This document shows, in pieces, positions 1 to 41,234 of a stretch of 41,234 nucleotides of DNA (positions within the stretch are counted from its first letter, which is position 1; each line of letters begins with the position of its first letter). This stretch comes from a virus: the IMG/VR virus record IMGVR_UViG_3300019776_000373, positions 1-41,234 of that record; one strand, given 5' to 3'. Both the position numbers and the translations under genes were made by a program. The notes beneath the pieces are model-generated. The model saw only the letters and a list, made by a program, of their open reading frames with translations. It ran no database searches and was not told the DNA's origin.

Positions 1-99
1 ATCGCGGCATCTGCGGCTGCGATGGCTGCGCGCAGATCAGAAATCGCGCGGTCGCATTCGAGCAGCAGGAATGTCGGGGTGTTCTCGCCTCCGCGCTTG
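1..99. repeat. Terminal direct repeat, left copy (circular overlap)
   Basis: Bases 1-99 are identical to bases 41136-41234 at the other end. An exact 99-base overlap is what a k-mer assembler leaves when it closes a circular or circularly permuted molecule with k=99. A reading frame continues intact across the join. It is best read as an assembly overlap, not a biological long terminal repeat, giving a unique length of 41,135 bp. Confidence 0.93.
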
Positions 100-185
100 C
101 CGATCCATTGGCGCGCGGCGTCTTGCGCCTCAGTGGCCTTGGAGACGGCGGATGCGCTTTTGCTGCGGATCAGTTCGGCGCTCAT
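1..185 (-). CDS. Small early protein, N-terminal part of a gene crossing the circle cut
   Basis: The gene starts at ATG 185-183, overlapping the TGA of its upstream neighbour by four bases (ATGA), with a GAGG Shine-Dalgarno element six bases upstream. It reads to base 1 and continues in the same frame at 41135 down to 40796, giving 174 residues in total. The protein begins MSAELIRSKS, has an Ala-rich helical middle (RAAIAAADAA), and later the QPVPAQAVAP segment shared with two neighbouring genes. I do not recognise a function. It sits in the long leftward early operon. Confidence 0.85.
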   Translation of the reverse strand, partial: MSAELIRSKSASAVSKATEAQDAARQWIGKRGGENTPTFLLLECDRAISDLRAAIAAADAA

Positions 186-201
186 GCTGCACCTCGGGCG
201 G
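165..201. repeat. 37-bp direct repeat over a gene junction (copy 1; copy 2 at 764-800)
   Basis: Bases 165-201 and 764-800 are identical over 37 bp. Each copy spans the end of one leftward gene (…ARGAA stop), the GAGG ribosome site and the start of the next (MSAELIR). The identity suggests that a gene-boundary cassette was duplicated in tandem. Confidence 0.9.
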
Positions 202-784
202 CGTTCGGGGTGTCGGTGGTCGGCGCTGCCGGGGCGGCGGGCTTTTGCATCAAGCCAACGTTGCAATCCGGGAGTGCGTCTAGCGAGGCATCGAATGCCC
301 CCCAGTCAACCCAGCATGCAATTGCTGCCAATTCTGTAACCTGGCGCCAGCCCTCCAGAACGTTGCTGCTCATCCAGCCGCGCAACTTCCGATAACGCGC
401 CGCATTTTGCGAGTCCTCGGACCCCTCGGGCGCCACTGCCTGCGCCGTCACCGGCTGCGAGGCAGGGGTCAGCCGATGCGGGGCATGCTCCTTCAGCCAC
501 GCCATGCTGACCAGGGCCATTGCGGCAGCCTCGTCCTCTGTCGTGGGCAGCCCAACTACCAGCGTCGGCCCCGGCTGCGCAATCGCGGCATCTGCGGCTG
601 CGATTGCTGCGCGGACCTTGGGCTCAACTTCGTCTTCCGCCCACTGGCACCACTCCTCGGTTTGCAGGTACAGCACCGAGCCGTCGCGCCTGACCTTTCG
701 GTCAAAGCCGGTGCTCACGCTGTTGCAGACGCTGTGCGCTTCGGCCAGCGCATCTCGCAGCTCGCGGATCAGTTCGGCGCTCAT
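182..784 (-). CDS. Small early phage protein, modular, unknown function
   Basis: A 200-residue protein starts at ATG 784 with the Shine-Dalgarno GAGG six bases upstream, and it overlaps both neighbours by four bases. Its start (MSAELIREL) and end (ARGAA) are shared with adjacent genes. The central AAIAAADAAIAQP and QPVTAQAVAP segments also recur in the gene crossing the cut and in the gene at 39832-40224. The C-terminal half has a Trp-rich stretch after NAARYRKLR, a motif common in small early proteins of proteobacterial phages. No enzyme motif is visible. The mosaic look suggests recombination between linked early genes. Confidence 0.85.
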   Translation of the reverse strand: MSAELIRELRDALAEAHSVCNSVSTGFDRKVRRDGSVLYLQTEEWCQWAEDEVEPKVRAAIAAADAAIAQPGPTLVVGLPTTEDEAAAMALVSMAWLKEHAPHRLTPASQPVTAQAVAPEGSEDSQNAARYRKLRGWMSSNVLEGWRQVTELAAIACWVDWGAFDASLDALPDCNVGLMQKPAAPAAPTTDTPNAARGAA

Positions 785-800
785 GCTGCACCTCGGGCGG
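764..800. repeat. 37-bp direct repeat over a gene junction (copy 2)
   Basis: This is the second copy of the repeat at 165-201. It includes the stop of the gene at 781-1188 and the start of the gene at 182-784. Confidence 0.9.
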
Positions 801-1188
801 AATCGATGGCGGCGTCATAGACCACCGGGTCACGCGCCGCATCGCTGCTGATTCGCACCTTGTCGGCAGTGCGCACGAACCGATACCGCTCCGCATCCAC
901 CCTCGCAGCCTCAAGCGCGGCGATCAGGCGGGCGATGCGGGCGGGGTTCGCGGCGGCGATGTAGCGGCGGTTGGCATTTGTGACTGGGCCTCGAAAATAT
1001 GTCTTGTCGCCGCCAAGGTCCATGCACATCACGCTGCAAATCGCGATGTCCGATACCCCTTGCGGATCAACATATTCGTCGTCATCGCCTGGCACCCACT
1101 CGCCAGGCGTCGGCCCCGCATCAATCGCAGCTTTCAGCGCGGCCAGGTCGTCGGCAATCGGGTCGTTCGGGGTGTCGGGGGTTGTCAT
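781..1188 (-). CDS. Ead/Ea22-like early protein
   Basis: A 135-residue protein. ATG 1188 was preferred over the upstream in-frame start at 1218 because it forms an ATGA overlap with the NinB stop. Residues about 75-100 contain the NRRYIAAANPARIARLI segment, the hallmark of Ead/Ea22-like proteins of lambdoid early regions, whose function is not established. The C terminus ends in ARGAA, as does the next gene. It lies directly downstream of ninB in a tightly overlapping operon. Confidence 0.75.
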   Translation of the reverse strand: MTTPDTPNDPIADDLAALKAAIDAGPTPGEWVPGDDDEYVDPQGVSDIAICSVMCMDLGGDKTYFRGPVTNANRRYIAAANPARIARLIAALEAARVDAERYRFVRTADKVRISSDAARDPVVYDAAIDSARGAA

Positions 1189-1565
1189 GCTGGTGTGTCC
1201 TCTGTTTCCGCGTGCCATGCCTCGATGAACGAAAGCAGTTCACGGCACTCGGATTGCGTCAGGTCTGATGTGTGGCGGAAAACAACGTCCACGCCGGCGC
1301 CGTCAAGCGCCGGCAAGACCTCGATTCGCTGCCCAGTTGCGCGGCCCCATGCGGCTGTTAGCAGGCGCTTCCAGACCTCGGGGCGGTGCTTGCTGCCGGC
1401 GTGCTCGCGGGTCTTGGCAATCTCGCCAATCATTGCGTGCAGTGCTGCATTGATGCCGTTGTCACGCTTCGGTTCTTCGACCTTGACGACATAGCCGGCC
1501 GGCGCCTCAGCCACAGCGGCGACAGCGCGGCGGCGGGCTAGATCGTGGGCAAGAATGAATTTCAA
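1185..1565 (-). CDS. ninB: NinB-like recombination protein (Orf family)
   Basis: A 126-residue protein matching the NinB/Orf family, which in lambda assists RecF-pathway-like recombination and binds single-stranded DNA. Visible features are the N-terminal KFILAHD strand, the basic helix with HAMIGEIAK, EVWKRLLTAAWGRA, and the LDGAGVDVVFRHTSDL block near the C terminus. The start is set at TTG 1565, which overlaps the ParB-like stop (TTGA) and has GAGG seven bases upstream; an upstream in-frame TTG at 1580 is less likely. It travels with RecT and the ParB-like gene. Confidence 0.88.
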   Translation of the reverse strand: MKFILAHDLARRRAVAAVAEAPAGYVVKVEEPKRDNGINAALHAMIGEIAKTREHAGSKHRPEVWKRLLTAAWGRATGQRIEVLPALDGAGVDVVFRHTSDLTQSECRELLSFIEAWHAETEDTPA

Positions 1566-2206
1566 GTTGCAACCTCGCAAAACAAGGCATCAAGTGCGGC
1601 GGTTTTTTCTTCCCGCGTCTTGCTGCTTCTGATGATGGCATTGACCTTGTTGGTCATTTTGTTGACTGCCACCTTCATGATGATTTCGGGCAGGTTGTAC
1701 TTGGCATCGATGGCCAGCACCGATTTGCACAGCCCGAGCGAGTTCATACCCAAGCCGTTCTTGATTAGGGTGTCTACGCCATAGGTGCCGACAAGCCCAA
1801 CAAGCTCTTGGTACTGCTCACGGTATGGGGATGGCACCTTGCGACCGCCTCGGGCAATCTCAAGCCACCCACGACTGCGCATTGGCTCTGGCGTTTCATT
1901 GATGGCGTTGAACAGGTCGTCACGCGGAACGTCTGAGACGATGCATTCGATGTGCGTGTGACCAAGAATCCGGCAAGCCATCAGGCGGCGGTTCCCATCT
2001 GCCAATTCGCGGTCATCCGTGATGAGGATCGGATAGGCAAGCCCATATTGCTCAATCGTCTTGACAAGCTGCGATAGCTTCTTGCCCTCCGCCGTTCGCT
2101 TTGCCGGGTTGTACGGTGTCGGTTTGATGGTGTGGATTGGCACGCGCAAAATCTTTCGCTCACTGACTTCGGAGTCAAAAACCACGCGGTCTAGAACTTT
2201 GGTCAC
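1562..2206 (-). CDS. ParB/Srx-fold N-terminal domain protein
   Basis: A 214-residue protein starting at GTG 2206, overlapping the upstream stop as GTGA and preceded by AAGGAAG. Residues about 20-92 form a ParB-like N-terminal domain, with VPIHTIKPTPYNP, a YGLAYPILI strand and the ADGNRRLMACRILG motif (GNRR at 71-74) that in ParB proteins binds CTP or DNA. There is no clear ParB helix-turn-helix; the C-terminal half is helical and unrecognised. No ParA partner is seen, so a role in recombination, modification or regulation is more likely than partition. It is translationally coupled to ninB. Confidence 0.82.
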   Translation of the reverse strand: MTKVLDRVVFDSEVSERKILRVPIHTIKPTPYNPAKRTAEGKKLSQLVKTIEQYGLAYPILITDDRELADGNRRLMACRILGHTHIECIVSDVPRDDLFNAINETPEPMRSRGWLEIARGGRKVPSPYREQYQELVGLVGTYGVDTLIKNGLGMNSLGLCKSVLAIDAKYNLPEIIMKVAVNKMTNKVNAIIRSSKTREEKTAALDALFCEVAT

Positions 2207-2523
2207 GCTGCTTCCTTCAGTTCGCGCCGGCCGACTTCCCTGGCCTGCGCTTGGGTCTTTGCAATCGCCTCGGCTTCAATCTGCCTGCGTTCGTCGCGGG
2301 TCATCTGAAAACTGTTGTCGGTCTGCCAGTGACATCCCGGCATTCCCCAATGTGGGCCGCAAGCCGGGAAGGTCTGCAAGTCGCACACCTTCAGCGCAAG
2401 GCCCTTGCCCTCGTTCCCGTGCGCGGCCTGGCTGAACCCCTCAACACCGCAGATCGCGCAGGGAAGAGAGGCAACCCACCGCCGATAGGACTCTGAGCGC
2501 ACGCGGGTTGCCTTGTGGTACAT
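2203..2523 (-). CDS. Cys/His-rich HNH-like protein (DUF968/Ref-like)
   Basis: A 106-residue protein. ATG 2523 forms a TGATG overlap with the recT stop; GTG 2526 is an alternative. The segment LPCAICG...QAAHGN...C...H..PGCHWQTD puts two Cys pairs and several His residues in the order of HNH-type zinc nucleases of the DUF968/Ref kind, which process DNA near phage recombinases. The C-terminal 35 residues are a charged helix. Its position directly after recT supports a recombination role, but the nuclease activity is inferred. Confidence 0.65.
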   Translation of the reverse strand: MYHKATRVRSESYRRWVASLPCAICGVEGFSQAAHGNEGKGLALKVCDLQTFPACGPHWGMPGCHWQTDNSFQMTRDERRQIEAEAIAKTQAQAREVGRRELKEAA

Positions 2524-3503
2524 CACGCCGCCACAACCTCGGCGGCTTCCTTGCGGGCCTTGCCTTCGGCCTTCAAGGCGCTACGGATGTTTGACGGCAG
2601 CAGCGTCCAGAATGCAACCGTCTGATCGTTTTCCAAGTTGTCGGCCTTGATCCGGTCAAAGGTCGCGGCAACGCCGTTGGAGTCAAACAGTGCCTTGCAG
2701 TCCTCGGCCAGTTCGCGCAGGTATTCCTGCTGGTCAATCGGCAGCGCTTCCATCGCGCCATCGGTTGCCTTGATGACGCCGGGGCCTTGCTGTTCTTCCT
2801 TGTGCAGACCTTCGCCGGCCTGCTCGTTCAGGTAGTGAATGGCGGTTTCCAGCTTGTCGGACTTCTCGCCCTTCGGCCAGTATTTGTAAGCCTGCTTGAT
2901 GCAAGTCTTCTTGACCATTTCGCCTTCGTCAGTCACCCACGGACAGCGGGCCTTTTTGCTGATCCAGGCTTTCCACGCCGACGAACGGTCGCGGATGTCA
3001 AACACCGCAGCAATGTCCATCGTGTGCGTCAGATAGTCGCCGTCGCAGGTCTTGACCACGCAATACACGCCGACCAGCTCGCCGCGATCCTTGCTAAACG
3101 GGTTGAACTTGTGGTGCGGCTGCTTGTCGAGCCCGTTCAACTGGAAGTCATCGTGCGCATAGACAAGCGCACATTGCGCCCAGCGGATCGACCCGGATTG
3201 CATCGCCAGGTCCATCAGCCCCATGTAGCTGATGTCAAGGCAGATTCGGCCATCGCGTGGCACCAAATACGCCTGCTTCTTCGCCGGGTTAAGACTGATG
3301 CCGATGGCTGCGATGTTGGTCACGGCGTTAATGACGGATTGCCGGTTGCGCTGGGCGATGCCCATTGCATATTCGTTCCCCATCAGCGTCTGGATGGCAA
3401 ATCCGGCCTCGGCCTCAAAGTTCAGGCCGGCACTGTTGATCGACGCGAACGCTTGGGCAACGCTGTGAATGTCACTGACGATGATGTCGCTTGGCTTGCT
3501 CAT
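2523..3503 (-). CDS. recT: RecT-family single-strand annealing recombinase
   Basis: A 326-residue protein starting at ATG 3503, with GGAGAG five bases upstream; the in-frame extension to 3566 has no ribosome site. Family features include AIQTLMGNEYAMGIAQRN, the conserved INAVTNIAAIGISLNPAKKQ block, YLVPRDGRICLDISYMGL, VYAHDDF and the GEMVKKTCIKQAYKYWP segment. RecT anneals complementary strands and normally works with a RecE- or lambda Exo-type 5'-3' exonuclease. No such partner is recognisable nearby. The next genes of the operon (HNH-like, ParB-like, NinB) complete a recombination cluster. Confidence 0.95.
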   Translation of the reverse strand: MSKPSDIIVSDIHSVAQAFASINSAGLNFEAEAGFAIQTLMGNEYAMGIAQRNRQSVINAVTNIAAIGISLNPAKKQAYLVPRDGRICLDISYMGLMDLAMQSGSIRWAQCALVYAHDDFQLNGLDKQPHHKFNPFSKDRGELVGVYCVVKTCDGDYLTHTMDIAAVFDIRDRSSAWKAWISKKARCPWVTDEGEMVKKTCIKQAYKYWPKGEKSDKLETAIHYLNEQAGEGLHKEEQQGPGVIKATDGAMEALPIDQQEYLRELAEDCKALFDSNGVAATFDRIKADNLENDQTVAFWTLLPSNIRSALKAEGKARKEAAEVVAA

Positions 3504-3569
3504 CTGTCTCTCCAAAAAAGGTCGGGCTACCCGTCGCAACCGGGCTGTTGTCGATTTGTTGTTCACAGC

Positions 3570-3619
3570 CCTAGCCCCCGGCTAGGAGCGACTCACGCGC
3601 TTGCGTCGCCCGGGTGAGT
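3570..3619 (-). other. Two adjacent inverted repeats in the recT leader
   Basis: Between the stop of the gene at 3622 and recT lies a 7-bp perfect inverted repeat with a 3-nt loop (3570-3576 / 3580-3586, CCTAGCC/GGCTAGG). A second pair of arms follows (ACTCAC 3591-3596, GTGAGT 3614-3619). No T-run directly follows, so this does not look like a simple terminator. It may act in mRNA processing or attenuation before recT. Confidence 0.45.
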
Positions 3620-3621
3620 TG

Positions 3622-3924
3622 TTAGGCGTCGTGCGTGATCGCCAACAGCGTCTGAATCCGGCGCTCAATCTCCATCGCCTTGACTTCCGCATCGGCGCGC
3701 ACGGTCTGCTGTTCCTTGCGCAGCGCATCGACAGCGGCGGCAGTGATTTCGCCATCGGTGCCGAGCGTCACAGTGATTTCGGCCTCGCCGACCTTGATCC
3801 ATTCGGGCGCCATGTCGTGCGGCGTGAATTGCAGCGACTTAACGCAAGCGGGGTCGCGCAATTGCTCGGCGGTCAGCATGTTGTATGGCGTCATCCATGC
3901 GCCAATGGTTCCGGTGTGCTTCAT
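3622..3924 (-). CDS. Hypothetical early protein with C-terminal helix
   Basis: A 100-residue protein starting at ATG 3924, preceded by GGAGAG at five bases. The first half is mixed (TPYNMLTAEQLRDPACV). The second half contains a short strand pair (GEAEITVTLGTDGEI) followed by a long charged helix with heptad-like spacing. No family is recognised. It lies two genes upstream of recT on the early leftward transcript and is separated from recT by a structured 118-base gap. Confidence 0.8.
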   Translation of the reverse strand: MKHTGTIGAWMTPYNMLTAEQLRDPACVKSLQFTPHDMAPEWIKVGEAEITVTLGTDGEITAAAVDALRKEQQTVRADAEVKAMEIERRIQTLLAITHDA

Positions 3925-3944
3925 GTCTTCTCTCCTTGGTTGAA

Positions 3945-4217
3945 TCAAGCCGGCCAGAACACAGCCAGTGCACCCGCCACAAGCACGGCCACCAGCGGCC
4001 AGCCAAGCAGGATCAGGATCAGCCCAACGCGCGTCACGGGCGGGCTGCACGGCTCGGCGCCGAGTTCTGTGCACGCTTCGGCCGGTTGAAACGGCATCGT
4101 CTCGGGGAACGGGCGCGGGATGTACCGGCCCTGTTGATCGGTCCCGGCCGGCAGCTTGCGCGATGCCAGATACGCGGCGCGGTGGTCGTCGGCGGTGTCG
4201 AGTCGAATGATGGTCAT
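3945..4217 (-). CDS. Small protein with C-terminal membrane anchor
   Basis: A 90-residue protein starting at ATG 4217 with a strong GGAGG eight bases upstream; the in-frame ATG at 4232 lacks a ribosome site. The N-terminal about 65 residues are soluble and Pro-rich. The last about 25 (VGLILILLGWPLVAVLVAGA) form one strong transmembrane segment, placing the N-terminal part in the cytoplasm as a tail-anchored protein. It follows another predicted membrane microprotein. Function unknown; an effect on superinfection or the host envelope is possible. Confidence 0.75.
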   Translation of the reverse strand: MTIIRLDTADDHRAAYLASRKLPAGTDQQGRYIPRPFPETMPFQPAEACTELGAEPCSPPVTRVGLILILLGWPLVAVLVAGALAVFWPA

Positions 4218-4219
4218 GG

Positions 4220-4315
4220 TCAGAACCTCCAAGCGAGCAGCACACCGATGAAGGCGAACAGCCCGAAAACGAAACAGAGCTTCAGGAACTCTGAAAGCAC
4301 GGCGGCGGCGCGCAT
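4220..4315 (-). CDS. 31-residue single-pass membrane microprotein
   Basis: ATG 4315 shares a base with the stop of the preceding gene (TAATG), so translation is coupled, and the frame ends at TGA 4222-4220. The product reads MRAAAVLSEF, then LKLCFVFGLFAFIGVLLAWR, which is a single transmembrane helix. High GC at third codon positions and the gapless coupling argue that it is real. The next gene starts three bases after its end and also encodes a membrane segment. Confidence 0.6.
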   Translation of the reverse strand: MRAAAVLSEFLKLCFVFGLFAFIGVLLAWRF

Positions 4316-4647
4316 TACTCGGCGTCGCTCAGTGCGTCGATGGCGGCCTTGAAGAACTCCCGCGCCCGGTCCATGTCGCCCTTGACGCCAAAGCCGCCGA
4401 GCGCATCAAACGCGGCCTGAAGCTGCGATTGAGCCTCGGTGATCTGCTCAAACATGCCCTCGATTTCCTCGTCAGGCACATAGCGCGGGTCGTTCGGGTG
4501 TCCGTTGTACGAGCCGTAATCGGCGTCGGGCGCCGGCTTGGCTTGGCGGTACGCAGCGAACACCGACTCGCACTTGGCGATGGCATCAGCCGCTGCGACT
4601 TCCTTGCGCTGTTCGGGGGTCAGGAGCTGGTCGAGAAGGGCGGACAT
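4315..4647 (-). CDS. First gene of leftward early operon, acidic helical protein
   Basis: A 110-residue protein starting at ATG 4647, about 25 bases after the predicted transcription start; the in-frame extension to 4776 would run through the terminator and promoter and is rejected. It is acidic and mostly helical (LLDQLLTPEQRKEVAAADAI near the start, DRAREFFKAAIDAL near the end). No family is recognised. As the promoter-proximal gene of the repressor-controlled operon it could be an antiterminator or host-takeover protein, but nothing in the sequence proves this. Confidence 0.8.
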   Translation of the reverse strand: MSALLDQLLTPEQRKEVAAADAIAKCESVFAAYRQAKPAPDADYGSYNGHPNDPRYVPDEEIEGMFEQITEAQSQLQAAFDALGGFGVKGDMDRAREFFKAAIDALSDAE

Positions 4648-4655
4648 GCTGCTTT

Positions 4656-4673
4656 CCGGTTGCTGTGTTGATG
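4656..4673 (-). promoter_or_regulatory. 18-nt leader element, copy 1 (identical to 35713-35730)
   Basis: Read on the minus strand, this is CATCAACACAGCAACCGG. It begins at the predicted +1 of the leftward early promoter and ends about eight bases before the first start codon. The identical 18-mer occupies the same place in the second leftward operon. This suggests a shared transcript-leader signal. Confidence 0.7.
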
Positions 4674-4678
4674 GGTCA

Positions 4679-4707
4679 ACTTTAGAAGAAACTAAACCGC
4701 CCGTCAA
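4679..4707 (-). promoter_or_regulatory. Leftward early promoter (PL-like) with operator O1
   Basis: On the minus strand, -35 TTGACG (4707-4702) and -10 TAAAGT (4684-4679) are separated by 17 bases. The operator copy GTCAAGCGAAACCTAAACCG (4703-4722) covers the -35 box, so the adjacent repressor should shut this promoter. It drives the operon holding recT and, far downstream, the integrase. A TTTAG/CTAAA inverted repeat at 4681-4697 lies in the spacer and may be a further half-site pair. Confidence 0.8.
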
Positions 4708-4729
4708 GCGAAACCTAAACCGAAAGAGC

Positions 4730-4753
4730 AAAAAAAAGCGCCGATGTGGCGCT
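4730..4753 (-). terminator. Rho-independent terminator after the repressor gene
   Basis: On the minus strand, AGCGCC (4753-4748), loop ACATC and GGCGCT (4742-4737) are followed by a run of T (4737-4730). It lies 20 bases past the repressor stop and separates repressor transcription from the early leftward promoter. Confidence 0.88.
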
Positions 4754-4772
4754 GCTGTCTCTGTTCGGACAC

Positions 4773-5090
4773 TCACCTAGGTGGTGGTGGCTGTGGGCCT
4801 CCGAGCATCGTGACCAGCTCGGCCCACTTGTCTTTGATCGTCTGCGGGAGCGCGTCAAACGCCACCGCCCATTGCACTGTCTGCGCGTCCATTTGGTCGA
4901 AGTAGCCGGGCGGTAGCTCTAACCGCTCCGCCAGGTTCCGCGCAGCCACATCGCCGAACGGTTCCGATTCATCCAACAACTGAGACAGGCGCCCTTTTGA
5001 AAGCCCTGATTTTTTCAAGAACACTCCCCTGTCCCCCCTGAACTCAACTTCAAGGAGGTGCCTCAACTTTGATCGGCGAAGGGTGTGCAT
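4773..5090 (-). CDS. Short phage repressor with helix-turn-helix
   Basis: A 105-residue protein on the minus strand, divergent from the Cro-like gene. Residues about 20-60 (GVFLKKSGLSKGRLSQLLDE, then DVAARNLAERL) form an XRE-type helix-turn-helix. The rest is a short helical tail ending in polyproline. There is no S24/LexA-type autocleavage domain, so it is roughly half the length of lambda-type CI. It should bind the three operator copies flanking it and keep both early promoters off. No strong ribosome site precedes the ATG; the predicted leader is about 18 bases. Confidence 0.82.
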   Translation of the reverse strand: MHTLRRSKLRHLLEVEFRGDRGVFLKKSGLSKGRLSQLLDESEPFGDVAARNLAERLELPPGYFDQMDAQTVQWAVAFDALPQTIKDKWAELVTMLGGPQPPPPR

Positions 5091-5114
5091 GTCAAGGAAA
5101 GCATAAACGCCAGC

Positions 5115-5143
5115 GGTTTAGGTTCCGCTTGACGCAAGGTCAA
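5115..5143 (-). promoter_or_regulatory. Repressor promoter (PRM-like)
   Basis: On the minus strand, -35 TTGACC (5143-5138) and -10 TAAACC (5120-5115) have 17-base spacing. The expected start is near 5108, 18 bases before the repressor ATG. The elements coincide with O3 and O2, so the gene is likely autoregulated. Confidence 0.7.
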
Positions 5144-5157
5144 GTAAAACCTAAACT
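5129..5157 (+). promoter_or_regulatory. Rightward early promoter (PR-like)
   Basis: -35 TTGACG (5129-5134) and -10 TAAACT (5152-5157) are separated by 17 bases. The -35 lies in O2 and the -10 in O3. The expected +1 falls at about 5164, which is the A of the Cro-like start codon. Confidence 0.82.
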
Positions 5158-5163
5158 TGCGGC

Positions 5164-5394
5164 ATGGAACTCCACACATGGCTTGAGCAGCCCGAAAACT
5201 CCGGCAAGGCGGCATGGCTAGCCGAGCAGCTCGGCCGGTCTAAGGCCGCCGTTTCTCTGTGGCGCACCGAGGGCGTGCCAATGCCGCTTATGCGCCGTGT
5301 GTCTGATCTGACGGCCGGCGTGGTTAGTGTCGAGTCGATGCTGTCGCATGCGCTGTGCTGCAAGACGGCAAAGCGCGCCACCGCCGAGGGCTGA
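5164..5394 (+). CDS. Cro-like DNA-binding protein (probably leaderless mRNA)
   Basis: A 76-residue protein whose residues 14-50 (AAWLAEQLGRSKAAVSLWRT) form a Cro/YdaS-type helix-turn-helix. It is the first gene of the rightward early operon and faces the repressor across about 70 bases of operator DNA. No Shine-Dalgarno element precedes the ATG, and the predicted transcription start coincides with it, so translation may begin on a leaderless transcript, as known for lambda cI from PRM. It should compete with the repressor at the shared operators. Confidence 0.82.
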   Translation: MELHTWLEQPENSGKAAWLAEQLGRSKAAVSLWRTEGVPMPLMRRVSDLTAGVVSVESMLSHALCCKTAKRATAEG

Positions 5395-5397
5395 CAG

Positions 5398-5604
5398 ATG
5401 CCCCTCGCCAACGACGTAAGCCGCTGCCACGGCGTCCGCACTGCCGACACCGTGCGCCCCATCGACTACTGCCAATCCTGCGAGCGGTGGAAATCCGCAG
5501 GCACTGGCGGGCCGCGCACCCCATACATCCCCGCTCTTGCCGTCATTAAGCGGCGGGACAGCGGCGCCGTGCACGTTGAGTGCGATCAGCGAATCAAGGG
5601 GTGA
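5398..5604 (+). CDS. Small Cys-containing early protein
   Basis: A 68-residue protein starting at ATG 5398, three bases after the Cro-like stop, with GAGGG seven bases upstream. The segment CHGVRTADTVRPIDYCQSC holds three Cys and a His in a spacing compatible with zinc binding. A basic Trp-containing stretch follows. No family recognised. It is part of the PR operon upstream of the first terminator. Confidence 0.7.
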   Translation: MPLANDVSRCHGVRTADTVRPIDYCQSCERWKSAGTGGPRTPYIPALAVIKRRDSGAVHVECDQRIKG

Positions 5605-5607
5605 CAG

Positions 5608-5883
5608 ATGCGATGCAAACCGGGTGATTTGGCGGTGATTGTGCGCAGCGTGGATGGGCAGGCTGTCGGCGCAATCGTCGAGTGCCTGCAAACCGATGGC
5701 GAGCACTCCGAGTTTGGCCCAATCTGGCGCGTTAAAACGAGAGGCCACGGCATCGTGACCATTCACGGAACGCTGGCCGTTTTCTTCCACATGCCTGATG
5801 CGTGGCTCCGCCCCATCCGCGACAGCGACGGCACCGACGAAACGCTGACCGATGTTTTCAAGCCCGCGCCTGTTGAGGCTTGA
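5608..5883 (+). CDS. Small early protein, beta-rich
   Basis: A 91-residue protein starting at ATG 5608 with AAGGGG seven bases upstream. The pattern CKPGDLAVIVRSVDGQAVGA followed by alternating strands, and the C-terminal AWLRPIRD segment, resemble small SH3-like proteins widespread in proteobacterial phages. No function is assigned in that group. It is the last gene before the terminator at 5957-5994. Confidence 0.78.
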   Translation: MRCKPGDLAVIVRSVDGQAVGAIVECLQTDGEHSEFGPIWRVKTRGHGIVTIHGTLAVFFHMPDAWLRPIRDSDGTDETLTDVFKPAPVEA

Positions 5884-5956
5884 GCCGTGAACCAGTTGTC
5901 TCCCACGCTTGTAGGCGGTCCTCCCCGCCTGACGGTTCGACTCCGGCGCGTGTTCT

Positions 5957-5994
5957 CCCACCGGCCTGCATGTGCCGGCCGGTGGGGGTTTTTT
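5957..5994 (+). terminator. Rho-independent terminator in the early right operon
   Basis: A 10-bp stem CCCACCGGCC (5957-5966) / GGCCGGTGGG (5977-5986) with a 10-base loop is followed by GG and TTTTTT (5989-5994). It stands between the Cro-like cluster and the replication cluster, where lambda has tR1, so downstream expression may need readthrough or antitermination. Apart from it, I see no gene in 5884-6106. Confidence 0.88.
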
Positions 5995-6106
5995 CTTCAT
6001 CGCGTCCATGCCTTGAAGGTAGACGCCTAAGCCAGCAGCCGCAATTACCGCAGCCACCGCGCCTAGCGATTGCGGCTGATGTACGCAACCACAGTGAAAG
6101 GACGAC

Positions 6107-6298
6107 ATGCACAACAACGACGACGCCCGCCGCGCACCTGATGCGCGATACACCCAGCGCGGCATCGGCCTGGTCTGCGCCTGGGAGTGCTTCGGCTGCA
6201 AGCGCCGGATTGCGACGAACTTGGGCGCGCGTGGGCTCGGCGTCCGTCGCCGCTGCCGGGATTGCGTCGAGGCGAAGAACAAGGGGAGGGCATCGTGA
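6107..6298 (+). CDS. Small zinc-ribbon-like protein
   Basis: A 63-residue protein starting at ATG 6107 with AAAGGA six bases upstream. It has three closely paired Cys (CAWECFGC) and, after a basic stretch, CRDC, giving a four-cysteine treble-clef or ribbon arrangement suited to bind zinc. The C terminus is Lys/Arg-rich. Similar mini zinc proteins are common in phage early regions. Its stop overlaps the next start (GTGA). Confidence 0.72.
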   Translation: MHNNDDARRAPDARYTQRGIGLVCAWECFGCKRRIATNLGARGLGVRRRCRDCVEAKNKGRAS

Positions 6299-6525
6299 GC
6301 GAGCACAAGTTGACGCCGTGGTTCAAGCCAAGCCAAAAGCCGGTGCGTGTCGGCGTCTACGAAAGGGTGCCAACGCGCTGGACGGGTAGCCGCGCCATCT
6401 TTTCCAGATGGGATGGCCGCTGTTGGCTTTTGGCCGACCGCACGCCGAAAGGCGCAGCGCAGTCGAGGTTTCCAAGCGCCGAGCAAAACACCCCGTGGCG
6501 CGGGGTCCTGAAGGACGGCAAATGA
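6295..6525 (+). CDS. Small Trp-rich early protein
   Basis: A 76-residue protein starting at GTG 6295, overlapping the preceding stop, with GGAGG about seven bases upstream. The sequence WFKPSQKPVRVGVYERV and later FSRWDGRCWLLAD recurs in small uncharacterised proteins of proteobacterial phages. No motif for catalysis is visible. It is coupled to the next gene by an ATGA overlap. Confidence 0.75.
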   Translation: MSEHKLTPWFKPSQKPVRVGVYERVPTRWTGSRAIFSRWDGRCWLLADRTPKGAAQSRFPSAEQNTPWRGVLKDGK

Positions 6526-6734
6526 CCACCCACAAGACCCACCAAGCCATCCGCATCATGCGCCGCCGCTGGCTGACAACGCTGGACGCGATCAACGCCT
6601 GCGGCCTGTCGTCTCTGTCGCAGCGCATCAGCGTCCTGAGGCGGCAGGGCTGGCAGTTCCATCAGCGCGTTGTCGTGACCCCAAGCGGATCGCGGGTGGC
6701 TGCGTACAAGCTGGCGAGTGAGCCGAAGGTCTGA
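6522..6734 (+). CDS. HTH_39-like helix-turn-helix protein
   Basis: A 70-residue protein starting at ATG 6522 (ATGA overlap, AAGGA upstream). The pattern LTTLDAINACGLSSLSQRIS followed by LRRQGW fits the HTH_39 fold, a small winged helix found in phage early genes in which an alpha-helix pair recognises DNA and the wing carries the V-V-T strand. A regulatory or replication accessory role is inferred from its place just before the HNH and replication genes. Confidence 0.75.
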   Translation: MTTHKTHQAIRIMRRRWLTTLDAINACGLSSLSQRISVLRRQGWQFHQRVVVTPSGSRVAAYKLASEPKV

Positions 6735-6736
6735 GC

Positions 6737-7288
6737 ATGGCGGAGCGCAAATCACTCAGCAAGAAGACTCGCTTTGATGTGTTCAAGCGGGACGGCTTCA
6801 AGTGCCAATACTGCGGCGCACATCCGCCAGAAGTGACCCTTGAGATTGACCACATCAGGCCGGTTGCGCTGGGCGGCGAGAACGAGATTGACAACTTGGT
6901 TGCCGCCTGCTTTGACTGCAACCGCGGCAAAGGCGCCGGTGACCTGAACGCAGTCCCGCAATCTTTGGCCGAAAAGGCCGCGATGGTTGCCGAGCAAGAG
7001 GCCCAGCTTGAAGGCTATCAGGAAATCCTGAGGGCAAAGCGCAACCGCATCGAGTCCGATTGCTGGGATGTTGCCGACAAGTTCATTGAGCATTTTTCAT
7101 GCGACGGAATCAAGAAGACTGACTTCGCCAGCATCAAGAGGTTCATCGAGAAGATGGGTGCCGCCGATGTTGTCGATGCAATGGAAATCGCAATCGCGGC
7201 GAAGCCGTACAGCGAATACACATGCTTCAAGTACTTCTGTGGCGTGTGCTGGAACAGGATCAAGGCGGCAGCAGATGGCCAGGTCTAG
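6737..7288 (+). CDS. HNH endonuclease
   Basis: A 183-residue protein. The N-terminal 75 residues hold a full HNH domain: the RFDVFKRDGFKCQYCG zinc pair, then LEIDHIRPVALGG with the catalytic His, the Asn of IDNLVAACFDCN, and the second Cys pair. The C-terminal about 110 residues are helical and unassigned. HNH enzymes nick or cut DNA with one metal ion. Here the gene overlaps the replication gene by 14 bases, which suggests joint expression and perhaps a role in replication or recombination rather than homing. Confidence 0.9.
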   Translation: MAERKSLSKKTRFDVFKRDGFKCQYCGAHPPEVTLEIDHIRPVALGGENEIDNLVAACFDCNRGKGAGDLNAVPQSLAEKAAMVAEQEAQLEGYQEILRAKRNRIESDCWDVADKFIEHFSCDGIKKTDFASIKRFIEKMGAADVVDAMEIAIAAKPYSEYTCFKYFCGVCWNRIKAAADGQV

Positions 7289-8090
7289 AAACATCAAGCC
7301 GGGCTTCTTCACCAACGATGCTTTGTCCGAGCTTCCGGCGCTGACACGCCTTATGTTCATCGGCATCTGGACTCTCGCCGACCGCGAAGGACGGCTTGAG
7401 GACCGGCCGAAGAAGATCAAAGCTGAGTGCATGCCCTATGACGAAATCGACGCGGACAAGGCCATTGCAGACCTTGTTCAAGCGGGGTTCATGCACCGCT
7501 ATGAGTCGGGTGGAGTCAAGTGCTTGCAGGTCGTGACATGGGGCAAGCACCAGAACCCACACGTAAAGGAACAGGCAAGCACGCTGCCTGCACCAGACAT
7601 GCACGGTGCAAGCACGGTGCAAGCACCAGACAAGCCCGATGAATGCACAGAAGTTGCCGGGCTGATTCCTGATTCCTTGTTACTGATTCCAAAGGAAGGC
7701 GCACGCAAGCGCGCGCGGCCTGTTGATATCTCAGCAATCGAACTCCCGTCCTGGCTTGATCGTGACGATTGGGCGCTATGGGTTGAGGACAGGAAGGCGA
7801 GGCGCAAGCCGATCACCGAGCTGGCGGCGGCGATGCAGATTGCCAAGCTTGACGAGTACCGGCAACAGGGGCACGGGCCGCGCTCAGTAATCGCTCACTC
7901 GGTTGCCGGGGGCTATCAAGGGTTGTTCCCGCCTTCTAAGCCGATGGGGCAGCAGCCGGTTAGCGCCACAACGCCATGCACCGACCGCCGAGGCGACGAC
8001 TTCCTAACGCAACAAGCCGAGCGCGCGAAGGAGGCGACTAAGCCGCCTGCCGCACTCAAGGCGCTTTTGGGTGGGAGGGCTACGGCATGA
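7275..8090 (+). CDS. Phage replication initiator / replisome organiser-like protein
   Basis: A 271-residue protein starting at ATG 7275 inside the end of the HNH gene. The N-terminal about 95 residues (NIKPGFFTNDALSELPALTR, IGIWTLADREGRLEDRPKKI, later VTWGKHQNPH) match the winged-helix domain that opens many phage replication organisers. Residues about 98-150 are a low-complexity linker. The C-terminal part has DRDDWALWVEDRKARRKP, as in primosomal DnaT/replisome proteins. No helicase or loader gene follows, so it probably recruits host DnaB. The linker coding region contains repeats that could be the origin. Confidence 0.82.
   Translation: MARSRNIKPGFFTNDALSELPALTRLMFIGIWTLADREGRLEDRPKKIKAECMPYDEIDADKAIADLVQAGFMHRYESGGVKCLQVVTWGKHQNPHVKEQASTLPAPDMHGASTVQAPDKPDECTEVAGLIPDSLLLIPKEGARKRARPVDISAIELPSWLDRDDWALWVEDRKARRKPITELAAAMQIAKLDEYRQQGHGPRSVIAHSVAGGYQGLFPPSKPMGQQPVSATTPCTDRRGDDFLTQQAERAKEATKPPAALKALLGGRATA
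7576..7690. other. Candidate replication origin (iterons plus direct repeats)
   Basis: Within the linker region of the replication gene are two tandem copies of GCACGGTGCAA (7601-7611, 7612-7622), flanked by two copies of GCACCAGACA (7590-7599, 7623-7632). Three copies of CTGATTCC follow (7662-7669, 7669-7676, 7683-7690) in the most AT-rich stretch nearby. Lambda places its origin in the same way, in the middle of gene O. The origin function is inferred. Confidence 0.5.
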
Positions 8091-8296
8091 ACTACGCGGC
8101 CGGGTTCTCCCAAGGAGAAAAGGATGCCTACCAAGACCGCCTGAACGGCGTCAGGCGCGATTTCAGCGAGGCCAGGCTAGGGGAGTGGCATCAGGGCTAC
8201 CGAGACGGCTACAGCCCGCGCAATCCCGAATGGTCCGCCAGGCAGCCGAAAGCTGGCGCGGCATGGTGGGTAGAGCGTGAGGCGGCTTGTGACTGA
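8087..8296 (+). CDS. Small hypothetical protein
   Basis: A 69-residue protein coupled to the replication gene by an ATGA overlap, with GGGAGG upstream. It has two GYRDGY/GFSQGEKDAY-type segments typical of tiny phage proteins of unknown role, and an aromatic C terminus (AAWWVER). No catalytic motif is visible. Confidence 0.72.
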   Translation: MNYAAGFSQGEKDAYQDRLNGVRRDFSEARLGEWHQGYRDGYSPRNPEWSARQPKAGAAWWVEREAACD

Positions 8297-8471
8297 CGAC
8301 ACCCGCAACACCTGCGCCACCTGCCACCACTACCGCGCCGGCTGGTGCGCAAACGCCAGGCAGGCGCAACTGACGAACACGAACGGCCGGGCAGAGATTG
8401 GCCGGACATTGGCGGAAACGCCGCAGAACTGCAACGGGTACAAGGGGAAGAAACAAAATGGCAATGGATAG
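8289..8471 (+). CDS. Small Cys-rich protein
   Basis: A 60-residue protein. GTG 8289 was chosen because GAGG lies six bases upstream; GTG 8277 is also in frame. The pattern CATCHHYRAGWC, followed later by a single Cys in PQNCNGY, resembles short zinc-binding phage proteins. It overlaps both neighbours, which places it firmly in the operon. Function unknown. Confidence 0.68.
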   Translation: MTDDTRNTCATCHHYRAGWCANARQAQLTNTNGRAEIGRTLAETPQNCNGYKGKKQNGNG

Positions 8472-8967
8472 CATCAAGTCGATTCAGGACCGCTGCGAGG
8501 AAATCGGCGACTGCTGGATTTGGCAACACACGACGAACGGCGCAGGTTATCCACAGGCGTCGCACAACGGGAAACCGGTTCTTGTCCGGCGCCGCATGTT
8601 TGAGCTGACGCACGGCTACATGCCGAATGCTGTCAAAGCGGCGGTTGCTGCCAAGTGCGGCGACCGCGCTTGCTGTAACCCGGCACACCTGTTTGCGTCG
8701 AACCGCTCGGCCGTGGTTTCCAAGGGCGTGAAGAACCGCAACAAGCAGAAGGAATACGGAACCCGTCAGGCTTCAATCATCCGCAGCGGGCGAACGATTC
8801 TCAGCTTGGAAAAGGCCCGGGAGATTCGCGCCGACGAGAGGACCGCAAAGGTTGTCGCCGCCGAACTTGGCGTGAGCGAATCCAACATTCACAAGATTCG
8901 CAGCGGCCAGTATTGGCGCGAGTCGGCCAACGGAGCTAGCGTGTTTTCGTGGAGGCCGGCAGCATGA
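8458..8967 (+). CDS. HNH endonuclease with C-terminal helix-turn-helix
   Basis: A 169-residue protein starting at ATG 8458 with AAGGGGAAG upstream. Residues about 15-90 fit the compact HNH_3 type: DCWIWQHTTNGAGYP, later RRMFELTHGYMP, AAKCGDRACCNPAHLFA. Residues about 118-155 (LEKAREIRADERTAKVVAAE, then LGVSESNIHKI) form a helix-turn-helix as found in free-standing homing endonucleases. It could be a homing gene, yet it has ATGA coupling with the next gene and ordinary codon use, so a phage role is also possible. Confidence 0.85.
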   Translation: MAMDSIKSIQDRCEEIGDCWIWQHTTNGAGYPQASHNGKPVLVRRRMFELTHGYMPNAVKAAVAAKCGDRACCNPAHLFASNRSAVVSKGVKNRNKQKEYGTRQASIIRSGRTILSLEKAREIRADERTAKVVAAELGVSESNIHKIRSGQYWRESANGASVFSWRPAA

Positions 8968-9227
8968 GAAAAGTCAGGTCAAGCGCCTACATCGCCAGCC
9001 AAACCGCGCAGGCGCTGATGTGGGGGCCGAAAACCCGCAAGGAAGTTGCCGAGTATGTCGGCGTGCAGAAATCAGATTCTGCGGTCATCATGCGTTACGT
9101 TGAGCAGTACAAAACTGACGGCATGGTGCATATCTCGGGCTGGGACAACGCCGCCAGCCCGCGCTACGCTTGGCAACCGACCCCGTATCTCAACCCCGAC
9201 GCACCGCGACCGGAGAAGCAGCAATGA
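8964..9227 (+). CDS. Small winged-helix-like protein
   Basis: An 87-residue protein starting at ATG 8964 (ATGA overlap) with GGAGG eight bases upstream. The helical pattern ALMWGPKTRKEVAEYVGV followed by SAVIMRYVEQYKTDG and a short strand pair looks like a small winged helix (MarR/replication-terminator size). A Pro-rich tail follows. DNA binding is inferred only from the predicted fold. Confidence 0.7.
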   Translation: MRKVRSSAYIASQTAQALMWGPKTRKEVAEYVGVQKSDSAVIMRYVEQYKTDGMVHISGWDNAASPRYAWQPTPYLNPDAPRPEKQQ

Positions 9228-9298
9228 CCCGCTATGTCTGCGTGAACTGCGGCCGGGAAGGCCATCGGGCTAGCCATTGCCCTTGGGGGACGAAATGA
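9224..9298 (+). CDS. 24-residue CCHC zinc-knuckle microprotein
   Basis: ATG 9224 overlaps the preceding stop by four bases, and its own TGA (9296-9298) overlaps the next ATG in the same way. The product contains CVNCGREGHRASHC, a perfect C-X2-C-X4-H-X4-C zinc knuckle of the kind that binds single-stranded nucleic acid in retroviral nucleocapsids and some phage proteins. Outside the knuckle only about ten residues remain. The double coupling and the intact motif make chance unlikely. Confidence 0.72.
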   Translation: MTRYVCVNCGREGHRASHCPWGTK

Positions 9299-9627
9299 AG
9301 TACAAAAACCGCCCCACACAAATCGGCAATGAGAAGTACCGCAGCGAGCACGAAGCCGCGCGGCATCAATCCCTGCTGATCCGTCAGCGCGCCGGGAAAA
9401 TAACCGGGCTCGTTCGGGAGGTTCCGTTTGTCCTCGCACCAAAGGTCAAGATCATCGGCGAGAATAGGGCGCGTCCTGCTGTGCGCTATGTCGCTGATTT
9501 CGTTTACTCTGATGCCGAGACGGGCCAGATTGTGGTGGCTGATGCGAAGGGCATGCAGACGCCTGTTTATCGGCTCAAGAAGCATCTGATGAAGACGGTT
9601 CACAATATCGATGTGGTGGAGCTATGA
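9295..9627 (+). CDS. DUF1064 protein, nuclease-like
   Basis: A 110-residue protein of the DUF1064 phage family. ATG 9295 is coupled to the zinc-knuckle gene. Visible signature: N-terminal KYRSEHEAARHQSLL, a strand with PFVLAPKVKI, then VRYVADFVY and VVADAKGMQTPVYRLKK. The D...DxK arrangement with an upstream Glu fits a PD-(D/E)XK nuclease fold, and family members are suspected of processing Holliday junctions or replication intermediates. Activity is not proven for the family. Confidence 0.8.
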   Translation: MKYKNRPTQIGNEKYRSEHEAARHQSLLIRQRAGKITGLVREVPFVLAPKVKIIGENRARPAVRYVADFVYSDAETGQIVVADAKGMQTPVYRLKKHLMKTVHNIDVVEL

Positions 9628-10013
9628 GCGGCTGGCTAAACATCGTCAACAACTTGCACGCAGCAGGCGGCGGGCCAATTCGGTTTGCGGCATTCGATGC
9701 CATCAGCAACAGCCGGCCAGCAGATGCGCTGCGAGTCGCCATCAGGCACGGGCTTATCCGCATGGCTGACCGACAGCGCCGATACGAGCTGACCGCGAAG
9801 GGCTGGGATTTGTGCGAGGGCCGGATAAAGATCGCGCATGAGCCCGGCAGCAAGCGCACCACCTTTGCCGCAGTGATTGGCGCATCGGTGGATGATGATT
9901 TGATCGAGCGGCTTCTACTCGATGCGGGGCAGATTCCCGGCCAGGCTGTGCGGCCGGATGTGATGCGTAGGTTTTCGGATGCGCTGGTGGCTGAAGTGCG
10001 GAGGGGTGCGTGA
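9624..10013 (+). CDS. Hypothetical protein with possible winged helix
   Basis: A 129-residue protein, ATGA-coupled to the DUF1064 gene. Residues about 30-65 (RPADALRVAIRHGLIRMADR then a YELTAKGW strand) look like a winged-helix transcription factor core. The C-terminal half is helical. Its place before the terminase genes is where late-gene activators are often found, so a late regulator is conceivable, but no family is recognised. Confidence 0.72.
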   Translation: MSGWLNIVNNLHAAGGGPIRFAAFDAISNSRPADALRVAIRHGLIRMADRQRRYELTAKGWDLCEGRIKIAHEPGSKRTTFAAVIGASVDDDLIERLLLDAGQIPGQAVRPDVMRRFSDALVAEVRRGA

Positions 10014-10192
10014 TGGCATGGGACAGCATCAGGCAAACGCCGAAGCCGCTGATGAGGTTCCGCGACGGCCGGTGGTGGTGCATCGCGGGCGATGTATTCG
10101 GGAGCAACGAAGACCCGGCAAAGGCTTACGACAAGTGGCTAGCGGCTTGGCGCTGGGGCCATGTTTGGCGCTGGGTGGCTAAGGGGGAGTGA
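10013..10192 (+). CDS. Small Trp-rich protein
   Basis: A 59-residue protein starting at ATG 10013 (TGATG overlap, GAGGGG upstream; GTG 10010 is also in frame). It carries FRDGRWWCIAGDVFGSNEDP and ends with a Trp-rich helix (WLAAWRWGHVWRWV). The type occurs beside terminase genes in several phages. Function unknown. Confidence 0.7.
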   Translation: MAWDSIRQTPKPLMRFRDGRWWCIAGDVFGSNEDPAKAYDKWLAAWRWGHVWRWVAKGE

Positions 10193-10653
10193 TGGCGCAG
10201 GAAAGCACGTACACCGATGAAGACGGCGCCACGATCTGCGCCGGGCTTTCTGAGGGCCGCTCACTGCTGTCGATCTGTGAGGCAATGGGAATTGCGTATT
10301 CGACGGCGCGGCAATGGGAAGACGACAACCCTGAGCACGCCGCGAATTCCATGCGCGCGCGCGAGATTGGCTATCGCGCACTCAGCGAGCAGTGTCTAGC
10401 CATTGCCGATACGCCGATGGTTGGCGAGGAACGCACGATTAAGCCCGATGGGACCATTGAAGTGCGCGAAGGCGACATGATTGCGCATCGCCGGCTTCAG
10501 ATTGAAACGCGCATGCGATTGCTCGGTAAGTGGGCGCCAAAGATATACGGCGACAAAGTGGCCCTGACCGGCGACGGCGGCGGCCCGATCCAGACCAATA
10601 GCACGGTGACTGTCGGCCCTGAGGATGCCTACAAGAAGATGCTCAATGGATAA
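10192..10653 (+). CDS. terS: Terminase small subunit (Sf6-like)
   Basis: A 153-residue protein starting at ATG 10192 (TGATG overlap, GGGGGAG upstream). The N-terminal helix-turn-helix (GRSLLSICEAMGIAYSTARQ) binds packaging-site DNA in this family, and the AREIGYRALSEQCLAIADTP and LQIETRMRLLGKWAPKIYGD helices form the ring as in Sf6 gp1. It recognises concatemeric phage DNA and hands it to TerL. Sf6-type small terminases serve headful packaging, which fits a circularly permuted assembly. Confidence 0.9.
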   Translation: MAQESTYTDEDGATICAGLSEGRSLLSICEAMGIAYSTARQWEDDNPEHAANSMRAREIGYRALSEQCLAIADTPMVGEERTIKPDGTIEVREGDMIAHRRLQIETRMRLLGKWAPKIYGDKVALTGDGGGPIQTNSTVTVGPEDAYKKMLNG

Positions 10654-12142
10654 ATGGGCGCCAGATTACGACGCCGAGTATCAGGCGCGGGCTGACCGGC
10701 TGAAGCGTATTCGGGAGAATCCCGAGATTCTCGCGGGGCTGAAAGAGTTCTACAAAGATCACCCGGTTGAGTTCATCACTCAATGGGGGATGACATTTGA
10801 CCCGCGAAACGCTGAAGTCGGGTTGCCGACGACGATGCCGTTTCTGCTGTTCGCCAAGCAAGCCGACTTCATCGTGTGGCTTCGTGAGCGGTGGCTAAGT
10901 CGTGAGGACGGGCTAGCGGAGAAGTCGCGCGACATGGGCGTGTCGTGGCTCTGTGTGGCGTTTGGCGTGTGGATGTGGTTGTTCCACCCCGGCACCGTGG
11001 TTGGCTTCGGGTCGCGCAAAGAAGAATACGTAGACGACCTGAGCGACCCAAAATCGCTATTCTGGAAGGCGCGGCAATTCGTCAACCTGCTGCCGATTGA
11101 GTTCCGGCCTGCCGGGTGGGATGCGAAGAAGCACGCCCCGTTCATGACGTTGACAAACCCGGAGAACGGTTCGGCCATCGTTGGCGAGGCCGGCGACAAC
11201 ATCGGGCGCGGCAACCGGACTTCAATATATTTCAAGGATGAATCTGCCTTCTATGAGCGGGCTGAATCCATCGACGCGGCGCTGTCGCAAACCTCAAACT
11301 GCAAGATCGACGTAAGCACGCCGAACGGCAACGGCAATCCGTTCTTCCGCAAGCGCCACGGCGGCAAAGTGAAGGTATTCACGTTCCATTGGCGCGATGA
11401 TCCGCGCAAAGGGCCGGATTGGTACGCCAAGCAGCAGAACGACCTAGACCCGGTTGTTTTGGCGCAGGAAGTGGACATTGACTACAACGCCAGCACAAAC
11501 GACGCATGGATTAGCGGCGAGCTTGTGGAAGCCGCGCAACGGCGCGGGCCGGCTGATGTTGAGGTAAATGGGCCGTGGGCTGTGGCTGTCGATGCCGCGC
11601 ACATGGGCGACGACGAAAGCGTGATTACTTGCAGGCGCGGGCTGCTGACACTGCCGCAAATCTCTCGGCGCAAGCTGGACGGCCCGGCATTGGCGGCTGC
11701 GGTGGAAGAAGAATGCCGCACGCTGGAGGGATCGGGCGGAATCATCGGCTCCATCGTCATCGAGCTAGACGGCCCGGGTGTAAGCGCCTATGACGCACTC
11801 AAGCGCGGTAAATATGCCGATGTGGTGATTGGCATTCACACGGGCGCCAGGCTTCAGGATGACCGGAATTACAACCTCAAGGCGAAGCTGTGGCGCGAGG
11901 CGCTGGATTACCTCAAGCGCGGCGGTTGCTCGATGCACACTGACCCGGAGCTGAAATCGCAACTGTCGTCCTATCGCTACGGCTACAAAGACGGCCTGTT
12001 GCTGATGGAGCCCAAGAAGGACTACAAAAAGCGGCTAGGGAAATCTCCTGACCGGGGGGATTCTTGGGTGTTGACGTTTGCCGGTAACGATGCGTCAAGC
12101 TGGGCGAAGCCGATAAACTACCCCAAGTTGCACCACGCCTAA
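10646..12142 (+). CDS. terL: Terminase large subunit (packaging ATPase/nuclease)
   Basis: A 498-residue protein starting at ATG 10646, overlapping terS by eight bases. The ATPase part shows a variant Walker A (KSRDMGVS, residues about 93-100), Walker B YFKDE (195-199) and the coupling motif STP (224-226). The C-terminal RNase H-like nuclease has its acidic residues in VAVDAAHMGDD (about 314), VIELDGPG and PDRGDSW. The motor pumps DNA through the portal and makes the headful cut. Length is normal for the family. Confidence 0.95.
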   Translation: MDKWAPDYDAEYQARADRLKRIRENPEILAGLKEFYKDHPVEFITQWGMTFDPRNAEVGLPTTMPFLLFAKQADFIVWLRERWLSREDGLAEKSRDMGVSWLCVAFGVWMWLFHPGTVVGFGSRKEEYVDDLSDPKSLFWKARQFVNLLPIEFRPAGWDAKKHAPFMTLTNPENGSAIVGEAGDNIGRGNRTSIYFKDESAFYERAESIDAALSQTSNCKIDVSTPNGNGNPFFRKRHGGKVKVFTFHWRDDPRKGPDWYAKQQNDLDPVVLAQEVDIDYNASTNDAWISGELVEAAQRRGPADVEVNGPWAVAVDAAHMGDDESVITCRRGLLTLPQISRRKLDGPALAAAVEEECRTLEGSGGIIGSIVIELDGPGVSAYDALKRGKYADVVIGIHTGARLQDDRNYNLKAKLWREALDYLKRGGCSMHTDPELKSQLSSYRYGYKDGLLLMEPKKDYKKRLGKSPDRGDSWVLTFAGNDASSWAKPINYPKLHHA

Positions 12143-12155
12143 ATCCGGCTACAAT
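12128..12155 (+). promoter_or_regulatory. Candidate late promoter before the portal gene
   Basis: -35 TTGCAC (12128-12133) and -10 TACAAT (12150-12155) with 16-base spacing lie at the end of terL. The expected start is near 12162, at the foot of a hairpin. It would drive the virion genes separately from the early operon. Confidence 0.6.
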
Positions 12156-12161
12156 CGCCGC

Positions 12162-12178
12162 GCGCCAGCAATTGGCGC
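12162..12178 (+). promoter_or_regulatory. 5' leader hairpin of the late transcript
   Basis: GCGCCA (12162-12167) and TGGCGC (12173-12178) form a 6-bp stem with a 5-base loop, starting where the candidate promoter predicts +1. A stem at the extreme 5' end protects mRNA from 5'-end-dependent decay, as known from ompA and phage leaders. The function here is inferred. Confidence 0.5.
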
Positions 12179-12214
12179 CAATCCAGCAAAGGCAGCGCCG
12201 TGAGGCGTCCCGAC

Positions 12215-14485
12215 ATGGCTCGAATGACCGAAGACCAGCTAAAGGCCATCACCGATCAGGAGATGCGCACCGCTGTCGGTTTCTATTCCGGCCGGCTGGC
12301 GATGCAGCGACAGAAGGCGATGGTGTACTACCTCGCCGAGCCGAAACTAGACCTGACGCCGCCCGAGATTGAGGGCCGTTCGTCGGTGGTTTCGCCTGAT
12401 GTGCGCAACACGATTGAGTCGATGTTGCCGCAACTGATGGTCAAGTTTGCGGCTTCCGAACGTGTGGTTGAGTTTGAGCCACAGAAGCCGGAAGACGAGG
12501 ACAAGGCAGAGCAGGCGACGGATTACGTCAACCACATTTTCCACGTGCGCAACAATGGTGAGCTAATCACTTACACGTGGATGAAAGATGCGCTGCTGTC
12601 CAAAAACGGCATCGTGAAAGTCTGGTGGGATGACCGCAGCGAGACGAAGCGCGAGGAATATGTCGGGCTGTCGGATGTTGAGCTTTCTCAGATCATGGAG
12701 GACGACGAGGTAGAGATTACCGAACAGAAGTCCTACCCTGACGAGGAAGACGCGGAGAAGCGGCAAGAGGCTGTCCAGCACCTGACCGAGCAAGCGCAAC
12801 AGGCCATGCAGGCGGCTCAGATGGGCGACCAGCAGGCGATGCAGGCTGTGCAGCAGATTCAGGCGCAGCTAGAGCATATCCAGGGCCTGCCGCCCGTCAT
12901 GCTCTATGACGTGGTGTGCAAGCGATCCAAGGACGGCGGCCGGGTTTGCGTCGAGAATGTCCCGCCCGAAGAATTCCTGATTTCGCGCAAGGCGAAGTCT
13001 ATTCAGGACGCCGCGTTTGTCGGCCACCGGGTCGCGCGCACTCAGAGCGAACTGCTGTCGATGGGCTACAAGAACGTCGAGCAGATCAGCGGCGACGATC
13101 AGGCGCAGTCGTTCAACATGGAGCGCATCGAGCGCTTGAGCTTTGACGACGAAATGGCCTATCTTCAGGCCGATCAGGTCAACAGCTCGGACGAATCGCA
13201 GCGCGTCGTTTGGGTGACCGAGTGCTATATCCGCTGCGACTATGACGGTGACGGCATCGCCGAACTGCGCAAGGTGGTCCGGGCCGGCAATCAAATCCTC
13301 GAAAACGAGATTGTCGATTGCGCGCCGTTCATTTCGATTACGCCTGTGCCGATGCCGCACAAGTTCTTTGGGCTGTCGATTGCCGACCTGGCGATTGAGG
13401 CCCAGCGGACGAAGACCAGCATTCTCCGTGGGCAGTTGGACAACATGTATTTGGCCGTCAATGGCCGGTACTTCGCTGTTGATGGACAAGTCAACCTAGA
13501 CGACCTGCTTGCGTCGCGCCCGGGTGGCGTGGTGCGCATGAAGCAAGCCGGCATGGCTGGCCGGCTGGATCAGGCATCGGGCGACCCGGCTATCGGCGGC
13601 GCCATGATGGAGTACATGCAGGGGTTCCTAGAGGACTCTACCGGCTGGACTCGCTACAACCAAGGCGCGGACGGCGACAGCCTGAACAACACGGCAACCG
13701 GCGTCAACATCATCACCAATCGCGCGGACATGCGCCTTGACCTGGTGGCGCGCAACTTCGCCGAAGGGTTCCGCGAACTGTTCCGCATGATCCTCAAGTT
13801 GTGCAGCCAGTACACGCAGAAAGAGGACGTAGTAAAGCTGCGCGGCAAGTGGATGCCTGTTAGCCCGCGCGAGTGGCGCAATGGGTTCGAGGTGGCGGTA
13901 AACGTTGGCCTCGGCACTGGCAACAAGGACCAGCAGGTAGCGCATCTGATGGTCCTGATTGGACAGCAGCAGTTTGGCCTACAGATCGGCACAGCGACCC
14001 CGCCTAATGTCTATGAATCGCAGGCCGAGCTAGTCAAGGCGCTGGGGTTCAAGTCTGCCGACAAGTTCTTTACCGACCCCAAGACGCAGCCGCCGCAGCA
14101 GAAGCAGCCGGGTCCGTTTGAGATTGAGCAGATGAAAGCTCAACTGAAGGCGCAGACCGACAGCCAGGCCAAGCAGTCCGAAATGGCGCTTGAGCGTGAG
14201 CGCATGCAGATGCAGGCCCAAGTGGACACGCATCGGCAGCAAGTCGAGGCGCAACAGAAAGAGCTTGAATCTCAGAGTGCGCGCGAGCTTGAGCAGATGA
14301 AGATTCAGGCGCAGATGCAGCTAGAGCAGTTCAAAGCGCAGATGCAGCAGCAAACGGCGATGGCGATTGCCAAGATCAACGCCGAGTCAAAGCTGATCGC
14401 CGCGCAGGTCACGGCTAACAGCGTGGCGACGCAGCAGCAGGACGATGCGGCAGATGCGGCGCTGAATGATGAGGGCGGGGAATGA
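12215..14485 (+). CDS. Portal protein (P22-like, large)
   Basis: A 756-residue portal, similar in size to P22 gp1. ATG 12215 has GAGG nine bases upstream; GTG 12200 and ATG 12224 are in-frame alternatives. Portal features include SSVVSPDVRNTIESMLPQLM near residue 60, a central SITPVPMPHKFFGLSIADL block, and INxRADMRLDLVARNFAEGF-like segments. The last about 180 residues are a Gln-rich coiled coil resembling the P22 portal barrel. Twelve copies form the DNA channel at the capsid vertex. Confidence 0.92.
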   Translation: MARMTEDQLKAITDQEMRTAVGFYSGRLAMQRQKAMVYYLAEPKLDLTPPEIEGRSSVVSPDVRNTIESMLPQLMVKFAASERVVEFEPQKPEDEDKAEQATDYVNHIFHVRNNGELITYTWMKDALLSKNGIVKVWWDDRSETKREEYVGLSDVELSQIMEDDEVEITEQKSYPDEEDAEKRQEAVQHLTEQAQQAMQAAQMGDQQAMQAVQQIQAQLEHIQGLPPVMLYDVVCKRSKDGGRVCVENVPPEEFLISRKAKSIQDAAFVGHRVARTQSELLSMGYKNVEQISGDDQAQSFNMERIERLSFDDEMAYLQADQVNSSDESQRVVWVTECYIRCDYDGDGIAELRKVVRAGNQILENEIVDCAPFISITPVPMPHKFFGLSIADLAIEAQRTKTSILRGQLDNMYLAVNGRYFAVDGQVNLDDLLASRPGGVVRMKQAGMAGRLDQASGDPAIGGAMMEYMQGFLEDSTGWTRYNQGADGDSLNNTATGVNIITNRADMRLDLVARNFAEGFRELFRMILKLCSQYTQKEDVVKLRGKWMPVSPREWRNGFEVAVNVGLGTGNKDQQVAHLMVLIGQQQFGLQIGTATPPNVYESQAELVKALGFKSADKFFTDPKTQPPQQKQPGPFEIEQMKAQLKAQTDSQAKQSEMALERERMQMQAQVDTHRQQVEAQQKELESQSARELEQMKIQAQMQLEQFKAQMQQQTAMAIAKINAESKLIAAQVTANSVATQQQDDAADAALNDEGGE

Positions 14486-14778
14486 GCACGCTAGAGCAAC
14501 GCCTGTTTGAAGGCGACCAAGCCCGGCTAGTCCTTGAGAACGAGGCATTCGCCGCAGCCTTTGACGCCACAGAACGAGAGGTAATCGAGCAATGGACGAA
14601 CAGCCCAGCAAGAGACGCGGCCGGCCGCGAAAGCCTGTGGCAGTACCTGATGATCCTTCGCAAGGTCAAGGCGAACCTGACCACGACGATGGAGACGGGC
14701 AAGCTGGCGCAGATCGAGCTACAGCACAAGCAGACCATAGCGGACAAAGCCCGTGGGTGGCTTTCGAGGGCCGCGTAA
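14482..14778 (+). CDS. Small helical virion-cluster protein
   Basis: A 98-residue protein, ATGA-coupled to the portal gene. It is almost entirely helical (REVIEQWTNSPARDAAGRES, then LRKVKANLTTTMETGKLAQI). Proteins of this type commonly sit between portal and scaffold in P22/SU10-like phages, but I know no assigned role. A head-assembly accessory is plausible. Confidence 0.75.
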   Translation: MSTLEQRLFEGDQARLVLENEAFAAAFDATEREVIEQWTNSPARDAAGRESLWQYLMILRKVKANLTTTMETGKLAQIELQHKQTIADKARGWLSRAA

Positions 14779-14897
14779 TGGCTGCGATGGGCAAGCGTGG
14801 GCGCGGGTTCAACGTGGTGACGCATCCGGCGCCTGAGGCTGTGGCGATTGAGGGTGAATGGACTGTGCGGGTCGAAGTTGGCCCCGAGAGCGTTTAA
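14778..14897 (+). CDS. 39-residue hypothetical protein
   Basis: ATG 14778 shares a base with the preceding stop (TAATG) and has GAGGG upstream. The product begins with basic MAAMGKRGRGF, and its second half is a beta-type segment (EGEWTVRVEVGPES). High third-position GC supports coding. Function unknown. After it, 14898-14964 is a non-coding leader for the scaffold gene. Confidence 0.62.
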   Translation: MAAMGKRGRGFNVVTHPAPEAVAIEGEWTVRVEVGPESV

Positions 14898-14964
14898 GCG
14901 TTGGTCAGCCGCTAAGTAGCTGATCGTTTGGCGTCCGCAGTGATGCGCCGCTAGGAGTGTGGAA

Positions 14965-15888
14965 TTGGACAATCAGAGCGCAAGCACTGAACCCAGCAAC
15001 GGGGCGATTGATACCAATGAGGCGGCAAGCCTGCTTGCTGGCTTGTTTGACGATTCGCCTGTTGAAGTCGTTGAGGAAAAGAAGCCGGTAGAGGCTGAAG
15101 CGCCGGCCGTCGAGGAAGAAGCCGCGCTCGAAATGGTCGAGGTGGACATCGACGGCTACAAAGTCTCGATCCCTGCCGACAAGGCCGCGAAGCTCGAAGC
15201 CGAACGGCTGATGCAGGCCGACTACACCAAGAAGACCACGGCGGCGGCCGAAACCCGCAAGGCTGCAGAGGCCGAAACCGCGAAGGCACGCGTAGAACGC
15301 GACGCCTACGCACAGAACCTGAATCGCTTTCAAGCCCAGCTTGAAGGCACGCTGCAAGAGCAGCAGAAAGTGGATTGGGAAGCTCTACTGAACAGCGACC
15401 CGGTTGAATACCTGCGGCAACAGCACCTGGCGCAAGCCCGGCAAGCTCAATTGCAGCAGGTCTACGCCGAGCAGCAAAAGGTGGCTTCTCAACAGCAGGC
15501 CGAAGCCCAAGAATCCCGGGCGCGTCATCTCCAAACGCAGCAGCAAGAACTGATTGCCAAGCTGCCGGAGTGGCGCGACGAGAAGAGGGCAGCGGCCGAA
15601 CAGACGGCGATCCGTGAATTCCTGTTGAAGGAAGGCTACGACGCCGACAGTCTCAACCAGATCACGGACGCTCGCGCGGTCGTGTTGGCACGGAAAGCGA
15701 TGCTGTATGACCAGATGGTCAGCAAGGCACGCACCGCAGCCGACAAGATCAAGTCTGTCCCGACGAAGGTAGAGCGGCCCGGCACTGGCGAAGGCCAGCA
15801 ACTGGACCGCCGTACCTCGGCGTATCAACGCCTGTCCAAGTCGGGCAGCGTGGACGACGCCGCCGCAGTGTTCGCTTCAATGTTCTAA
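14965..15888 (+). CDS. Scaffolding protein (capsid assembly), candidate
   Basis: A 307-residue protein just upstream of the capsid gene. TTG 14965 is chosen because AGGAG lies seven bases upstream; GTG 14959 would abut that element. It is acidic at the N terminus (SPVEVVEEKKPVEAEAPAVE) and has a long Ala/Gln/Glu-rich coiled coil at about residues 75-200. The basic, helical C terminus is where scaffolds contact capsid protein. Position, composition and length fit a phage scaffold, though such proteins share little sequence. Confidence 0.8.
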   Translation: MDNQSASTEPSNGAIDTNEAASLLAGLFDDSPVEVVEEKKPVEAEAPAVEEEAALEMVEVDIDGYKVSIPADKAAKLEAERLMQADYTKKTTAAAETRKAAEAETAKARVERDAYAQNLNRFQAQLEGTLQEQQKVDWEALLNSDPVEYLRQQHLAQARQAQLQQVYAEQQKVASQQQAEAQESRARHLQTQQQELIAKLPEWRDEKRAAAEQTAIREFLLKEGYDADSLNQITDARAVVLARKAMLYDQMVSKARTAADKIKSVPTKVERPGTGEGQQLDRRTSAYQRLSKSGSVDDAAAVFASMF

Positions 15889-15890
15889 CC

Positions 15891-15913
15891 CCTAACGCCG
15901 AGAGGCGCCGGAG
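15891..15913 (+). promoter_or_regulatory. GNRA-hairpin/ribosome-site module, copy 1 (before capsid gene)
   Basis: A 23-base element, identical to 25067-25089. CGCC-GAGA-GGCG (15896-15907) folds into a hairpin with a GNRA tetraloop, followed by GGAG (15910-15913) five bases before the capsid ATG. A third copy with a GCGA loop lies at 17360-17382. Confidence 0.75.
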
Positions 15914-15918
15914 TTCCC

Positions 15919-16842
15919 ATGACTGCACCTACCAATACCTTTCTGACCACGGCCGCCATCGGCAACCGTGAAGACCTGCAAGACACCATCTACCGGATCA
16001 GCCCGACGCAGACCCCGGTGTTTTCCTCGGCGTCCAAGGCCAAGGCGACCAACACCCTGCACGAGTGGCAGACCCAAGACTTGGCGGCGGCTTCGGCCTC
16101 CAATGCCGGCGTCGAAGGCGATGACGCCTCGGGCAAGTCGGTGACCCCAACCGTGCGCCTGACCAACCGCACGCAAATCCTGACCAAGACCGTGGTCGTG
16201 TCGGGCACTCAGCAAGCCATGAACAGCGCCGGCCGCAAGGACGAGCTGGGCTATCAGGTGGCTCTGGCCTCGCTGGAAATCAAGCGCGACGCCGAAACCA
16301 ACCTGACGCAATCGGACGTGCTGGCGACCTCGCCGCGCTCGTTCCGTGGCCTGCGCGGCTGGGTGGTGGACAACGTGAACCGCAACGGCGGCACGCTGGC
16401 CAGCTACACCGGCAACACCGGTTACAGCACCGGCACCCTGCGCGCGTTCACCGAGTCGCAGGTCAAGGACGTTCTCCAGCAGGTCTACACGGCCGGCGGC
16501 GAGCCCGACACCATCATGATGCCGCCCGCCCTGAAGCAGACCTTCTCCGGCTTCACCGGCAACAGCACCCGCATGGACAAGAGCGAGGACAAGAAGCTCT
16601 ACGCCTCGGTCGATGTGTACGTGTCGGACTTCGGCGAACTGACTGCCACGCCGAATCGCTTCATGGCGACCCGTGACGTGTTCGTCCTGCAAATGGACAA
16701 GCTGGCGATTGCCTACCTGCGCCCGTTCATGACCAACGAACTCGCGAAGACCGGCGACGCCGACAAGCGCCAGCTCCTGGTTGAGATGACGCTGGAGTGC
16801 CGCGCACCCAAGGCCCACGGAGCTATTTTCGACGTGCAGTGA
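15919..16842 (+). CDS. Major capsid protein (SU10/DUF5309 family)
   Basis: A 307-residue HK97-fold capsid protein of the SU10 type. Family features include the start TNTFLTTAAIGNREDLQDTI, the YRISPTQTPVFSS segment, HEWQTQDLAAAS, the long ELGYQVALASLEIKRDAETN spine helix and the C-terminal RPFMTNELAKTGDADKRQL strand, with LLVEMTLECRAPKAHG at the end. It forms the icosahedral shell. Codons are strongly biased to C-ending forms compared with its neighbours, as expected for the most abundant virion protein. It has a special leader hairpin. Confidence 0.93.
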   Translation: MTAPTNTFLTTAAIGNREDLQDTIYRISPTQTPVFSSASKAKATNTLHEWQTQDLAAASASNAGVEGDDASGKSVTPTVRLTNRTQILTKTVVVSGTQQAMNSAGRKDELGYQVALASLEIKRDAETNLTQSDVLATSPRSFRGLRGWVVDNVNRNGGTLASYTGNTGYSTGTLRAFTESQVKDVLQQVYTAGGEPDTIMMPPALKQTFSGFTGNSTRMDKSEDKKLYASVDVYVSDFGELTATPNRFMATRDVFVLQMDKLAIAYLRPFMTNELAKTGDADKRQLLVEMTLECRAPKAHGAIFDVQ

Positions 16843-16850
16843 TGACATGA

Positions 16851-16868
16851 CGGGGGCTTAGGCCCCTG
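16851..16868 (+). other. GC-rich hairpin after the capsid gene
   Basis: A stem of about 7 bp (16851-16857 / 16862-16868, with one GU pair) and loop TTAG. Only CC follows, not a T-run. It may slow decay of the upstream capsid mRNA or act as a partial terminator. Confidence 0.45.
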
Positions 16869-16889
16869 TCCTTCAACGAAAGGAACATC

Positions 16890-17333
16890 ATGTCTGTGGA
16901 CATTCGACAAGGGGCTGACGGCAGCCTTGAAATGGTCGGCGACCAGAACACCACGCGGAATCCGACCGCTGGGGCGGGCTGGATCACGGCTTCCATCAAC
17001 TACAACGTGCCGGCCGCTGATGCCTCGTTTTTTGTCGCTGACCGCGCGTATGTCGTCAAGGGCATCCGTGGCGTCAACGATGTGATTGGCACCGGCGGCG
17101 CCTGTACCGCCGTGGTTCGCAAAGTGCCTACCGGCACCGCGCTGACCTCGGGCACGGCGTTGCACTCTGGTTCGTACAACCTCGTGGGCACTGCCGCGAC
17201 GAATCAGATTCTGACGCTCTCCACGACTGGAAGCGATCTGCTGTTGGCCGCTGGCGACCGCCTGGCGGTGGACTACACCGGCACCGCAACCTCGGCGATT
17301 GGCGCGATCACCGTCACCCTCGCGCCGGCTTGA
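16890..17333 (+). CDS. Capsid decoration/stabilisation-type protein, candidate
   Basis: A 147-residue protein starting at ATG 16890 with AAAGGA upstream. It is Gly/Ala/Thr-rich and beta-rich, and ends with a VDYTGTATSAIGAITVTLAP strand pair. Position right after the capsid gene and composition suggest a head decoration or cement protein, such as those on SU10-like heads. No direct family is recognised, so the role is inferred from position. Confidence 0.68.
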   Translation: MSVDIRQGADGSLEMVGDQNTTRNPTAGAGWITASINYNVPAADASFFVADRAYVVKGIRGVNDVIGTGGACTAVVRKVPTGTALTSGTALHSGSYNLVGTAATNQILTLSTTGSDLLLAAGDRLAVDYTGTATSAIGAITVTLAPA

Positions 17334-17340
17334 CCCTGGC

Positions 17341-17354
17341 GGGGCTTCGGCCCC
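17341..17354 (+). other. UUCG-tetraloop hairpin
   Basis: GGGGC-TTCG-GCCCC is a very stable stem with a UUCG loop, directly after the preceding gene and six bases before the GNRA module. No T-run follows. It probably protects the upstream mRNA or separates transcripts after processing. Confidence 0.5.
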
Positions 17355-17359
17355 GTCTT

Positions 17360-17382
17360 CCTAACGCCGCGAGGCGCTGGAG
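17360..17382 (+). promoter_or_regulatory. GNRA-hairpin/ribosome-site module, copy 2
   Basis: This copy differs from copies 1 and 3 at two positions. The loop is GCGA instead of GAGA, so it is still GNRA, and the stem CGCC/GGCG (17365-17376) is unchanged. GGAG (17379-17382) lies five bases before ATG 17388. Confidence 0.72.
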
Positions 17383-17387
17383 ACTAC

Positions 17388-17702
17388 ATGGCTCAGACAT
17401 TCAACGGCGGCTTCATCGTCGTTACTGCGGTGGGGTTCTCTGCCGCGACCGGCGCAGCCTCTGCGCGTTCAGCGATCCCCGTTGATGGCTCGGGCAACCG
17501 TCCGAACTTCGTCCGGGTGGCTGCTCGTAATGAGTGCTACTTCAAGATCGGCGATTCGTCCGTCACTGCGACGACCAACGATATCTTGGTGCAGAACGCC
17601 GACGCGGTGCTGATCCAAGTGCCGAAGGCTGCGACCCACATCGCATACATCCAAGGTGTGGCGGCCGGTCAGATCAACGTGGTCCCGCTGGACAACTCGT
17701 GA
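17388..17702 (+). CDS. Small beta-rich virion protein
   Basis: A 104-residue protein with strand-rich sequence (FVRVAARNECYFKIGDSS, later AVLIQVPKAATHIAYIQ). It carries the same leader module as the capsid gene, implying high expression, so a head or decoration protein present in many copies is likely. No family is recognised. Confidence 0.7.
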   Translation: MAQTFNGGFIVVTAVGFSAATGAASARSAIPVDGSGNRPNFVRVAARNECYFKIGDSSVTATTNDILVQNADAVLIQVPKAATHIAYIQGVAAGQINVVPLDNS

Positions 17703-18010
17703 TGCGCGCGATTGTCGAAACCACCCCGGGCGTGCGGACCGTGGTTGCCCTGCAAGACGGCAACCTTGTGACCGGCACAGTTCAGGACTGCACCGCGATT
17801 GCCGAGTATGCGAAGGCCCGGCACAACGAGGGCCAGCACGGCAGCCGGGACATGAAGCTCGCCGCTTCGATCCCGTTTGTGATGGTGGACAAGTACCTGA
17901 ACGACAACCACCTGACGCTGCACGAGTTCCAGCGCGACAAGGCCCACATTCGGCGCATGTTGAATGATCCGGCGCTGGCGCATTTCCGCATCTGGAAGGG
18001 TCAGGTGTAA
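17702..18010 (+). CDS. Hypothetical virion-cluster protein
   Basis: A 102-residue protein starting at ATG 17702 (TGATG overlap). It has a short N-terminal strand region and a helical C-terminal half (DKYLNDNHLTLHEFQRDKAH, then a RRMLNDPALAHFRIWKG tail) seen in small proteins between capsid and adaptor genes of SU10/P22-like phages. Function unassigned. Confidence 0.75.
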   Translation: MRAIVETTPGVRTVVALQDGNLVTGTVQDCTAIAEYAKARHNEGQHGSRDMKLAASIPFVMVDKYLNDNHLTLHEFQRDKAHIRRMLNDPALAHFRIWKGQV

Positions 18011-18013
18011 GCG

Positions 18014-18631
18014 ATGGCCCTGGCGACGTACTCCGACCTTCTGGCGTCTGTCGCCACGTGGATGGACCGCACCGACCTAACGGCGACGATCCCCGACTTT
18101 GTGGCGCTGGCCGAGTCGCGCATTGCGCGTGACCTGCGGTTGCGACGGCAGATCAGCACGGCGAGTCTTTCGACGGTGGCGGGCACTTCGTCTGTGGCGC
18201 TGCCATCCGACTTCCTGGAAATCGAAAACATCACGCTTTCCAGCGCATCGCCGCCCGCAACGCTGTCGGTGGTGACGCCTGAGATTCTGGACCGCAAGTT
18301 TCCGGCCGGCTACCAGACCGGGCAACCGGTGGTCTACACCATCTTGGGCGACAACCTGCTGTTGGGGCCTACGCCGGATGGCGTCTACACAGTGTCGATG
18401 GACTACTACGCGCGAATTGCCGCGCTGTCGGTGACGCCGACGAATTGGCTACTGACAAACTACCCGTCCGTCTACCTGTCGGGCGCGCTGGTTGAGGCCG
18501 CGATGTACCTGCGCAGTACCGATGACATTGCCTTGTTCGATGCGCGCTACAGGGCCGAGGTCAAGCAGATTCAAGACACCGACGACGTTGCATTGCGCAG
18601 CGGGTCACAGATGCGCGTGCGCGTGCTCTAA
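18014..18631 (+). CDS. Head-tail adaptor (P22 gp4 / SU10 adaptor-like)
   Basis: A 205-residue protein with the adaptor pattern: N-terminal helices ATYSDLLASVATWMDRTDL, IPDFVALAESRIARDLRLRR, the SVALPSDFLEIENITL strand, and the C-terminal helix SGALVEAAMYLRSTDDIALF followed by ARYRAEVKQIQ. In P22-like phages twelve copies sit below the portal and close the channel after packaging. It has the usual position between capsid and tail genes. Confidence 0.88.
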   Translation: MALATYSDLLASVATWMDRTDLTATIPDFVALAESRIARDLRLRRQISTASLSTVAGTSSVALPSDFLEIENITLSSASPPATLSVVTPEILDRKFPAGYQTGQPVVYTILGDNLLLGPTPDGVYTVSMDYYARIAALSVTPTNWLLTNYPSVYLSGALVEAAMYLRSTDDIALFDARYRAEVKQIQDTDDVALRSGSQMRVRVL

Positions 18632-18640
18632 GGGGATGGC

Positions 18641-19216
18641 GTGGCGAATCAGTCGGGAACAGTCACCAGCTTGCAAGGCGCTGTTGTCATCGGGTGCAGC
18701 CCAAACGACACAGTGACTTTCACGCCTTCGACAGGGACGTACTCCGTCGAGTACCCGCTTGGCACTGTGGTGATTAGCGGCTCTGCCATTCCTCAATCGC
18801 TGCCATTGCAGGGTGGGCAGTTGCGCATTTCGTGCGCGTCTGGCTCGGTTTCCTACGGCGTGTCGGATGGCATCGACATTCCAACGGTGAGCGTGTTCAG
18901 CCGCACGGAAGAAACCGCGCAGTACCCGGACCCGCGACAGGCGGCCGGGGTGCGCGGGCACTTCATCCTGCCAGGCCAGACCGCACAAGTTTTGCCCATT
19001 GGCCGAAGCGAGCGGCTGATTGCCGTGACGACCAACGCCACGAACTCGGCCGCTAACTGCTCGGTATCGACCAACCTCGGCAAAGACACGCTGGCGGTGT
19101 CTGGCGCGACCGATGCGGTGCTGTTGCAGATCGCTGACATTGACCGGCCGCGCCCTTTGGTCAAGGCCACAACCGGCGCCAACGCGATTGCGTTGATCGT
19201 TGAAATCCAACAGTAA
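18641..19216 (+). CDS. Beta-rich virion protein
   Basis: A 191-residue protein starting at GTG 18641 with AAGGGG about seven bases upstream. Nearly all of it is strand-forming, Ser/Thr/Gly-rich sequence, with a conserved-looking RQAAGVRGHFILPGQTAQVL stretch in the middle. It is likely a structural protein of the tail machine or head surface. It sits between adaptor and tailspike. No family recognised. Confidence 0.72.
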   Translation: MANQSGTVTSLQGAVVIGCSPNDTVTFTPSTGTYSVEYPLGTVVISGSAIPQSLPLQGGQLRISCASGSVSYGVSDGIDIPTVSVFSRTEETAQYPDPRQAAGVRGHFILPGQTAQVLPIGRSERLIAVTTNATNSAANCSVSTNLGKDTLAVSGATDAVLLQIADIDRPRPLVKATTGANAIALIVEIQQ

Positions 19217-19224
19217 GGCGAATC

Positions 19225-20649
19225 GTGGCGACCTACTACATTGACGGCACGGACGGAACCTCGGGGCCTTCGGGCACCGTCCAAGGCGCCCCGCGTCTTG
19301 ACTTCCCGAGCGGCGGCGGCAATGGCGACGTTTACCGGCTGAAGCGCGGCAGTGTCATGACTGCGACCGCGCAGGTTTTCTCATGGACGCGCCAAGGGAT
19401 CATCATCACCGACTATGGCGATCCGTCGCTGCCAAAGCCTGTTATCAAATGCCGGATGCCTGCCGGCACCGGAAACCATGCGCTGCAATTCTTCGGTGAC
19501 ACCATCGTGCATAACGTGGAGTTTCGCGACATTGACCGCGCGGCCGGCGAGACGACCAACAGCCTTGTCGGGCAAAACACACTGACATTCGGCACGCGCG
19601 GTAATGCCGCATCAGGCGCTGCTGAGGGCGTTTCCGGCGTCATCATCAATTGCGACTTCTACAACTGCACGAACAACGCGATCAACTTCGCGGGCATCAA
19701 TGCGGAGGCTGATGCGGCCTTCGCTAGCCCCGTCGGCATCGTGCTTGGCTGCGACTTCGACGGGCTCGGTGGTGACGGCATATTCGGCCCTGTGCGCGAC
19801 TATTTCGAGGCCGGGTGGAACCGTTTTGCCAATGTCGGCAACCGGATTGATTCGTCAATCGTCGGCACTCCCGTTGGCGGCCGGCAGTCGGCGGCGGACG
19901 CGATCAACCTGATTCTTGCTGTACCAACGCTCTCTTGGATTCATGACAACTACATGGATCACTCGGCGTGGGACTGCAAGCATTGCGTGATGATCGACGC
20001 ACCAGCAGCCGGGCCAGGCTCTGCGCTGGCGATCATCGAACGCAACATCATGATCGGGTATGGCGCCGCGAAGAATGGTGTTTTTGCACAGTCCGTGAAC
20101 AACGTTGGCATCAACACGGAAGTCAATTCGATCATCCGGCACAACTACGTGCGCGGGTCGCGAATCCTGCTCAATGCGCACCCGGGTGTGGCGTACCTTG
20201 ATGTTTACAGCAACATTTTTGACGTTCTCGGCGTTGACGGTGCAAACGCTGCGCTTGTGTTCACCAACGACAACACCGAGTTCCGCAACAACTCGGTTAT
20301 CGGCAGCGGGTTCATCAACGGCGTGGCCGTGTCCAAGTCTTCGGGATCGGACGGGTTCAACGCAGAGCGCAACCTGATTGCCAACTTTGCCACCGGGTTT
20401 AGCCTGACGAACCCGGTGCAGGCGAAGTACCGCAAAAACGCCTTTTACAAGGTCACCAGCCCTTACGGCGGCGAGGCGCTCAACGCATCGGATATTGTCA
20501 GCAGCACCGGAACGGTGACGCCCCGGTACTTCACGCCGACCGATGCGAGTCTGATGTTCAAGAGCGTAGACCGCCGCGTCCCGGACTTTTGGGGGCGGTT
20601 TGCTCCTGATGGCATTGGGCACATTGGCGCGACTGTTGGGGCCTGGTGA
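19225..20649 (+). CDS. Right-handed beta-helix tailspike/depolymerase-like protein
   Basis: A 474-residue protein starting at GTG 19225. It shows the repeated short-strand pattern of a pectate-lyase-like beta-helix, with many Asn-rich turns (INCDFYNCTNNAINFAG, HDNYMDHSAWDCKHC, NSIIRHNYVRG, LDVYSNIFDVLG, NTEFRNNSVIGSG). Such proteins form the receptor-binding or polysaccharide-degrading spike of podoviruses. No obvious trimerisation or head-binding N domain is seen. Its place between the adaptor and gp10-like genes, not at the end of the tail genes, is unusual. Confidence 0.82.
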   Translation: MATYYIDGTDGTSGPSGTVQGAPRLDFPSGGGNGDVYRLKRGSVMTATAQVFSWTRQGIIITDYGDPSLPKPVIKCRMPAGTGNHALQFFGDTIVHNVEFRDIDRAAGETTNSLVGQNTLTFGTRGNAASGAAEGVSGVIINCDFYNCTNNAINFAGINAEADAAFASPVGIVLGCDFDGLGGDGIFGPVRDYFEAGWNRFANVGNRIDSSIVGTPVGGRQSAADAINLILAVPTLSWIHDNYMDHSAWDCKHCVMIDAPAAGPGSALAIIERNIMIGYGAAKNGVFAQSVNNVGINTEVNSIIRHNYVRGSRILLNAHPGVAYLDVYSNIFDVLGVDGANAALVFTNDNTEFRNNSVIGSGFINGVAVSKSSGSDGFNAERNLIANFATGFSLTNPVQAKYRKNAFYKVTSPYGGEALNASDIVSSTGTVTPRYFTPTDASLMFKSVDRRVPDFWGRFAPDGIGHIGATVGAW

Positions 20650-20653
20650 GGCG

Positions 20654-22099
20654 ATGACCCCCCTGCTCGGCTACCTCCCTGACGTTGACGCGGCCACGCC
20701 TGGCGCGATCACGGATTGCGTCAACGCGGTGCCGTGCGCCTCGGGCATGCGCGGCGCTCCAACGGCGGTTGCAATCACCGATGTGCCTGCGCTGGCTGCG
20801 GCGTGTCGCAATGCTGCGGTTGCGACGCTGCTGGACGGCTCTCGGCGGGTGTTTGCCGGCACTGCTGCGGCGCTGTATGAACTCAGCGGCGGCGCATGGT
20901 CGGATGTGTCACGCGGTGCCGCTTACTCGCTGGGTGCGGATGAACGGTGGGACGTTGTGCAGTTCGGCAATGCCACGCTCGCCAGCAACAAGAGCACGAC
21001 GATCCAGCGCAGCAACGGAAGCGGGGCGTTTGCTGACATTGCTACGGCTCCGAAGGCAAAGATCATCGAATCGGCTTCTGGCTTTGTGGTCGCCTTTGAC
21101 ACCAACGACGCGACTTATGGCGACAGCACGGATAGGTGGTGGTGCTGCGGCATCAACGATGAAACCTCGTGGACGCCATCCCTTGCGACTCAGGCCACGA
21201 CCGGCCGGCTCGTTTCGTCGCCTGGGGCCATCAGCGCGGCTAAGACCTTCGGCGACCAAATCGTAGCCTTCAAGGACCGCTCGATCTATGTCGGCCGCTA
21301 CGTAGGCTCGCCTGCGGTGTGGCAGTGGGACATGATCCCCGGCGATGTGGGCTGTGTCGGCGTCGATGCCGTCACCGACATTGGCGGTCAGGGCCTTGTC
21401 TTCGTCGGCCGGTCGGACATCATGTTGTTCGACGGCACGCGGCCGGTTTCCATTGCAGAGGGCTCGGTTCGGCAGTGGTTCTATAACAACGTCAGCCAAG
21501 CCTACCTCTACAAAACAACCGTCCTGCACGACAAGCAAAACGGCGTTGTGTGGATTTTCTACCCGTCCACCGCATCAAGCGAAAACGACCAAGCATTGGT
21601 CTATCACCTCGGCACCAAGCAGTGGGGCAAAGCAACGCTGACGATTGAGGCGGCGCTTAACTACGTGTCGTCCGGGGCAACCATCGACAGCCTGACCGGC
21701 ACGATTGATGATCTGCCGGCTGTCGGCATGGATTCGCAATACTGGCTTGCTGGTGGGCGGATGACCACGGTGTTTACATCGGCGCATCAGCTCTCCACGC
21801 TGACGGGCGTCACGGCCGATAGCTCAATCACGCTGTTCGACGTTGGTGACGATCAGGTGGTTTCGCGCCTGAAGCGGGTGCGGGTGAGCTACCAAGCCGG
21901 CCCCACCTCAGCGACCGTTACCGGCCAAAAGAAGATGGCGCGAGGCGACAACCTCAGCACGGGCGGCAGCGGCACCTACAGCGCGGGCAAGTTCGACATT
22001 CGGCAGTCTGCGCGCTATCACCGGATCACGGTTTCGCAGGTCGGAAGCTGGGTTGCGGCGCTGGTGGACTTCGACTTTCTCAAGGCGGGCCAGCGATGA
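20654..22099 (+). CDS. P22 gp10-like tail accessory / DNA stabilisation protein
   Basis: A 481-residue protein starting at ATG 20654. It resembles P22 gp10-type stabilisation proteins: a six-bladed propeller-like strand pattern with repeated motifs such as GNATLASNKST, WWCCGINDETSWTPSLATQA, FKDRSIYVGRY, GDVGCVGVDAVTDIGGQGLV and the YLYKTTVLHDKQNGVVWIFY segment. In P22 this protein plugs the adaptor ring and connects it to the tail needle. It overlaps the next gene by ATGA. Confidence 0.85.
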   Translation: MTPLLGYLPDVDAATPGAITDCVNAVPCASGMRGAPTAVAITDVPALAAACRNAAVATLLDGSRRVFAGTAAALYELSGGAWSDVSRGAAYSLGADERWDVVQFGNATLASNKSTTIQRSNGSGAFADIATAPKAKIIESASGFVVAFDTNDATYGDSTDRWWCCGINDETSWTPSLATQATTGRLVSSPGAISAAKTFGDQIVAFKDRSIYVGRYVGSPAVWQWDMIPGDVGCVGVDAVTDIGGQGLVFVGRSDIMLFDGTRPVSIAEGSVRQWFYNNVSQAYLYKTTVLHDKQNGVVWIFYPSTASSENDQALVYHLGTKQWGKATLTIEAALNYVSSGATIDSLTGTIDDLPAVGMDSQYWLAGGRMTTVFTSAHQLSTLTGVTADSSITLFDVGDDQVVSRLKRVRVSYQAGPTSATVTGQKKMARGDNLSTGGSGTYSAGKFDIRQSARYHRITVSQVGSWVAALVDFDFLKAGQR

Positions 22100-22443
22100 A
22101 AAAGCTAGGGCCGATCAGCCTGCCGCAGGATCACCCGACCGACTATTCAAGGCGGCTGAATGTGATGCTGTACCAATACCTACGGGAAATGGCGCAGCAG
22201 ATCAACGCGCTGATTGATGAAGTGCAAATGACCAACTACGCCACCCGATACGACCAAGACAGCAGCACGCCGACTTATGCGTACCTCGGCAAAGCACAGG
22301 TTGGCGAGGCCACCAGCTCGGCGACCTGGCAGATTCAGAAGCTCGTTTTCGGCACTGACGGCGACGTAACGATTACATGGGCTGACGGCAACGCAGCGTT
22401 TGACAACATCTGGGACAACCGCGCGTCCCTTTCCTACTTGTAA
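22096..22443 (+). CDS. Small tail protein, helical N terminus
   Basis: A 115-residue protein, ATGA-coupled to the gp10-like gene. It has a helix (SRRLNVMLYQYLREMAQQIN) followed by strands around FGTDGDVTITWADGN. This is typical of short proteins that precede fibre genes in podoviruses. It may link or nucleate the fibre complex. Function inferred from position only. Confidence 0.72.
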   Translation: MKKLGPISLPQDHPTDYSRRLNVMLYQYLREMAQQINALIDEVQMTNYATRYDQDSSTPTYAYLGKAQVGEATSSATWQIQKLVFGTDGDVTITWADGNAAFDNIWDNRASLSYL

Positions 22444-22452
22444 GGAGACGGC

Positions 22453-22899
22453 ATGGCCGCTTCAATCACGCTCTATCAGTCCTTCCGCGAATACCTCGTT
22501 GACGGCACTTTCGACCTGAACAGCAACACGTTTAAGGTCACGCTGCACACTTCGACCTACACGCCGAGCGCATCGACGCATACCGTCTATGCCGACCTGA
22601 CCAACGAACTCAGCACGGCCAATGGGTACACCAACGGCGGCGCGACGCTTGGCACGGTGACGCTCACGCGCTCAGGCGGCACGGTGACATTCGACGCAGC
22701 CGACACCACTTGGAACGCTTCGGGAGGCTCCATCGTTGCGCGCTATGCCGTCATCCGTGCATCGGGCACGCTCAACACGCGCGTTGATCCGCTTGTTGCC
22801 TACATCCTGCTTGACACCACGCCGGCCGATGTGACCGCAACGACCGGCAACCCTCTCACACTCACGTGGAATGCCTCGGGCATCCTGACCATCACCTAA
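22453..22899 (+). CDS. Tail-associated beta-rich protein
   Basis: A 148-residue protein starting at ATG 22453 with AGGAG seven bases upstream. It opens ITLYQSFREYLVDGTFDLNS, then TFKVTLHTSTYTPSAS, followed by Ser/Thr/Ala-rich strands. This protein type is widespread in phage tail clusters and is presumed structural. No catalytic residues are visible. Confidence 0.8.
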   Translation: MAASITLYQSFREYLVDGTFDLNSNTFKVTLHTSTYTPSASTHTVYADLTNELSTANGYTNGGATLGTVTLTRSGGTVTFDAADTTWNASGGSIVARYAVIRASGTLNTRVDPLVAYILLDTTPADVTATTGNPLTLTWNASGILTIT

Positions 22900-22908
22900 A
22901 GGGCTCAC

Positions 22909-23415
22909 ATGTCGCACATGACCGATGCACAAATCGTCACCCTGCGCGCGGGGTGTTTCGCTATCCCGGCTGCTGCGGCGCTCATTGCTGCAGGGAACTC
23001 GGCGGGGCTTCAATCGTGGCTGAACACGTCTGACGCTGGCGTGACCTGTTGGAAAACCTCGGTCCCGCTGGCTGACGTTGCCGCTAACGTGGACGGCGTG
23101 GAGCTTGTCGGGCTGACCGCGATCAAGCTGGCCGCCTATCAGGCGCTGCTCTTGGCCGGCACTGTGAACCCGAGCAAGGACCGCACGCGCGCAGGCTTCG
23201 ATGCCGTGTTTTCCGCTGCTGGTGGTGCTACTACCCGCCCGCTGCTGCTGGCCCTGTGGAAGCGCGCCATGACCCGCGCAGAGAAGATTTTTGCCACCGG
23301 CACCGGCACGGACGCATCGCCCGCCTATGTCACGTGGGAAGGCGACATTGATGCCACCGATTCAACGCGCGTCATCTTCAAGGACAACGGCACCATCTGG
23401 ACGCCGCAGGGGTAA
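22909..23415 (+). CDS. Hypothetical tail-cluster protein
   Basis: A 168-residue protein starting at ATG 22909 with AAAGGG upstream. The first 80 residues are helical. The middle GFDAVFSAAGGATTRPLLLA followed by LWKRAMTRAEKIFATGTGTD is a signature seen in many uncharacterised podovirus and siphovirus tail-cluster proteins. It may be a fibre assembly or structural protein. Confidence 0.78.
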   Translation: MSHMTDAQIVTLRAGCFAIPAAAALIAAGNSAGLQSWLNTSDAGVTCWKTSVPLADVAANVDGVELVGLTAIKLAAYQALLLAGTVNPSKDRTRAGFDAVFSAAGGATTRPLLLALWKRAMTRAEKIFATGTGTDASPAYVTWEGDIDATDSTRVIFKDNGTIWTPQG

Positions 23416-23418
23416 GCA

Positions 23419-23808
23419 ATGGCAAAGACCCAAGCCGCAACGGTACTCATCAGCAGCACCAGCCAGGCCGCAGGCGCGACCAATCGCGGCCGGGTTGACC
23501 TGACGGCGGTGGATGGGGGGATCGTGACCATTCGCCTGACCAACGGCGGCACGGGGCCGACTGTCCAGTGTGAGGGCCGGGTTCTTGTTGCTCACAAGCA
23601 GACCAGCATGCCGACTGCTGCGGCTGAAGGCACGGCAGACACGGACTGGAAGCAGGTCTATGTGATTGGCGGCGGATCGACGGCCAGCGCCAGCACGCGC
23701 GGCGCCTATCGGTTCGGCCCTGAAGTCGCCTATCTTGAAGTCGAAACCACCGGCAACACCGGGCAGGCTGTGACGGTCGAGGCCCACGTTACGACCTTCG
23801 TTTACTGA
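23419..23808 (+). CDS. Small beta-rich tail protein
   Basis: A 129-residue protein three bases after its neighbour. It is made of Thr/Ala/Gly-rich strands (DLTAVDGGIVTIRLTNGG, EVAYLEVETTGNTGQAVTV) ending in VTTFVY. It resembles small beta-sandwich tail or head-fibre proteins. No family is recognised. Confidence 0.72.
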   Translation: MAKTQAATVLISSTSQAAGATNRGRVDLTAVDGGIVTIRLTNGGTGPTVQCEGRVLVAHKQTSMPTAAAEGTADTDWKQVYVIGGGSTASASTRGAYRFGPEVAYLEVETTGNTGQAVTVEAHVTTFVY

Positions 23809-23810
23809 CG

Positions 23811-25037
23811 ATGGCCCGCCTGCGCGAAACACTGCTACCGCGCACGGAACTGCCGCAAGAAGCGGCATGCATTGATCCGACCAGCACGTTAGGCCGAGTC
23901 CTTCAGTCGGCATGGCTCGGCAACTCCATCGGTGGCATTGACCTCATACGCGGGATCAGGGCTGTCCCGCCGTCTACGGTTTCCGTCCTCCCGCGCCAGG
24001 CTGGCCTGGCCCTTGTCGGCTCCGGAACTGTCGGCACTGTCGCCGCCGTCCCCGCGCTGTCGTTCCCATACGTTCAGGCGGCCTATGGGGTCTTCACATC
24101 GTCGGCTGGCAATTGGGTCTTGTCGGGCTTCAATGGCTCCGTTGGCGGGTATCAGTCCGATATCGTCCTGGGCAGCAGCACGACCGTAACGTTTAACGTT
24201 CGGTACAACTTCGGCACTGCGAGAACGCTGACCGTAACCCTTCCAACATCGGTCAACGTTCCGATTGCGGCGGTGATGGTGGCCTACAGCGCGACCGATT
24301 ACCGGCTATTCGTCAACGGGCAGCAGGCAAACGGCACACTCAGTCCCGGCACGCTGGGCACTGGCCTAGATCGCGTTTTCCCGCCAGGCGGCACGCTGAC
24401 CGGCGCCCTGTATTTCACCGGGTTCGGCTCCGGGAATTCGATCACAGACGAAGAAGCCCTAGCGATCACGGGCGATCCGGCGCGCTTTGCTCAACTCTTT
24501 GAGCCTGTGCGGGTGTGGGTTCCGGTTACTGCTGCGGCGGGTGTGACCGTCAACGTGCCGGCCGCATCTGCCTCCGTATCGCCTCTAGCGCCCACGGTAT
24601 CGACGCCAAATGCGATAGCGATGCCGGTTGCTTCGGCAACGGTTTCCGCGCTGGCCCCGAGTGTGTCCACGCCGCAGGCTGTGGCGGTTCCGGCTGCATT
24701 GCTGACCGCTTCGCCGTTGGCGCCGACTGTGACCGTAGGCGCTGGTCAGTTCATCGCGGTTCCTGCTGCCACGGTGACATTTTCGGCACTGGCGCCAAGC
24801 GTTACCGGCGCTGCCGGGGTATCGGTTGCGGTGCCTGCTGCGAGCATCGGCGCGACGGCCTACGTTCCGTCTGTGTTCGCTGGATCGGCGGCGGCTATCT
24901 CGGTCCCGGCTGGTTCGCTGACGCTGACGGCACGCGCGCCAACGGTTCAAACTCGGACGCCCGACCCGCTGCGCTTTGATATTTCAACCGGGCGGCTTGT
25001 GAAGGTTATAAGCGCGGCGGTTGTCATTAGCTTCTAG
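23811..25037 (+). CDS. Fibre-like protein with six C-terminal repeats
   Basis: A 408-residue protein. The N-terminal 60 residues are unique. Residues about 60-230 look like a lectin-type (concanavalin-like) beta-sandwich (WVLSGFNGSVGGYQSDIVL ... LYFTGFGSGNSITDEEALA). Residues about 247-381 are six degenerate repeats of 20-25 residues built around VPAA-SATVSALAPSVSTP. A short C-terminal cap follows. A host-binding fibre or adhesin attached to the tail is likely. The repeat zone could vary in copy number. Confidence 0.75.
   Translation: MARLRETLLPRTELPQEAACIDPTSTLGRVLQSAWLGNSIGGIDLIRGIRAVPPSTVSVLPRQAGLALVGSGTVGTVAAVPALSFPYVQAAYGVFTSSAGNWVLSGFNGSVGGYQSDIVLGSSTTVTFNVRYNFGTARTLTVTLPTSVNVPIAAVMVAYSATDYRLFVNGQQANGTLSPGTLGTGLDRVFPPGGTLTGALYFTGFGSGNSITDEEALAITGDPARFAQLFEPVRVWVPVTAAAGVTVNVPAASASVSPLAPTVSTPNAIAMPVASATVSALAPSVSTPQAVAVPAALLTASPLAPTVTVGAGQFIAVPAATVTFSALAPSVTGAAGVSVAVPAASIGATAYVPSVFAGSAAAISVPAGSLTLTARAPTVQTRTPDPLRFDISTGRLVKVISAAVVISF
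24549..24950 (+). repeat. Six imperfect coding repeats in the fibre gene
   Basis: Units of about 60-75 bp encode variants of VPAAxxTxSALAPxVxT. They have diverged at DNA level, so they are old, but the periodicity of VPA(A/G) and (L/R)AP is clear in all but one unit, which has YVPSV. Confidence 0.8.
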
Positions 25038-25066
25038 ACCAAATCCGATAGATAATCAACCCCATT

Positions 25067-25089
25067 CCTAACGCCGAGAGGCGCCGGAG
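25067..25089 (+). promoter_or_regulatory. GNRA-hairpin/ribosome-site module, copy 3
   Basis: Identical over 23 bases to the module before the capsid gene. The hairpin CGCC-GAGA-GGCG (25072-25083) is followed by GGAGG (25086-25090), five bases before the TTG start at 25096. Confidence 0.75.
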
Positions 25090-25095
25090 GCCAAA

Positions 25096-25884
25096 TTGGC
25101 AGATTACACGACCACCACGAACGCCGGTCTTCCCGGTTTCGTGCAGCCCTACGCAGAGGGCTACCTCCAACGCGCCCAACAGGTCGCGGATTCCCCGTAT
25201 CAGGCATACACCGGCCAGCGCGTCGCGGACCTGAATCCGTGGCAGACGCAGGCATACCAAGCGCAGGCCCAGCGCGCGGCATCGGGTAGCCCGGTCATGT
25301 CGGCAGCGAATCAGACGCTGACGAACACGATCAACGGCAACTTTCTCGGCGGGAATCCCTACCTGCAATCGCAGATCGACTCTGCGCAGGGCGATCTAGT
25401 CAAGCAGTGGAACAACGTTCAAAAGCCGCAGTGGGATAGCGCAATGGGCGCTAGCGGCTCGTTCGGCAATTCTGGCGTGATGCAGGCCGGTGCGCAGGGC
25501 ATGAACTCGCTGCAACAGAACATCGGCAAGATCGGTTCTGACATGCGTTTCAACGCATACAACACCGAGCGCGGCTATCAGCAATCGGCGCTCGGCATGG
25601 CCCCGACCTACGCAGCCAACGACTACGCCGATATCAACCAAATGCAGCAGGCCGGCGCGGGCATTCAGGCGCAGAACCAGAAGCAGCTAGACAGCGGCTA
25701 TCAGCAGTTCTTGGACGCCCGCAACTACCCGCAGCAGCAGCTAGACATCATGGGTAACGCGCTGGGCAAGTCCTACGGGCAGACCAGCACCAGCACGCAG
25801 CCGGGGCCTTCCACGGCATCGCAGCTAGCGGGCGGTGCGCTGACCGGCGCGGCGCTTTACAACCTGCTGTTCTCGGGTGGCTGA
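25096..25884 (+). CDS. Ejection-type virion protein, Gln/Ala-rich
   Basis: A 262-residue protein starting at TTG 25096, supported by GGAGG five bases upstream. It begins LPGFVQPYAEGYLQRAQQVA and YTGQRVADLNPWQTQAYQA, a pattern typical of proteins opening the injection-protein block of podoviruses. The middle is Gln/Asn/Gly-rich and helical; the end carries LAGGALTGAALYNLLF, a possible membrane-active helix. It probably leaves the capsid with the DNA. The capsid-type leader module suggests many copies. Confidence 0.78.
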   Translation: MADYTTTTNAGLPGFVQPYAEGYLQRAQQVADSPYQAYTGQRVADLNPWQTQAYQAQAQRAASGSPVMSAANQTLTNTINGNFLGGNPYLQSQIDSAQGDLVKQWNNVQKPQWDSAMGASGSFGNSGVMQAGAQGMNSLQQNIGKIGSDMRFNAYNTERGYQQSALGMAPTYAANDYADINQMQQAGAGIQAQNQKQLDSGYQQFLDARNYPQQQLDIMGNALGKSYGQTSTSTQPGPSTASQLAGGALTGAALYNLLFSGG

Positions 25885-25885
25885 C

Positions 25886-27115
25886 ATGGCAAGTAGCTGG
25901 CTCGGTCTTGACCCTAGTAACCCGTTTCTAGCCTACCCTGACGCGGCGAAGTACCTTGCCCGCGATCTTGGCTATACCGGGTCGGTGATGGACCAGACCG
26001 CCGAGCGTGCGCGCCAGGCGCAGGCGGATGCATGGCACCCCGGCATGGATTCGTTTTCGGCGCAGGACGCGGCAGACCGGCCGGCGAACGCGCTAGACAA
26101 GGGCTTCTCCGACTTCATCGCCAGCAAGGGCTACACCTTCGCGCCGTCGATGCAGGGCCGCGAGCCGGCCACGACTGTCTATGACTCCACCGGCAAGCAG
26201 GTAGGCCAGTACCGCACGGGCGACGCTGACAGTCGCATGATGCAGGCGGCGCAGGTCATCATCCCGGCCGTGGTGGGTGCGGGATTCGGTGGCGGCATTG
26301 CGGCTGCTGGCGGGCTATCTGGCGCATCTGCCGGCGCTGCTACGGGCGCAACCTCTGGCGCTGTGTCGTCCGGCGCGAACGGCAGCAACGTGCTGAAGGG
26401 CGCGCTTGTGGGTGGCCTGCTGGGTGGCGCTGGTGGTTACGCCAAGGACGCATTCGGCGCTGCCGGTTCGGCTGGTGGCGATGTGGCCGCAATGGGCACG
26501 AATCAGGTCGGCGCGCTGTCGCAGCCGATGGACATGTCAGGGTTCATCCAGCCGAGTCAGGGCCAGTTCGCGGGCATGTCGCTGTCTGAGCTTGACGCCT
26601 ACCGCGCGGCACTGAACGCAGCCGATGGCGCTGCGGCCGGCATGTCATCGCAGAACCGGCCGGCCACGCTTGAGGACATTCGGGCCGCTGAACGTGCAGG
26701 CTATCAAAGCCCGAACACGCCAAGCACGGTAACGCCCGCAACGGATTCCCCGTGGAGCGCAACCGACTACCTGCGCGACACGGCGGCCAACGTCAAAGGC
26801 GCCGTGTCCCCGGTTACGCAGCCAATCGCGGAGTGGATGAAGGCGAACCCGACATTGGGCCGGCTGCTGTTCTCGGGCGGAACCTCGCTTCTGAGCGCGA
26901 TGGGCGGCAGTGGGTCAACCGGTTCGGCATCGTCGGGCGCCGGCTCTTTGCCAGGCTCCAACGGCCCCGCCAAGCAGTGGACAAGCCCGATTCAGCAAGG
27001 GCTACTCAGCCCGGTCAAGCAATACACGCCGCAGCCGATCACGCAGCTCCGGCCGCAGGGCCTGCTAGCTCAAGGGCAGGCAAACGATGGCGCGTGGCGC
27101 TTCTTTGGGGGTTGA
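25886..27115 (+). CDS. Ejection-type protein with glycine zipper
   Basis: A 409-residue protein starting at ATG 25886. Residues about 130-200 are a Gly/Ala-rich glycine-zipper zone (VVGAGFGGGIAAAGGLSGAS, later GALVGGLLGGAGGYAKDA) of the kind that inserts in or spans membranes. The rest is low-complexity, Ser/Pro/Gln-rich. With its neighbours it fits the three-protein injection set (P22 gp7/gp20/gp16-like in role, not in sequence) that forms the DNA path through the envelope. Confidence 0.75.
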   Translation: MASSWLGLDPSNPFLAYPDAAKYLARDLGYTGSVMDQTAERARQAQADAWHPGMDSFSAQDAADRPANALDKGFSDFIASKGYTFAPSMQGREPATTVYDSTGKQVGQYRTGDADSRMMQAAQVIIPAVVGAGFGGGIAAAGGLSGASAGAATGATSGAVSSGANGSNVLKGALVGGLLGGAGGYAKDAFGAAGSAGGDVAAMGTNQVGALSQPMDMSGFIQPSQGQFAGMSLSELDAYRAALNAADGAAAGMSSQNRPATLEDIRAAERAGYQSPNTPSTVTPATDSPWSATDYLRDTAANVKGAVSPVTQPIAEWMKANPTLGRLLFSGGTSLLSAMGGSGSTGSASSGAGSLPGSNGPAKQWTSPIQQGLLSPVKQYTPQPITQLRPQGLLAQGQANDGAWRFFGG

Positions 27116-27116
27116 T

Positions 27117-28331
27117 ATGGGGCTACTTGGCGACTTTGAAGACCCGAAAACGCAGGGCCTGCTTTCCCTCGGGCTTGGCCTGCTGAACTCGCGCGGGAGC
27201 TTCGGGCAAGGGCTCGGGCAGGCTGGCATGCAGGCGATGGATGTGATGCGGCAGGCTAAGCAGGATCAGCAGCGATCCGAGGCCATGAAGCAACAGCAAG
27301 CCATGCAGGCAATTCAGATGCAGGCGGCGCAGCAGCAGCTAGCCGACCAGCAGCGCGCGGCGGCTCAGGCGCAGCGACAGCAAGAGTTCTTGCAGAACCT
27401 GCCAAGCCCGCAGATGCAAGCCAACGGGCAAGCAATGGCAGGCGGTGGCGGCCCGACTGCGGCAAACGCTGCGCGCGTGCCTGCAGTTGATCCGGTGCAG
27501 CAGATAATGTTCGGCGCCGTCAAGTCGGGTGCACTGCCGCTGTCCAGCTACATCGCGTCGATGCAGAAGGACGAAACGCCGATGGCGCTTGCCGAGGGTG
27601 GCAAGCTGGTGACGCGGGCTGGCAAGGTGCTGGCCGAGAACCCCAAGACGCACGAGCAACCTAGCGCAGTTCGTGAGTACGAATACGCGCGACAGCAGGG
27701 GTTCGGCGGCTCGTTCCAGGACTTCGTGATTCAGCAGAAGAAGGCCGGCGCCACGAATGTTTCCATGAGCATGGACAAGGGCTTTGGTGATGCCTTCGCC
27801 AAAGACGCGGCCGGCGCGCTGGCGACCTCGCGCGATCAGGCGCGGGCGGCGGTCAACACCATCCAGACCATCGACCGCATCAACCAGACGCTTGACACCG
27901 GCAAAGTAGCCATTGGCCCAACGTCGAAGTTTGAAACCTTCGGCCGGCAGCTTGGCGAGACTATCGGCGTCGGCGGCAAGGGCAACGCCGAGGTGCTGGC
28001 GAATACTCGCAAGGTCATCCAAGGCGCTGCGGCTCTTGCTGTGGATGGTGCGGCGGCGCTCAAGGGTCAGGGCCAGATCACCGAAGGCGAACGCGCGCTA
28101 GTTTCGCGCGCTGCTGGTGGCGATGTGGACAGCCTGACGGCCCCCGAGATTCGTTCTCTTACCGGCGTGCTGCGCAAGATCAACGGCCAGCGCATCGCAT
28201 CGCATCAGCAGCAACTTGGCAACGTAGGCAAGCAGTTCCAGCCGTTCGTGCCGTTCTACCAGGTGGACATGCCGACCGAGCCAACTAGCATCGATTCGCT
28301 GGTCGATAAGTACACCAAGCCGGGGCGCTAA
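27117..28331 (+). CDS. Ejection-type protein with Gln-rich coiled coil
   Basis: A 404-residue protein starting at ATG 27117. A short N-terminal glycine-zipper-like stretch (LLSLGLGLLNSRGSFGQGLG) is followed by a Gln-rich coiled coil at residues about 40-95 and a conserved-looking helical C-terminal half (ARAAVNTIQTIDRINQTLDT, later GALRKINGQRIASHQQQL-like). The C-terminal domain resembles the helical part of phage DNA-transfer proteins. TAATG coupling links it to the next gene. Confidence 0.75.
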   Translation: MGLLGDFEDPKTQGLLSLGLGLLNSRGSFGQGLGQAGMQAMDVMRQAKQDQQRSEAMKQQQAMQAIQMQAAQQQLADQQRAAAQAQRQQEFLQNLPSPQMQANGQAMAGGGGPTAANAARVPAVDPVQQIMFGAVKSGALPLSSYIASMQKDETPMALAEGGKLVTRAGKVLAENPKTHEQPSAVREYEYARQQGFGGSFQDFVIQQKKAGATNVSMSMDKGFGDAFAKDAAGALATSRDQARAAVNTIQTIDRINQTLDTGKVAIGPTSKFETFGRQLGETIGVGGKGNAEVLANTRKVIQGAAALAVDGAAALKGQGQITEGERALVSRAAGGDVDSLTAPEIRSLTGVLRKINGQRIASHQQQLGNVGKQFQPFVPFYQVDMPTEPTSIDSLVDKYTKPGR

Positions 28332-30187
28332 TGGCAACTCTTGAGCAACTGCAACAGGCATTGATTGCCGCCGACAAGGCGGGGGCTACTGACGATGCCA
28401 AGATGCTGGCGCACGCCATCATTCGGCTGAAGCAGGAGCCCGCGCCGGCAGCAGAGGCGCCCGCGCCTATGGCTGATGTTCCCGGCGTCGCCAAAACCAT
28501 GCTTATCGGTGCCGGCCGCACGTTCGACCGCGTTGGCAAGGGCATGCAGCAGCTCTACTACGGCGCCACCGGAAACGACGCCGAACTAGCCAATCTCAAG
28601 CAGTCGGCGGCTGAAGATGATCGGCTGTATCAGCCCCTCAAGGACGCGCGGCCCATCGCTACCGGCATCGGTGAATCCCTTCCTTCGCTGGCGATCCCTG
28701 CGGGCGGTGGGGCTACGCTGGGAGCGAATGTGCTGCGCATGGCTGCGGCTGGCGCGATCCCGGGCGCGCTTGAGTACGGCACGGCTGGCGAGCGTGGCGG
28801 GCGGGCTGCGCTTGGGGCGCTGTCGGGTGCTTCGGTCCCGCTTCTGGCCGCTGGCGCGAAGACCGCCAAGAGCTTTATCGAGCCGCTGTACCAAGGCGGG
28901 CGCGAGGCCATTGCCGGGCGGCTGTTGAACCGCGTTGCCGGCGACAGCGCACCGGCCGTTGTGTCGCGCCTGAAGTCTGCCGCGCCGCTGGTTCAGGGCT
29001 CGATGCCGACCGCCGCGCAAGTTGCGGAGAGTGGCGGCATTGCCGCGCTTGAGCGGGCCGCATCGCAGGCGAACCCGGAAGCCTACACGGTGCGCGGCAT
29101 GGAGCAGGCCAGCGCCCGCCTGAATGCCTTGCGCGGCATTGCTGGGGATGATGCGGCAATGGCTGCGGCCACAAAGGCGCGCGATGCAGCGGCCGGCCCG
29201 CTATACGCACAGGCTAAGCAAGCCACGATGGAGAACTCCGGCGCTCTCCCGGCCGTGCTTGACCGGCTCCCGCCGGAAGTCCTAGGCAAGGCGCAGCGCT
29301 TGGCAAAGCTAGCCGGCGAGCCATTGAAAGCGGGGAAGGACTTGCCTGAACAGGTCATTCCAAGCGCAATTCTTGATGCATCTGGCCGCCCCGCTTCAAC
29401 CACCATTCCGGCGCAGGTTTCTCGCTACAGCGGCAAAGCCCTGCACTACATCAAGTTGGCGCTTGACGACTCAATTAGCGCGGTTGGCGAGGGCTCGCTA
29501 GGGAATACGGAAAAGCGCCTCATGACCGGCGCAAAAGATGATTTCCTGACGGCGGTAGATGCCGGGATTCCGTCCTATGGCCAGGCCCGGCAGGCTTTTG
29601 CGCAACTGTCAAAGCCCGTCAATCAGATGGAAGTCGGCCGCGAGTTGATGAACCGAGTAAAGCCGGCCTTGAGTGACTTCGGCGCGCTTGGCAAAGAGTC
29701 CGGCGCCACGTATGCCCGCGCCTTGCGGGATGGCGACGCGCTGGCCGCAAATGCAACCGGCATGAAGTCAGCCAGGCTGGCGGATGTGATGACGCCGCAG
29801 CAAATGCAAACGCTGACCGGAATAGGCGCCGACCTTGCGCGGAAGGCTAACGCCCAAGACCTCGGGCGCGGCGTCGGCTCCGACACCTTCCAGAAAATCA
29901 CCATGTCCAACATCGCCGAGCAGTCGGGCATGCCTCGCATGATGGGCGGGCTGTTGAGCTTGCCGGGCGTCAACCGCGCGACCCGGTGGATTTACCAAGA
30001 TGCCGACAAGCAGATGCAAGGGCTGTTGTCTGACGCTCTGCTGAACCCGGGCCAGACCGCCAAACTGATGACGGAAGCCGACCTAAAGCTACTTGCGAAT
30101 AACCCGAAGTCTCGCAAGGTTCTTGAGCAAGCGGTCTTGCGCGCCGGGCTTCTTGGAGCCCCAGCGGCGTACAGCCTTACGGATTAA
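28331..30187 (+). CDS. Large ejection-type protein
   Basis: A 618-residue protein, TAATG-coupled to its upstream neighbour. Residues 1-35 form an adaptor helix pair (LEQLQQALIAADKAGATDDA). Residues about 125-185 are Gly/Ala-rich and probably membrane-active. The remainder is helical with conserved stretches such as KALHYIKLALDDSISAVGEG. The size, composition and place after two similar genes suit the largest injected virion protein. No lysozyme or protease domain is visible. Confidence 0.75.
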   Translation: MATLEQLQQALIAADKAGATDDAKMLAHAIIRLKQEPAPAAEAPAPMADVPGVAKTMLIGAGRTFDRVGKGMQQLYYGATGNDAELANLKQSAAEDDRLYQPLKDARPIATGIGESLPSLAIPAGGGATLGANVLRMAAAGAIPGALEYGTAGERGGRAALGALSGASVPLLAAGAKTAKSFIEPLYQGGREAIAGRLLNRVAGDSAPAVVSRLKSAAPLVQGSMPTAAQVAESGGIAALERAASQANPEAYTVRGMEQASARLNALRGIAGDDAAMAAATKARDAAAGPLYAQAKQATMENSGALPAVLDRLPPEVLGKAQRLAKLAGEPLKAGKDLPEQVIPSAILDASGRPASTTIPAQVSRYSGKALHYIKLALDDSISAVGEGSLGNTEKRLMTGAKDDFLTAVDAGIPSYGQARQAFAQLSKPVNQMEVGRELMNRVKPALSDFGALGKESGATYARALRDGDALAANATGMKSARLADVMTPQQMQTLTGIGADLARKANAQDLGRGVGSDTFQKITMSNIAEQSGMPRMMGGLLSLPGVNRATRWIYQDADKQMQGLLSDALLNPGQTAKLMTEADLKLLANNPKSRKVLEQAVLRAGLLGAPAAYSLTD

Positions 30188-30295
30188 CGACTCGCAGACA
30201 TTGGAGCCGTACTCAGCAAACAGCCAAAGCGCCGGGCCGATGAAGCACACGACCACAGCAGTCCCGACGCTACGCGCTATGTCGTGAAGCTCCAT
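30089..30295 (-). CDS. Antisense small membrane protein
   Basis: A 68-residue protein on the opposite strand, overlapping the last 99 bases of the large ejection gene. ATG 30295 has AGGGGG five bases upstream, a strong ribosome site. It holds one transmembrane segment (SVGTAVVVCFIGPALWLFAE) and a very basic C terminus. A single reversed gene in a late operon is typical of a moron expressed from the prophage, for example for superinfection exclusion. That role is a guess. I found no clear promoter for it. Confidence 0.65.
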   Translation of the reverse strand: MELHDIARSVGTAVVVCFIGPALWLFAEYGSNVCESLIRKAVRRWGSKKPGAQDRLLKNLARLRVIRK

Positions 30296-30329
30296 AAAAT
30301 CCCCCTTGCCAATTCCGTGAGGAACCGCA

Positions 30330-31379
30330 GTGACCATACCGACTAGCTTTAGCCAGCTTTCAACGACCCCGGCCAGCAACAGCCCGGCAGGGACTGACGC
30401 AGCATCGTCGCTGGATGACAACATCCGCACCGCGTTCGCGTTCCTCGGCAGCATCTACGCGAACAGCGCCACAAATGGCTGGGTGACTCCGTACCTTACC
30501 TCTACGTCTACGGTGACGGTGACGGCCCCGCGATTTGAGGCCAACAATACAGATGATACCGGCACGCCTGACGCGGCTTTTCGGATCAATCGCACGCTGT
30601 CAACGACCACTTCGGCCGGGCATGGCTTCCGCGACCAGACGAACTTCTCGCGGGCCTCTGGAAGTTACGCGGCCTTTGACGCGGCGCCAACGTCTGCCGG
30701 CAACGGCACCAATGACCACATCGCCGCCGTTCAGTCGCGCCCAGATGCAAACCGCACCGGGGGCACGCTTTCGCATGTCTACAATTTCAGTTCCTCGCCT
30801 ACTTTCACGGCTGGGACCGTAACCAACAATTACGGGTTGTACGTCTACAACCCGACCGGCGCAGGCACGCTAACCAACAATTACGGGTTCTATGTCGCCT
30901 CGCAGACCAAAGGCGCAACCCTCAATTATTCCGGCTACATCGCGCAACAGGACGCGCCGTTTTTCTGCGGTGCGCCGCTTCAAGTCAACAACCTTGTCAC
31001 GGTTGATACGCTAGCGCCGATGTACCTTGGTGCCAGCAGCACGACCGGCTATCCGCTCATTTCGTACAACTACAACCCTGTGACGGATGACAAGGCAATC
31101 ACGGACGTTGCCGGAGCGATGAAGTTCGACAGCGCCGGCATGCGCTTCTATGTGAAGCCGACCGGCGCCGCGCTGGGCACTAGCGGGATGCTGGCGAGCA
31201 TGACACAGCCGCTGTTTTTGTCCACGGCTGGCGATGTGGTTACCTATGTCAATACTTCGGCGCCGTCTCTGTCGATCAATCAGCAAATGGTGTTTGCGCT
31301 GACCTCAAACACCAATCTCCGCATCAGCGTGCGCGGCACTGACGGCACGACCCGCACGGCAAATATCACTTTGGCCTGA
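30330..31379 (+). CDS. Tail fibre protein
   Basis: A 349-residue protein starting at GTG 30330 with GAGGA six bases upstream. After an N-terminal head (PTSFSQLSTTPASNSPAGTD ... DDNIRTAFAFL) typical of phage fibres, the shaft includes GTVTNNYGLYVYNPTGAGTL followed by a second TNNYGFYV copy, a repeat common in tail fibres. The C terminus ends in a strand-rich domain of the kind that follows fibre shafts. It is likely a receptor-binding protein acting with the beta-helix spike. Confidence 0.82.
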   Translation: MTIPTSFSQLSTTPASNSPAGTDAASSLDDNIRTAFAFLGSIYANSATNGWVTPYLTSTSTVTVTAPRFEANNTDDTGTPDAAFRINRTLSTTTSAGHGFRDQTNFSRASGSYAAFDAAPTSAGNGTNDHIAAVQSRPDANRTGGTLSHVYNFSSSPTFTAGTVTNNYGLYVYNPTGAGTLTNNYGFYVASQTKGATLNYSGYIAQQDAPFFCGAPLQVNNLVTVDTLAPMYLGASSTTGYPLISYNYNPVTDDKAITDVAGAMKFDSAGMRFYVKPTGAALGTSGMLASMTQPLFLSTAGDVVTYVNTSAPSLSINQQMVFALTSNTNLRISVRGTDGTTRTANITLA

Positions 31380-31381
31380 AC

Positions 31382-31504
31382 ATGACGACGATCCGCAAAT
31401 TCCTAGCATCCGGCCTGCACTGGCTTTCCGACTGGCCTGCGATCCGCGCAGCCGCCGACAAGATCGACGCGGGCGGCGGCGGTGGCCCCGGCCCGGTGCG
31501 GTGA
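31382..31504 (+). CDS. 40-residue hypothetical protein
   Basis: ATG 31382 is two bases after the fibre stop and the frame ends at TGA 31502-31504. The product begins MTTIRKFLASGLHWLSDWPA and ends with a poly-Gly tail. Third-position GC is high, like real genes here, but the ribosome site is weak. It may be translated by coupling to the fibre gene. Confidence 0.5.
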   Translation: MTTIRKFLASGLHWLSDWPAIRAAADKIDAGGGGGPGPVR

Positions 31505-31508
31505 TGAT

Positions 31509-31712
31509 GTGGGCGCAAAGCAAGACGAAAAACCGGCCTTCAGCGACTCAACGCGGCAGGCTCTTGAGGAACTCGCGCGGGAGCGTGAGCACCGAAAGTG
31601 GCTCGCCGAAATCCTGCAACGGTGGGCAAAATGGATAGCAGCGATCAGCGTAGGAACAACCATCGTATGGGACGCAGCGCACAAGCTCATAGCCCACTTC
31701 ACGATCAAATGA
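31509..31712 (+). CDS. Small tail-anchored membrane protein
   Basis: A 67-residue protein starting at GTG 31509 (an earlier in-frame GTG at 31482 overlaps the previous gene). A charged helix (STRQALEELAREREHRKWLA) leads into a membrane segment (WAKWIAAISVGTTIVWDAA). This arrangement is common for small proteins next to phage lysis genes. It could belong to the lysis set, but the role is not proven. It overlaps the next gene by ATGA. Confidence 0.65.
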   Translation: MGAKQDEKPAFSDSTRQALEELAREREHRKWLAEILQRWAKWIAAISVGTTIVWDAAHKLIAHFTIK

Positions 31713-32179
31713 TCCATGTCTTTAGAGTAGTAGACGACATGGCGCAGCGACTGTTGTGGGTGGCAAACATCACCATTGCGCTAGGGCTTTTGTCCGTGGC
31801 ATGGTTTGCGTTAGACCGATCCCCGCCGTTTGCTGTCTTGGCTGTGACGCCGGCCGCCGCGAAGCCTGGCGACTGGATCACGATTCGGTCGCAGGTTCGC
31901 CGCGATGTTGATCGGGAGTGCGCCGCCGATTTCTCGCGTTTCCTGTTCGATAGCGGCGGCTCGCGGTTCGATCTTGGGGCGTCAGGCTCCACTGCCGAAA
32001 TGATCCGCAGCATGGAACAGAAAAGCCCCGGCGCGCTATCGATCACGTTGCGGCTACCCGAGGCCATCAAGGCGGGGCCGGCCGACCTGACAACGGCGCT
32101 GCAATACCGCTGCAACAAGGTGCACTCACTATGGCCGATAGAGGTAACCACCCACATGCCGTTTACGGTCTTGCCCTGA
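31709..32179 (+). CDS. Membrane-anchored protein with extracytoplasmic domain
   Basis: A 156-residue protein starting at ATG 31709, ATGA-coupled. Residues about 15-37 (LWVANITIALGLLSVAWFA) form a signal-anchor, so the remaining 115 residues, with strands and two Cys (about 68 and 141), would face the periplasm. It might be a spanin-like or exclusion protein, but no Rz-type coiled coil or lipobox is present. It overlaps the next gene by 49 bases. Confidence 0.65.
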   Translation: MIHVFRVVDDMAQRLLWVANITIALGLLSVAWFALDRSPPFAVLAVTPAAAKPGDWITIRSQVRRDVDRECAADFSRFLFDSGGSRFDLGASGSTAEMIRSMEQKSPGALSITLRLPEAIKAGPADLTTALQYRCNKVHSLWPIEVTTHMPFTVLP

Positions 32180-32520
32180 TGGCCCTGGGCGCCGCGCTGC
32201 ACTACGGGTGGGCGCTGGTGCCTGTGCAGCATCAGGCGCAGGTCTGGAACGCCTGCGGGGCTGCTGTTCGCGCGATCCTGCTGCTTCTGCTGGTGTGGCG
32301 CGTGCGTAGCTGGTTCGTCGTCGCCGTGGCCGCGTGGTGGCTCTGCGAGGAACTGATGGTTGCCGGCTGCTCAATCGCCTACATCATCAGCCCGTGGCCG
32401 ATCCCGAAAGGCCAGGCGCAATGCTCGGCGCTGCTGCAATTCGACATTGGCAAGGCTGGAATCGTGGTGCTTTGCGCACTTCTGGCAAGTGTCAAGCTTT
32501 ACAGGGTGCGCAATGACTGA
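32131..32520 (+). CDS. Polytopic small membrane protein
   Basis: A 129-residue protein with three to four hydrophobic segments (YGLALMALGAALHYGWALV, AILLLLLVWRVRSWFVVAVA, AWWLCEELMVAGCSIAYIIS, GIVVLCALLASVKL). It starts at ATG 32131 inside the end of the previous gene, with AAGG about ten bases upstream. Similar proteins occur in podovirus late regions without a known role. A holin function is possible in this setting. Confidence 0.68.
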   Translation: MADRGNHPHAVYGLALMALGAALHYGWALVPVQHQAQVWNACGAAVRAILLLLLVWRVRSWFVVAVAAWWLCEELMVAGCSIAYIISPWPIPKGQAQCSALLQFDIGKAGIVVLCALLASVKLYRVRND

Positions 32521-32540
32521 TAAGAGGCACAATCGCGCGT

Positions 32541-32672
32541 GTGGACCTGCCGCGTATCATGAGCGTTATCGTGCCGAAAATGACTGCCGAGGAGTGGGCT
32601 GTCTTGATCGCGCTCGCCTTCGCTGCGGCGACACTGCTGGACGAGTTCACTAGATGGCTGTCGGTGCCCTAG
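32541..32672 (+). CDS. 43-residue single-pass membrane protein
   Basis: The frame GTG 32541 (or ATG 32559) to TAG 32672 encodes a short protein with one hydrophobic segment (EEWAVLIALAFAAATLLDEF). Its third codon positions are clearly more GC-rich than those of the competing frame at 32513-32653, which favours it as the coding frame. It overlaps the holin-like gene by 19 bases. The ribosome site is poor, so the start is uncertain. Confidence 0.48.
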   Translation: MDLPRIMSVIVPKMTAEEWAVLIALAFAAATLLDEFTRWLSVP

Positions 32673-32848
32673 AACCATTCGGCGGCAGGCGCTTCGTGCT
32701 GACCGTCATCAGCGGCGCCGGCACCTTTGCCCTGTGCTGGGCCGGCAAGATCGACGGCGGCGTCTACAGCGCGGTGACGATTGCCACGGTGGCGGCGTAC
32801 ATCGTCGGGAACGTGTCGCAAAAGAAGATTGAGGCTGAACATGGCTGA
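32654..32848 (+). CDS. Holin-like small membrane protein
   Basis: A 64-residue protein with two hydrophobic segments (FVLTVISGAGTFALCWAG and YSAVTIATVAAYIVGN) and a charged, basic-to-acidic C terminus (SQKKIEAEHG). Size, topology and late position resemble small phage holins that time lysis by opening the inner membrane. No endolysin is recognisable beside it, so the assignment stays tentative. It overlaps the next gene by eight bases. Confidence 0.6.
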   Translation: MAVGALEPFGGRRFVLTVISGAGTFALCWAGKIDGGVYSAVTIATVAAYIVGNVSQKKIEAEHG

Positions 32849-33905
32849 AAACTACTTGCAGAGCCTGCTCCCAGAGGTTCGCCCGACCCCACGAAACAAG
32901 CTGATGGGCCTGTTGGCCGATGCCCTGACGGCGGCAAACGACTACGCCAACAAGCCCGACAAGACAATGCCGGGCGGCCTGCTCAACCCGCCGCTTGCTG
33001 CGATGTCGGGGCTGCTCAGTCTTGGCAGTCTTGCCACCACTGCCGACCGCATGAGCTACGGCGAGAAGCTGACGAACGCCGGCAAAGCAAACGTGCCATT
33101 GCTCAAGCCAGAGACGGCCGACGCGCTGATGATGGCTCCGATAAGCCCGCGCAATGCGTTGGCTGCGGTCAGCATGGGCGCCGGGGCGGTTGACGGCGGT
33201 ATGCTTAAGAGCATGATGCTTTATCACGGGTCAAATTTTCGTAAGCCGCTCGGGGAAATAGTCCAGGGCGGCGGTAATTTCGGCGGGCTATTCGCCTCCA
33301 CCCAGCGCCAAGCCGCAGGGTCGCACGGCGATTTTCTATACCGAATGACAGTGCCCGACGAAAAGGTTCTGCATCACGGCGCGGACACGGGGGACGCTGC
33401 GCTTTCGGTGGCCAGAAGGAGCCTTGGCAACCATCTTGGGGATGATGATCTGCGCATCGTTGCAAGTCTTATCGAGGACGACAAGGCGGCCCCGTGGCAA
33501 ATACCCGACAGACTCATCGGCACGCTTGCATCTAAGTTGCCCGACCAGTCTGGGGTGGTCGCCGGTGACGCTTCGTGGTATTTGCAGCGGCTTCGCGGCG
33601 AGATGGCCAGAGAGCTTGGTTTTGATGCTGTCGCCATGAGCGACGAATTTGGCACAAGCTATCTTGTGAACAAGGCAAAGCCGCGCCCGTACAACCAAAA
33701 TTCCAAAGACCTGGCGCGCGGGACATGGCAACAAAACATTCCGCAGCCGCCGACACAATGGCAGCCAGAGGCAAAAATACCTGGATCAATGACGATGGAT
33801 CAATGGCGGGCCATGCCCGAGGCCGACAAAGCAAGAAGCGCAGCACTTGTCAGCGGGGCGCTCGGCCGGCGCGATCTTAGCGAGCTTGCGCGATATGGGC
33901 GCTAG
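32841..33905 (+). CDS. ADP-ribosyltransferase-like late protein (ART-PolyVal type)
   Basis: A 354-residue protein starting at ATG 32841 with GAGG six bases upstream. The N-terminal about 120 residues (PTPRNKLMGLLADALTAAND, later ATTADRMSYGEKL) form a region often found in phage late effector proteins. From residue 127, LYHGS (H at 129), GGLFAS (148-153), LGFDAVAMSDEFGTSYLV with Glu 269 fit the ART-PolyVal fold, where His and Glu bind NAD. It may be packaged and injected to modify host proteins. The catalytic role is inferred. Confidence 0.6.
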   Translation: MAENYLQSLLPEVRPTPRNKLMGLLADALTAANDYANKPDKTMPGGLLNPPLAAMSGLLSLGSLATTADRMSYGEKLTNAGKANVPLLKPETADALMMAPISPRNALAAVSMGAGAVDGGMLKSMMLYHGSNFRKPLGEIVQGGGNFGGLFASTQRQAAGSHGDFLYRMTVPDEKVLHHGADTGDAALSVARRSLGNHLGDDDLRIVASLIEDDKAAPWQIPDRLIGTLASKLPDQSGVVAGDASWYLQRLRGEMARELGFDAVAMSDEFGTSYLVNKAKPRPYNQNSKDLARGTWQQNIPQPPTQWQPEAKIPGSMTMDQWRAMPEADKARSAALVSGALGRRDLSELARYGR

Positions 33906-33923
33906 CCGGGGGTAAGCGGAAAA

Positions 33924-34229
33924 ATGATCCGCTGGTCAAACTGCCTGATCGAAGCGCGCCTAGAGTACTGGCGCCGCGTCCGCGCCTGGCGCAAGAATCC
34001 GTCGCTGCCAATGCCGTACTACATCAAGCGCCCGAGCTACGCTAGCCCGTGGATTTCGCATCGGCTTGTGGGCCGGTTCGACGGCAGGATTGAGGCGATC
34101 CGGCCTAGCAGCTTTCAGCCTGAAGCGCCGAAGCCTCGGTTGCGCTGGTGGCAACTGCCGATTGCCTTCCTGTTCCGGGGGCGCTGGGTCAGTGGGGACA
34201 CGCGGCCGGGGGAACTGGGGGAACGCTAG
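33924..34229 (+). CDS. Small basic late protein
   Basis: A 101-residue basic, aromatic-rich protein (EARLEYWRRVRAWRKNPSLP, later RWWQLPIAFLFRGRWVSGD). The ribosome site is modest. It is the last rightward gene; its TAG overlaps the TAG of the convergent leftward gene. Function unknown. A short hydrophobic stretch is too weak to call a membrane helix. Confidence 0.6.
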   Translation: MIRWSNCLIEARLEYWRRVRAWRKNPSLPMPYYIKRPSYASPWISHRLVGRFDGRIEAIRPSSFQPEAPKPRLRWWQLPIAFLFRGRWVSGDTRPGELGER

Positions 34230-34492
34230 GGCAGGGCGCGGATAGCGGCGGCAACCGATTGGCCCATCCCGCTCCTTCCGCGCGTCAGGAAGTCGGCCGC
34301 AGCCTTCGCGCATCGCTCCCGCTCATCCGCCCGCACAAGCTCGGAGAATCGGGATAAAAACTCGGTTTCGTCTGGTGAGTCGCCGTCAATGCAGTACGGC
34401 ATACAAATCTCAACGCCGTTACCGTAGTGGTTTTCAACGTCATATCCAGCCTCACGCGCCCACCGCTCTAACTGCTCTTGGGTCGTGGTCAT
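34226..34492 (-). CDS. Small early-type protein
   Basis: An 88-residue protein, last of a leftward operon of six. It has MTTTQEQLERWAREAGYDVE at the start and FSELVRADERERCAKAAADF near the end, a pattern (…R.DERE.CA.) frequent in small uncharacterised phage proteins. ATGA coupling links it to its upstream neighbour. Function unknown. Confidence 0.75.
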   Translation of the reverse strand: MTTTQEQLERWAREAGYDVENHYGNGVEICMPYCIDGDSPDETEFLSRFSELVRADERERCAKAAADFLTRGRSGMGQSVAAAIRALP

Positions 34493-34785
34493 GCCTCCAC
34501 CTCGGCGCCGAACTTCGCCTCAGCCGCCGACAGCACAGCCGTAACGATGCACTCGGCCATGAGCATGCTGATCTGCGCGCTGCCGGCCATCGACTCCATG
34601 ACCTCCTCAGCCGTTGGCCTGACGCCGGTCAACACGATCCGGCGCGCTGGGTAGCGTTGGAAGCTGGCTGACCACTGCCGGCCGGGCTTGATGCCCGTCA
34701 GGTACAGATCGCTGCGGCTCACCACGGTGCCGGCGCCAGGGTTGAATGGCTCGGTATAGACGTAGCTTGCGAAATTTGCGGTCAT
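34489..34785 (-). CDS. Hypothetical protein
   Basis: A 98-residue protein starting at ATG 34785 with AAGGA five bases upstream; the frame extends further upstream but without a ribosome site. The N-terminal half is strand-rich, including YVYTEPFNPGAGTVVSRSDL, and the second half helical. No family is recognised. It belongs to the second leftward operon. Confidence 0.7.
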   Translation of the reverse strand: MTANFASYVYTEPFNPGAGTVVSRSDLYLTGIKPGRQWSASFQRYPARRIVLTGVRPTAEEVMESMAGSAQISMLMAECIVTAVLSAAEAKFGAEVEA

Positions 34786-34786
34786 A

Positions 34787-34984
34787 TCAATCCTTCGCGC
34801 TGGTTGTGCGCATGTGTGCCGCCTTCGCCACCCTAGCCCGCCTACGCGCGATCTTCGCGGCGGCTTCCTTGACCTCGGCGTGCTGCTCGGGGGGGGCGTA
34901 GATGCCGCGCACCTCGGTCCTGCCGGCATCTAGGTGGCGGGCGCGTTCGGCGGCTTTGCGCTGGGCGGGGGTTTTGGCGGTCAT
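34787..34984 (-). CDS. Small basic helical protein
   Basis: A 65-residue, strongly basic, helical protein (KTPAQRKAAERARHLDAGRT, later KEAAAKIARRRARVAKA). ATGA coupling links it to its upstream gene. The AQRKAAERAR opening is shared by many small phage proteins thought to bind nucleic acid. Function unknown. Confidence 0.72.
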   Translation of the reverse strand: MTAKTPAQRKAAERARHLDAGRTEVRGIYAPPEQHAEVKEAAAKIARRRARVAKAAHMRTTSAKD

Positions 34985-35208
34985 TCAGCCATCCGAGATT
35001 GCCTTGCCCGGGCGTCGTCCAACAGCCGGGAGGCTTTCTCTAGCAATTCCATTGCCTCCCGCAATGCCGGGTTGTTGGCAACGGCCCTGTTTCTTGCTCG
35101 GCTGCCAATGACAAGCGTGTGCACATCGTCGTTGTTGCGGCTCCACGCGATATGCGCGGCGTTGTGGGCGGCCATTGTGGCGCCCGCTGCAATCTCAATT
35201 TCGTTCAT
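34981..35208 (-). CDS. Hypothetical helical protein
   Basis: A 75-residue protein starting at ATG 35208 and coupled on both sides. It ends in a charged helix (REAMELLEKASRLLDDARAR). The N terminus is Ala/His/Asn-rich. No family recognised. Confidence 0.7.
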   Translation of the reverse strand: MNEIEIAAGATMAAHNAAHIAWSRNNDDVHTLVIGSRARNRAVANNPALREAMELLEKASRLLDDARARQSRMAE

Positions 35209-35552
35209 GGCTTACCTTGTGTGCTTGCGCAGGCAATGGCAAGCCGGTCGATGGCTTCATTGCATCGCTTGACGGCCCGTCCGATGTGCGCATCTTTTCC
35301 TTCGGCAGAACGCATTACTTCGTTGCGCATTTCCAGACAGGCCAACTTTGCCGCATTGCAAAGGCTGGTGATTTCTGCGCCGATCCAGTGTTGAGGATGC
35401 ATGTCTTCGGCCGGCGTTGCCGCAATGGCCGACAAAGCAAAGGCGCGCATTTGTTCGGCCGTGTAGTGGTCTATTTGCCTTCCGTATTGCCACATTGTGC
35501 GGTCCGGGTGCGGCAGCGCAGGAAGCGCGCTGCTGTTTGCTGGTGCGCTCAC
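35205..35552 (-). CDS. Hypothetical protein of the second leftward operon
   Basis: A 115-residue protein. GTG 35552 begins two bases after the stop of the upstream gene, so coupling is likely; an internal ATG is an alternative. It has a helical C-terminal half with two Cys (SLCNAAKLACLEMRNEVMRS) and a conserved-looking HWIGAEITSL. Function unknown. Confidence 0.65.
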   Translation of the reverse strand: MSAPANSSALPALPHPDRTMWQYGRQIDHYTAEQMRAFALSAIAATPAEDMHPQHWIGAEITSLCNAAKLACLEMRNEVMRSAEGKDAHIGRAVKRCNEAIDRLAIACASTQGKP

Positions 35553-35553
35553 G

Positions 35554-35703
35554 TTACAGCACCACGGTGCAGACGATTTCCACATCGTCGCCGTAGATGG
35601 CGCGAATGTCGGCGTGAGCGGCTTCAATGTCGCAGGCAACCGTCTGCAAGAACGTCAGACCGTTGCCGTTGTTGATGCTGATTTCGTAGGTCGCGTATGC
35701 CAT
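35554..35703 (-). CDS. 49-residue protein, first gene of the second leftward operon
   Basis: ATG 35703 lies about 26 bases after the predicted transcription start, downstream of the shared 18-nt leader element. The product (MAYATYEISINNGNGLTFLQ, then ACDIEAAHADIRAIYGDD) looks like a small ferredoxin-like alpha/beta fold. No catalytic motif is visible. Confidence 0.7.
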   Translation of the reverse strand: MAYATYEISINNGNGLTFLQTVACDIEAAHADIRAIYGDDVEIVCTVVL

Positions 35704-35712
35704 TTGCTTGCC

Positions 35713-35730
35713 CCGGTTGCTGTGTTGATG
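35713..35730 (-). promoter_or_regulatory. 18-nt leader element, copy 2
   Basis: Identical to 4656-4673 and in the same place relative to its promoter, starting at about +1 and ending ten bases before the first start codon. The flanking bases differ, so the element itself appears conserved. Confidence 0.7.
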
Positions 35731-35735
35731 CCTCA

Positions 35736-35764
35736 ATCATAGTTCACCGTGACACGTCACGCAA
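35736..35764 (-). promoter_or_regulatory. Promoter of the second leftward operon with palindromic operator
   Basis: On the minus strand, -35 TTGCGT (35764-35759) and -10 TATGAT (35741-35736) have 17-base spacing. The spacer holds a perfect palindrome CGTGAC-AC-GTCACG (35748-35761), which overlaps the -35 box. This palindrome is unrelated to the repressor operators, so another regulator (phage or host) may act here. Confidence 0.75.
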
Positions 35765-35826
35765 GCCCCGCAAGCAACTATTTTTCCGTCTAACGCACTC
35801 CGCCCAAGCCCGGCAAGATCAGCCCG

Positions 35827-35877
35827 AAAAGCGCCGACGCGGTTAGAGCGTTTCGGCCCTAAGTGCGTGTCGGCGCT
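35827..35877 (-). terminator. Hairpin terminator beyond attP, end of the leftward early operon
   Basis: On the minus strand, AGCGCCGAC (35877-35869) pairs with GTCGGCGCT (35838-35830) over 9 bp, with a 30-base loop, and is followed by TTT. Its place past the attP core means that integration separates it from the integrase operon, as with lambda sib. Confidence 0.6.
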
Positions 35878-35892
35878 GGTTTGCGGTTCAGG

Positions 35893-35937
35893 TTTGGGAC
35901 CAGAGGGTCGAAGGTTCGAATCCTTTCACCCCGACCA
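35893..35937 (+). other. attP core: 3' part of tRNA-Pro (TGG)
   Basis: These bases carry the anticodon loop TTTGGGA, the T arm with GGTTCGAATCC, the acceptor 3' strand CACCCCG, discriminator A and CCA. The 5' half of a tRNA is absent and the anticodon 5' stem strand is mismatched, so it is not a functional gene. Such a fragment restores the host tRNA upon integration. The integrase gene lies about 530 bases away. Confidence 0.88.
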
Positions 35938-35947
35938 CTTTTTACCC

Positions 35948-36006
35948 ATGAAGCGGCGATAGTGACCGCTTCATAGGTGGTGACAGCGGTTAGACGAGTG
36001 TCTAAC
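35948..36006. other. Inverted repeats between attP core and integrase operon end
   Basis: A 9-bp perfect inverted repeat (ATGAAGCGG 35948-35956 / CCGCTTCAT 35966-35974) is followed by a 7-bp one (GTTAGAC 35989-35995 / GTCTAAC 36000-36006). The motif (T)CTAACG or its complement also occurs on the other side of the core (about 35791 and 35839). These are candidate integrase arm or excisionase sites. No gene lies in 35704-36010. Confidence 0.5.
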
Positions 36007-36010
36007 GCGA

Positions 36011-36412
36011 TCAGGCGGCCAGCTTGCTGCGCAACTCGTAGCCCATGAGCGGCCACACCTTATTGACGGCGTTCGCACGGGCGATCTTGCGGCCCACGTT
36101 GGCGTCGAAGTTCTCGGGGCTGGCGCAGGCCGACTCGCCGGTGACGGTGAATCCGTTGCGCAGCACCAGCACACAGAAGGTCAGCAGCGAAAGAGGGTTG
36201 CGCATACCAGGCCGCGAGAAGTGCCCGCGCTCGGGCGTGGTGCCGTCGTCTTCGACAGCGGCCGAGCGCCCTTGCTCGGCAGTGAAATACACCTCGCCGA
36301 TGATGTTCTGGTCGATGTCGGCCGGCGTGACGCGCGGTGCAGTCAGGCCCTTGCGGATGATTTCTTGCTCGATGCTCGCGTCATCGACGCGGGGAGATTC
36401 AATGCGTTCCAT
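36011..36412 (-). CDS. Phage gp49/gp66 family protein
   Basis: A 133-residue protein starting at ATG 36412 with AAGGA nine bases upstream. It matches the N4 gp49/Sf6 gene 66 family: ADIDQNIIGEVYFTAEQG, PLSLLTFCVLVLRNGFTVTG, ESACASPENFDANVGRKIAR, and the ending VWPLMGYELRSKLA. The family is common in phages and has no agreed function. It is the last gene of the leftward early operon, between integrase and attP. Confidence 0.88.
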   Translation of the reverse strand: MERIESPRVDDASIEQEIIRKGLTAPRVTPADIDQNIIGEVYFTAEQGRSAAVEDDGTTPERGHFSRPGMRNPLSLLTFCVLVLRNGFTVTGESACASPENFDANVGRKIARANAVNKVWPLMGYELRSKLAA

Positions 36413-36434
36413 GTGTAAAGGGTCCTTGTCAGTT

Positions 36435-36458
36435 GCCGGGCAGGATCGGGCGCCCGGC
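36435..36458. other. Intercistronic hairpin between integrase and gp49-family gene
   Basis: GCCGGGC (36435-36441) and GCCCGGC (36452-36458) form a 7-bp stem with a 10-base loop. There is no T-run. It may mark an mRNA processing point. Confidence 0.4.
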
Positions 36459-36467
36459 TGGCCCGTG

Positions 36468-37496
36468 TTACTTCGTCGCGCCAGTCTTCCGCGCAGTCTT
36501 GTGCCGTATGTAGTCCATCGTTTGCCCCTCGGTCGAGTGCGCCCCCTTGGCATTCGCGGCCGCCCGGCCCTGTGTCGCGTCGGTGTCCGTCAGGGCCTTG
36601 GCGCGTAGGTCGTTGAAGGTCGGCCCCTTGACGCCCGACCGCTTAACCGCGCGCTTCCACGCTGTCTGAGCCCCGCTGTAGGTGTACGGCTGACCGTCCT
36701 GCGTGGTGATGACCTTCCGCGTGAACGCCACGCGCTCAATCTTCAGCGCCCGCAGCCTGGCGACCACATCGCGCAGCTTCGGCGACCACCCGACGATGAT
36801 CCGCGCGCCTGTGCTGCCGCTGGTCTTGCTGGGCTTGAACGCGATGCCGTCATCCGTGATCTGTGACCACTCCATCGCCAAAAGATCGCCGATGCGCTGG
36901 CCGGTCAGGTACGCCATGTCGATCAGCGCGCACAGCATCAGCCCCGACCGCGTGCGCTTGCCGTCATCGCCGTAGATGCCGCCGATCTTGATCCGCCGCA
37001 GCTCGCTGTCGGTGATGTAGCGATCCCTCGGCGGGGTCTTCATCGTGCGCAGGGCCGAGACTGGATTGCTCCCGGGCTCCCTAAATCCGCGCTCGATGGC
37101 ATACCGCATCAGCTCGCCGATCTGCGCTCTGACCATGTTGTGCGTCTTCGGCTTCGATTGCAGCAGCCGCAGCAGGTCTGCAACGTCTGGCGGGCGCACA
37201 TCGGGCGGCGCGAATTGCGCGAAGGTCTGCGCGATCAAGGCGTTGTAGTGCTTGTCCATGACGCGCGTCTTCGGCGCGTGCCGTGGCATTACGTCGCGCT
37301 CCCAATCGGAGACAAGCGACGGCATCAGGTAAGCCCGCGCTCCTTCCTCGTTCAAGTCGGCCAGTGCGCGCAAGAACGCCGGCATGCCATCCGACACTTT
37401 CGTGAGCGGCACCCAGCGGCGGCGCTTGCCTTCCGCGATGACGCGGTAGTAGCGGCCGTTTTTTACCTGCGTGCCGGTTACGGGGCCTTTTGTCAT
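36468..37496 (-). CDS. int: Tyrosine recombinase integrase
   Basis: A 342-residue protein starting at ATG 37496 with AGGGG upstream. An N-terminal arm-binding region and core-binding domain (about residues 55-150) precede the catalytic domain. This has Arg201 in the TGQRIGDLL box, Arg298 in FNDLRAKALTD, His320 in GAHSTEG and the nucleophile Tyr329. The usual first His of the HxxR box is Asn295. It integrates the phage at tRNA-Pro. Its place far down the repressor-controlled operon resembles lambda int. Confidence 0.93.
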   Translation of the reverse strand: MTKGPVTGTQVKNGRYYRVIAEGKRRRWVPLTKVSDGMPAFLRALADLNEEGARAYLMPSLVSDWERDVMPRHAPKTRVMDKHYNALIAQTFAQFAPPDVRPPDVADLLRLLQSKPKTHNMVRAQIGELMRYAIERGFREPGSNPVSALRTMKTPPRDRYITDSELRRIKIGGIYGDDGKRTRSGLMLCALIDMAYLTGQRIGDLLAMEWSQITDDGIAFKPSKTSGSTGARIIVGWSPKLRDVVARLRALKIERVAFTRKVITTQDGQPYTYSGAQTAWKRAVKRSGVKGPTFNDLRAKALTDTDATQGRAAANAKGAHSTEGQTMDYIRHKTARKTGATK

Positions 37497-37529
37497 GCTT
37501 GTCCCCTGTGCGCCAGTTGCATTTGCGGG

Positions 37530-38051
37530 TTAGAAGTTCCCGAAATCAGCGTATGGGCCTTCGTCCTTGGTCTGATGCGTCGGCTTGCGATTAAGCGCCC
37601 ATGACCACACGGCACCTCCGGCCACTTTTGACGCAAACTGAAGAAGCACGATGTGCGGCATCAGCGCGCCGAAAGCCAGCGTCGGGAAGATCAGCGAGTC
37701 AACCGCAGCGCCGGCCATGTTCGACCCATTGGCACGAAACATCCATGACCCGCGCAACCGGGCAAAGGCCGCCCAGTCCACGAGCGCGGCGGCACTGAAG
37801 GCGATGGCGCTGGCTACTGCGATCATTCCGGCCGTAGGGTTCAGAGCGTAGGTGAGCACGCCAGTGCAGGCGATCAGCGAGCCCATCTGCCAGGCGCGCA
37901 GCCGGACGTGAAGCCAGTCACGTAGCGCCAAATCCAAGCCGATTAGCACGAATGCATTAATGGGCGTGACCGCAGGACCCCATATGGCAACGGAAAGATT
38001 TGCCAGCGTCATCGCGGCGGCATAGATCAGAATGGCAATTGTCAGGGTCAC
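37530..38051 (-). CDS. yhhQ: YhhQ/VUT-family 7-deazaguanine precursor transporter
   Basis: A 173-residue inner-membrane protein with about five to six hydrophobic segments. It matches the YhhQ (VUT) family: early membrane helices, GLDLALRDWLH, and the family signature SNMAGAAVDSLIFPTLAFG near residues 108-126. YhhQ imports the queuosine precursors preQ0/preQ1. GTG 38051 overlaps the stop of the transglycosylase-like gene (GTGA), so the two are made together. It probably raises the cell's pool of 7-deazaguanine base for that enzyme. Confidence 0.82.
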   Translation of the reverse strand: MTLTIAILIYAAAMTLANLSVAIWGPAVTPINAFVLIGLDLALRDWLHVRLRAWQMGSLIACTGVLTYALNPTAGMIAVASAIAFSAAALVDWAAFARLRGSWMFRANGSNMAGAAVDSLIFPTLAFGALMPHIVLLQFASKVAGGAVWSWALNRKPTHQTKDEGPYADFGNF

Positions 38052-38797
38052 AGTAGGCTTCCTTGGTCTTCGGGTTGGTACTCGGGAACGTTGAATCCCC
38101 AGCGTGCAGGCGCGTTGTGCGCCTCAATGCGGCTGCGCATCACGGCTGCGCGCATGTCTTTGTTGGGCGGCATGTAGTTGCCGCGCCATGTCTGGTCTAT
38201 GCCGATGTTCCTGCCAATGTTGGTGCTGTCGGCACTGGCAAACGGGAGTCGTGTGAAAACCTCAGGGTTCAGCATGCGCAAGCCGTGCAGCTTCACCAGT
38301 GGTTGGCCTTCGTCGTTGCACACCACGCGCATCGCGCGGGAAATCTGGCCCCACCATGCGGCTGTGCCAATCGTCGCGAACTCGCCAGAGCTGCCAGTGC
38401 ACACGCGGGGCCATGCCGCAGCCAGTCGCTCAAGCCGGCTCAGGCTCTCGTGCATATGCCACACCGGGGCGCCAAACCAGCGCGGCAGCGGCCACTCTGC
38501 AAGCAGTGCGTCGTTTGCGGCCTCGTTGCCGTCGATCACATCAGGAACAACAGCGAAGTCGCAGGCTGGGACCAACTTGCAGGCTGCGGCCCATTCGTAG
38601 TAGCCGCGCCAGTTCTGCACCGGCTCGCCCTTCTTCCAGGCACTAAAGGCGCCGTTGTCAACCGCAAAGCTCTGGCACACCTCAACGGCTACACACAACT
38701 GGTCGGCATGCGCGTGGCTCACAAAAGCGTGCCCAGCCTCAACCGCTTTGTTCGCGGCAGTCGCTGGCGTAATAGGAAGTCCGTGGTAATGGATCAA
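38048..38797 (-). CDS. dpdA: DpdA-like DNA 7-deazaguanine transglycosylase (TGT fold)
   Basis: A 249-residue protein of the tRNA-guanine transglycosylase superfamily. Ordered motifs match TGT: DNGAF (47-51, like DSGGF), the base-binding Asp in VVPDVIDG (86), the KLHGLRM strand (169-175, like LAVGG), and SADSTNIGRNIG with the candidate nucleophile Asp190 before a GRN triad. The C-terminal zinc Cys cluster of tRNA enzymes is absent, as in phage DpdA proteins that exchange guanine for 7-deazaguanine in DNA. The start is TTG 38797; no better start exists upstream. No preQ0 biosynthesis genes are present. Confidence 0.78.
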   Translation of the reverse strand: MIHYHGLPITPATAANKAVEAGHAFVSHAHADQLCVAVEVCQSFAVDNGAFSAWKKGEPVQNWRGYYEWAAACKLVPACDFAVVPDVIDGNEAANDALLAEWPLPRWFGAPVWHMHESLSRLERLAAAWPRVCTGSSGEFATIGTAAWWGQISRAMRVVCNDEGQPLVKLHGLRMLNPEVFTRLPFASADSTNIGRNIGIDQTWRGNYMPPNKDMRAAVMRSRIEAHNAPARWGFNVPEYQPEDQGSLL

Positions 38798-38813
38798 GGT
38801 TATATCTCGCTTG

Positions 38814-39044
38814 TTACGCTGCGCGAAGCAACGCCCGAGGCGGCGTAATCACCGGCCTCTTGCGCTCCACATCCCCACCCCTGCACACGGCTTCGTAGTG
38901 CGCTCGCTCAAGCACAAGCCTTCCGCCTGCGTTGATGTGTGCGCGCCAGAAGCCGCGTTGCCGCAGCACTTCAAGTTGCGCAGCGGTTCGGCGGCGGCCG
39001 GTCAGCGCCTGCAACTCGTCGGGGGTCAGGATCAGGTCAGGCAT
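38814..39044 (-). CDS. DUF4224 protein
   Basis: A 76-residue protein whose LILTPDELQALTGRRRTAAQ followed by LEVLRQRGFWRAHI is the DUF4224 signature, a short helical DNA-binding-like domain often found near phage integrases. ATG 39044 has GGGAG six bases upstream; GTG 39065, with AGGAAG upstream, is an alternative. It may act as an excisionase-type or regulatory protein, which is not established. Confidence 0.82.
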   Translation of the reverse strand: MPDLILTPDELQALTGRRRTAAQLEVLRQRGFWRAHINAGGRLVLERAHYEAVCRGGDVERKRPVITPPRALLRAA

Positions 39045-39210
39045 TGCCGGCTCCCGCTTGCGCACGAATCTTCCTCGTTATCTCCCGGACCGCCCACCAA
39101 GTGCGTCGAGTCCGCCTATCCCAATACGGCTTTGGCCTGACGCTCATAGCGCGATCCCAAGAGATTGAGAACTGACACCGAAAAGCTGTCCGGTTGATCT
39201 CGCGCACCAT
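39037..39210 (-). CDS. Small basic protein
   Basis: A 57-residue Arg- and Trp-rich protein starting at ATG 39210 and ending eight bases inside the DUF4224 gene, so coupled translation is likely. The core (PKPYWDRRTRRTWWAVREIT) is basic and aromatic. The ribosome site is weak and an internal ATG at 39147 is an alternative start. Confidence 0.52.
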   Translation of the reverse strand: MVREINRTAFRCQFSISWDRAMSVRPKPYWDRRTRRTWWAVREITRKIRAQAGAGNA

Positions 39211-39217
39211 CGGTGAC

Positions 39218-39436
39218 TTAGCTCGCGGCATCTTTCGGCTCCTTCATCTGGCCTTCCTTGAGCATGGCGTCGGCGAATTCGTAGCAGAACGCGGCGGCCT
39301 CGGAGAAGGTGCGCGCCCGGCTGTCCAAGATCATGGCCTGCATCGCCTTTGCCGCGAAGTAGTCGCGCAAGGTCATGCCGAATGAAGACACTCGCACAGG
39401 CCCCGGAAACGCCGGACCGCCGTCTCGCTCGCTCAT
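39218..39436 (-). CDS. Conserved small phage protein
   Basis: A 72-residue protein starting at ATG 39436, overlapping the upstream stop (ATGA). It has DGGPAFPGPVR and GMTLRDYFAAKAMQAMI, a pattern frequent in small uncharacterised phage and prophage proteins, and a helical C terminus. No function is known. Confidence 0.8.
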   Translation of the reverse strand: MSERDGGPAFPGPVRVSSFGMTLRDYFAAKAMQAMILDSRARTFSEAAAFCYEFADAMLKEGQMKEPKDAAS

Positions 39437-39822
39437 CGCGTTGCCTCCTGTGCGCCAGCAGTGCCGACGATTGCGGATTGCAGCGCGCTGCGGGCCTCGT
39501 TCTCGTGGCGTTGGCATTCGGCCGTGTAGCTCTTGCTGGTGCCGTACAGGCTCTCGGCATAGGCGGTAGCGGCGGCTCGGGCGTACTTGTCGGCCGACTC
39601 CATCAGTGCGCTTATCTGCGCATCCGTCAGCCCATCGCGCGGCGGCTGCTGGCGGTTCGCGGCAAGGGTCGCTTCCGCCCGCTGGATCAGCTCGGCCAGC
39701 ATCCGCATCCCATCAACGCACTCGCGCAGCGTTTCGCGCCTCACTGGATTGCTGTCCTTTTCCATTTCAGCCATCACCTCCCAGGTGCCGGCCAGTTCTT
39801 CAAGCAGTGGTGCTGTTTTCAT
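39433..39822 (-). CDS. Helical early protein
   Basis: A 129-residue protein. ATG 39822 was chosen because GAGG stands six bases upstream; the ATG at 39828 touches that element. It is helical throughout, with a conserved-looking RRETLRECVDGMRMLAELIQ and a C-terminal helix rich in Ala and Tyr. No family is recognised. Confidence 0.75.
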   Translation of the reverse strand: MKTAPLLEELAGTWEVMAEMEKDSNPVRRETLRECVDGMRMLAELIQRAEATLAANRQQPPRDGLTDAQISALMESADKYARAAATAYAESLYGTSKSYTAECQRHENEARSALQSAIVGTAGAQEATR

Positions 39823-39831
39823 GGTCATCCT

Positions 39832-40224
39832 CTATGGCCTCACGCGGTACAGGTACAGCGGCGGGTCGCCCTCGAAGGTCAGGGCGCCACAGTCAAGCAG
39901 TTCCGCGACGTTCGCATCCAGTTCTTCGGCGTGTTCGGCACTCATGTGCTCGCCATCGGCCAGCCAGAACATCGCAACCGCAACGGCGGCGCGCACTTCC
40001 GACTCGTCAGCGCACCACGTCAGATGCGCCCGCTTGTCGTCGTCCATTGCGATGAACAAGAACGGCGCCACTGCCTGCGCTGGCACCGGCTGCTGTGCTT
40101 GCGCAGCCTGGGCGGCGAGTGCGCGCAGGAGTTCGGCGGCTGCACGCTCCACAAGCGGCTCGTGGTGGTCAACCTCAAGAAGCGCGGCCAGGCGCTGCGC
40201 CTCGGAAATCTGCTGTGGGTTCAT
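39832..40224 (-). CDS. Small early protein with QPVPAQAVAP segment
   Basis: A 130-residue protein, ATGA-coupled to its upstream neighbour. Residues 40-55 carry the QQPVPAQAVAP sequence found in two other genes of the operon. The C-terminal half (DESEVRAAVAVAMFWLADGE ... LLDCGALTFEGDPPLYLY) is a mixed alpha/beta domain. Function unknown. Confidence 0.75.
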   Translation of the reverse strand: MNPQQISEAQRLAALLEVDHHEPLVERAAAELLRALAAQAAQAQQPVPAQAVAPFLFIAMDDDKRAHLTWCADESEVRAAVAVAMFWLADGEHMSAEHAEELDANVAELLDCGALTFEGDPPLYLYRVRP

Positions 40225-40466
40225 TTGGGCTCCTGTGCGGTGGTGGGGCGCTCATGGCTGAACGGCGTGAACTCCCAAGCGCCCATGCCTTCAGCATCGG
40301 CACTGTGCATTGCGTGGCACTCCTGGTGCATCTTCACGGTGCCAACGTTGCCATCGTCATAGCAGCGCCAGCGCATGTACTGCTCGCCTTGGTTGACTGG
40401 TTCGCCGCAGCTCATGCAGGTGTGCCCCTTGCGCGCCGTAAGCGTCTCGGGGTCTGTGCAGTGCAT
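40221..40466 (-). CDS. Small zinc-binding-type protein
   Basis: An 81-residue protein. HTCMSCGEPVNQGEQYMRWR, then a Cys, and HQECHAMH supply four or five Cys and two or three His in the pattern of a small zinc domain (GATA/LIM-like spacing), common in phage early proteins. It starts at ATG 40466 with GGAGG about eight bases upstream. The role is probably protein or nucleic acid binding. Confidence 0.75.
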   Translation of the reverse strand: MHCTDPETLTARKGHTCMSCGEPVNQGEQYMRWRCYDDGNVGTVKMHQECHAMHSADAEGMGAWEFTPFSHERPTTAQEPK

Positions 40467-40469
40467 CCC

Positions 40470-40799
40470 TCACCCCTCCCCGGTGGTAGGCGCCGGCAGG
40501 ATGCGCGGCATCACGCTGATGTCGATCCAGCGCGGGTCGCCGAATCCCTTGAACAACAGCGCCCAGCACTTGCGGCCGTGCGGCTTGTTGCTCGGCGAGC
40601 CATGTTGCACCTTTGTCCCGGTCTGCTCGGCCATCATGTTGATGACCGGATCAGGCGGGGCGGTCGTATCTGCCCACGGGACTAGCACCACATCGAGGTC
40701 ACGGGTAAAACTGCCGTGCAGACATGCGGCATAGCCGTAGCTCCAGGCCAGGCACCGGATGATGCTGTAGGCGCGGGCGTAGTCGGGGTCGTAGATCAC
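40470..40799 (-). CDS. Nucleotidyltransferase-fold protein, candidate
   Basis: A 109-residue protein starting at GTG 40799 (GTGA overlap). HGSFTRDLDVVLVPW (about 28-42) matches the GS...DxD motif of the minimal nucleotidyltransferase fold, and RWIDISVMP near residue 92 could give the third acidic residue. Such folds transfer NMP to proteins, RNA or drugs (MNT/MntA group). The sequence is short and no HEPN partner is nearby, so activity is uncertain. Confidence 0.55.
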   Translation of the reverse strand: MIYDPDYARAYSIIRCLAWSYGYAACLHGSFTRDLDVVLVPWADTTAPPDPVINMMAEQTGTKVQHGSPSNKPHGRKCWALLFKGFGDPRWIDISVMPRILPAPTTGEG

Positions 40800-41234
40800 G
40801 CGTGCTGCTCCTTGTCGGTGGTCGGCGCTGCCGGGGCGGCGGCGGCGATAGCTGCCTTCAGGCGCCCAAGCAGCTTCCTGTCGGGGCTACCAAATTCGAT
40901 CCCGGCCCGGTAGTCATCAATCGATGCGGCGGCGTCTTGCAATAGCTCCTTCGGCACCAGCACCCACCCATCTGGCGCCACTGCCTGCGCCGGAACCGGC
41001 TGCGCGGCAGGGGACACGCTGTCGCCATCGTAGAGAGGCAAGAAGGTGGCGCGCTCCAGAGCGGGCCTTCCGGCCGCTCGCTTAATCGAGCCCGCATCGC
41101 TGGCCTGCGGCGTCTCGTCTCGCTCAGGCTGCGCCATCGCGGCATCTGCGGCTGCGATGGCTGCGCGCAGATCAGAAATCGCGCGGTCGCATTCGAGCAG
41201 CAGGAATGTCGGGGTGTTCTCGCCTCCGCGCTTG
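40796..41234 (-). CDS. Small early protein, C-terminal part of the gene crossing the cut
   Basis: This is the downstream part of the gene that begins at base 185. Bases 41136-41234 repeat 1-99, so the true path is 185->1 then 41135->40796. An internal ATG at 41137 is not the start: the frame is open through the join to MSAELIRSKS. The C-terminal part has AQPVPAQAVAPDGWVLVPKE followed by a helical tail ending TTDKEQHA. Function unknown. Confidence 0.85.
   Translation of the reverse strand, partial: KRGGENTPTFLLLECDRAISDLRAAIAAADAAMAQPERDETPQASDAGSIKRAAGRPALERATFLPLYDGDSVSPAAQPVPAQAVAPDGWVLVPKELLQDAAASIDDYRAGIEFGSPDRKLLGRLKAAIAAAAPAAPTTDKEQHA
40813..40842. repeat. 30-bp direct repeat (second copy at 211-240)
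   Basis: Bases 40813-40842 equal bases 211-240. They encode the shared PAAPTTD segment near the C termini of two neighbouring leftward genes. Related shorter matches lie at 431-468, 40066-40080 and 40976-41013. Confidence 0.85.
41136..41234. repeat. Terminal direct repeat, right copy (circular overlap)
   Basis: This is an exact repeat of bases 1-99. Removing one copy joins the reading frame of the leftward gene perfectly. Confidence 0.93.

Follow-up and report, generated by a model that had tools for sequence, protein, structure and literature searches.

DpdA-only phages and phage-encoded preQ0 transporters have both been described already. Hutinet et al. (2019) listed 76 DpdA-only phages, whose modification status was hard to predict, noted YhhQ genes in some phages, uncorrelated with group, and left open both the DNA modification of the DpdA-only phages and the source of their precursor (PMC6884629). 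The DpdA-only phages assayed have given traces or nothing. Salmonella phage 7-11 has 50 dADG per 1e6 nucleotides (0.02%) (PMC6884629) and Pantoea phage MED16 has 354 dADG per 1e6 nucleotides (0.13%); MED16 DNA is cut by EcoRI, BamHI, HaeIII and other enzymes, most of the G-containing sites tested being unprotected (PMC8306585). The DpdA of phage 9g has demonstrated activity on DNA and failed to restore queuosine to a tgt mutant, and a histidine at position 196 separates DpdA from DpdA2, in which it is missing (PMC6884629). In phage EC151 and the Seuratvirus clusters, dpdA occurs with a predicted preQ0 transporter and a complete folE-queD-queC-queE set (PMC8310023). Here, we describe a locus that also combines a phage dpdA with a predicted precursor transporter, but in which the transporter is the sole supply gene. 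In the literature available to us, we found no study of this enzyme-Vut pair, and no modification assay of a short-DpdA phage that bears a Vut or a QueD-like gene.

The locus lies in a virus record of 41,234 bases, the whole of which is hereafter called the window, and we consider it fairly probable that it is a mobile two-gene DNA-modification cassette, composed of a short DpdA and a coupled importer of 7-deazaguanine precursors. The order on the minus strand is excisionase, 249-residue ORF, 173-residue ORF and integrase. The excisionase-like gene (38814..39065; DUF4224, phrog_1266 excisionase) is separated by a 16-base gap from the enzyme gene (38048..38797), and the alignment of homologues from the first residue onwards speaks for the TTG start of the latter. 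The stop of the enzyme gene and the GTG start of the membrane protein gene (37530..38051) share the four bases GTGA (38048..38051), which suggests translational coupling, and a tyrosine integrase gene (36468..37496; Phage_integrase, E = 2.3e-10; phrog_1) is directly downstream, also on the minus strand. An earlier reading of the DNA, made from the sequence only, had placed the two genes and their overlap at these positions and on this strand, and re-reading the sequence confirmed this. Judging from gene order and strand only, the pair may be co-transcribed with the integrase. The window also contains terminase, portal, major head and DNA-ejection genes; integrase, excisionase, portal and DNA-ejection genes together make a temperate podovirus, as had been proposed, a fair description. 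A gene for a ParB-like protein is also found in the window (1562-2206, minus strand). The sequence-only reading was equally right that biosynthesis genes are absent: QueC, QueD (PTPS), radical-SAM (queE) and FolE have zero matches within the record, which is possibly a fragment. Rfam models found neither a preQ riboswitch nor any other RNA in the window, and neither the enzyme nor the transporter matched a defence model of PADLOC-DB.

The 249-residue protein is almost certainly a homologue of DpdA, as judged from family and profile searches, in agreement with the identity first suggested for it. The PHROG search assigned it to phrog_887 (E = 4.6e-68), which also takes the DpdA proteins of phage 9g (E = 2e-98) and of Salmonella phage 7-11 (7e-74), and hhalign aligned its family to 9g DpdA with a probability of 94 and E = 9.1e-8. 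There was no Pfam or NCBIfam match, and the Pfam TGT model (PF01702) was absent at E up to 1; in control searches this model missed 9g DpdA itself and matched E. coli Tgt at 2.8e-168. An hhalign comparison with the single sequence of E. coli Tgt gave no match, which we read as lack of power plus distance. The CxCxxC zinc motif, whose absence had been noticed earlier, is indeed missing in the window enzyme and in 9g DpdA, while it is present at 302 in E. coli Tgt (CDCYTC). Identity as a tRNA TGT was rejected on the missing zinc cluster and the unmatched TGT model.

The series of TGT motifs read from the sequence holds in part. In a 40-row alignment of relatives, Asp47 (DNGAF), Asp86, His171 and Asp190 are invariant, and three of them are conserved in 9g DpdA as well: Asp47 aligns with DSGAF, His171 with 9g His196 (KVHGFGI) and Asp190 with the Asp of CDSS. 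By prediction, Asp190 is the nucleophile, Asp47 the second acid and His171 the DpdA-type histidine; we infer that the published "histidine at position 196", which distinguishes DpdA from DpdA2, is 9g His196. However, Asp86, although invariant in the short family, is Ser in 9g DpdA, a point against our preferred explanation, and because of this substitution the base-binding role assigned to Asp86 is only putative. The AlphaFold2 model of the enzyme is a beta/alpha barrel (pLDDT 84.2, pTM 0.83). Foldseek matched the model to predicted viral structures, including phage models named queuine tRNA-ribosyltransferase, with E to 4e-8. In the PDB, the fold search returned generic TIM barrels, the best being tryptophan synthase alpha (E = 5.9e-3), with no TGT in the best 50 of the fold and profile searches; since the matches are generic, this result supports a barrel and not TGT specifically. 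Sequence and profile searches of the PDB gave no match. The structure and profile check proposed earlier thus bore out the barrel and the relationship to 9g DpdA, but the PDB comparison did not single out TGT.

Compared with known DpdA proteins, the window enzyme shares with 9g DpdA the PHROG, the pair of catalytic Asp residues, the His171/His196 position and the missing zinc cluster. In contrast, 9g DpdA is 317 residues long and 17% identical, has no aligned equivalent of Asp86, and has the full preQ0/G+ pathway alongside. Phages 7-11 and MED16 are closer. Both encode a short enzyme of the phrog_887 type whose catalytic residues are those of the window enzyme, and both lack biosynthesis genes; the sequence identity to the window enzyme is 33% for 7-11 DpdA (gp032, alignment row L118) and 37% for MED16. 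Unlike the window, however, both are missing from the results of the Vut search, and they combine the lack of a supply gene with trace dADG.

The 173-residue partner matched Pfam Vut_1 (E = 2.4e-11, 44.7 bits against a curated cut-off of 27.2) and also phrog_4899. Its AlphaFold2 model has six helices (pLDDT 90.5). Together with the GTGA overlap, these results uphold the earlier description of the enzyme gene as coupled to a YhhQ-type transporter gene. E. coli YhhQ, which transports preQ0, belongs to Vut_1 as well but has 221 residues compared with 173 here. NCBIfam matches to YhhQ (TIGR00697; queuosine precursor transporter) were below the cut-offs, at 24.4 bits versus 50.95 and 20 versus 252. 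Furthermore, the partner gave only a weak and partial alignment with E. coli YhhQ (hhalign probability 32%, E = 4.8e-4), which counts against the cassette explanation, and the PDB fold search with the transporter model found nothing significant, the best non-significant matches being ECF S-components. The substrate is not readable from a Vut_1 sequence; the partner is most naturally read as a precursor importer, and we regard it as very probable that it transports a 7-deazaguanine precursor.

The sequence-only reading held that, for want of a pathway, the phage would have to import or scavenge its precursor. This was not borne out on the host side: prophage relatives occur in 24 bacterial genomes, chiefly of Burkholderiales and Pseudomonas, and a strong QueC was found in 21 of these genomes and a TGT match in 23. 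With QueC in 21 of 24 genomes, preQ0 is probably made by the host already, and import would raise flux instead of making up for a total lack. In three of the host genomes, a QueC copy adjoins a weak TGT-like frame of 435-468 residues (G069 C24:473050-479173, G047 C23:514698-517530 and G051 C5:611200-613836), and in G069 a Vut_1 gene is also found at this cluster; these are possibly bacterial dpd-like or other deazaguanine clusters.

The arrangement had been thought to look unusual, but it is widespread. A scan found at least 596 relatives of the enzyme in viral contigs, and 104 phage records have one, including BTP1, SPN3UB and SfI, some of them annotated as queuine tRNA-ribosyltransferase. 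When 117 loci were compared, with the window left out, 44 had a Vut gene adjoining the enzyme gene and 17 a QueD-like (PTPS) gene, example QueD-like proteins being confirmed by Pfam; the two were never found together beside the enzyme (0 of 117). Roughly half of the loci are without either supply gene, which weighs against the explanation that we prefer. The transporter gene is mostly downstream; Pectobacterium phage PEAT2, the relatives of PEAT2 and an actinobacterial MAG have it upstream; the QueD-like gene is upstream or downstream, depending on the locus. The same adjacent pair occurs in isolated phages, namely Acinetobacter phage AB3P2, PEAT2 and Escherichia phages LHE71 and Opt-719, the last three with the transporter first, and its genes are mostly annotated as hypothetical in these phages. 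No QueC match was found in 46 related virus records, so there is no hidden QueC in them. QueD-like genes adjoin the enzyme gene at L015, L021-L032, L041, L046, L089 and L109, and most of these QueD-like proteins are without the Cys-containing loop (DYPQIHGHSY or SSRRIHGHTY), while the one at L101 has HKCRNMHGHTF. The loop Cys has a role in ordinary CPH4 synthases, and the Cys-less proteins may be something other than ordinary CPH4 synthases.

The association of the two genes is not random. This Vut is present in 21 of 50,697 phage records and the enzyme is adjacent in 14 of the 21, a count that includes three near-copies of Opt-719 not opened individually; over the 50,697 records, Fisher's test of adjacency gives p of about 1e-33, with relatedness ignored. 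The remaining 7 records are mEp021-like and have no enzyme nearby (for mEp021 itself the whole record was checked), which counts against our explanation. In the mEp021 type (L125:3929-5196), as seen in the record of mEp021 itself, the Vut gene and a gene for a DNA cytosine methyltransferase overlap, and this record lacks a DpdA; the arrangement suggests a different use of the transporter. On the tree built from 80 enzymes, at least 15 changes of the Vut label are needed, at least 8 of them forced by strong branches, and 6 changes of the QueD label, at least 4 of them forced; the changes may include losses, and several branches are unsure.

The pair also moves between phages as a unit. When the DNA of window 33001-41234 (8.2 kb) was compared with all loci, 113 of 113 matches were inside 37590-38812. 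Loci L008, L010 and L011 have both genes in common with the window at 84-85% and nothing beside them, the nearest pair spanning about 1.2 kb, and L013 has the enzyme alone in common with the window DNA. The DNA likeness is confined to the cassette, so the two genes are passed on together among phages that are otherwise unlike each other.

Under the cassette explanation, the compact TGT-type barrel enzyme would exchange guanine in DNA for a 7-deazaguanine base (preQ0 or one of its derivatives) by way of a covalent Asp190 intermediate. The YhhQ-type protein would import preQ0 or preQ1 and lift the supply above the level made by the host; in relatives, an extra biosynthetic step, QueD-like, would replace import on top of the preQ0 of the host. 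We think it likely that DNA is the target of the enzyme. The view that the modification protects phage DNA from restriction, also part of the sequence-only reading, found no support in the trace dADG of 7-11 and MED16 and in the cutting of MED16 DNA, and substantial protection by the cassette seems to us possible but doubtful.

An alternative that we judge unlikely is that the short DpdA modifies rare or specific DNA sites, for marking or regulation instead of bulk protection, and that the importer sustains a low rate. The trace dADG and scant protection in 7-11 and MED16 would fit, as would the position of the enzyme gene close to genes for recombination, excision and integration in temperate phages and the lack of a hypermodification pathway in the window. 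However, because both assayed phages lack a supply gene, the traces could be due to precursor shortage or be spontaneous side products, and the repeated acquisition of supply genes suggests that flux matters. To our knowledge, a site-specific marking role is not known for 7-deazaguanines.

It is quite improbable that RNA is the target, for instance tRNA on which the enzyme, as a transglycosylase, would adjust the queuosine of the host in infection. Automatic annotation as queuine tRNA-ribosyltransferase points this way, and imported preQ0 or preQ1 feeds tRNA queuosine too, but the zinc cluster is missing, neither the Pfam TGT model nor E. coli Tgt is matched, the homologous 9g DpdA left queuosine unrestored in the tgt mutant (PMC6884629), and nearly all of the related host genomes have a TGT already. 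Slightly less probable still is an action on deazaguanine-tagged protein, or a diversion of free deazaguanine, that counters 7-deazapurine-dependent defences such as type IV CBASS. Cap10 of this system is reported to be a TGT-family protein that binds a deazaguanylated protein, an indication that the TGT fold can turn to protein partners (PMC11996544), and the compact size and family-specific Asp86 set the window enzyme apart from 9g DpdA; on the other hand, both catalytic Asp residues and the DpdA histidine are all kept, PADLOC gave no defence-model match, and an importer would feed such a defence and not starve it. Least probable of all is that the genes are neighbours by chance, which the 14-of-21 adjacency and the DNA sharing confined to the cassette led us to reject, or that the Vut protein carries an unrelated substrate, as the breadth of Vut_1, the half of the loci without Vut and the mEp021-type phages might suggest, since both gene orders occur, otherwise dissimilar contigs have the cassette in common as a unit and the alternative partner is QueD of the preQ0 pathway.

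With DNA modification by the two-gene cassette as our preferred explanation, the repeated pairing of a short DpdA with one of two supply genes offers a direct test of precursor limitation: if supply limits, relatives with a supply gene should be more modified than those without. Whether DpdA-only phages are precursor-limited thereby becomes a simple comparison, and a likely function is given to hundreds of genes annotated as hypothetical or as queuine tRNA-ribosyltransferase in common temperate phages. A more general idea, which we rate as rather unlikely, is that temperate phages trade a minimal cassette of a short DpdA and one exchangeable supply gene, a transporter or a QueD-like gene and never both, which would either raise flux to substantial modification or serve site-specific DNA marking at excision, integration or lysogeny.

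One viral contig has two tandem enzyme-plus-transporter pairs (L043:2547-5521). In an Acidovorax delafieldii prophage (L092:5983-6747), the enzyme frame is split by a stop, and the gene looks inactivated. At L112:4938-5912, the gene directly upstream of the enzyme gene, here that of a divergent relative, encodes a PAPS-reductase domain.
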